IMG/VR virus record: IMGVR_UViG_3300028795_000021
Coordinates: 1-25,144 of that record
From: a virus
Length of the DNA stretch: 25,144 nt
Direction: 5' to 3' (one strand)
Below the pieces are notes generated by a model. The model was not told the origin of the DNA, made no database searches, and worked only from the letters and a program-made list of their open reading frames with translations. Numbering within the stretch: position 1 is the first letter of the stretch; every line of letters begins with the position of its first letter. A program made the translations under genes and the position numbers. Shown piece after piece: positions 1 to 25,144 of the stretch.

Positions 1-127
1 CGACATCGTTCGGCAGTAAATCCGACTGCGACGGCATATGCGATTTCTGCAGTTCGCCCAGCGCCTCAGTGCGCTCTGGCTCAGGCGCATCCCCGTCGAA
101 CGCCACGTTTGCGGCTTTGTTGGTCAT
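1..127 (-). CDS. N-terminal fragment of an unidentified protein
   Basis: The first 42 codons of a minus-strand gene begin at an ATG at 127-125 and run off the left edge. A GGGGAA ribosome-binding site lies a few bases upstream. The visible N-terminus (MTNKAANVAFDGDAPEPERT...) is acidic and hydrophilic, with no signal peptide or membrane segment. It is too short to assign to a family. The gene is transcribed away from the plus-strand operon starting at 280, and its leader contains one copy of the CGTGACGC element (156-163) and one operator-like site (178-194). The open frame, clear ribosome-binding site and codon character make it likely real. Confidence 0.6.
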   Translation of the reverse strand, partial: MTNKAANVAFDGDAPEPERTEALGELQKSHMPSQSDLLPNDV

Positions 128-170
128 CGAGTTCCCCAAAATTTCCCCCATGGTCGCGTCACGACACATG

Positions 171-194
171 AAAATAATCTGCGCCTAAAGCATT
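171..194 (-). promoter_or_regulatory. operator-like site and possible -10 for the leftmost minus-strand gene
   Basis: On the minus strand, 194-178 reads AATGCTTTAGGCGCAGA, matching 12 of 17 positions of the best palindrome copy (10117-10133). One base later comes TATTTT (176-171), a plausible -10 in the same register as in the promoters at 10110 and 13041. The -35 (AGGAAA) is poor, so the promoter may be weak or activator-dependent. The site call rests only on similarity and position. Confidence 0.35.
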
Positions 195-200
195 TTCCTG

Positions 201-245
201 TTGCGCGAATCACGCAATGCGTTAGAATTCTTTCCCTGACGCAGA
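201..245 (+). promoter_or_regulatory. sigma70-like promoter with operator for the plus-strand operon
   Basis: TTGCGC (201-206) and TAGAAT (223-228) are separated by 16 bp and point at the gene starting at 280. Directly after the -10, 229-245 (TCTTTCCCTGACGCAGA) matches 11 of 17 positions of the recurring operator-like palindrome. It occupies the same place relative to the -10 as the copy at 21489-21505. A repressor bound there would block transcription start. Nothing else is seen in the divergent 128-279 interval apart from the opposing site at 171-194. Confidence 0.45.
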
Positions 246-279
246 TTGAATCCGCTTGGTATGCAAAGGGAATTTGTAA

Positions 280-534
280 ATGGACGAGGTTTTTGAACTG
301 AGACGCATCGCCAGGGCCGAGCAGGGGTACGTCCTGCGCGCCGGGACGTGCGGAACATGCGCAAAGCTTGAATTCGACTTGAAGTACGAGCCCGGTACGC
401 GTCCCTACAACCAGTACGAGTCGATTCCAGTCCGCACTAACGTCCGTTGTGGAGTCGGCGGATTCGCAGTAGTCACGCAGGCCACGTGCAATCTGCACGA
501 GCCAAAACCAACCACCACGAGGAGCGGTAAATGA
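280..534 (+). CDS. small four-cysteine protein, possibly metal-binding
   Basis: This 84-residue protein is the first gene of the plus-strand operon, preceded by AAGGGAA at a good distance from the ATG. It has four cysteines: C24-x2-C27 near the N-terminus, and C57 and C70 further on, an arrangement suited to one zinc or iron site. No family was recognised. The stop overlaps the next start (ATGA, 531-534), indicating translational coupling. It is one of three small cysteine-rich proteins in this operon, with the products at 1076 and 1249. The function is unknown. Confidence 0.75.
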   Translation: MDEVFELRRIARAEQGYVLRAGTCGTCAKLEFDLKYEPGTRPYNQYESIPVRTNVRCGVGGFAVVTQATCNLHEPKPTTTRSGK

Positions 535-965
535 AGAAGAAAGTCGCAGCGGTCGCCACGCCCGCACCTGTCGAAGTAGCAAAGCCGAAGGTCGCGCCGA
601 AGCACGCGGTAAAGCTGGCAGTGCCTGCGATCCCTGTCACGGCCAATCGCGCGCAGCGCCGCAAGGCCCCTGCAGCCGTTCCGGTCGCCACGGTTGAGCC
701 GAAGTTCTATCCGGTAAAAAAGACGGCCACGGCAAGCCTGACGGGCTCGCTGTCGGCGATTCAGCAGGCGCGCAGCGTCCTCATGAACTCGCGCGGCTTC
801 GGCGAGGCCATTGACACGCTGAACCGTCTGGAAGCACAGGCGCGCGAGCAACTGGTAACCGCCGTGAATGCCGAAATGAAGGATCGCCGGGTCAAGACGG
901 ACGGATTCAACATCGGTACGGAAAGCAAGCCGGACGGCGTGCACATCGTCCTGACCAAGCAATAA
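531..965 (+). CDS. hypothetical protein with basic Ala/Lys/Pro/Val-rich N-terminus
   Basis: This 144-residue protein has two parts. Residues 1 to about 65 are a low-complexity stretch rich in Lys, Ala, Val and Pro, of the kind seen in histone-like or disordered nucleic-acid-binding tails. Residues about 75-144 look folded, with predicted helices (around SAIQQARSVLMNSRGFGEAI and LEAQAREQLVTAVNAEM) and a short beta-like end. The start overlaps the preceding stop by ATGA, and a GGAG ribosome-binding site lies in the preceding gene. DNA or RNA binding by the basic tail is inference only; no family was recognised. Confidence 0.75.
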   Translation: MKKKVAAVATPAPVEVAKPKVAPKHAVKLAVPAIPVTANRAQRRKAPAAVPVATVEPKFYPVKKTATASLTGSLSAIQQARSVLMNSRGFGEAIDTLNRLEAQAREQLVTAVNAEMKDRRVKTDGFNIGTESKPDGVHIVLTKQ

Positions 966-1075
966 AACACGGGGCGACAACATCCCCATTTTCCGCTTGT
1001 TTTTGAACGTAAGTCGTTGATCTGGCGCTGGTTTATTTGGTCGACGCCTTACGAATAAATCTCCCCGATACGGCC

Positions 1076-1252
1076 ATGAGTAAAGGCTCACAAGCAAAGC
1101 TTCACCTACCAGATTTCAGCGAAGCCGCCCCGGATTTTCATGACGAAGATCCCATGTGCTCAGAGTGCGGATTTTTTCCTAAGACATCGACGCGCGATAT
1201 CTGTGAGCACTGCGCTTCCATGGAAATTTTCACTTCGAGAGCAATGCAATGA
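1076..1252 (+). CDS. small zinc-ribbon protein
   Basis: This 58-residue protein carries a CxxC-x11-CxxC arrangement (C28, C31, C43, C46), typical of a small zinc ribbon. I chose the ATG at 1076. An in-frame TTG at 1037 would add 13 residues, but neither start has a convincing ribosome-binding site, so the N-terminus is uncertain. The stop overlaps the next start (ATGA at 1249-1252), coupling it to the YkgJ-like gene. Small phage zinc ribbons often bind nucleic acid or a host protein, but no specific role can be read here. Confidence 0.62.
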   Translation: MSKGSQAKLHLPDFSEAAPDFHDEDPMCSECGFFPKTSTRDICEHCASMEIFTSRAMQ

Positions 1253-1596
1253 GTGCCTGCGATACCTGTTCTAGCCCGGGAGCCTGCTGCAAAGACTTCG
1301 CGCTGAATGTCGGCTTGTTTGACAAGGATTCATGGAAGGACGATGCGGCGAAAAAGATGGTGCACCACAAGCTGCCTTTCATTCCGCTTCGGCTTGCCGT
1401 TGAGGGCAATGAAACGGCTGGCGGACCGTCCGAGATAGATGGGCGTGTTTCCATCCGCTTTTCCTGCCCGCTTGTAACGCCCGAGGGGCTCTGCGGTGAC
1501 TATGAGAACCGGCCCCAGCTATGCAAGGACTATCAGCCTCTTTCTGACCGTCTTTGCGCCATGTACGTAGAGCCAGTAACTGAGGATCAACTGTGA
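1249..1596 (+). CDS. YkgJ-like cysteine-cluster protein (CxxCxxCC family)
   Basis: This 115-residue protein has the signature of the putative zinc/iron-chelating YkgJ-like family: C4-x2-C7-x5-C13-C14 at the start, then C73, C82 and C92 in the context CPLVTPEGLCGDYENRPQLC, with C103 near the end. Length and spacing fit a single-domain member. Members are proposed to bind a metal cluster, but their biochemical role is poorly defined. Its start overlaps the previous stop and its stop overlaps the next GTG start (1593). The gene is firm; the family call is by motif and the function is open. Confidence 0.8.
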   Translation: MSACDTCSSPGACCKDFALNVGLFDKDSWKDDAAKKMVHHKLPFIPLRLAVEGNETAGGPSEIDGRVSIRFSCPLVTPEGLCGDYENRPQLCKDYQPLSDRLCAMYVEPVTEDQL

Positions 1597-2138
1597 CCTA
1601 CAAATTTGACCGCTTCGATACGTGGCTGCCAATGGGAATGACCGCCAAGGATGCGATTGAGCCGAGCGAAGAAGGGCTTTGCGTGCTGGCCGAAGACGCA
1701 ATCTATCGCGAGGCATATCAGGCGGCTCGCATCGCCACGCTGGAGGCTCAACTGAAGGAGGCCCACGTCAAGGGCGCTGTAGCCGGTCCGGTGGATGCAA
1801 AGGCTCTGTTCGCGAAGCTGCGCAAGCTGGCCGATGAAGCGTGGCCGCAAGGCGATCTGCGCGCTAATCGCAATCTGAACTGGGCGTACCCGCAGACCAC
1901 CATTACCGCCGACGCGAATGGCTGGGAAAAGACGGTTATGCGCTTCGTGGACGGCAAGCCGCAGTTCTCTTGCACCATCGGCAAGGCCGAATACGAGTGG
2001 CGCAACGCGGACTTCTTCGCCGCCGCGAGCCCGGAAGTCGTGTTGTTCCTGCTGGATCACATCATGGCTCTCGGCAACAAAATCCAAAGTCTCGAAAACG
2101 CTTATGCGAACGTGGCCGTAACGAGGTTGAGCGTATGA
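1593..2138 (+). CDS. Ea22-like hypothetical phage protein
   Basis: This 181-residue protein begins with GTG overlapping the preceding TGA. Its C-terminal stretch NADFFAAASPEVVLFLLDHI resembles the hallmark end of Ead/Ea22-type phage early proteins (FIAAANPxxVLALLxxLE), followed by a short coiled helix. The N-terminal half contains a helix-rich segment (AREAYQAARIATLEAQLKEA-like) and a central beta-rich segment around residues 95-140. Ea22-like proteins are early, non-essential phage proteins of unknown function. The gene is well supported by coupling on both sides; the family link is a weak motif match. Confidence 0.75.
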   Translation: MTYKFDRFDTWLPMGMTAKDAIEPSEEGLCVLAEDAIYREAYQAARIATLEAQLKEAHVKGAVAGPVDAKALFAKLRKLADEAWPQGDLRANRNLNWAYPQTTITADANGWEKTVMRFVDGKPQFSCTIGKAEYEWRNADFFAAASPEVVLFLLDHIMALGNKIQSLENAYANVAVTRLSV

Positions 2139-2767
2139 GCAAGCGCTACGGACGCAACCAGAAGCGCGCGCATCGCTCGCGCATTGCAGAACTGGAAAAG
2201 GAATTAGCGGCGACGCTGAAGCAGAACCATGAACTTTTCAACGCAAATCGCGACCTGAGCAACGAGATTGACTGCGCCAAGCGCATCGTCGGCGAATACT
2301 GCGTGGCATTCCAGCCGCGCAGTCAGACGGTGAGCCTGCGCCAATCTGACTTCGTTGAGGTCATGGAATACGAGAAGCAGAGCAACGGCGGCGCATATCG
2401 CTATTGGGATTTCAACCCGGCCGAAATGCTCGCGCCGATTCACTTGAACCGCATCCGCCTGCCGATCATGTGCGTGCTTTCAGACATGGATAGGCTTCGC
2501 AGTGCGCGCCACATGAACGTCGTCTATGACGGTAAGGCATGGGCTTATGCAATTGATCGTACGGCGTGGCATATGACGCGTTATCCGCGCGACCTGTGCC
2601 GCAATATCGCCGAGCGCCTGACGCACATGATTTACGAGGAAATGTCGAAAGACGCGACCGTTCATGCCGAGCTTCGCCGCACACATACCCGCAACGAACC
2701 AGATCCACGCATCAGCTACCCGAATTTCGATTTCGGAACGCCTGGACTCCCTGACTTTTTGAGGTAA
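2135..2767 (+). CDS. hypothetical protein with basic coiled-coil N-terminus
   Basis: This 210-residue protein uses the ATG at 2135, which overlaps the previous stop (ATGA). The frame is open further upstream, but that part lies antiphase over the previous gene. Residues 1-20 are strongly basic (MSKRYGRNQKRAHRSR), and residues 17-50 form a likely coiled coil. The rest is a mixed alpha/beta domain with several aromatic and Met residues and a helix-rich end around residues 150-180. No catalytic motif was recognised. Its stop is 2 bases before the RtcB start, so the two are probably co-translated. Confidence 0.75.
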   Translation: MSKRYGRNQKRAHRSRIAELEKELAATLKQNHELFNANRDLSNEIDCAKRIVGEYCVAFQPRSQTVSLRQSDFVEVMEYEKQSNGGAYRYWDFNPAEMLAPIHLNRIRLPIMCVLSDMDRLRSARHMNVVYDGKAWAYAIDRTAWHMTRYPRDLCRNIAERLTHMIYEEMSKDATVHAELRRTHTRNEPDPRISYPNFDFGTPGLPDFLR

Positions 2768-2769
2768 TC

Positions 2770-3978
2770 ATGAATCACGTAATAAACGAAGACGGCGCTC
2801 GCCCTATTAAGATTTGGACTACTGAAGTTGAGGAGTCGGCGCTCAAGCAGCTTAAAAACCTCGCTCGCCTGCCCTTCATAGCCGGGAACGGCGTGGCCTG
2901 CATGCCGAACGTGCACGCCGGCATCGGATCGACAGTCGGAACGGTCATCGCTACAGACAAGGCCATCATTCCGGCCGCGATTGGAGTTGATATCGGCTGC
3001 GGCATGAACGCGGTTCGCTTGTCGCTGAAGGCGTCGGACCTCCCGGAAAGCCTGAAAGATATTCGCAATCAGATCGAGCGCGACGTGCCGCTTGGCGCTG
3101 GTGGCCGCCACCGTAACTCCTATGTTCCTCCCGGTCATGGCGCGGGCCAGCAGCACGCCCTCTGGAATGAATACGCCCGCATCAAGCCATTCGGCGAGGA
3201 CGACCATCTGAGGGCTTTCGAGCGCGCGTGGTTTCAGCTTGGCACGCTCGGATCAGGCAATCACTTCATTGAGATTTGCCTTGATGAGAATGACGACGTT
3301 TGGATCATGATGCACAGCGGCTCACGTGGCACGGGTAACGAGATTGGCCGTCGCCACATTGAGAAGGCGAAGCAGAACATGGAACGGTATTTCGTCTCGC
3401 TTCCCGATGCAGACTTGGCGTATATCCCTGAAGAAACCGAGGATTTCAATAAGTACGTCGAGGCCGTGAAGTGGGCGCAGGATTGGGCGCTTGAAAACCG
3501 CCGCGTAATGATGGACGCGACGATTGCAGCCGTCCGTCGCCATATCGAGAAGCCCTTCACGATTACGCATGAGGCCGTGAATTGCCACCACAACTATGTC
3601 GAGCGTGAGAACCACTTCGGCCGCAATTTGTGGGTCACGCGCAAGGGCGCTATCCGTGCACGTAAGGGCGACTTGGGCATCATCCCGGGCAGCATGGGAG
3701 CGCGCAGCTTCATCGTGAGCGGCAAGGGTAATCCGGAATCGTACTGCTCATGCTCGCACGGCGCGGGCCGCAAGATGAGCCGTACGCAGGCTGCAAAGAC
3801 CTTCTCAGTGGACGATCTGAAGGCGCAGACGGCGGGCGTGGAGTGCCGCAAGGATGCTGGCGTGATTGATGAGGTGCCGGGCGCGTACAAGGACATCGAT
3901 GAGGTCATGGCGAATCAGACCGACCTGGTGGAGATCGTGCACACGCTGAAGCAAGTTTTGTGCGTTAAGGGGAACTAG
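2770..3978 (+). CDS. rtcB: RtcB-type RNA ligase
   Basis: This 402-residue protein is close to the length of E. coli RtcB (408) and spans the whole family fold. RtcB joins RNA 2',3'-cyclic-phosphate or 3'-phosphate ends to 5'-OH ends using GTP and Mn2+. Metal-ligand and catalytic landmarks are present: GVDIGCG (D74, C77), GSGNHF (H165), MMHSGSRG (H182), CHHNY (H274), and the guanylylated histidine in CSCSHGAGRKMSR (H330). It should therefore be active. No rtcA or rtcR is adjacent; it sits in a phage operon of small unknowns. Repair of tRNAs or rRNA cut by host anticodon-nuclease defences is a reasonable but unproven role. Confidence 0.95.
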   Translation: MNHVINEDGARPIKIWTTEVEESALKQLKNLARLPFIAGNGVACMPNVHAGIGSTVGTVIATDKAIIPAAIGVDIGCGMNAVRLSLKASDLPESLKDIRNQIERDVPLGAGGRHRNSYVPPGHGAGQQHALWNEYARIKPFGEDDHLRAFERAWFQLGTLGSGNHFIEICLDENDDVWIMMHSGSRGTGNEIGRRHIEKAKQNMERYFVSLPDADLAYIPEETEDFNKYVEAVKWAQDWALENRRVMMDATIAAVRRHIEKPFTITHEAVNCHHNYVERENHFGRNLWVTRKGAIRARKGDLGIIPGSMGARSFIVSGKGNPESYCSCSHGAGRKMSRTQAAKTFSVDDLKAQTAGVECRKDAGVIDEVPGAYKDIDEVMANQTDLVEIVHTLKQVLCVKGN

Positions 3979-3982
3979 GATC

Positions 3983-4387
3983 ATGGCGGCGAATTACGCG
4001 ATGCGCAAAGAGCGTGAGATATCTCGCCGCCTCCTTCTCGCCGCAATCGGCGATGAGGGAGCGACGCGGGCGCAGATTGAGGAGACGACTGGCATGCACT
4101 TCAATTCCATGTATCGCATCCTGAAGGCTCTGCGCGACGACAAGACGGTTCGGGTAGGCAAGTGGATAAATCGTACGCATGAGGTCAGCGGAGAGCGCTT
4201 GTCGGGTCAGCCGTTCGCGGTGTACGTGCTCAATCCGGACGGCCTTCCAGACGCGCCGAAGAACAAGCGCCTTAGCCCGGAGAAAGTCGGCATTAAGTAT
4301 CGCCAGAACCGACGCATCGTCACGCGCGCCCGGACTCTCGCGAAGGAGGGCAAGTCGAATATGTGGGATCAATTGAGGTACGCATAA
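3983..4387 (+). CDS. small winged helix-turn-helix protein
   Basis: This 134-residue protein has its ATG at 3983, behind the AAGGGGAAC sequence at the end of rtcB. Residues 11-58 read as a winged helix: helix, then TRAQIEETTGMHFNSMYRIL as helix-turn-helix, then LRDDKTVRVGKW as the wing. The rest is basic and may add nucleic-acid contacts (KNKRLSPEKVGIKYRQNRRI). It could be a transcription regulator or a replication-linked DNA-binding protein; the sequence does not decide. The stop TAA overlaps the next ATG (TAATG, 4385-4389). It is one of two candidate regulators in this operon, the other being at 5357. Confidence 0.78.
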   Translation: MAANYAMRKEREISRRLLLAAIGDEGATRAQIEETTGMHFNSMYRILKALRDDKTVRVGKWINRTHEVSGERLSGQPFAVYVLNPDGLPDAPKNKRLSPEKVGIKYRQNRRIVTRARTLAKEGKSNMWDQLRYA

Positions 4388-5004
4388 TGATTGAGCTAGA
4401 CGCGGTCCCGGCAGTAGCGAATGAACGTGCTGCACGTGTCGCCGAGCGCTGCAGTTTTCGCGTGGTCGGCTATGTCATGGAGCACACAGCGCTGCCAAAG
4501 CGCGCTGTCGTGGTCGATGATGCTGTGCGCTGGTTTCCGAACGAGATCGACTTCGAAAAAATGATGGGCTGGCAGAAGCACAGCGCCGGTCCCGGTATCC
4601 CGGCTGAAGGATGGCCGGTTGATGAAATGCCCGCGCTCGCGCCGATTCAGGTTGCCGCAGCAGCGCCGACCGCGCCGAAGCGTCCGATCCTCACTGCGCC
4701 GCCGACGGCGAAGCTGGTCGAGTCGGCAGAAGAGGCAGTCGCGCAACTGGCGAAGGCGCTCGGATGCCACTGGAACGACATGATCCCGCATAATGCGGGC
4801 TGGTTTGTCCCGGGCAAGCCTACGGCGTACGCCAGCGCTTACGACGCCATAGCGGGGCTCGTAGAGCGTCTTAGGGGCAGTCCGAGCGGTGAGGCCGCTA
4901 TTGATGCGATGGCGAAAATGATGAGCCGCGAGCAGCCGGACCCGGCGCCGCGTGGACCGAAGGCCGAAAAGCCGGTCGATACCCGTCAGGAGGCTCTGTT
5001 TTGA
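4387..5004 (+). CDS. hypothetical protein with proline/alanine linker
   Basis: This 205-residue protein starts at the ATG that overlaps the preceding stop; GAGG lies about 9 bases upstream. A GTG 24 bases earlier is in frame but buried in the previous gene. It has a compact N-terminal domain (about 1-85), an Ala/Pro linker (about 90-120), a second small helical region with a GCHWNDMIPHNAGWFVPGKP motif (about 140-160), and an acidic/basic tail ending TRQEALF. No family was recognised. Its stop overlaps the next TTG start. Confidence 0.72.
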   Translation: MIELDAVPAVANERAARVAERCSFRVVGYVMEHTALPKRAVVVDDAVRWFPNEIDFEKMMGWQKHSAGPGIPAEGWPVDEMPALAPIQVAAAAPTAPKRPILTAPPTAKLVESAEEAVAQLAKALGCHWNDMIPHNAGWFVPGKPTAYASAYDAIAGLVERLRGSPSGEAAIDAMAKMMSREQPDPAPRGPKAEKPVDTRQEALF

Positions 5005-5360
5005 TCGCAAAGTTTATCGAAAGGTTGTTCGGCAAGGCCATGAACGACGCCTTCCCCGAATTGGCCCCGCTGAATTTCCGCTTCGTGTGGGGCCCGGCGC
5101 TCAGCCCACTCAAGACTGAACTGATCGGGCTGAAGCGCAACCATGCGCGCGGCGAGGTGGAGCTTGAATATATGTATGCGGACTGGCAGCACGGGACGAC
5201 GTACTGCTTCAGCGAAGCGCCGCGCAGGTTGACGCCGGAAATTGTGAAGTTGAACCGCCTGCAGGCTCGCCGTGCACAGCGCATGCTGGACATTACCGCG
5301 AAGCTGGAGCGTGACAGCAAAGTGAAGGGACCGAAACCAATTAACCCGGGAGCCGATTGA
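5001..5360 (+). CDS. hypothetical protein, TTG start
   Basis: This 119-residue protein starts at TTG (5001), where TTGA overlaps the previous stop. A very strong AGGAGG lies about 8 bases upstream, which decides this rare start. The N-terminal part resembles a small beta-rich domain with many aromatic residues (FRFVWGPALSPL, LEYMYADW). Residues about 75-110 form a basic helix (LNRLQARRAQRMLDITAKLE). No family was recognised. The next gene also starts with a TTG overlapping its stop. Confidence 0.72.
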   Translation: MIAKFIERLFGKAMNDAFPELAPLNFRFVWGPALSPLKTELIGLKRNHARGEVELEYMYADWQHGTTYCFSEAPRRLTPEIVKLNRLQARRAQRMLDITAKLERDSKVKGPKPINPGAD

Positions 5361-5560
5361 ACCTCCAGCCCACCGCAGAAGAACTGCGCGCGCTTCGCCG
5401 AGTAGCAGGCATCAGCCAGTCGAAGGCCGCATCGCTCGTCCACCTGAGCAACGGCATTCGCTGGTACGAATATGAAGCGGGAAAACGTCACATTGACAAA
5501 GCCCGCTTCGAACTCTTTCTGATCAAAACCGGGCTTCATCCGGCCATAAAACCAACATGA
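5357..5560 (+). CDS. small XRE-like helix-turn-helix protein, TTG start
   Basis: This 67-residue protein begins at TTG overlapping the previous stop (TTGA), with GGGAG 5-6 bases upstream. Residues 8-55 match a single Cro/C1-type helix-turn-helix: LRALRRVAGISQSKAASLVH forms helices 1-3, then WYEYEAGKRHID corresponds to the usual W-x2-[YW]E-x-G segment, followed by a last helix. It could bind DNA as a small repressor or Cro-like factor and is a candidate partner for the repeated operator-like sites; that link is untested. Its stop overlaps the start of the final small gene. Confidence 0.75.
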   Translation: MNLQPTAEELRALRRVAGISQSKAASLVHLSNGIRWYEYEAGKRHIDKARFELFLIKTGLHPAIKPT

Positions 5561-5691
5561 AAAACATCTGGACACAGTGCTTCCTCGCGTTCCTTCATGA
5601 CCGATCAAAGTATCTACCCGGCCATCCGTTCTACCCGAAAGACTATGAAACGTTCCTGGCTGATTGGTGCAACGATTTTTTCAATGACTAG
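5557..5691 (+). CDS. 44-residue hypothetical protein at the operon end
   Basis: This short gene has its ATG overlapping the preceding stop (ATGA, 5557-5560) and ends at TAG 5689-5691. The product is rich in aromatics and acidic at the end (FYPKDYETFLADWCNDFFND). Coupling to the upstream gene is the main support. Its stop sits in CTAG, whose other strand is the stop of the terminase gene, so the two operons overlap by 3 bases tail to tail with no room for a terminator. No function can be read. Confidence 0.6.
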   Translation: MKNIWTQCFLAFLHDRSKYLPGHPFYPKDYETFLADWCNDFFND

Positions 5692-8294
5692 ACCTGCTCG
5701 AACATAACGCAGGCGTGCGCATCGGGCATTACGATCGCCTGCAGTTCGTTGCAGAACTTGCGATCGAAGTCGAAGTTCGAGCAAGACTTGCAACGATCCT
5801 CCGTGATTTCCTCGCGCTCGCGAAGAACCTTGTTCAGTGTGTGGTTCTGAGCCATAGCATCTCCAATAACTACCTTCGTACTCTCGTCGCTTGTGTCCGG
5901 GAACAGGAATGCAGTTCCGCCGTGAGCGCGGGCCCAAGCGACGTTCATCAGCATGAAGGCGTAAGAGAAGTGAGGATCGATACCGACCTTCACCACCTTG
6001 CGCCGCATTTTTCGTTCTTCAGCGTCCATTTCAACAATGAGCGCCGTTCGCGTGAAGTGCTTAAACACGCGATCGAGGATGGACGCGAGCGACTTCTCAC
6101 CGCGAATCCCGTTATCGCCGTCGTCCGAGAGCATTTGCAGCAGCCCCTTCGGATCGGGGAAGACCGTAACGTGCGCCGTGATGCGCGCGAGCGCTACCTG
6201 CATGCTCTTGTATTGATCCAGCGTGACCGTGTAGCGGTCTTGCGCCTCTTCGTCGCTCTTGCGCTCTGCCTTCGATGGAACAGCGTCGCCCCAGCGCAGT
6301 GACGCGTCCTTAATGACCGTGTAGCTCGCAAGGAATACGATTCCCTTGTGGCGATTCGCGAAGCGGTGAGCGTCGTTATAGTTCGGCAGCGACTCGCACA
6401 CGCAGACCTTGACGCCGAATTTCTCAATCAGTTCGGAACACCTGGCGAAAGGATCGTCGCTGTAAATCTCCTCTGCGTGGATCAGCGCCATATGGCCCGT
6501 CGGCAGGCGCTCGCAAATGAGGGCGACGTTGAACTTACCCATCTGGTCGATACCCATGAACGTGCCTTTTGCACGATCCTTCCACTGCACGCCCAGCCGC
6601 CTGCCCTCCTCCACGCACTCGGCGAGGATCTCCAGGTTGATCGGGATTTGCGTCGGGTCCGCGTACGGCTTGCCGAGCTTCCGGTTAAAGAAGTTCCGCA
6701 TGTCCGCCGCGTTGTGGTAAGCCTCAATCATTTCCCGGGCGGAAATGGTCGGCGACAGTGTTTGAGGGAAGTGAACCGAGCGATTGACCGCTTCGGGGTT
6801 CTTCGCAATCCACTCGCCGCGCTGTGTGTCGTCAATCCAGCCTTCGCATTCCTTGCACTTGTAACGGTATTCGCCCGTGAGCCCGGCCTCACGCTCGCGC
6901 TCATTCACCCGCGGCGCGGTCGGATCGTACCCAATGCAGGCCGGGAAGTTTTCATCGAGCACCTGCTTCGCGAGGCAGTGCGGGCACTCGGTATGAAACT
7001 GGAACTGCTTCCCCTTTTTGAACCACCAGTGGATATCGCCGTCGGGCAGGTTCGCCGTGGAGCCCATCAGCGTGTACTTCAGACGCGAGGCGGACATACG
7101 CTCGCGGACCTTCTCCATATCCGCGATCACCATTTCCTGCACTTCATCGAACGAGACAACGTCCATCGGGTTCGATTCTGTGGCCGTCTTGCCAGAGGTC
7201 CAGAGAAAGTGATATCGCGACTCGCCGATGTTCCGGGTCAGCACGTTACCGTCGCCGGAAATGCCTGACTCGGCGAGACCTTCCTTCATCAGCCGGCGAA
7301 CGGCCGGAATGGTCCGGACGATCTGCATGAAGCGGTTCGTGGACTTCCCGGACGCCAGCATTTGCGATGGCATGAACATGCCGATCTTCGATGCCGGGAA
7401 GCGCAGGCCAAGGTAGATCATGGCGAGCATTTCCATGACCGTGAACCCTACCTGGGTGCACTTCATGATGATATCGATCCGCTGGTACGCGTCCTTGACC
7501 GTGTGCGGAATCAGGTCATAGATGAAGGCCATGGCCGGGCGGTCATCGAGGCGGAATGGATACCCGTCCACCTTCAGACCTTCGGCACTCAGGCGCTCGC
7601 ACCACTGGCGGAAGGTCTCGTCCGGGCCCACGATCATCTGGGACGGCGTCAGGTCGATTGGCGCATCCACGAACTCGCCAAGACGCTCCTGGCGGAACAC
7701 GTCCAGCGCCATGGTGGAGCGGTCATATTCGACGGCTGCCTGATCGGCGTACTCATTGTCCGTAGCTTTAAGCTGGAAGGTCGCCCAATCCTCCGCAGCG
7801 CCCCTGTAGAGGGCTGCGAACGGGCCGCGCATGCCAACGGGCTTGCCGAAGTACCAAACCCGCCCATGGCGGTTCAGGTGGATGCTTTCATGGACTTCGT
7901 GCACCCCGTCGATTTTTTGAGCGTCATCCACCACGATAAGGTGGAACTCGTCGTAAATCGGCTTAGGGTCATCTCGCGGGATGAACGTGATCGAGCCGCC
8001 ATTCACCAAATCCCAGCGCATGTTATCGAGGCGGCCAGTGGCGTTCGTGATGAGAGGCCGGATCGTTCGCAGTAGTGCGGACTTGGCCTTCTCCACGTCG
8101 TCGCCAGTCGGCAGAACGAGCGCCGTCTTGAAGCCGTGCAGCGCACCGAAATGGGATATGAGCAGCGTAACGAGCGCAAGCGTCGTCTTGCCTGATTCGT
8201 TGCCGCCATGGACAACGTTAAAGCGCGCAGGGCTGCCGAATGCAACCGACTGCGCGCCAAAGAGAAGCGGGAGCCGAATCTCATGCTGCTGCAC
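5688..8294 (-). CDS. terL: terminase large subunit with two tandem ATPase modules
   Basis: An 868-residue DNA-packaging motor. Residues 1-212 look like a terminase ATPase: Walker A GGNESGKTT (31-39), Walker B HLIVVDD (118-124), and the usual module end TDNEYADQ...VFRQERLGEF. Residues 225-570 resemble a lambda gpA-type ATPase: K278-CTQVGFT aligns with the lambda KSARVGYS loop, Walker B is VVSFDE (D383, E384), and there are zinc-ribbon pairs C437/C440 and C480/C483. Residues 575-790 are the RNase H-like nuclease with acidic residues D583, E634 and D773. The tail adds C835, C838, C848 and C862. Typical large terminases are 450-700 residues with one ATPase. It starts with GTG behind GAGGGCG. Confidence 0.88.
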   Translation of the reverse strand: MQQHEIRLPLLFGAQSVAFGSPARFNVVHGGNESGKTTLALVTLLISHFGALHGFKTALVLPTGDDVEKAKSALLRTIRPLITNATGRLDNMRWDLVNGGSITFIPRDDPKPIYDEFHLIVVDDAQKIDGVHEVHESIHLNRHGRVWYFGKPVGMRGPFAALYRGAAEDWATFQLKATDNEYADQAAVEYDRSTMALDVFRQERLGEFVDAPIDLTPSQMIVGPDETFRQWCERLSAEGLKVDGYPFRLDDRPAMAFIYDLIPHTVKDAYQRIDIIMKCTQVGFTVMEMLAMIYLGLRFPASKIGMFMPSQMLASGKSTNRFMQIVRTIPAVRRLMKEGLAESGISGDGNVLTRNIGESRYHFLWTSGKTATESNPMDVVSFDEVQEMVIADMEKVRERMSASRLKYTLMGSTANLPDGDIHWWFKKGKQFQFHTECPHCLAKQVLDENFPACIGYDPTAPRVNEREREAGLTGEYRYKCKECEGWIDDTQRGEWIAKNPEAVNRSVHFPQTLSPTISAREMIEAYHNAADMRNFFNRKLGKPYADPTQIPINLEILAECVEEGRRLGVQWKDRAKGTFMGIDQMGKFNVALICERLPTGHMALIHAEEIYSDDPFARCSELIEKFGVKVCVCESLPNYNDAHRFANRHKGIVFLASYTVIKDASLRWGDAVPSKAERKSDEEAQDRYTVTLDQYKSMQVALARITAHVTVFPDPKGLLQMLSDDGDNGIRGEKSLASILDRVFKHFTRTALIVEMDAEERKMRRKVVKVGIDPHFSYAFMLMNVAWARAHGGTAFLFPDTSDESTKVVIGDAMAQNHTLNKVLREREEITEDRCKSCSNFDFDRKFCNELQAIVMPDAHACVMFEQV

Positions 8295-8295
8295 T

Positions 8296-8346
8296 GTGAC
8301 GCCCTCAAAAATCGTTTATGTACTTACGATTTATGTTGGCGTCACG
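8296..8346 (-). promoter_or_regulatory. nested hairpin in the terminase leader
   Basis: GTGACGCC (8296-8303) pairs perfectly with GGCGTCAC (8338-8345). Inside it AAATCGT (8309-8315) pairs with ACGATTT (8326-8332). In the minus-strand transcript the 3' arm covers part of the GAGGGCG ribosome-binding site and ends one base before the GTG start (8294). This suggests translational control of terminase. The outer arm is the CGTGACGC element shared with four other leaders. Confidence 0.5.
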
Positions 8347-8367
8347 ACGAATCACGCGACCCGGCGA

Positions 8368-8601
8368 TTAGCCTTCCCACGTCTCCGTAGCGTTCACCCA
8401 TGCGGATTCGGACGCTTTCAGCCAGACGGAATTGACTTCCACGTATGTGAAAGTCTTCTGGCGCACGACCGCGCCCTGTTCGATGCACGTGTCGGTCAGC
8501 ATGTTGCCGTTTGCGTCGTACGTGTATTTGTGCGGCAATGAGTTCGGATCGAACGTGATGCCATTCGCATCCTTGACGACGATGCGTACGCTTGCGGACA
8601 T
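8368..8601 (-). CDS. small beta-rich hypothetical phage protein
   Basis: This 77-residue protein starts at ATG 8601 behind an excellent AAGGAG. It reads as an all-beta domain: alternating hydrophobic strands (SVRIVVKDA, KTFTYVEVNSVWLKA) and a YTYDANGNMLTDT turn that superficially resembles an RHS/YD repeat. A single YD-like turn in 77 residues is not an RHS protein. Position just upstream of terminase and small size suggest a virion or packaging-associated protein, but this is inference. It lies downstream of the adhesin terminator, so it and terL probably have their own promoter in 8602-8680. Confidence 0.72.
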   Translation of the reverse strand: MSASVRIVVKDANGITFDPNSLPHKYTYDANGNMLTDTCIEQGAVVRQKTFTYVEVNSVWLKASESAWVNATETWEG

Positions 8602-8612
8602 GGCGGCTCCTT

Positions 8613-8642
8613 TCTGAAGGTGAGATATGGTTAGCCTTCAGA
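8613..8642 (-). promoter_or_regulatory. 8-bp inverted repeat before the small beta-rich gene
   Basis: TCTGAAGG (8613-8620) and CCTTCAGA (8635-8642) are perfect inverted repeats separated by 14 bases. In the transcript the hairpin would end directly against the AAGGAG ribosome-binding site of the gene starting at 8601. It could be an operator or an RNA hairpin. A CGTGACGC-like element (GCGTCAC at 8646-8652) lies just upstream. Confidence 0.4.
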
Positions 8643-8680
8643 TTCGCGTCACTACCGCGCACCGCGCGCCGAACAGGCAC

Positions 8681-8709
8681 AAAAAAGCCCGCACTCGGCG
8701 GGCTTAAAA
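8681..8709 (-). terminator. intrinsic terminator of the adhesin gene
   Basis: AAGCCCGC (8685-8692) pairs with GCGGGCTT (8698-8705) around a 5-base loop. Reading the minus strand, the stem is followed by a run of T (8686-8681). It lies 16 bases past the adhesin stop, in the correct direction. The A-run on the other side (8706-8709) may also let it work from the plus strand. Confidence 0.88.
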
Positions 8710-8724
8710 GGCACTACGGGGAAT

Positions 8725-10038
8725 TTAGAACTGGCGACCGGCTGACACTACTGCGCCGAAGTCACCACGGCTATTCGTAGTGATCGAAGCCTTCATGACC
8801 CACTTGTCATCCTGCGAGACGCGCGAGTAGCCAGCAGCAAAGCCCGTCGCGCCGTGATAGGTCGATCCAGCGACTGAAACCATCGACTTGCCCGGGCCGG
8901 TCGGCTGCGGCAAGCCAGCCACCGCGAGAGCCGAAGCAACGCCGCCGTACATATCCGAGCGCAACTTGCTGATATCCGACTCGGCTTGGTTGAACTGCTG
9001 ATCCGTATAAGCGTTCGCCTGCCCAAGCGTAATAGCCGCCGACTGGTTCGTGTAGGCGTTGGCCGAAGACATGGTCGCAGCGTTATCCACAACGCGCTGG
9101 TTGGCTTCGGCGACGATTGCCGATGCATCGCTCGCCTCTTGCGCTTGCAAGCCAGCCTCTGCGGTTTTAGCCCGCGTCGCTTCGCTTGACACCCCTGCGC
9201 TCAGCGTCGCCTCTGCCGCCGTGGCGCGAGACGCCTCCTTCGTCACCGCGACCGTGCCCGCTGCTGCCGCCGCACCCGCTGCCGTAGCTGCGTTTCCTGC
9301 TGCTGCCGCTGCTGTTCCTGCTGCCGTGGCCGTGGCCTTGGCCGAAGCTGCTGCCGCCGCCGCAGCCGTCGCCGTCGCGTTAGCGGTCACTGCCGTGCTG
9401 TTAGCTGCTGCAGCCGCCGCTCCTGATTGAGCCGCGCTGGTGATGGCTTTCTGCGCATCCGTCTCGGCCTGTGCTGCGGCTTGCTGCACCGTGTAAAGCT
9501 GCGAGCCGTTCACCGCGTCAGTGCTGGTCGCATTGACGTTGCCAGCCGTCACATTGATGATTTGACGCGTTACACCGTTGCCGCCGACCGAGACAACCAT
9601 CGCTTGGCCGCCATCCGTCGAGCCGTAGCCGAGCGCCACCGATCCCAAGCCGGTCGCTGACGTGAATGAGCCCAGCGCGAGAGCTACTTCACCCGTCGCG
9701 TTTGCCTTGTAGCCTACCGCAGTGCGGTAAGAGTCTTGCGAGTCATCGGACGCGCCGAGTGGGCTAGGTGCGCCAGTGTTGGCATATGTGCCAATCGCCG
9801 TATCGCCGCGACCCTGAGCCTGCGAGGCGTAGCCGAATGCTGCAGCATACTCACCAGCGATATTCAGACGCGCCGTGCCGCCAGCAAGCGGGCCATTCGG
9901 ACCCCAACCCGTATCGCCTCCACCGACTGCGACGCCCTCCTGATTGGCCGATGAATTATCGCCGAGCGTGACCGATGATTGTGCGTATGCCGAGACTGCG
10001 AACATTGCGACTGCGAAAGCGATAAGAGTTTTTTTCAT
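8725..10038 (-). CDS. YadA-like trimeric autotransporter adhesin
   Basis: This 437-residue protein has the full order of a trimeric autotransporter. Residues 1-20 are a Sec signal peptide (MKKTLIAFAVAMFAVSAYAQ). Residues about 60-145 are YadA-head beta-roll repeats (AFGYASQAQG, TAVGYKANATG, ALGSFTSATG, ALGYGS). A head-neck connector follows (STDAVNGSQLYTV, 172-184), then a very Ala-rich coiled-coil stalk (about 185-355) and a C-terminal YadA anchor barrel (about 356-437) ending in Phe. It should sit in the host outer membrane as a trimer and promote adhesion or aggregation. It has its own promoter (10110-10138) and terminator, so it looks like an independently expressed cargo gene. A ribosome-binding site AGGAAAA precedes the ATG. 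Confidence 0.93.
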   Translation of the reverse strand: MKKTLIAFAVAMFAVSAYAQSSVTLGDNSSANQEGVAVGGGDTGWGPNGPLAGGTARLNIAGEYAAAFGYASQAQGRGDTAIGTYANTGAPSPLGASDDSQDSYRTAVGYKANATGEVALALGSFTSATGLGSVALGYGSTDGGQAMVVSVGGNGVTRQIINVTAGNVNATSTDAVNGSQLYTVQQAAAQAETDAQKAITSAAQSGAAAAAANSTAVTANATATAAAAAAASAKATATAAGTAAAAAGNAATAAGAAAAAGTVAVTKEASRATAAEATLSAGVSSEATRAKTAEAGLQAQEASDASAIVAEANQRVVDNAATMSSANAYTNQSAAITLGQANAYTDQQFNQAESDISKLRSDMYGGVASALAVAGLPQPTGPGKSMVSVAGSTYHGATGFAAGYSRVSQDDKWVMKASITTNSRGDFGAVVSAGRQF

Positions 10039-10109
10039 GATTAGTTTTCCTAAAGAGTGCAGCGTTTTGGTTTGCCCTTTCAGGCGGTCCGTTTCGTTAC
10101 GGTGAAGCG

Positions 10110-10138
10110 AGTTTATTCTGCGCTAAACGCAGAGTCAA
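10110..10138 (-). promoter_or_regulatory. adhesin promoter with palindromic operator in the spacer
   Basis: On the minus strand TTGACT (10138-10133) and TAAACT (10115-10110) are 17 bp apart and 72 bp upstream of the adhesin ATG. The spacer is almost entirely the palindrome TCTGCGTTTAGCGCAGA (10133-10117). A protein bound there would compete with RNA polymerase. The promoter at 13041-13069 has the same architecture in the same register. Confidence 0.6.
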
Positions 10139-10145
10139 CAGATAA

Positions 10146-10162
10146 ATTGCGTTTGAAGCAGA
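10146..10162 (+). promoter_or_regulatory. second operator-like site upstream of the adhesin promoter
   Basis: The reverse complement of 10146-10162 is TCTGCTTCAAACGCAAT, matching the plus-strand form of the 10117-10133 site at 12 of 17 positions. It is centred 29 bp upstream of that site, which would allow paired binding. The rest of the 10039-10230 gap holds the promoter and a CGCGCTATGCGCG palindrome (10201-10213), with no gene seen. Confidence 0.35.
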
Positions 10163-10230
10163 TTTATGAAGGTGCGTTAGCGCGCCGGGTTGACGGCGGA
10201 CGCGCTATGCGCGCTTCATTTCGTTGATTT

Positions 10231-10794
10231 CTATTCTGAAAATTGCGTTGGCACGGCCGAGTCGATCCCGGCTTTCATGAATACTAGCCAATGCGTTAGC
10301 CCCTTCCGTCCGCTTGGATGTCCGAAAAGCGGCTCGTGTGGATTGGCAAGCTGAAGTACCTCACCAACCTTTACCTGCGTCTCGTTCCACTTGAAAACGA
10401 GTGTGCCGTTAGGTTTTAGCACTCGCATGCACTCCTGAAACCCCATGCGGATATCCTCGCGCCAGTCCGGCCCAAGTTTTCCGTATTTCGCTGCCAACCA
10501 GCTATTGGGACCGGCACGGACAAGGTGAGGCGGGTCGAATGCAACCAGATAGAAGGTCTCGTCCGGATAGGGCAGCGAGCGAAAATCAAGCAACGTGTCG
10601 GGCTCAATACGCAACTCTCGCGTGCCGTCCGTTCGCCCATGTGAGCGGTCCGTAACAATGATGGTTTCGTTACGTTGGTCGCCAAACACAACGTCTGGAT
10701 TCTGCCTGTCAAACCACATCATGCGGCCACCGCAGCACGGGTCCAGAACCCGTTGTTTCACACTAATTTCCGGTTTTTGAGTTTGTTCATTCAT
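10231..10794 (-). CDS. class I SAM-dependent methyltransferase, probably DNA-modifying
   Basis: This 187-residue protein has a short Rossmann methyltransferase layout: motif I-like VLDPCCGGRMMWF (16-28), acidic strand ends FGDQR and VTDRSH, motif IV FDPPHL (86-91), and the later strand RVLKPNGTLVFKWNE (124-138). DPPH in place of DPPY/NPPY is seen in a phage methyltransferase family; an amino-methyl target on nucleic acid is the usual assumption. It is small and lacks an obvious recognition domain. Its start overlaps the previous gene by 8 bases. It is the last gene before the adhesin unit, and no terminator follows that I can support. Confidence 0.85.
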   Translation of the reverse strand: MNEQTQKPEISVKQRVLDPCCGGRMMWFDRQNPDVVFGDQRNETIIVTDRSHGRTDGTRELRIEPDTLLDFRSLPYPDETFYLVAFDPPHLVRAGPNSWLAAKYGKLGPDWREDIRMGFQECMRVLKPNGTLVFKWNETQVKVGEVLQLANPHEPLFGHPSGRKGLTHWLVFMKAGIDSAVPTQFSE

Positions 10795-10978
10795 GGTTTG
10801 CTTGGCTGCGAATCTTTTTATTCAGTTCCTGGAGGTATTGCAAGATCGGGATGGCCTCGTATTTCCGCGTGTTGAGCGCCTGCACCGCGCGCTCGTTGAA
10901 CGTCTCGCAGATAACGCTGCCAGTCCCTTTCTTGCGAATTACCCAGCTTGCGGTGCGCGTAAGAGACTGCGTGAACAT
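10787..10978 (-). CDS. conserved small phage protein
   Basis: This 63-residue protein starts at ATG 10978, which shares a base with the upstream stop (TGATG). The frame is open 29 codons further upstream, but that part overlaps the previous gene. The sequence reads as a small domain: beta-like WVIRKKGTGSVICETFN, then helices AVQALNTRKY and AIPILQYLQELNKKI. It resembles small phage proteins of the form xVICETFNExxxxALNTxxYxAxPIxxYLxxLN, a conserved family of unknown function. It is co-transcribed with the downstream methyltransferase. Confidence 0.75.
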   Translation of the reverse strand: MFTQSLTRTASWVIRKKGTGSVICETFNERAVQALNTRKYEAIPILQYLQELNKKIRSQANHE

Positions 10979-11373
10979 CAGACCCCGCGCAGCTTGACGA
11001 AGGCCAGAGCCTTCGTAGCTATCGCAACGGCGGCCTTGGTTTCGCCCTCGTGATAGGCGATGCATGCGGCCATCAGATACTTTGACTGCAGCGAGTCACC
11101 GTTCACATCGACGCCGCCCGCCACTTCCATGATGAGTTGCACGGCCTTTTGATCTTCACGGCTGAAGTCCTGTCCGATCCACTCTTGCGCCTCACCGCTT
11201 CCATCGCCGTAGCAATGCACGCCAGTATGCGAATCGAAGTAACCAACGTCCGACCGGTATTCGCTCGTGTGAGTGAAGTCGCGAAACGCGTACACGCCCG
11301 GCGCGCGCTCCAAGGTTATGGCGAGCACGTTGCCGGTCGCGACGACGCGGGCTTTTGCTTGATTGAGGTTCAT
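10978..11373 (-). CDS. hypothetical protein
   Basis: This 131-residue protein starts at ATG 11373 with AAAGG upstream. The N-terminal half is beta-rich with many Asp/Gly/Tyr residues (residues 20-65), and the C-terminal half is helical (DQKAVQLIMEVAGGV, KYLMAACIAYHEGETKAAVAIATKALAF). The helical part has a TPR-like look but too few repeats to claim the fold. No catalytic motif was recognised. Four bases separate it from the gene upstream, and it overlaps the one downstream by one base, so it belongs to the same operon. Confidence 0.7.
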   Translation of the reverse strand: MNLNQAKARVVATGNVLAITLERAPGVYAFRDFTHTSEYRSDVGYFDSHTGVHCYGDGSGEAQEWIGQDFSREDQKAVQLIMEVAGGVDVNGDSLQSKYLMAACIAYHEGETKAAVAIATKALAFVKLRGV

Positions 11374-11376
11374 GGT

Positions 11377-11577
11377 CTAACCTTTACGTTTTTGTGCTGC
11401 AGCAGCATCAGGTGTCCGCGATACGATGAAAAGGCCATGCATGGCGATTTCGACTTTTCCGCCCGTGACGTTCGCGAGGTATTGCGCAGCCGCATCGGCA
11501 AACGCGTGAATGAGCGACGCCGTCGGCGTGGCCGCAATCTCAAGATCGCGGACCCTATCCTTTACGTGGCGGGGCAT
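11377..11577 (-). CDS. hypothetical small protein
   Basis: This 66-residue protein starts at ATG 11577, preceded by AAGGAGGG. The spacing is short, but the sequence is far better than that of the GTG 33 bases upstream. It has an acidic/basic helix at the start, a central helix (SLIHAFADAAAQYLANVTGG), a strand (KVEIAMHGLFIVSRT) and a basic tail (AAAQKRKG). It overlaps the upstream gene by 16 bases. No family was recognised. Confidence 0.62.
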   Translation of the reverse strand: MPRHVKDRVRDLEIAATPTASLIHAFADAAAQYLANVTGGKVEIAMHGLFIVSRTPDAAAAQKRKG

Positions 11578-11861
11578 GGCCCTCCTTTTCCGCTTTGGCT
11601 GATTTCCCACAGGTACGACTCCACGAACGCGCGGCGCTCGTCGTCGGTCGCGCAGTCATCAAAAACCTCTGTATGCCCAATCTGCTCAAGCACAAACGTG
11701 CGCAGATCAGCGATGGACGCGGTAGACGTATCCATGGCAAACCGAGCGATGCGCTGCCCGACCAGATGCACCGCGAAGTTATCTGATATGTCCATCGGCG
11801 TGTCTACGCAGTAGTGCACGCCGAGAACATCGTTGCCCGCGAGGATGATGACGCGGATCAC
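11562..11861 (-). CDS. hypothetical small acidic protein, GTG start
   Basis: This 99-residue protein begins with GTG overlapping the upstream TGA (GTGA). It is acidic, with a beta-rich N-terminal half (IRVIILAGNDVLGVHYCVDT) and helices at the end (SIADLRTFVLEQIGH, DDERRAFVESYLWEISQ). The first residues resemble small phage proteins that carry a VHYCVDTPMD-like strand, but I cannot name a family. Its 3' end overlaps the next gene's ribosome-binding site. Function is unknown. Confidence 0.68.
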   Translation of the reverse strand: MIRVIILAGNDVLGVHYCVDTPMDISDNFAVHLVGQRIARFAMDTSTASIADLRTFVLEQIGHTEVFDDCATDDERRAFVESYLWEISQSGKGGPCPAT

Positions 11862-12388
11862 TCCGCACCCTTGAGCGACAGAGCGACGGCCTCTTCGAGC
11901 GGCAGCAGGTTGAGGATGACGGCGTTCGGATACTTTCGCTTCAGTTCATCGACCAGCGTCAGCGGGTCCCGCTTGTCCTTCGCCCCGTATGAGAATTCCT
12001 TCCCGTCGTTGACGAAAACCAGCTTGGTCTTGAACATGCGCTTCAGACTCTTCTCGACTTCAGCCGCATTCAAGAGGTTGTCCACGACCATGTCCGGCGA
12101 TTGAAACGCCGTCATGTCGGCGTATGTCCACTTCGGCAGCGTGAGACAGTAGGCGACGAATGCAGCCTCTTCGACGGTGCCAGCGTATTCGTGCGGCTCG
12201 TCCTTATGGTTCACAGTCTTGACGGTCGCCTTTGCGTCGCGATCCAGCCAATCGAACCAAACCGGGCCGCCAGTGGCATCGTCGCGAAAATCCGCTACAG
12301 CCTTACCGTCGCGCAGCAGCGTCGCGTTGTAGCCTCTGCCTTCCATGCCCGTGAAAGTCTTGATTTTGGATACCGAATATTTGCTCAT
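11858..12388 (-). CDS. conserved hypothetical phage protein
   Basis: This 176-residue protein uses the ATG at 12388 with AGGTG upstream; the frame continues upstream but runs into a hairpin and non-coding-like sequence. The beginning, YSVSKIKTFTGMEGRGYNATLLRDGK, matches a recurrent phage/bacterial family (SKIKxFxGMEGxGFNAxLxRDGKxVAxxxDDAxGG) of unknown function. It is a beta-rich N-terminal domain, then a helical domain, then KTKLVFVNDGKEFSYGAKDK and a Leu-rich C-terminal helix. Enzymatic residues are not evident. Confidence 0.78.
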   Translation of the reverse strand: MSKYSVSKIKTFTGMEGRGYNATLLRDGKAVADFRDDATGGPVWFDWLDRDAKATVKTVNHKDEPHEYAGTVEEAAFVAYCLTLPKWTYADMTAFQSPDMVVDNLLNAAEVEKSLKRMFKTKLVFVNDGKEFSYGAKDKRDPLTLVDELKRKYPNAVILNLLPLEEAVALSLKGAE

Positions 12389-12417
12389 GGCCGCACCTGT
12401 CATTGAATGTTGGAGAA

Positions 12418-12434
12418 GCCGGGCCGCGCCCGGC
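12418..12434. repeat. 7-bp GC hairpin between two operon genes
   Basis: GCCGGGC (12418-12424) and GCCCGGC (12428-12434) form a perfect stem with a 3-base loop, in the 61-base gap between the genes starting at 12388 and ending at 12450. No proper T-run follows on either strand, so it is at best a weak terminator, pause site or mRNA-stabilising hairpin. Confidence 0.5.
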
Positions 12435-12449
12435 GCACTGGTTGAGGGT

Positions 12450-12812
12450 TTAACGCTGCGGTTGCTTGCGGAAGTTGGCGCGGGGCTGCGTCTTGTAAGG
12501 CGGGACTTCCTGCAGGTCCGCCATGACATGCCAGATATCCATGTAGGCGTTATGCAGGTGATGATCCCGCGTGCTGCCCTTGAAGTTCGTGTAATGAATG
12601 TCTGTCAGCGCCTTCGCGATAACCTGACCCACGATTTCGCGCTTGATGAAGGCGCGGAACTGATAGTCACGGCCCGGAATGGTGGTCACTTCGACATCCG
12701 AGCCGAAGGCCGCTTCCAAATCGCCCTTGCGGCGAGCACGAACCATTAAGACGGACGGGTCACGGTCGGATGCGACGATGGACAGAAAGCTGTTGTTTTG
12801 GCAGATCCACAT
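12450..12812 (-). CDS. conserved hypothetical protein of the MWxxxNxxFLSIVA type
   Basis: This 120-residue protein starts at ATG 12812 behind GAGGGAA. It shows the pattern of a widespread uncharacterised family: MWICQNNSFLSIVASDRDP, then LMVRARRKGDLEAAF, an xEVTTIPGRDYQFRAFI strand pair, DIHYTNFKGS, and HNAYMDIWHVMADLQ. Homologues occur in phages, plasmids and bacterial genomes, with no experimentally known role that I can name. The tail (PYKTQPRANFRKQPQR) is basic and probably disordered. The family is recognised from memory of its motifs. Confidence 0.8.
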   Translation of the reverse strand: MWICQNNSFLSIVASDRDPSVLMVRARRKGDLEAAFGSDVEVTTIPGRDYQFRAFIKREIVGQVIAKALTDIHYTNFKGSTRDHHLHNAYMDIWHVMADLQEVPPYKTQPRANFRKQPQR

Positions 12813-12830
12813 GATGATTCCCTCAGAAAG

Positions 12831-13004
12831 TTAGATGGCTTCACGGTCGCGGTTTGCGCGTTCGATGTAGTCGCGTTCTTCGTCGTTCAATTCGACATGC
12901 GGAAGGGGCGGCAAGACCAAGCGGATAACCACGAATGCAATCAGAACGGACAATTCACCTGCGATGACGAGGAGGAGCAGAAACTCATTGATGTTGCTGT
13001 TCAT
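12831..13004 (-). CDS. 57-residue single-pass membrane protein
   Basis: This short gene starts at ATG 13004 with GAGGCGGGG just upstream and stops at TAA 12833-12831. One long hydrophobic segment (residues about 8-31, with FLLLLVIAGELSVLIAF at its core) is followed by PPLP and a charged cytoplasmic-like tail (VELNDEERDYIERANRDREA). It is the first gene after the promoter/operator at 13041-13069 and leads the 12.8-10.2 kb operon. It could be a superinfection-exclusion or lysis-related membrane peptide, but that is a guess from topology alone. Confidence 0.65.
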   Translation of the reverse strand: MNSNINEFLLLLVIAGELSVLIAFVVIRLVLPPLPHVELNDEERDYIERANRDREAI

Positions 13005-13040
13005 CCCCGCCTCGCTTGTGTTGTTTCGTTCAGTGAGGCC

Positions 13041-13069
13041 ATTCTATTCTGCCCACCAAGCAGATGCAA
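13041..13069 (-). promoter_or_regulatory. sigma70-like promoter with operator in the spacer
   Basis: On the minus strand TTGCAT (13069-13064) and TAGAAT (13046-13041) are 17 bp apart, 36 bp upstream of the ATG at 13004. The spacer holds TCTGCTTGGTGGGCAGA (13064-13048), sharing the TCTGC-N7-GCAGA arms and exact register of the adhesin promoter. It should drive the operon of small genes down to the methyltransferase at 10231. Confidence 0.6.
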
Positions 13070-13099
13070 GCACTTTCTGCCGGCGACGCCGATTTTTAT

Positions 13100-13669
13100 T
13101 TACAGAGGGCGCATGACGGTCCCGAACTGGCGGAATGCGTCGCTGAAGGACTGCGAATAGCTCAGTTGATCAAAATAAAGGAATGCCTGCCCGCGCGTGT
13201 TGCCGGTTACCTTCTTGCCATCGGCGTTATAGAACTGAATGCGATGGTCCGTGAAGCAGATCGCGCGAGCCTGCGCCGCCAGGGCGCGAAACATCCGGGT
13301 CTCGGTCGCGTTGTTCACCAGAACGATGCCTCGCTCAAAGCGCTCGTACGCGAGGGCCTCCAGAAAGCGCGTGGCGGCGTCCAGAGCGGGCTTGCCTGAG
13401 TACGGCGGGTTCATCCAGCAGGAACGCGTCTTGGGCCACGATACGCCGCGCGTGGGGTTCGGATTATCGAGCGTGCAATACTGGTCCGCGCGCACGAGCC
13501 TCTGCGCATCGTCGCTGCTGTACGGGTCAAACCCGATGCCATCTAGGACCTCACGAGCGGCCTCAATGTACTGGGGCGGGGTGAACCACGCATCGGAATC
13601 AAGCCGCTTGACGCCCGGCGAGCTTCCCACATAGCCGAGCGCGGCCGGGTTATCGGCGCGGCGCATCAT
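13100..13669 (-). CDS. phage DNA N6-adenine methyltransferase (Dam-like)
   Basis: This 189-residue protein matches the phage DNA N-6-adenine-methyltransferase family: DAWFTPPQYIEAAREVL (26-42), GFDPYSSDDAQ (46-56), CWMNPPYSG (84-92; NPPY is the catalytic motif IV), then GIVLVNNATETRMFRAL and RIQFYNADGK. It should transfer a methyl group from SAM to N6 of adenine in DNA; the recognition site cannot be read. Length is typical. Its ATG overlaps the stop of the Nudix-kinase gene (ATGA), so it is translationally coupled to that system. Protection from host restriction is a common role, but the coupling is notable. Confidence 0.9.
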   Translation of the reverse strand: MMRRADNPAALGYVGSSPGVKRLDSDAWFTPPQYIEAAREVLDGIGFDPYSSDDAQRLVRADQYCTLDNPNPTRGVSWPKTRSCWMNPPYSGKPALDAATRFLEALAYERFERGIVLVNNATETRMFRALAAQARAICFTDHRIQFYNADGKKVTGNTRGQAFLYFDQLSYSQSFSDAFRQFGTVMRPL

Positions 13670-15180
13670 TTGAGCTTGAGCAGGTCGGCGCGACGGGCGA
13701 TCAGCTTGCGGGAGAGTTCCGCCTTCTGTTCCGGGTTGCCGGGGCCAAAGTCCATGACAAGGGACTTGATCTTGTCGGGGCTCACGCTCGCGACCTTTTT
13801 CACGCCGTTGAGCAGTTGCTTATGCGAGATTCCGCCGAATACAGATGACGCCTGCGCGTTCGTGCCGTCGGTCAGCGTGTCGAGTTCGCCCACCTTGTCG
13901 CCGAAGAGCTTGCCCTTGGGCTCGCCCTGCGCGCGGAACACCAGCGAGCCGCCCACATCCACGCGCACCGCATCGCCCTTGTCGTCTTCGAGCAGGTTGT
14001 CATGCGCCAGCCCGACGACATCCCAGTTAGCGAGCCACGCATCCACCGCGAAGCCATCCATGACGCTCGCGTTGCCTTCGCCGAATTCCCGGAGCTTCTG
14101 CAGGCCCGGGACGATCTTCGACGCAATGGCCGTACGATCGCCAACGGTGACTTCCTTCAGTTCCGGGACCTTCACGCCGGCCGCTTCGTACAGCTTGCCC
14201 GCGAGGATCTCGTTGCGTGCGATAGCGGTCGATTTCGGGACCTTCACATACCACTCTTGCCCGTCCGGGTCCTTGAAAAATCCGCCCGGGTTCGAACCAC
14301 GTTGCTGGCCGACCTTCTTCCAGTCGTCCACCGACTCGCGCAACGGGCCGACCGGCGCCAGCCCGGCCAACGTGGCGAGCGTGCGATCGTACTGGCGGTT
14401 CGCCGCGGCGTGAACCTTGCCTGGCGGAACGAGCAAGATCGCCTGCGATTCCCAGCCGCAATCGGTTGGCGTGCCACCTACGCGCTTGGCCGTGTAGTAG
14501 CGAGTCATCGTCTGCCCGCGCGCCACGTCGCCAATTAAGCCCGTGATTTCCACCTGCAGGCCGGACTCCTCAAACGCCTCTTTGATGGCCGTCGCCTGCA
14601 GGGAAATGCCGTCATCGGCATGGCCTTTTGGGAACGTCGTGGCGTAGCCAGCGAAGCCGTTGGACGGCTTGACCATCCACACGCGACCGTCCGGCTCCTG
14701 AATGAAGACGCCGGCAGCCGGTTCCTTGCCCTTCAGATCCATCTCGGGTTCGTCCAGGTCGTGCATTTGCCCTGGCACGTGATCCCAGCCTTCGATCGTC
14801 TTCGGATGATCGGTCCAAGGCGCAAGCGCGACGCCATTCAACGAGGCGGGCGCGTGGCCGCCTGGCGTGAATGTGGCCGTCTCATGAGGATCGTTCCACG
14901 TATCCGTGGCGGATTGCTGCGAGGGGTATTTGACGACTACGTGCTTGCCTTCGTCGTCGCGCTTGGGATGGTTGATTGCGCCTTCCGGCATGCCCCAAGC
15001 GGGGTGAAGCGCATCCTTTCCGGACGGCTTCGCGGCGAGCTTCTCGGCGGACTGCTTACTGCCAGTCAGCGAGTTGTGCCATTGGACTTTTTTGATGACC
15101 TTAGTGTCATGCGCTTGGACGACAGTGCCGTCTTTGCGCGTGAAGGTCTTTACGTGAGCCTTGCTGAAGAGGAGAAGCAT
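13666..15180 (-). CDS. Nudix hydrolase fused to a HipA/PI-kinase-like domain
   Basis: This 504-residue protein has three parts. Residues 1-30 carry TFTRKDGTVVQAHD, shared with the 1409-residue neighbour. Residues about 155-255 are a Nudix domain, cleaving a nucleoside diphosphate linked to X: its box runs from G186 to L208 with K200-E-A-F-E204-E205-S-G. The usual first Glu is Ile192 and Arg is Lys, so activity may be altered. Residues about 293-470 are kinase-like: K313 in WYVKVPK, D380...N385-W-D387, D394-N395, and VDVGG (D408). This follows the HipA/PI-kinase catalytic order and closely matches the neighbour's domain. ATG 15180 lies inside a hairpin with AAGGCG as ribosome-binding site. Confidence 0.82.
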   Translation of the reverse strand: MLLLFSKAHVKTFTRKDGTVVQAHDTKVIKKVQWHNSLTGSKQSAEKLAAKPSGKDALHPAWGMPEGAINHPKRDDEGKHVVVKYPSQQSATDTWNDPHETATFTPGGHAPASLNGVALAPWTDHPKTIEGWDHVPGQMHDLDEPEMDLKGKEPAAGVFIQEPDGRVWMVKPSNGFAGYATTFPKGHADDGISLQATAIKEAFEESGLQVEITGLIGDVARGQTMTRYYTAKRVGGTPTDCGWESQAILLVPPGKVHAAANRQYDRTLATLAGLAPVGPLRESVDDWKKVGQQRGSNPGGFFKDPDGQEWYVKVPKSTAIARNEILAGKLYEAAGVKVPELKEVTVGDRTAIASKIVPGLQKLREFGEGNASVMDGFAVDAWLANWDVVGLAHDNLLEDDKGDAVRVDVGGSLVFRAQGEPKGKLFGDKVGELDTLTDGTNAQASSVFGGISHKQLLNGVKKVASVSPDKIKSLVMDFGPGNPEQKAELSRKLIARRADLLKLK

Positions 15181-15224
15181 CGTGACGCCTTATCGACTGG
15201 TTTGACCCAGTCTCGCGTCACGAT
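15179..15224 (-). promoter_or_regulatory. hairpin covering the start of the Nudix-kinase gene
   Basis: ATCGTGACGC (15179-15188) pairs perfectly with GCGTCACGAT (15215-15224), and inside it GACTGG (15195-15200) pairs with CCAGTC (15207-15212). In the transcript the 3' arm contains the ribosome-binding site's GGCG and the first two bases of the ATG, so the folded leader should hide the start. The remaining intergenic sequence to 15238 shows nothing else. Confidence 0.55.
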
Positions 15225-15238
15225 CCCCTTTAGAAACC

Positions 15239-15715
15239 TCAGTATTTGACGCCCAGCAGGCGCTGCGTTGCGTCGTCAAGCATGGCGTCAATCTTAGGCT
15301 TGATGTCCGCTTCCGGCTCGCCGCTCTCAATCGCCATCGTCATCGCCAGAAGCTGCCCGGCGATCCACATGAAAAAGCCCTGCACCGGGTCGCCGTACTG
15401 GCGGGTCTCGTCGGGGCACAGCACGCGGAACAGGTTGCCGATGCGCGCTGGCGTGTTCCACGGCTGCGCATCGAAGCGATCGTCGTGCCCCTGAAACGCG
15501 ACGGCCATCTGCCGGGCCTCGGTCTCGATCGCCGGGAGCGGGTCATGCGCGCCATCCTCGCCAGCGTGAAAGGCCGCCCTCTTGATGAGGACCGCCTGCG
15601 CGAAGTGGCGCACCAGCCACGAAACCACGTGCAGGTCTCCCAGCGATGGCTTGCCGGTAGCAATCAGGTCATCGAGGTAGAGCCCCGCGTCGGGGAATTG
15701 TTTGGTTTCGCTCAT
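15239..15715 (-). CDS. hypothetical protein between the two kinase-domain genes
   Basis: This 158-residue, mostly helical, acidic protein starts at ATG 15715, three bases after the stop of the 1409-residue gene, with AAAAAGGCG as ribosome-binding site. It includes helices around DLHVVSWLVRHFAQAVLIKR, a central polar region (HDDRFDAQPWNTPARI), and a C-terminal hydrophobic helix FFMWIAGQLLAMTMAI that is amphipathic rather than a clear membrane segment. No family was recognised. Its position between the two multidomain genes makes it a candidate partner, chaperone or immunity/cargo factor for them, an inference from synteny only. Confidence 0.72.
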   Translation of the reverse strand: MSETKQFPDAGLYLDDLIATGKPSLGDLHVVSWLVRHFAQAVLIKRAAFHAGEDGAHDPLPAIETEARQMAVAFQGHDDRFDAQPWNTPARIGNLFRVLCPDETRQYGDPVQGFFMWIAGQLLAMTMAIESGEPEADIKPKIDAMLDDATQRLLGVKY

Positions 15716-15717
15716 GA

Positions 15718-18700
15718 TTACGCCTTTTTCTTCATCAGGTTATCAACATAGGTCGGGTCGGGCGGCAACATCAGCAGTTCGAGTTCGAAGCGCTGCCCGT
15801 TGGAATTCCCGTGCTCCACGTCAGCGACCATTTTACGTGACATAACCATGAAACGCGCGCCCGGTAAAGTGGTTACTTCCATTTCGCTCTTAAAACTTCC
15901 GGATGCGAACGAATTCAGGGCCTTCGCGCCTTCGGCGTAGCGAATGGTGATGCGGTCCTTGCCGAAGTGCTTGGTCGCCGTGTCATGGTACGAGGTACAC
16001 ATCGAGCCCGGGTTCTGAAAAACCAGCCCTTCCGGCGCGTCCATGAATTGCTTGACCATTTCCGGCGCGAAGCTAATCCACTTGCTGATCGTCGTGCCCG
16101 CTTCCTGCGGCGCCGCGTTTTTGTACAGGTCTGTCAGCACTTCGCGCGTCTTGTTGCCGCCGTGGTCGGTTTCCTTGCCATCGCGGTACGGGTTGTTATA
16201 CGAACCCGAACCCTGCACGCCGGAAATGAACGACTTGACGCTAGACGGCAGCTTACTGTGCGCTGCCTGAGCCGCCGCGATGGCCGCAGAGGACAGCTTT
16301 TTGACGGCCGGAATGAACTTCGCGGGCGAATCGGCCACGCCCAGCGCGATCCAGAACCCAAGCTGCTGGTTCTTCGGGGCCATCTCCGTGGTCTTGCCGA
16401 AGTCATGCGGCTTAAACGCGGCAGACAGCGACGCCAGTGTGCTCGCCGACTTCGTCTCGAACGGCCGCAATGCCTCTGGCGGGTTCGCGATCATGTCCAG
16501 GTACGACACCAGATTCGTGTGGTAGTCCTGCACGTACTTCGACGGGTGCTCGTCAATCGACTTCTTTTCGCCGATGGCCTCACCAGTCATCTTATCGACA
16601 GGCTGGAATTTGTACGCCTTCAGCGCCGTCAGGTTGCCCGACTTGGCGATATTCAGCAGTTCCTGCTCGTCGGCGATGTTGCCCTTGACGTATGCCTTCT
16701 CGCTGATCGGCTTGCCCGTGCCCTGCCAGTTCATGTAATCGTGCGGGCTCGGCAGCAGCGATGCGTCCACCGTCAGCGCGGCCGGGTTCGGCTTCACCTT
16801 CGCAGCGGCAGCCGAACCTTTCTTCGGCTTCGCGGCGTTCGGATACTGCTCGCTCATGTTGTGCTTGCGGGCGATCAGCTTTTCGGCGAGGCGCGTCTTC
16901 TCGCTTTCCGAGCCCGGGCCGAACTCCATTACCACGCCTTCGATTTCATGGTCGGGGATGTCGGCGATCTTCGCCACAGATGCCGCGATGTCCGCGGCGC
17001 TCATTTTCCCGAACACTGCGGCCGTGTTGGCGTTCTTCGACGGGTCGAGCATCGTCTTCAGTTCGATAACGTCGTCTTCGAACTTCTGCTTCTTGCCGCC
17101 CGCACCGCCGTACAGCAGCGCACCGCCTGCATCGATGCGCACAGCCGAGCCATCCTGCTTGAACAGGATGTTGTCGAAGCCCTTGCCTGCAGCCGGGTTG
17201 TTACCGACCGTGTCCCAGTTCGCCAGCCATGCGTCAGCGCCGAAGCCGGACAACAGCCCTTTCGCTTTGCCCTCCAGGAGAGCTGACTTGTTCGCCACCG
17301 CGCCGTCAACGATCTTCGACGCGAGGCCGATCTTGCCGCCCTGGTTGATGAGTTTCACTTCCGGCACTTCGACGCCAGCCAGCGCATACAGCTTCGTTGC
17401 CACCAGTTCGTTCTTCGCGACCTTCTCGCCACCGGCCGGGAACTTGACATACCACTTCTGGCCGCTCTTATCGGTGTACGTGCCGCCCGGGTTATAGCCG
17501 CCCTGCGGACCTACCTGCGTCCAGTCATCCACGGACTCCGTAGCGGCCGGCTGAGCCGTTCCCATGACCTTCTGAGCCTTGGGTACGGCCTTGGGCGCAG
17601 CAGACTCGCCACTGCCCACTGCGCCAGCGCCAATCACGGCGTCGTGCAGTTGCTTGCCGTATTGCGCGAATGCGAGCGCTGCCGGGCCGTGCGCCTGCTC
17701 AGTCGGACTCAGGGCAATAAGCCCGTTATATTTGACCTTGCCTTCCGGCGTGATCGACAAAACCTTACTGAGGCCCTCTGCGCCCTGTGTGGCCGCGACG
17801 AGGTTCATGTTTTTGATGTGGTTCTTCAGCTTGACCGAATTCTTACCGGTAATCTTTGGCACCTTCAGGCCAGCGACGATCTTCGCTGCTTCGGGCCCAG
17901 TCTTCGCGGCAGGCTCGTCACCGCCCACCTTCACCCAGTGCCCGTTCTTCAGCACGAGCATGCCGTCAGCGCCGCGCTTCGTGTCGCCTTCCTTGGGCCC
18001 AGTCGCCGCGGCGGCTGCCTTATCCGGAACCTCAACGGTGATCGTGTCCGAGTTTTGGTGGACATAGCCGTTATTCTGCTTCTCGGCAATCAGCTTCGAC
18101 TGCGCTTGGTAGGCAGCCAGTTCCGTGCTGAATTCCTTCGTGCTAACCGAGCCCTTCGAGCCGATCTTCCCGTAGTGCACGCGCATTGCATTGCCGACTA
18201 CAGAGACGCCCCAAAACTTGTTATGCCCCTCTTCGGTGTTGTGATAGAGATGCTGCGTGACGTTTTTCTTCACCATCGGGACGGCAGCCGCTGGCGCGGC
18301 CTTTCCTTCGAGATGCGCGATCGCCTCGGCTGCGTACTTCTCCAGCTTTCCGAAGTTGGTCGCGGCGGGTTGCCCCGCGCCAATCATCGTCGCTTGGTCC
18401 ATCAGCCCCTGGAGGTTGCCCGCGTTCAGTTCCTTCTCGATCTTGTCCGCAATCTGCGAGGATGTAATCGAGGAGAGTTGCGGCTTTACGGGCTTCGCGC
18501 CGGGCTCAGTCGGCTTCACGGATTCGGCGACCTTGGCTTCGAGCGTCGCGATGTGCTTCGCGGCATAGTCAGCCGTCGGGCCCATGCCTTCCTTCGTCGT
18601 GTAGGCGTGGATGTCCTTCAGCGTTTGCAGGTCACCCTCTTCGAGCGCCTTATCGGCGTCTTCCTTCAGCCCCGCATCTACGCCCTGGTGCGCAGGCATC

Positions 18701-19947
18701 GGCGTTTCGCCCTTCGCCTTTTCGCCAGTCTTCCACTCGTACAGCGCGGCGGCATAGTCCTTCAGCTTCGCCATTTCGCCATCGGCACCGGCAAGCGTCG
18801 CCATCTTTTTCAGTTCTTCGAGGAGGCCGCTTTCAGCCCACTCCGCGACGGCCTTTGCCGCCTGCTTGTAGGCGGGATCAAGGTCATCAGGAATGGCAGG
18901 CGCGGCTCCCTTGGCCTTCGGTGCGTCAGGATTTTCAGCAGGCTTAGCCTCTGCGGAAGCGGCAACCACCTTTTGCGGCTCAGCAGCGGGTTGGGGCTTG
19001 GTCTCAGCAGCAGGAACACCCTCACCTGTCAGCGCGGCGTGGCCGCCCATTTTCTGGCCCGGCGTCACCGTGTGCTTAGAGCCCATGGCGGCCAGCGCTT
19101 CGTTCGCGAGCTTCGCGGCCTGCTTGCCGTACGTGTGCGTCGGATAGCCGTGATTCAGGATCGACTTTTCATCGCCCGTAATCAGCGCGTGCGCAATCCC
19201 GTCCAGCTTCTTTTTCTGGCCGGGCGTGATGTGATGGTCGGCGGGCAGCTTTGCCTTTGCGGCTTCGATCTTGTCGATAACCGCAGCCTTTGCATCGTTC
19301 GACGCTCCGAGATCCTTGCCGGTCTGCCCCTCGGGTTCCGGCTTCGACTCAGGCGTGGGTTCATCCTTGGGCTCAGGAACGGTCTCTGCGACCTCCGGCT
19401 CCTCTTTGGCCGCAACTACCTTCGGCGGCTCGGCGGGAGCCTGCTGCGGGGCTTGCTGCTGCTTCGGATTGGCTGCCTGCCAGTCGAACCACTGCTGACC
19501 GAACGCCTCCTCCTTTCCTGCCGCCTTGAATTCCGCCTCAAACTGAGCCTGCTTAGCGACCGGCAGCGAATCGAACGCCTTCCATTCGCCAGGCGTCGGC
19601 TTCTCGCCGGCGAGGAGTTTCTTTTTCAGCGAGTTGGCGCGCGAGAGCATCGATGCCTGGCTCTGGATCGCCGTCGCCTCCTTCAGGACGTGAGCCACCT
19701 TGTGATCGTGTGGCATCGCATTGAACCAGTCCTTTTTGGACAGCTTCTTATGCGCTTCCTTTTCGGTGTAGTTGCCCTGCCCTGAGACGGCCTTATGCTC
19801 GTCGTGGTCGGTCGAGACATTGACCATGGCGTAGTGGCCTTGCACCACCTGCCCGTTGCGCTTCGTGAAGCCCGGAATCCAGACCTGTTTCTTCGTCACC
19901 GCCTTCATGAAAAGAAGGACGGGCTGCCGTGCGTGAATGTCGTTCAT
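15718..19947 (-). CDS. 1409-residue multidomain protein: repeats, WGR, kinase-like and ADP-ribosyltransferase-like domains
   Basis: I chose ATG 19947 (GGGGTG upstream); 50 codons of open frame before it cross a terminator. Reading order: N-terminal GFTKRNGQVVQGH (26-38) as in the Nudix-kinase protein; a disordered Pro/Glu stretch (150-215); three helical repeats (about 355-405, 425-472, 497-548); a WGR domain (about 566-632, FWGVSV...VHYGKIGSKG), known from PARPs and bacterial Mol regulators; a kinase-like domain (about 815-1030: WYVKFP, DAWLANWD, FDNILF, RIDAGG); and a C-terminal ADP-ribosyltransferase-like domain (about 1230-1395) with a CTSYHDTA segment at the STS position and the ExE motif SEMEVTTLPGARF (E1355, E1357). 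The first-strand Arg is not obvious. No secretion signal is seen. It is probably an effector, possibly virion-delivered. Confidence 0.78.
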   Translation of the reverse strand: MNDIHARQPVLLFMKAVTKKQVWIPGFTKRNGQVVQGHYAMVNVSTDHDEHKAVSGQGNYTEKEAHKKLSKKDWFNAMPHDHKVAHVLKEATAIQSQASMLSRANSLKKKLLAGEKPTPGEWKAFDSLPVAKQAQFEAEFKAAGKEEAFGQQWFDWQAANPKQQQAPQQAPAEPPKVVAAKEEPEVAETVPEPKDEPTPESKPEPEGQTGKDLGASNDAKAAVIDKIEAAKAKLPADHHITPGQKKKLDGIAHALITGDEKSILNHGYPTHTYGKQAAKLANEALAAMGSKHTVTPGQKMGGHAALTGEGVPAAETKPQPAAEPQKVVAASAEAKPAENPDAPKAKGAAPAIPDDLDPAYKQAAKAVAEWAESGLLEELKKMATLAGADGEMAKLKDYAAALYEWKTGEKAKGETPMPAHQGVDAGLKEDADKALEEGDLQTLKDIHAYTTKEGMGPTADYAAKHIATLEAKVAESVKPTEPGAKPVKPQLSSITSSQIADKIEKELNAGNLQGLMDQATMIGAGQPAATNFGKLEKYAAEAIAHLEGKAAPAAAVPMVKKNVTQHLYHNTEEGHNKFWGVSVVGNAMRVHYGKIGSKGSVSTKEFSTELAAYQAQSKLIAEKQNNGYVHQNSDTITVEVPDKAAAAATGPKEGDTKRGADGMLVLKNGHWVKVGGDEPAAKTGPEAAKIVAGLKVPKITGKNSVKLKNHIKNMNLVAATQGAEGLSKVLSITPEGKVKYNGLIALSPTEQAHGPAALAFAQYGKQLHDAVIGAGAVGSGESAAPKAVPKAQKVMGTAQPAATESVDDWTQVGPQGGYNPGGTYTDKSGQKWYVKFPAGGEKVAKNELVATKLYALAGVEVPEVKLINQGGKIGLASKIVDGAVANKSALLEGKAKGLLSGFGADAWLANWDTVGNNPAAGKGFDNILFKQDGSAVRIDAGGALLYGGAGGKKQKFEDDVIELKTMLDPSKNANTAAVFGKMSAADIAASVAKIADIPDHEIEGVVMEFGPGSESEKTRLAEKLIARKHNMSEQYPNAAKPKKGSAAAAKVKPNPAALTVDASLLPSPHDYMNWQGTGKPISEKAYVKGNIADEQELLNIAKSGNLTALKAYKFQPVDKMTGEAIGEKKSIDEHPSKYVQDYHTNLVSYLDMIANPPEALRPFETKSASTLASLSAAFKPHDFGKTTEMAPKNQQLGFWIALGVADSPAKFIPAVKKLSSAAIAAAQAAHSKLPSSVKSFISGVQGSGSYNNPYRDGKETDHGGNKTREVLTDLYKNAAPQEAGTTISKWISFAPEMVKQFMDAPEGLVFQNPGSMCTSYHDTATKHFGKDRITIRYAEGAKALNSFASGSFKSEMEVTTLPGARFMVMSRKMVADVEHGNSNGQRFELELLMLPPDPTYVDNLMKKKA

Positions 19948-19984
19948 GAGCACCCCATTTGAATATGGGAAGCATGGCGTCACG
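19948..19984 (-). promoter_or_regulatory. leader of the 1409-residue gene with CGTGACGC element
   Basis: CGTGACGC (19984-19977 on the minus strand) lies 28 bases before the ATG region. CCCAT/ATGGG (19968-19953 region) forms a small hairpin whose 3' side contains the GGGG of the ribosome-binding site. No clear sigma70 promoter is seen between the terminator at 20004-20028 and this start, so a different promoter class or readthrough must supply transcription. Confidence 0.35.
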
Positions 19985-20003
19985 ATCACGCGGTACAGCA
20001 ATG

Positions 20004-20028
20004 AAAAAAGCCCCGGGGTTGCCGGGGC
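20004..20028 (-). terminator. intrinsic terminator of the coiled-coil gene
   Basis: GCCCCGG (20010-20016) and CCGGGGC (20022-20028) form a perfect 7-bp stem with loop GGTTG. On the minus strand it is followed by six T (20009-20004). It lies 32 bases past the stop of the gene at 20060-21355 and separates that unit from the 1409-residue gene. Confidence 0.9.
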
Positions 20029-20059
20029 CTTGGTTACCTGATTGGTAGCTGCTAGATAA

Positions 20060-21355
20060 CTATCCGATTGCCACGTGAGCCGATACCTCATCAGCAATCA
20101 CGTCAAAGCAGGCGCGCAACGTGTCGAAGTCCTTCGTCTTTCCGAAGATCATTTGGCGACCGTTCTTAATCGCCGTCGCGAGCGTCTCTTTGCTCACCGT
20201 GAGCGGGCGTAGTTCCATGTTGCCGGGCGTGCCGACTTGGACAATCGGAGCGCTCTCGGACTTAGCATCGCTCGGCGTTTCTGGAGCGAAGTAGCTCAGA
20301 GCGCCCTCTGCGAAGTTGGCCCATTCGAAGCACGAGTTATCGCGGTTCCAAAATGCGCACTGCACGAGGTCGCCGATGTTCGTCACCGTCATCTTAGGCG
20401 CGTGGCGCATGCCCTTCAGTGCAACGGTGTCGCCCGCAGCCAGAACGTGAAAATCAGGCGGCAGTTGTGCGCGCTCGGCTTCCAGTTGATTGATGCGCTT
20501 CTCGGCTACCGCCAGATCGCGAACGTACTGCTCGTTCGCGGCGCACAGTTTCTTATTGTATTCGTCCGTGATGCGCCATGCAGACTGCTCGCGATGGAAT
20601 TCAATGATGGAAGTGCGCTGGTTTTCAATGCGATCGCGCAGTTGGCGCTCACGTGTTGCGGCTTGCGTGTCCGGATGCGCAGCGAGTGCATTCATCAGGC
20701 TCTTGACGTTGAGCGCCAGCCTCTCGTTCTCTTCCTGATAGCGCCCAATGCTCTCGCTCTGCGTTTCATTGCGGAGCGTCAGCGCCTTTATTTGCTCAAC
20801 GGCCTCGTCAAGATCGGCTTGGAGCGCCGTGACGCGCTGCTTCATATCAGCGCGCTCAACGATACGCTCTTGCTCAACGCCAGCGGCGCGCTCGCGGATG
20901 GCAACCACGGCATTGTTCGCAGCCCTCACGTCCAATTCGAGCGAGTCACGCTTGCCCTTCACGGCGTTGTAACGTTCTTCCCACGTGAGGTTTGCCGCGC
21001 GTTCGTTGTTCAGACGCGTATTCAGACGCTGATTTTCGTCAGCGAATTGCTTGTTCGCGGCACGGACCTCGCCGTCGAGACGATTCAGTTCAACATGCTC
21101 AGCAACGATTTGCTCAACGTCGCGCATGAAGTCAACCAGCGGGAACGTCGCCGCGATTATCGAGCCGCACCTGTCGAAAGAGTAGTCCTTCGTGCGGTTC
21201 TCATACGCCGCGAGATTTATTCCGACCTTCTCAACGTACGTTGCTCGCACGCCGAACGTGCCCTTCATGATGGCGTCAATCACCGCCGCGAACTGCACGT
21301 CATTCAGAAGGCGAACTTCATTCAGCACGCGGTCCAACTTTGAATTTCCTGACAT
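20060..21355 (-). CDS. coiled-coil protein with C-terminal DUF2158-like domain
   Basis: This 431-residue protein has a small helical N-terminal domain (1-75), a long coiled coil (about 80-298, heptads rich in Glu/Arg/Ala/Leu), and a compact beta domain (302-356) with FHVLAAGDTVALKG...PKMTVTNI...VQCAFWN. The last matches the DUF2158/YodC pattern of small SH3-like domains (GDxVxLKxGGPxMTV). A helical tail follows (KETLATAIKNGRQMIFGKTKDFDTLRACFDVIADEV). DUF2158 has no firm function, so its fusion to a coiled coil suggests a scaffold or regulator. It is a single-gene unit with promoter/operator at 21489-21533 and a terminator downstream. Confidence 0.78.
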   Translation of the reverse strand: MSGNSKLDRVLNEVRLLNDVQFAAVIDAIMKGTFGVRATYVEKVGINLAAYENRTKDYSFDRCGSIIAATFPLVDFMRDVEQIVAEHVELNRLDGEVRAANKQFADENQRLNTRLNNERAANLTWEERYNAVKGKRDSLELDVRAANNAVVAIRERAAGVEQERIVERADMKQRVTALQADLDEAVEQIKALTLRNETQSESIGRYQEENERLALNVKSLMNALAAHPDTQAATRERQLRDRIENQRTSIIEFHREQSAWRITDEYNKKLCAANEQYVRDLAVAEKRINQLEAERAQLPPDFHVLAAGDTVALKGMRHAPKMTVTNIGDLVQCAFWNRDNSCFEWANFAEGALSYFAPETPSDAKSESAPIVQVGTPGNMELRPLTVSKETLATAIKNGRQMIFGKTKDFDTLRACFDVIADEVSAHVAIG

Positions 21356-21488
21356 TCTTTCTCACTCTGAAGTTATAAACCGTCCTGCCTCTAGCCGGAT
21401 GCCGCCCGCGCATTTCAGGCTCGCGCGGGTCGAAGAACAAAACGCACCAGTGCAGGTAGAGCAGAAACGGGTTCATGAATTGACTCGA

Positions 21489-21533
21489 TCTGTGCCAAAC
21501 GCAGAACTATACGCGCAGAAAATCCGCAGTCAA
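21489..21533 (-). promoter_or_regulatory. strong sigma70-like promoter with operator at the start site
   Basis: On the minus strand TTGACT (21533-21528) and TATAGT (21511-21506) are 16 bp apart. Immediately after the -10 is TCTGCGTTTGGCACAGA (21505-21489), matching the adhesin operator at 15 of 17 positions. The promoter overlaps the end of the phosphatase gene (stop at 21530) and leaves a leader of about 140 bases before the ATG at 21355, in which no gene was found. Confidence 0.65.
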
Positions 21534-22222
21534 GCGCCCACCAGCTTTTTAATTTGCTTCATCGCCAGCTTGCCCGTCTTGTAGCAACCCGTGTCCACGT
21601 AATAGACGTTTCCAAGGCTCGTGACGCGCTCTTGAGGGGTATGACCCACGATTACCGCGTGGATGCCCGTCACGGGGCTGATATCGGACCGCTCATGCCT
21701 TCCGCGCGCCCACATTGCCGTGCCGCGAATGGCGTCCGCACGCAGAATCGTCTGGTTCGGGTCAGGCAACTGCGAATCCCGGAACTTCTGCCAGTCATCG
21801 AACGGACAGTCGGCATGCACGATGCCCACGCGGCGGCCACCGCCAATCTCCACTTCCATGGCGATCGGCATGAACGTCATGATTAACGCGTAATCCATGC
21901 GCTCGTGCGGCATCTTGCCAATCATCCATGCCCCGCCGATCCCCGCATACCAGCCGGTATCGCTAAGCTTGCCGGTCGCGAACAGAATGCCGGCGTCCTC
22001 GTGGTTGCCCATGACGGAAAAGAACCACGGCTCATCGAGCAGCGCAAGCGCGCCCTCGGAGTTGGGGCCGCGGTCTACCAGATCGCCGGTCGCAAAGATG
22101 CGGTCAACCGTCGGGTCGAACCTCTTCTCGTCCATGCGGCGATAGAGCACATCCGGACAGCCGTGCAGATCGCCAATGACGAAGTCGCGCCCGCGCGTGT
22201 TCTCCTGGTGGACCGGGATCAT
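21530..22222 (-). CDS. lambda-type serine/threonine protein phosphatase (metallophosphoesterase)
   Basis: This 230-residue protein carries the calcineurin-like phosphoesterase motifs in order: GDLHG (17-21), GDLVDRG (46-52), GNHED (72-76), a later HAD segment in GIVHADCPFDDW, and VGHTPQE near the end. The length equals that of phage lambda protein phosphatase (about 220). It should hydrolyse phosphoproteins using two metal ions, typically Mn2+. I chose ATG 22222 (TGATG overlap with the 28-residue gene); the frame extends 20 codons upstream with GTG but then overlaps that peptide. It could counter host phospho-signalling, or the phage's own kinase-like proteins; the latter is speculative. Confidence 0.92.
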   Translation of the reverse strand: MIPVHQENTRGRDFVIGDLHGCPDVLYRRMDEKRFDPTVDRIFATGDLVDRGPNSEGALALLDEPWFFSVMGNHEDAGILFATGKLSDTGWYAGIGGAWMIGKMPHERMDYALIMTFMPIAMEVEIGGGRRVGIVHADCPFDDWQKFRDSQLPDPNQTILRADAIRGTAMWARGRHERSDISPVTGIHAVIVGHTPQERVTSLGNVYYVDTGCYKTGKLAMKQIKKLVGA

Positions 22223-22305
22223 GCCGTGAGGCCCATATAAAAGCCCACTGCCCAGCCAAAAAATACGGTGAGGGTCCAGCACACTTCCGGCGACAGATGG
22301 CTCAT
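22219..22305 (-). CDS. 28-residue membrane peptide
   Basis: This very short frame starts at ATG 22305, overlapping the upstream stop (ATGA), and its TGA shares a base with the phosphatase ATG (TGATG). The product is almost entirely one hydrophobic helix (CWTLTVFFGWAVGFYMGLTA). Perfect coupling at both ends argues it is translated, since the phosphatase ATG would otherwise lie 80 bases from the preceding stop. Similar tiny membrane proteins are common in phage accessory blocks; no function is known. Confidence 0.55.
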   Translation of the reverse strand: MSHLSPEVCWTLTVFFGWAVGFYMGLTA

Positions 22306-23225
22306 GCGCAGCCCCGCTCGCTCAGCACCGCGGCGTTTTCGTCCTCGTGGCGCATTTCCTGCCAGCGCTGCAGCGTGTCGATCGCCTCTTTAATGTCCGT
22401 TCCGATGTCCTTCCCGGCGCCGCGTCCGCCAGCCACCAGCAGCTTTTTGATAGCGTGGCCCAGCTTCTGGTCAGTGATATTGAACAGTTCGAGGATGCGG
22501 TAGATATCGACCTCGTCATACGGGCACTTTTTGAAGTAGTGCGAATGCTTGCGCTCAGTCAGATCGACGGTGGCGGGTTTGAAACTCAGGCCGGTATAGC
22601 GTGCGGGCTGCTCATCCTGACTGCACGCCTTGATATCGCCCGACAGCTTGATATCGCCAGTGATCGTCACCGAGCCCGTGGAAGCGATGCGGAGCGCCTG
22701 CTCAGTCAGCGTCTCGCCCTTCACGGTGCGCGGCTTGTCGTTCTCGTTCGCGTAGCTGGCCCTCGGCGCGTCGTTCAGGATGCGATCTAGCGCGCCCTTC
22801 ACGCCATTGTTGGCGTTCAGCAGCGTGCCCGGCCCTACATTGGCAAGCGTATTGCGCATAGCTTCGAGTTCTTCGCGCTTCACCGCTACGGTGTCCGAAG
22901 ACGCGCTTTTCTTTTCGGTCATGTTCAGAAGTGTTGTATGGCTAGATTCCGTACACGCTGTATGAGTGTGTACGGATACGGTCGATTTCGGATGACGTGG
23001 GCGAATGTAGGAGCGCATCAGCGCCGTCTGCGGGCTTGAGCATCCGCAGCAGGTGCTCTTTCCTTGCACCAAGCTATCGGAGCGCACCACGACGCTCTCA
23101 AGGCACTCACAGATGCACTCCCAATGCTGGCCGCGCCCCTTCGATCCTTCCGGGCGCGGCGCAGTGCCCACGACAAGCAAGCGCCCGAACGTTTTGCCAA
23201 TGAGGCTTTTAACGTTCGGATGCAT
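22302..23225 (-). CDS. zinc-ribbon (FGRL-type) domain fused to a conserved phage protein
   Basis: This 307-residue frame has two distinct parts. Residues 5-62 (SLIGKTFGRLLVVG, WECICEC, STCCGC) match the N-terminal zinc-binding segment common in phage HNH/AP2 endonucleases (LxGxxFGRLxVxG...WxCxCxCG...SCGC), with the catalytic part missing. Residues 102-307 form a known phage hypothetical family ending HSHYFKK...VDIYRILELFNITD...HAIKKLLVAGGRGAGKD. The stretch between (63-101) is His/Thr/Ser-rich and looks like translated intergenic DNA containing a perfect palindrome. An ATG at 22922 (residue 102) could start the second part alone, but it has no good ribosome-binding site. Confidence 0.68.
   Translation of the reverse strand: MHPNVKSLIGKTFGRLLVVGTAPRPEGSKGRGQHWECICECLESVVVRSDSLVQGKSTCCGCSSPQTALMRSYIRPRHPKSTVSVHTHTACTESSHTTLLNMTEKKSASSDTVAVKREELEAMRNTLANVGPGTLLNANNGVKGALDRILNDAPRASYANENDKPRTVKGETLTEQALRIASTGSVTITGDIKLSGDIKACSQDEQPARYTGLSFKPATVDLTERKHSHYFKKCPYDEVDIYRILELFNITDQKLGHAIKKLLVAGGRGAGKDIGTDIKEAIDTLQRWQEMRHEDENAAVLSERGCA
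22949..22975. promoter_or_regulatory. perfect 8-bp palindrome inside the fusion
   Basis: CCGTACAC (22949-22956) and GTGTACGG (22968-22975) are exact inverted repeats with 11 bases between, one turn apart from arm to arm. This geometry suits a dimeric DNA-binding protein. It lies 27 bases upstream of the internal ATG at 22922, as expected for an operator of the second cistron. It could also be an mRNA hairpin. Confidence 0.5.
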
Positions 23226-23227
23226 CC

Positions 23228-23785
23228 TTACATCCCCGTCCGGTCGAGTTGCTCGTACGGCACCGGCAACGTGATGATGTTCGGCTCGCTGCGCACCGGC
23301 AGCACCTTACCCGTCGTCGTCAGGCACATCAGCAGCGTTCCCTCGGACGTGGTCGGCGAATACACGCCACTCGGATCGGGCTGGCCCAGCACGGCGCTCG
23401 CAATGCCGCTATTGCCGGTCCACTTCCATTCGCTTTGCATCGGGTTCGTGAACTGTGTTGCTTCGTTGAAGCCGTAGCCCTGCGAGCGGCAGAGCGGCGT
23501 CAGCTTGCCCGTGTACGCGGCTTGCGTGTACGAGTAGGTAATCAGGTTCGGCTGGTCGAAGGCTTCGATGATGGCCTTCAGTTGCTTCTTCTGATTGAAG
23601 TTGGTGATGATCGGCATGCCGACCGTCATTTGCGACTCGCGCGTGATCTGCGCCTGCGCTGCCTGTTCGCGCTGATTCGCGGTCGGCGCTGTCTGGTCGT
23701 CGCACGATTCAGCGGTCAGGACGAAGAAGCCACCGAGAGCAAGAGCGGCGATGGCGATAGGGCGGCGATAGTGTTTGAGGTTCAT
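23228..23785 (-). CDS. conserved phage lipoprotein-like protein
   Basis: This 185-residue protein begins with a basic n-region and hydrophobic core (YRRPIAIAALALGGFFVLTAESC), followed by Cys28. The lipobox AESC is imperfect, so lipidation is possible but not sure. The mature part carries ANQREQAAQAQ, VGMPIITNFNQKK, QPNLITYSYTQAAYTGKL and GYGFNEATQFTNP, the hallmarks of a conserved phage/bacterial family of unknown function. It probably sits in the inner or outer membrane facing the periplasm. Its stop is two bases before the next ATG, giving one operon with the neighbours. Confidence 0.82.
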   Translation of the reverse strand: MNLKHYRRPIAIAALALGGFFVLTAESCDDQTAPTANQREQAAQAQITRESQMTVGMPIITNFNQKKQLKAIIEAFDQPNLITYSYTQAAYTGKLTPLCRSQGYGFNEATQFTNPMQSEWKWTGNSGIASAVLGQPDPSGVYSPTTSEGTLLMCLTTTGKVLPVRSEPNIITLPVPYEQLDRTGM

Positions 23786-23788
23786 GTA

Positions 23789-24118
23789 TTAGCGAAGGGA
23801 TTGGACAAACGATTGAACATCGGAAGGGAACGGGCAAGCGTCGCTGTTTTGGGATTCGGCGTCTTGCAACACGCGTTGACGAATGATCGTCTTGCCTGCC
23901 GCATCAGCAGTGCCGTACTGGTCCTGATACTGGCGAATCTCGCGCGCCATGCCGTCGCTGTGCGATTGCGAGCACTCGAACGTGTTGTGGCGCACTTGCT
24001 CCTCGCGAGGGGCATAGTGAGCGTTCGCGCGCAGCGCAATCTCGCGTCCGCCGATGGTCAGACCCGTGATGAAAAGCACGATGCCTGCGACGGCCAATAC
24101 TGCTTTAATGAGATCCAT
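23789..24118 (-). CDS. small protein with N-terminal membrane anchor
   Basis: This 109-residue protein starts at ATG 24118 behind AAGGAACT. Residues 3-23 (LIKAVLAVAGIVLFITGLTIG) form one membrane helix or uncleaved signal. The rest is a hydrophilic helical domain with two cysteines (FECSQS and DACPF) that could form a disulfide in the periplasm. Three bases separate its stop from the lipoprotein-like gene start, suggesting the two envelope proteins work together. No family was recognised. Confidence 0.75.
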   Translation of the reverse strand: MDLIKAVLAVAGIVLFITGLTIGGREIALRANAHYAPREEQVRHNTFECSQSHSDGMAREIRQYQDQYGTADAAGKTIIRQRVLQDAESQNSDACPFPSDVQSFVQSLR

Positions 24119-24132
24119 AGTTCCTTTTGTAG

Positions 24133-24423
24133 TTAGTAAAGTGGGAATGGTTCGTCCAGCATCCAGTCGATCCATGCGAGGCGGTCCGCGCGATACTGCG
24201 AATCGGAACGCTCGCTGAATCCGTTCTTTTCTTGCCAGCACGTCAGCGTGTAGTTCTCGCCCAGCGCGTGGATGACAAACATTTTCAGTTCACGGCACTC
24301 GGCATGCAGGTTCGCGTTCCGGCCTTCCACGTAGTCAAGCGCGTGACAAATGAAGTCCACGCGACGGTCCTCCAGCGCAATACGCGCCATTGCCAGGACC
24401 TTGCGTTTGTTCGGAGTCAGCAT
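24133..24423 (-). CDS. small helical protein, paralogue of the next gene
   Basis: This 96-residue protein uses the ATG at 24423 (GAGG upstream), overlapping the previous gene's end by 7 bases; the frame continues 14 codons upstream. It aligns with the first 105 residues of the 174-residue neighbour: an RARIALEDRR helix, ICHALDYVE, a FVIHALG strand-helix, a LTCWQEKNG loop, and RLAWIDWMLDEPF. The shared ending RLAWxDWxLDEPx is diagnostic. The function is unknown; it looks like a tandem duplication. Confidence 0.75.
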   Translation of the reverse strand: MLTPNKRKVLAMARIALEDRRVDFICHALDYVEGRNANLHAECRELKMFVIHALGENYTLTCWQEKNGFSERSDSQYRADRLAWIDWMLDEPFPLY

Positions 24424-24941
24424 TGCGGAGCCTCGTAAATGACCTTGTAGGCGACGATGTCGCAAGGGCCGCCGCTGTCACGCAAATACCTATCGCGCAG
24501 CTTCTCCCAGTGATCCCAGCGGAACGTGTCAGCCGGTCGTGGGTCGGGCTCCGTGCCGTTGCGAAAGCGGACCTGCACGCGCTCGCTACCAATCAACGGC
24601 TGCAGGCCGCCCTTGTGCTCGGTCCACGGCTCATCCAGAAGCCAGTCGAGCCACGCAAGACGCGCTTTCTTCATTGCGTCGCGGTCGCGCCACAGATGCG
24701 AGTGCTCATTGTCTTGGTCGCAAACCCAATCTTCCAATCCGAAGCGGTTTCCGATTGATTCGATAATGAAAAAGCGCAGGCGATCGCGTGCTTTCTTGAC
24801 GGCCTCAACATGCGATTCCGGCCCGCGCATGAAATGGCATGACGCGTCATTGATCGCATAGCAAATGCGGAAATGCATGCCATCGGCAATGTGCTTGCGA
24901 GCACGCGTCAGGATCTCGCGCTCAATACGCGTCATTGCCAT
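24417..24941 (-). CDS. helical hypothetical protein, paralogue with C-terminal extension
   Basis: This 174-residue protein starts at ATG 24941 with AAGGTGG upstream, sharing one base with the preceding stop (TAATG). Residues 8-105 are homologous to the 96-residue neighbour (LTRARKHIADG, ICYAINDA, FFIIESIGNRFGLEDW, RLAWLDWLLDEPW). Residues 106-174 are an extension with two Arg/Asp-rich segments (RVQVRFRNGTEPDPRPADTF, WEKLRDRYLRDSGG) and CDIVAYKVIYE. No catalytic motif is evident. The paired arrangement suggests duplication followed by loss or gain of the tail. Confidence 0.78.
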   Translation of the reverse strand: MAMTRIEREILTRARKHIADGMHFRICYAINDASCHFMRGPESHVEAVKKARDRLRFFIIESIGNRFGLEDWVCDQDNEHSHLWRDRDAMKKARLAWLDWLLDEPWTEHKGGLQPLIGSERVQVRFRNGTEPDPRPADTFRWDHWEKLRDRYLRDSGGPCDIVAYKVIYEAPQC

Positions 24942-25087
24942 TACAGGCCACCTTGTTTCATGAAATAGATGGTTGCGCTCAGTGCGCCGCCGATCAGCGA
25001 GCCGACGATGCAGCCGGACATAAACTGCAGAAAGAAGCGACGGGCTTCCTCTTTGCGCTGTTTCAGCGACTTGCGTTCGAGGTTCAT
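24941..25087 (-). CDS. 48-residue single-pass membrane protein
   Basis: I chose ATG 25087, giving a basic N-terminus (NLERKSLKQRKEEARR) and one hydrophobic helix (FMSGCIVGSLIGGALSATIY) with a Gly-rich, GxxxG-like face suggesting helix packing. In-frame starts at 25114 (ATG) and 25141 (TTG) exist, and none has a strong ribosome-binding site, so the start is uncertain. Its stop overlaps the next ATG. It may be a membrane-active phage peptide; there is no further support. Confidence 0.62.
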   Translation of the reverse strand: MNLERKSLKQRKEEARRFFLQFMSGCIVGSLIGGALSATIYFMKQGGL

Positions 25088-25144
25088 ATGCGAGCCAATT
25101 TGTACGGGTTGCATTTGTTCGGGCACTGCCCGGCGACCCAAGGA

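What the first reader, a model, noticed from the sequence alone, without database searches (positions are those of the whole stretch)
5688..8294. Terminase with two tandem ATPase modules
Seen in sequence: residues 1-212 hold a full terminase-type ATPase (Walker A GGNESGKTT, Walker B LIVVDD, the module-end pattern TDNxYxD...VFRQERLGEF). Residues 225-570 hold a second, lambda gpA-like ATPase (K278-CTQVGFT, DVVSFDE, zinc-ribbon cysteines), followed by one nuclease. Known large terminases have one ATPase. Either a second terminase ATPase was fused to the front, or the N-terminal part plays a small-subunit-like or coupling role. Both Walker sets look intact, so both may hydrolyse ATP.
Basis: partly seen in the sequence, partly recalled or inferred. 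Interest (0 to 1): 0.85.

Follow-up and report, generated by a model that had tools for sequence, protein, structure and literature searches.

The report
Phage packaging motor with spare ATPase
In a group of roughly 90-kb phages, the protein that pumps DNA into the virus head carries at its front a second, catalytically worn-down copy of a packaging-motor domain from another motor lineage, apparently used as an exchangeable front end rather than as a second engine.

Summary
The 868-aa ORF (minus strand, 8294 to 5688) holds a complete T4/P74-26-type terminase ATPase domain (residues 1-212) in front of a complete lambda gpA-type TerL (ATPase plus nuclease). It is not an assembly join. The same order occurs in 47 dereplicated TerLs, including isolated phages.

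The two modules come from different TerL lineages; this is a fusion, not a duplication. "Both may hydrolyse ATP" is not supported. Module 1 has lost the Walker-B catalytic Glu in 47/47 (Asp/Asn/Gly), usually lacks the P-loop Arg, and has lost the Walker-A Lys in four lineages. Module 2 keeps its catalytic residues in 47/47. Module 1 is nevertheless under purifying selection and has been exchanged between TerLs several times.

My first explanation, that module 1 replaces the small subunit, failed. All 23 long dual-module records carry a TerS gene, but 10-25 kb from terL. TerLs without module 1 have a TerS gene next door and a short N-terminal arm of a type matching that TerS.

Best guess: module 1 is a non-motor front end occupying the TerS-contact position. 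The TerS-docking step is inferred. I found no description of this architecture in the literature searched.

The parts
5688..8294 (-). Dual-module terminase large subunit gene, 868 aa, GTG start
   Evidence: homologues of about 870 aa in isolate phages
8302..8306 (-). Ribosome-binding-site-like GAGGG, 7 bases upstream of GTG
   Evidence: sequence printed
7659..8294 (-). Module 1 (residues 1-212): T4/P74-26-type TerL ATPase domain, degenerate active site
8181..8207 (-). Module 1 Walker A GGNESGKTT (residues 30-38); Asn32 stands where canonical TerLs have Arg
7923..7940 (-). Module 1 Walker B LIVVDD (residues 119-124); catalytic Glu position is Asp124
7833..7850 (-). Module 1 coupling-motif region FGKPVG (residues 149-154), GTP in most canonical relatives
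7623..7658 (-). Junction between modules (residues 213-224)
6585..7622 (-). Module 2 (residues 225-570): gpA-type ATPase
7440..7463 (-). Module 2 gpA-type Walker A K278-CTQVGFT
   Evidence: K278 47/47
7143..7163 (-). Module 2 Walker B DVVSFDE, D383-E384
   Evidence: 47/47
6846..6986 (-). Zinc-ribbon cysteines C437, C440, C480, C483 in module 2
   Evidence: 47/47, 47/47, 47/47 and 43/47
5910..6584 (-). RNase H-like nuclease (residues 571-795) with D583, E634, D773
   Evidence: D583 and E634 47/47, D773 46/46 readable rows; structure
5709..5792 (-). C-terminal four-cysteine tail C835, C838, C848, C862
   Evidence: 46/46 readable rows

Best explanation
The protein is the large terminase of a roughly 90-kb tailed phage. 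Module 2 and the nuclease are a normal gpA-type motor and DNA cutter that do the packaging. Module 1 is the ATPase domain of a different, T4/P74-26-type TerL lineage, fused in front, that has lost the residues needed for hydrolysis while keeping its fold and, in most lineages, its P-loop. It stands where the relatives without module 1 carry a short N-terminal arm that differs with the type of small subunit encoded next door. The most likely job of module 1 is that of a non-motor front end: a nucleotide-binding or purely structural platform that contacts the small subunit (here encoded 10-25 kb away) and/or DNA and so couples recognition to the gpA-type motor. Shown: the architecture, the two origins, the degenerate site, purifying selection, repeated exchange, and the co-occurrence with an unlinked TerS. 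Inferred: loss of hydrolysis, docking of TerS, and any nucleotide dependence.
For: Module 1 aligns with ordinary TerLs (hhalign E 4e-34), while module 2 aligns neither with those TerLs (Prob 4.7) nor with module 1 (Prob 0.5), so this is a fusion of two lineages. Fold match to terminase ATPases. Catalytic Glu absent 47/47, Walker-A Lys lost in 4, module 2 invariant; six canonical relatives all keep Asp-Glu in Walker B and Arg in Walker A. In HK97 TerL, K60A and E154A abolish packaging and ATPase, and mutating the Walker-A Arg R56 harms both (PMC9410871). dN/dS in module 1 about 0.06-0.3 in most pairs that could be measured, also in Lys-less lineages. Swapping: L016 and L028 share 94% in module 1 but 59% in the rest; dual TerLs are rejected as one clade, p-AU 5.6e-6. 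Three head types go with three TerS arrangements: TerS-A arm with adjacent TerS-A, TerS-B arm with adjacent TerS-B, module 1 with unlinked TerS-B. TerS-B matches PHROG terminase small subunit (phrog_1206, 12 of 18 members, best E 1e-15). The N-terminus of lambda gpA binds its small subunit (own knowledge of the lambda terminase literature).
Against: No interaction between module 1 and TerS was tested. TerS-B also works, by inference, with TerLs that lack module 1 (adjacent TerS-B clade), so module 1 is not needed for TerS-B as such. Asp in place of Glu can leave weak hydrolysis, so the window's own module 1 cannot be called dead from sequence. The relative placement of the domains in the full model is uncertain (pTM 0.52). 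Only four well-supported independent contrasts link head type and TerS linkage (all four agree, sign test p 0.125).
Confidence: 0.5

Rival explanations
1. Both modules are active and form a two-tier motor, module 1 hydrolysing ATP during translocation or initiation.
For: P-loop GKTT kept in most members and the Walker-B Asp in all; high-confidence ATPase fold.
Against: Catalytic Glu missing 47/47, P-loop Arg mostly replaced, Walker-A Lys missing in 4 otherwise intact lineages; module 1 varies more than module 2 (41% against 66% mean identity).
Confidence: 0.1
2. Module 1 replaces the small terminase subunit.
For: Every TerL without module 1 and with enough upstream sequence has a TerS-like gene near its start, except the two distant Thermus outgroups; no dual TerL has one there.
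Against: A TerS-B gene is present in all 23 long dual records, 10-25 kb away, and matches PHROG terminase small subunit.
Confidence: 0.07
3. Module 1 is a structural or procapsid/portal-contacting domain, or an oligomerisation collar, with no TerS role.
For: Fold kept while catalysis is lost; N-terminal position; purifying selection.
Against: Head type goes with TerS arrangement rather than only with phage lineage; in lambda the prohead-binding domain is C-terminal in gpA (PMC4856287).
Confidence: 0.25
4. Module 1 is a shield or decoy against host sensors of terminase such as Avs, which explains its fast change and swapping.
For: Module 1 changes faster and is exchanged; Avs3 is known to bind a phage terminase (PDB 8dgc, listed).
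Against: No direct evidence; a terminase-fold decoy could equally trigger such a sensor.
Confidence: 0.04
5. Module 1 is a decaying passenger without function.
For: Degenerate active site.
Against: dN/dS well below 1 in most pairs, kept in frame in 47 lineages, repeatedly exchanged.
Confidence: 0.04

Closest known systems
Large terminase of lambda gpA type (Pfam GpA_ATPase, phrog_675); e.g. Bordetella phage PHB04 TerL
   Same: Residues 225-800: ATPase with K-x-x-Q-x-G Walker A, DE Walker B, zinc ribbon and nuclease; 44% identity to PHB04 TerL
   Different: PHB04 has a short N-terminal arm and an adjacent TerS-A gene instead of module 1
TerL ATPase domain of the T4 gp17 / P74-26 / nickie-like type (Terminase_6N)
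   Same: Module 1 fold and motif order
   Different: Canonical Arg, Glu and GTP motifs changed; followed by a whole second terminase instead of its own nuclease
Terminase of Morganella phage Mecenats66 (873 aa) and Pseudomonas phage Dolphis (PMC9503643)
   Same: Same tandem architecture; Mecenats66 was shown to package by headful from a preferred pac site
   Different: The paper reports only a GpA domain and no TerS found; the second ATPase module is not mentioned in the passages read
Terminase small subunit, PHROG family phrog_1206 (here TerS-B)
   Same: HTH protein found in all dual phages tested with a long record; adjacent to TerL in a clade without module 1
   Different: Separate gene, 10-25 kb from terL in dual phages, usually followed by a ParB-domain methyltransferase gene

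Membership tests
gpA-type terminase large subunit | GpA_ATPase domain above the curated cut-off | tested here: met
   48.8 bits against 25.6, residues 266-496
gpA-type terminase large subunit | gpA Walker A Lys and Walker B Asp-Glu | tested here: met
   K278, D383, E384 in 47/47
gpA-type terminase large subunit | C-terminal RNase H-like nuclease with acidic triad | tested here: met
   D583, E634 47/47, D773 46/46 readable rows; full-length model hits TerLs
gpA-type terminase large subunit | DNA packaging activity | not testable with these tools
   A relative (Mecenats66) packages by headful (PMC9503643)
T4/P74-26-type TerL ATPase domain (for module 1) | Homologous fold and sequence profile | tested here: met
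   hhalign 4e-34, Foldseek top 31 hits all TerL, T4 gp17 by sequence profile E 2e-4
T4/P74-26-type TerL ATPase domain (for module 1) | Intact catalytic set: P-loop Arg and Lys, Walker-B Glu | tested here: not met
   Glu 0/47; Arg mostly replaced; Lys 42 of 46
T4/P74-26-type TerL ATPase domain (for module 1) | ATP binding or hydrolysis | not testable with these tools
   Needs protein
Terminase small subunit (as a reading of module 1) | Phage lacks another TerS | tested here: not met
   TerS-B found in 23/23 long dual records
Terminase small subunit (as a reading of module 1) | HTH DNA-binding domain | tested here: not met
   Module 1 model is an ATPase fold

The most novel reading that the evidence does not exclude
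Terminases of this phage group use exchangeable N-terminal heads matched to their small subunit, and one head is a whole terminase ATPase domain that has given up hydrolysis and become a nucleotide-responsive adaptor for an unlinked TerS. That would be a packaging motor with one working and one regulatory motor domain in each subunit.
Probability: 0.35. Interest if true: 0.78.

Novelty: new variant of a known kind. Interest (0 to 1): 0.62.

Why it matters
How the small subunit hands DNA to the motor is a poorly understood step of viral DNA packaging. Here nature has repeatedly swapped the front end of one and the same motor between a short arm and a worn-down motor domain, together with a change in the linkage of the small-subunit gene. 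That gives ready-made pairs of phages for testing which part of TerL reads TerS. It also supplies candidate small subunits for phages such as Mecenats66, where none was found.

Tried and rejected
- Module 1 as a TerS replacement: strongly suggested by gene order, then overturned when the second TerS family was searched in whole records.
- Internal duplication: rejected by profile comparison.
- Assembly join, or two separate genes: rejected by independent contigs and isolates; no stand-alone module-1 gene was seen among the 36 module-1 relatives in viral contigs. L020 shows module 1 in another frame and L093 is cut at the contig end.
- PHB04's upstream gene as a split-off module 1: rejected; it is an HTH-like gene.
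- Downstream antisense small genes, including an HTH gene at 5357-5560 in the window, as a TerS: no family shared by all dual phages.
- ORF123 over the Mecenats66 pac site as TerS: no match to either TerS profile.
- L197 first looked dual: chance open frame, actually single with TerS-A.
- PDB search with the single sequence gave nothing.
- Literature searches for terminases with two ATPase domains gave nothing; the library holds only open-licence papers.

Full report
OBSERVATION. The ORF runs from 8294 to 5688 on the minus strand (868 aa, GTG start with a GAGGG ribosome-binding site). PHROG terminase-large-subunit profiles match residues 11-211 (phrog_2, 6e-14) and 93-211 (phrog_7579, 2e-8) and, separately, 227-795 (phrog_675, 6e-89); Pfam GpA_ATPase matches 266-496 above its cut-off. 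The gene is identical in four contigs from other metagenomes. The same order at about 870 aa occurs in Aeromonas phage ST4, Pseudomonas phages Touem01, Jeremy and Dolphis, Enterobacter phage phiT5282EW, Yersinia phage fHe-Yen8-01 (TerL annotated as particle-associated) and Morganella phage Mecenats66, at 37-53% identity. This excludes an assembly join.

WHAT MODULE 1 IS. Its nearest ordinary relatives are complete 407-441-aa TerLs of nickie-like Pseudomonas phages, Stenotrophomonas, Rhizobium and Halorubrum phages. Profile comparison gives E 4e-34 over 199 columns to that group, but nothing for module 2 against that group and nothing for module 1 against module 2. The module is therefore a fused domain of another TerL lineage, not a duplication. 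By sequence profile it also finds T4 gp17 (E 2e-4). Its AlphaFold model (pLDDT 91, pTM 0.89) finds 31 terminase entries first, best P74-26 ATPase bound to ADP-BeF3 (E 9e-10, TM 0.72).

CATALYTIC STATE. In 47 dereplicated dual TerLs, the residue following the Walker-B Asp of module 1 is Asp 43, Asn 2, Gly 2. The Walker-A Lys is Lys 42, Leu 3, Asn 1 (one gap). The P-loop position that is Arg in canonical TerLs is Glu in 31 and Arg in only 3. The six canonical relatives aligned all have Arg there and Glu in Walker B. Module 2 is invariant at K278, D383, E384, S412 and T413, and the nuclease at D583, E634 and D773 (one row unreadable at D773). In HK97 TerL, alanine at the Walker-A Lys or the Walker-B Glu abolishes packaging and ATPase activity, and mutation of the equivalent Arg harms both, whereas the coupling-motif Thr mutation has only a small effect (PMC9410871). 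I therefore put weight on the Glu and Lys losses and little on the coupling motif. Asp instead of Glu, as in the window, does not by itself prove inactivity.

SELECTION AND EXCHANGE. Pairwise dN/dS in module 1 is about 0.06-0.3 in nearly all pairs measured (L005/L059 is higher at about 0.7; one pair, L003/L004, is saturated at dS), including two pairs of lineages without the Walker-A Lys. Module 1 is more variable than module 2 (mean identity 41% against 66%). L016 and L028 have 94% identical modules 1 but 59% identical remainders, with dS 0.28 against 1.1. On a tree of the gpA part (106 sequences, quick IQ-TREE, LG+G4) the dual state needs six changes, at least four on well-supported branches, and one clade is rejected (p-AU 5.6e-6). 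The front end has thus been exchanged repeatedly.

SMALL SUBUNIT. In TerLs without module 1, the gene immediately upstream is an HTH protein of one of two families that do not match each other, TerS-A (alignment A3) or TerS-B (A5), in a few cases with one gene in between. The exceptions are one truncated locus (L147) and the two distant Thermus outgroups. No dual TerL has TerS-A at that place, and none has it elsewhere in 35 records searched (one hit at E 0.01 with stop codons inside was discounted). This first suggested that module 1 replaces TerS. Searching TerS-B in whole records overturned that: it is present in 23 of 23 long dual records and in 8 of 11 further ones (the three misses are 44-65-kb fragments; two of the further ones repeat phages already counted), but in none of 20 TerS-A records. 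In dual phages it lies 10-25 kb upstream of terL (for example Mecenats66 ORF44 at 18319-18978, with terL at 29033), usually followed by a ParB-domain methyltransferase gene. TerS-B members match PHROG terminase small subunit (12 of 18, best 1e-15). The window ends before the place where it would be expected (in the closest relative, L014, it lies about 25 kb away).

HEADS. The stretch before the conserved TFREWC motif falls into three types: a TerS-A arm (LE..TGF...IP..MTFREWC), a TerS-B arm (AAAELERRRRQAEI...IPEDMTFREWC), and module 1 plus a short linker. The N-terminus of lambda gpA is the part that binds the small subunit (own knowledge). The simplest reading is that module 1 sits in the TerS-contact position. 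The association rests on four well-supported independent contrasts, all agreeing (sign test p 0.125), so it is suggestive, not proven. Part of it may reflect replacement of the upstream DNA together with the 5' end of terL.

KNOWN OR NEW. Mecenats66 was shown to package by headful from a preferred pac site; its authors found only a GpA domain and no TerS (PMC9503643). Three searches of the open-licence library found no description of a terminase with two ATPase modules. I call it a new variant of a known kind: a gpA-type TerL with a degenerate TerL ATPase domain as its N-terminal head.

LIMITS. Sampling is by degenerate-pattern scans capped at 80 loci each; the tree is a quick one and L006 is a long branch; domain placement in the full model is uncertain (pTM 0.52); TerS assignments rest on profile names, gene position and HTH matches; no protein was tested.

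Noticed in passing
window 2770-3978 (+): Phage-encoded RtcB RNA ligase (Pfam E 4e-129), on the strand opposite to the packaging genes.
   Followed up: partly
window 8725-10038 (-): Complete small YadA-type trimeric autotransporter (signal-like N-terminus, head repeats, stalk, membrane anchor) encoded just upstream of terL in a phage; a closely similar protein is at the same place in L013.
   Followed up: partly
window 15718-20097 (-) and 13666-15180 (-): Two large neighbouring proteins (1459 aa with a WGR domain, 504 aa with a NUDIX domain) share a similar stretch (SVDDW..VG..GG.NPGG...D..GQ.WYVK...), suggesting a duplicated domain. ADP-ribosyltransferases are annotated at a comparable place in related phages.
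   Followed up: no
dual phages, e.g. OL614104.1 18319-20351, PP179325.1 6278-8322, OR620963.1 70230-72291: TerS-B is followed by a ParB-N/DNA methyltransferase gene in most dual phages, and L179 has the order TerS-B, methyltransferase, terL: a possible link of packaging-site recognition with DNA methylation.
   Followed up: partly
L209 4320-4979 (OL614104.1 ORF44): Candidate for the small terminase subunit that the authors of the Mecenats66 paper could not find; it does not overlap the mapped pac site, which lies at the end of ORF123.
   Followed up: partly
residues 835-862 of the TerL (window 5709-5792, -): Four invariant cysteines form a conserved C-terminal tail in dual TerLs, with matching cysteines in the single-module alignment, possibly a zinc knuckle at the procapsid-contacting end.
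   Followed up: no

What the first reader, a model, noticed from the sequence alone, without database searches (positions are those of the whole stretch)
8725..10138. Phage-borne complete YadA-type adhesin with its own control
A signal peptide, head repeats, neck, coiled stalk and membrane anchor are all intact, so the product is a host-surface protein and not a virion fibre. It sits alone between its own operator-controlled promoter and an intrinsic terminator, next to terminase. This fits a lysogenic-conversion cargo gene that changes host adhesion, aggregation or phage adsorption.
Basis: partly seen in the sequence, partly recalled or inferred. Interest (0 to 1): 0.75.

Follow-up and report, generated by a model that had tools for sequence, protein, structure and literature searches.

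The report
Surface adhesin carried by a phage-plasmid
A soil phage that appears to live in its host as a plasmid carries an intact, selected gene for a sticky trimeric protein that should be displayed on the surface of the infected bacterium, so the virus can probably change how its host sticks, clumps or admits other phages.

Summary
Window 8725-10038(-) encodes an intact 437-aa YadA-type trimeric autotransporter: signal peptide, YadA head, neck, Ala-rich stalk and full membrane anchor. It lies between a sigma-70-like promoter and an intrinsic terminator, separated from terminase by one 77-aa gene. It is no chimera: four other contigs are identical across both junctions, and an 89%-identical copy sits at the same site in another phage (dN/dS 0.12).

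Two things change in the reading. (1) The promoter is not private. Its palindrome fills the 17-bp spacer of at least seven promoters in this phage group (six counted against 0.017 expected), so the adhesin belongs to a phage regulon whose regulator is unknown. (2) The lifestyle can be inferred. The contig joined to this one by an exact 93-bp end overlap carries a CI repressor, ParA, and a Rep_3 initiator with iterons, but no integrase was found. That fits a phage-plasmid.

The slot upstream of terminase holds different exported proteins in relatives. Complete adhesins also occur in the Burkholderia jumbo phage FLC9 and in other large viral contigs, some with collagen repeats.

Best reading: regulated host-surface cargo of a temperate phage-plasmid. 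Display, phenotype and lysogen expression are untested. New variant of a known kind.

The parts
8725..10038 (-). trimeric autotransporter adhesin (YadA-type), 437 aa
   Evidence: dN/dS 0.12 against the L008 copy
9979..10038 (-). Sec signal peptide (residues 1-20, MKKTLIAFAVAMFAVSAYA-Q)
   Evidence: sequence; crude signal-peptide scan; conserved in L008
9604..9978 (-). head region with YadA head repeats (residues 21-145)
   Evidence: Pfam PF05658 at 114-140; strongest constraint, dN 0.007 against dS 0.22
9433..9564 (-). neck / start of coiled stalk (residues 159-202)
   Evidence: Pfam PF05662; UspA1 and other TAA necks in the PDB
9004..9432 (-). Ala-rich coiled stalk (residues about 203-345)
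   Evidence: sequence; length differs by 7 aa in L008
8728..8910 (-). YadA membrane anchor / translocator (residues 377-437)
   Evidence: PF03895, full profile; Hia anchor 3emo, 2gr7
10110..10138 (-). promoter TTGACT-17 bp-TAAACT
   Evidence: conserved in L008
10118..10132 (-). palindromic operator CTGCG-TTTAG-CGCAG filling the promoter spacer
   Evidence: same arrangement at other promoters, 6 against 0.017 expected, one more on the adjacent contig
10147..10161 (-). second, degenerate operator-like site (CTGCTTCAAACGCAA; CTGCGCCAAACGCAA in L008)
8685..8705 (-). intrinsic terminator AAGCCCGCCGAGTGCGGGCTT-TTTT
   Evidence: a similar terminator ends the slot in L008, L011 and L015
13049..13063 (-). 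second promoter of the same operator family in the window (TTGCAT-17-TAGAAT), upstream of 12450-12812
8368..8601 (-). conserved 77-aa gene between the cargo slot and terminase
5688..8294 (-). terminase large subunit (GpA-type), defines the phage group
10231..10794 (-). DNA methyltransferase upstream of the cargo gene (a different gene in L008)

Best explanation
The gene is a cargo ('moron') gene of a roughly 90-kb temperate myovirus that most likely persists as a plasmid (phage-plasmid). It encodes a complete type Vc secreted adhesin. SHOWN by sequence: intact architecture, purifying selection, its own transcription unit, a shared operator-promoter, absence from nearly all relatives, and a CI/ParA/Rep_3-iteron contig joined by an exact end overlap. 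INFERRED: the host Sec and BAM machinery exports and trimerises it, and the stalk and head are displayed on the infected or lysogenic cell. INFERRED: a phage or host regulator binding CTGCG-N5-CGCAG in the promoter spacer gates its transcription together with other phage units, so it acts when the phage programme calls for it and not as constitutive cargo. Most likely effect: remodelling of the host surface, by autoaggregation or adhesion (about 0.45), by blocking adsorption of competing phages (about 0.3), or other (about 0.25). The host is probably a member of the Burkholderiaceae.
For: Domains and PDB relatives. Identical in four other metagenomic contigs and 89% identical in L008. yadA dS 0.45 equals TerL dS 0.44, with dN/dS 0.12. 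Alternative exported proteins in the same slot of relatives. Operator-promoter family: 6 sites against 0.017 expected, none in 791 kb of more distant relatives, plus one on G415. The last 93 bp of L010 (identical to the window over 10.3 kb) equal the first 93 bp of G415. G415 carries HTH+S24 CI, ParA and Rep_3 with iterons and TTATCCACA, and no tyrosine integrase was detected. Relatives are temperate: 15 of 19 have a Phage_integrase, and one is a Rhodovastum plasmid with RepA. Cellular relatives are Burkholderia/Paraburkholderia adhesins.
Against: No expression or surface data. Operator control may mean silence in lysogens. The regulator is unknown: the cI-cro gap of this phage and of G003 lacks CTGCG palindromes and shows GTTGC..GCAAC-type ones instead. 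The join to G415 rests on one 93-bp contig-end overlap. Host assignment is by similarity only.
Confidence: 0.62

Rival explanations
1. Classical lysogenic conversion: the gene is on in the quiescent lysogen and gives the bacterium adhesion or aggregation.
For: Own promoter and terminator, cargo slot, purifying selection and a phage-plasmid lifestyle.
Against: Its promoter is occupied by an operator shared with other phage units. The same palindrome serves as an immunity-region operator in unrelated temperate phages, which would predict repression in lysogens.
Confidence: 0.2
2. The adhesin is made early in infection mainly to block adsorption of competing phages or of sister virions to the infected cell.
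For: Regulated promoter; complete adhesins also in FLC9, a cultured Burkholderia jumbo phage, and in its syntenic relatives; the slot holds other exported proteins in relatives.
Against: No receptor evidence; YadA-type proteins are chiefly known as adhesins.
Confidence: 0.25
3. Virion fibre: a YadA-like structural protein attached to the particle.
For: YadA-domain structural proteins are found in virions of some cyanophages (PMC9146016).
Against: Signal peptide and full outer-membrane anchor; not in a tail module; own terminator; absent from close relatives with otherwise collinear genes.
Confidence: 0.04
4. Host gene caught by a chimeric assembly or a recent transduction accident.
For: GC3 (0.65) is lower than in neighbouring phage genes (0.72-0.79).
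Against: Four identical contigs across both junctions; a diverged copy at the same site with the same promoter and terminator; low dN/dS.
Confidence: 0.01

Closest known systems
Trimeric autotransporter adhesins (type Vc; YadA, UspA1, Hia, Burkholderia BpaC)
   Same: Signal peptide, YadA head, neck, stalk and C-terminal anchor
   Different: Short (437 aa), Ala-rich stalk, encoded by a phage under a phage-type operator
Prophage-borne Eib immunoglobulin-binding adhesins of E. coli (from own knowledge, not tested here)
   Same: Complete trimeric autotransporter carried by a temperate phage
   Different: Different phages (lambdoid), hosts and head; Eib phages integrate
YadA-anchor genes in N4-like phages (PMC10654107) and yadA homologues in Salmonella phages FSL SP-058/-076 (PMC3728262)
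   Same: Phage-encoded YadA-anchor or YadA-like proteins; in the Salmonella phages away from tail genes
   Different: Unrelated and, for the Salmonella phages, reported as virulent; no shared slot or operator was described
Burkholderia jumbo phage FLC9 gp240 (BDD79759.1) and related large contigs L101-L111
   Same: Signal peptide, stalk, neck where detected, and anchor; own terminator-like hairpin downstream
   Different: Jumbo phages; longer stalks, several with collagen repeats instead of a YadA head; FLC9 gp240 is annotated only as 'hypothetical protein'
Phage-plasmids (P1-type lifestyle; review PMC11652158)
   Same: Phage structural genes with Rep_3/iteron origin, ParA and CI-type repressor
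   Different: A ~90-kb PHB04/ST4/Touem01-like group in which other members have integrases

Membership tests
Trimeric autotransporter adhesin (type Vc) | N-terminal Sec signal peptide | tested here: met
   MKKTLIAFAVAMFAVSAYA; sequence and crude scan, no dedicated predictor available
Trimeric autotransporter adhesin (type Vc) | head, neck and coiled stalk | tested here: met
   PF05658 at, and PF05662 above, Pfam cut-off; PDB TAA necks
Trimeric autotransporter adhesin (type Vc) | C-terminal YadA membrane anchor ending in an aromatic residue | tested here: met
   PF03895 1-60/60, last residue F; Hia anchor
Trimeric autotransporter adhesin (type Vc) | trimer displayed on the cell surface | not testable with these tools
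   needs expression
Phage moron | extra gene with own promoter and terminator, absent from related phages | tested here: met
   absent from G003 and the other relatives outside the window's contig group; other genes in the slot
Phage moron | transcribed in the lysogen independently of the repressor | not testable with these tools
   shared operator argues for regulation
Phage-plasmid | phage structural genes plus plasmid replication and partition genes on one molecule | tested here: met
   Rep_3, ParA and iterons on the contig joined by a 93-bp end overlap; contiguity inferred, not shown by reads
Phage-plasmid | exists extrachromosomally in a lysogen | not testable with these tools
   a relative is a sequenced Rhodovastum plasmid
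Virion fibre | part of the tail module, lacks signal peptide and membrane anchor | tested here: not met

The most novel reading that the evidence does not exclude
Phages of Burkholderia-like soil hosts, both phage-plasmids and jumbo phages, use complete trimeric autotransporters (some collagen-like) as regulated infection-stage surface proteins that change cell-cell contact or exclude competing phages. In this phage group a dedicated slot upstream of terminase delivers such exported proteins under a phage-wide palindromic operator.
Probability: 0.35. Interest if true: 0.75.

Novelty: new variant of a known kind. Interest (0 to 1): 0.55.

Why it matters
It would place a host-surface adhesin in the shared regulatory programme of a phage-plasmid and suggest that unrelated large phages repeatedly recruit such adhesins. 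Whether phages use host-displayed adhesins during infection, and not only as lysogenic gifts, becomes directly testable with one gene, one promoter and laboratory strains.

Tried and rejected
Chimera: rejected by independent contigs. Terminase search over 369 genomes of one class for integrated relatives: nothing, and without a positive control uninformative. Genome scan for close cellular homologues with the full protein: only one weak hit. Control by the phage's own CI: not supported, because the cI-cro gaps in G003 and L139 lack the CTGCG palindrome. The viral-collection scans for the operator mixed immunity regions of other temperate phages with probable chance or coding hits (L091, L093, L117, L126). 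The anchor tree does not resolve phage from cellular origin, except for a supported clade of eight jumbo-phage anchors. PADLOC: no defence match for the adhesin. Structure prediction was not run because domain and PDB matches were already clear.

Full report
OBSERVATION. The 437-aa ORF at 8725-10038(-) is intact. Pfam finds the YadA head, the neck/stalk and the whole 60-position membrane anchor, which ends in an aromatic residue as such anchors do. Among solved structures the best matches are the Hia translocator and the necks of UspA1, a Burkholderia BpaC construct and other adhesins. The N-terminus is a textbook Sec signal peptide with a Shine-Dalgarno in front. What makes them credible is conservation: in L008, an 89%-identical adhesin at the same site, the -35, both palindrome arms, the -10 (one base apart) and the terminator are kept while the palindrome's centre has changed.

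NOT AN ARTEFACT, AND SELECTED. Four other IMG/VR contigs (L004, L006, L009, L010) match the window at 99.99-100% over 5.9-17 kb across both junctions. Against L008, synonymous divergence of the adhesin (0.45) equals that of terminase (0.44), and dN/dS is 0.12, lowest in the head. The gene therefore travelled with this phage lineage and was kept functional. Its lower GC3 (0.65 against 0.72-0.79 in neighbouring genes) is compatible with an origin outside the phage.

A CARGO SLOT FOR EXPORTED PROTEINS. The terminase places the phage in the group of ~90-kb phages such as Aeromonas ST4, Pseudomonas Touem01 and Bordetella PHB04. Only the window's own contig group has a YadA anchor; 35 other related records, including the near-complete closest relative G003 (93,887 bp, terminase 85%), have none. 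In the position between the upstream gene block and the conserved terminator/77-aa gene/terminase, relatives carry other signal-peptide proteins: 116 aa in L011, 94-95 aa in L014/L015, and in L017 a three-gene run of 261, 223 and 125 aa. The signal-peptide scan is a crude script, so this is a pattern and not a census.

THE OPERATOR IS SHARED. The 15-bp palindrome (consensus CTGCGYNNNRCGCAG) sits inside the 17-bp spacer of the adhesin promoter. The same arrangement, always with a 17-bp spacer, occurs at another window promoter (13049), at two in G003, one in L008 and one in L014: six in 184 kb against 0.017 expected in order-1 Markov shuffles, and none in 791 kb of more distant relatives. The motif was defined from the adhesin promoter and its L008 orthologue, so four of the six are independent. 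A seventh lies on the adjacent contig G415, and a looser version precedes the exported-protein run in L017. Closely similar palindromes are clustered in the CI/Cro immunity regions of unrelated temperate phages (L115, L116, L119-L122, L125, L127, L128), whose repressors carry a GNLSR-type recognition helix. The CI of this phage has GNLSK, but its own cI-cro gap lacks the palindrome, so I do not claim CI as the regulator.

LIFESTYLE. G003 carries a tyrosine integrase with Arg, His-x-x-Arg, His and Tyr in place, a CI with HTH and S24 peptidase domains, and a divergent Cro-like gene. A search with that CI found contig IMGVR_UViG_3300030617_000012 (G415, 59,144 bp), from the same sample as L010. 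The last 93 bp of L010 are exactly the first 93 bp of G415, and G415 is collinear with the part of G003 that the window group lacks. G415 encodes a CI (79% identical to G003's), ParA and a Rep_3 initiator. Repeats of about 21 bp (TATTGGGACAAnTTCCGRTCA) lie on both sides of the Rep gene, with TTATCCACA beside them. No tyrosine integrase is detected there. A relative of the group is a sequenced plasmid of Rhodovastum atsumiense with RepA. I conclude that the window phage is most likely a phage-plasmid; the join itself is inferred from contig ends.

WIDER OCCURRENCE. An anchor profile found 11 further viral contigs (41-524 kb) with YadA anchors. Most encode a signal peptide, a stalk and the anchor, and some encode a Collagen domain above Pfam's cut-off (L101) or weaker collagen matches. 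Four of them are syntenic with FLC9, a cultured Burkholderia glumae jumbo phage whose gp240 (annotated 'hypothetical protein') is such an adhesin. The 217-kb contig has a tail sheath gene above cut-off. Cellular relatives are mainly Burkholderia/Paraburkholderia adhesins. The anchor tree groups eight jumbo-phage anchors (100/98) and the window with L008 (98/95), and leaves the rest unresolved among Burkholderia adhesins.

MECHANISM. Shown: intact gene, selection, regulated-looking transcription unit, cargo slot, plasmid-type maintenance genes on the joined contig. Inferred: Sec/BAM export, trimer on the host surface, switching by the palindrome's regulator, and effect on aggregation, adhesion or phage adsorption. 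Because the promoter belongs to a phage-wide set, constitutive lysogenic conversion is only one of the options.

KNOWN WORK. Phage-borne YadA-type genes are not new: N4-like phages with PF03895 (PMC10654107), yadA homologues in virulent Salmonella phages (PMC3728262), and YadA-domain virion proteins in cyanophages (PMC9146016). Eib adhesins on E. coli prophages are from my own knowledge. What I did not find in the searched library is a complete adhesin on a phage-plasmid, one under a shared phage operator, or the collagen-repeat versions in large phages; absence from that open-access library is weak evidence of novelty.

Noticed in passing
window 15718-20097(-) and 13666-15180(-): A 1459-aa protein with a WGR domain (the comparable large gene of phage ST4 is annotated ADP-ribosyltransferase) shares a 229-aa segment (45% identity) with the neighbouring 504-aa NUDIX protein; the shared segment looks kinase-like by eye, not tested.
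   Followed up: partly
L101-L111 and L002 (FLC9 gp240): Large viral contigs (mostly 170-524 kb) carry complete trimeric autotransporters, several with collagen repeats, annotated in FLC9 only as hypothetical.
   Followed up: partly
L115, L116, L119-L122, L125, L127, L128: The palindrome CTGCG-N5-CGCAG forms operator clusters in the CI/Cro regions of unrelated temperate phages with GNLSR-type recognition helices.
   Followed up: partly
L017 7474-9540: Run of three signal-peptide proteins (261, 223, 125 aa) of unknown function behind a promoter with a related palindrome, in the same slot upstream of terminase.
   Followed up: partly
G415 (L200:8200-12000) against G003 (L085:3821-4969): At about the same genome position one phage of this group has Rep_3/ParA/iterons and its relative a tyrosine integrase, suggesting an exchange between plasmid and integrative lysogeny.
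   Followed up: partly
window 2770-3978(+): RtcB-type RNA ligase gene on the opposite strand to the late genes.
   Followed up: no
L008 747-1553(+): The methyltransferase upstream of the adhesin is replaced in L008 by a different, possibly methyltransferase-like protein.
   Followed up: no
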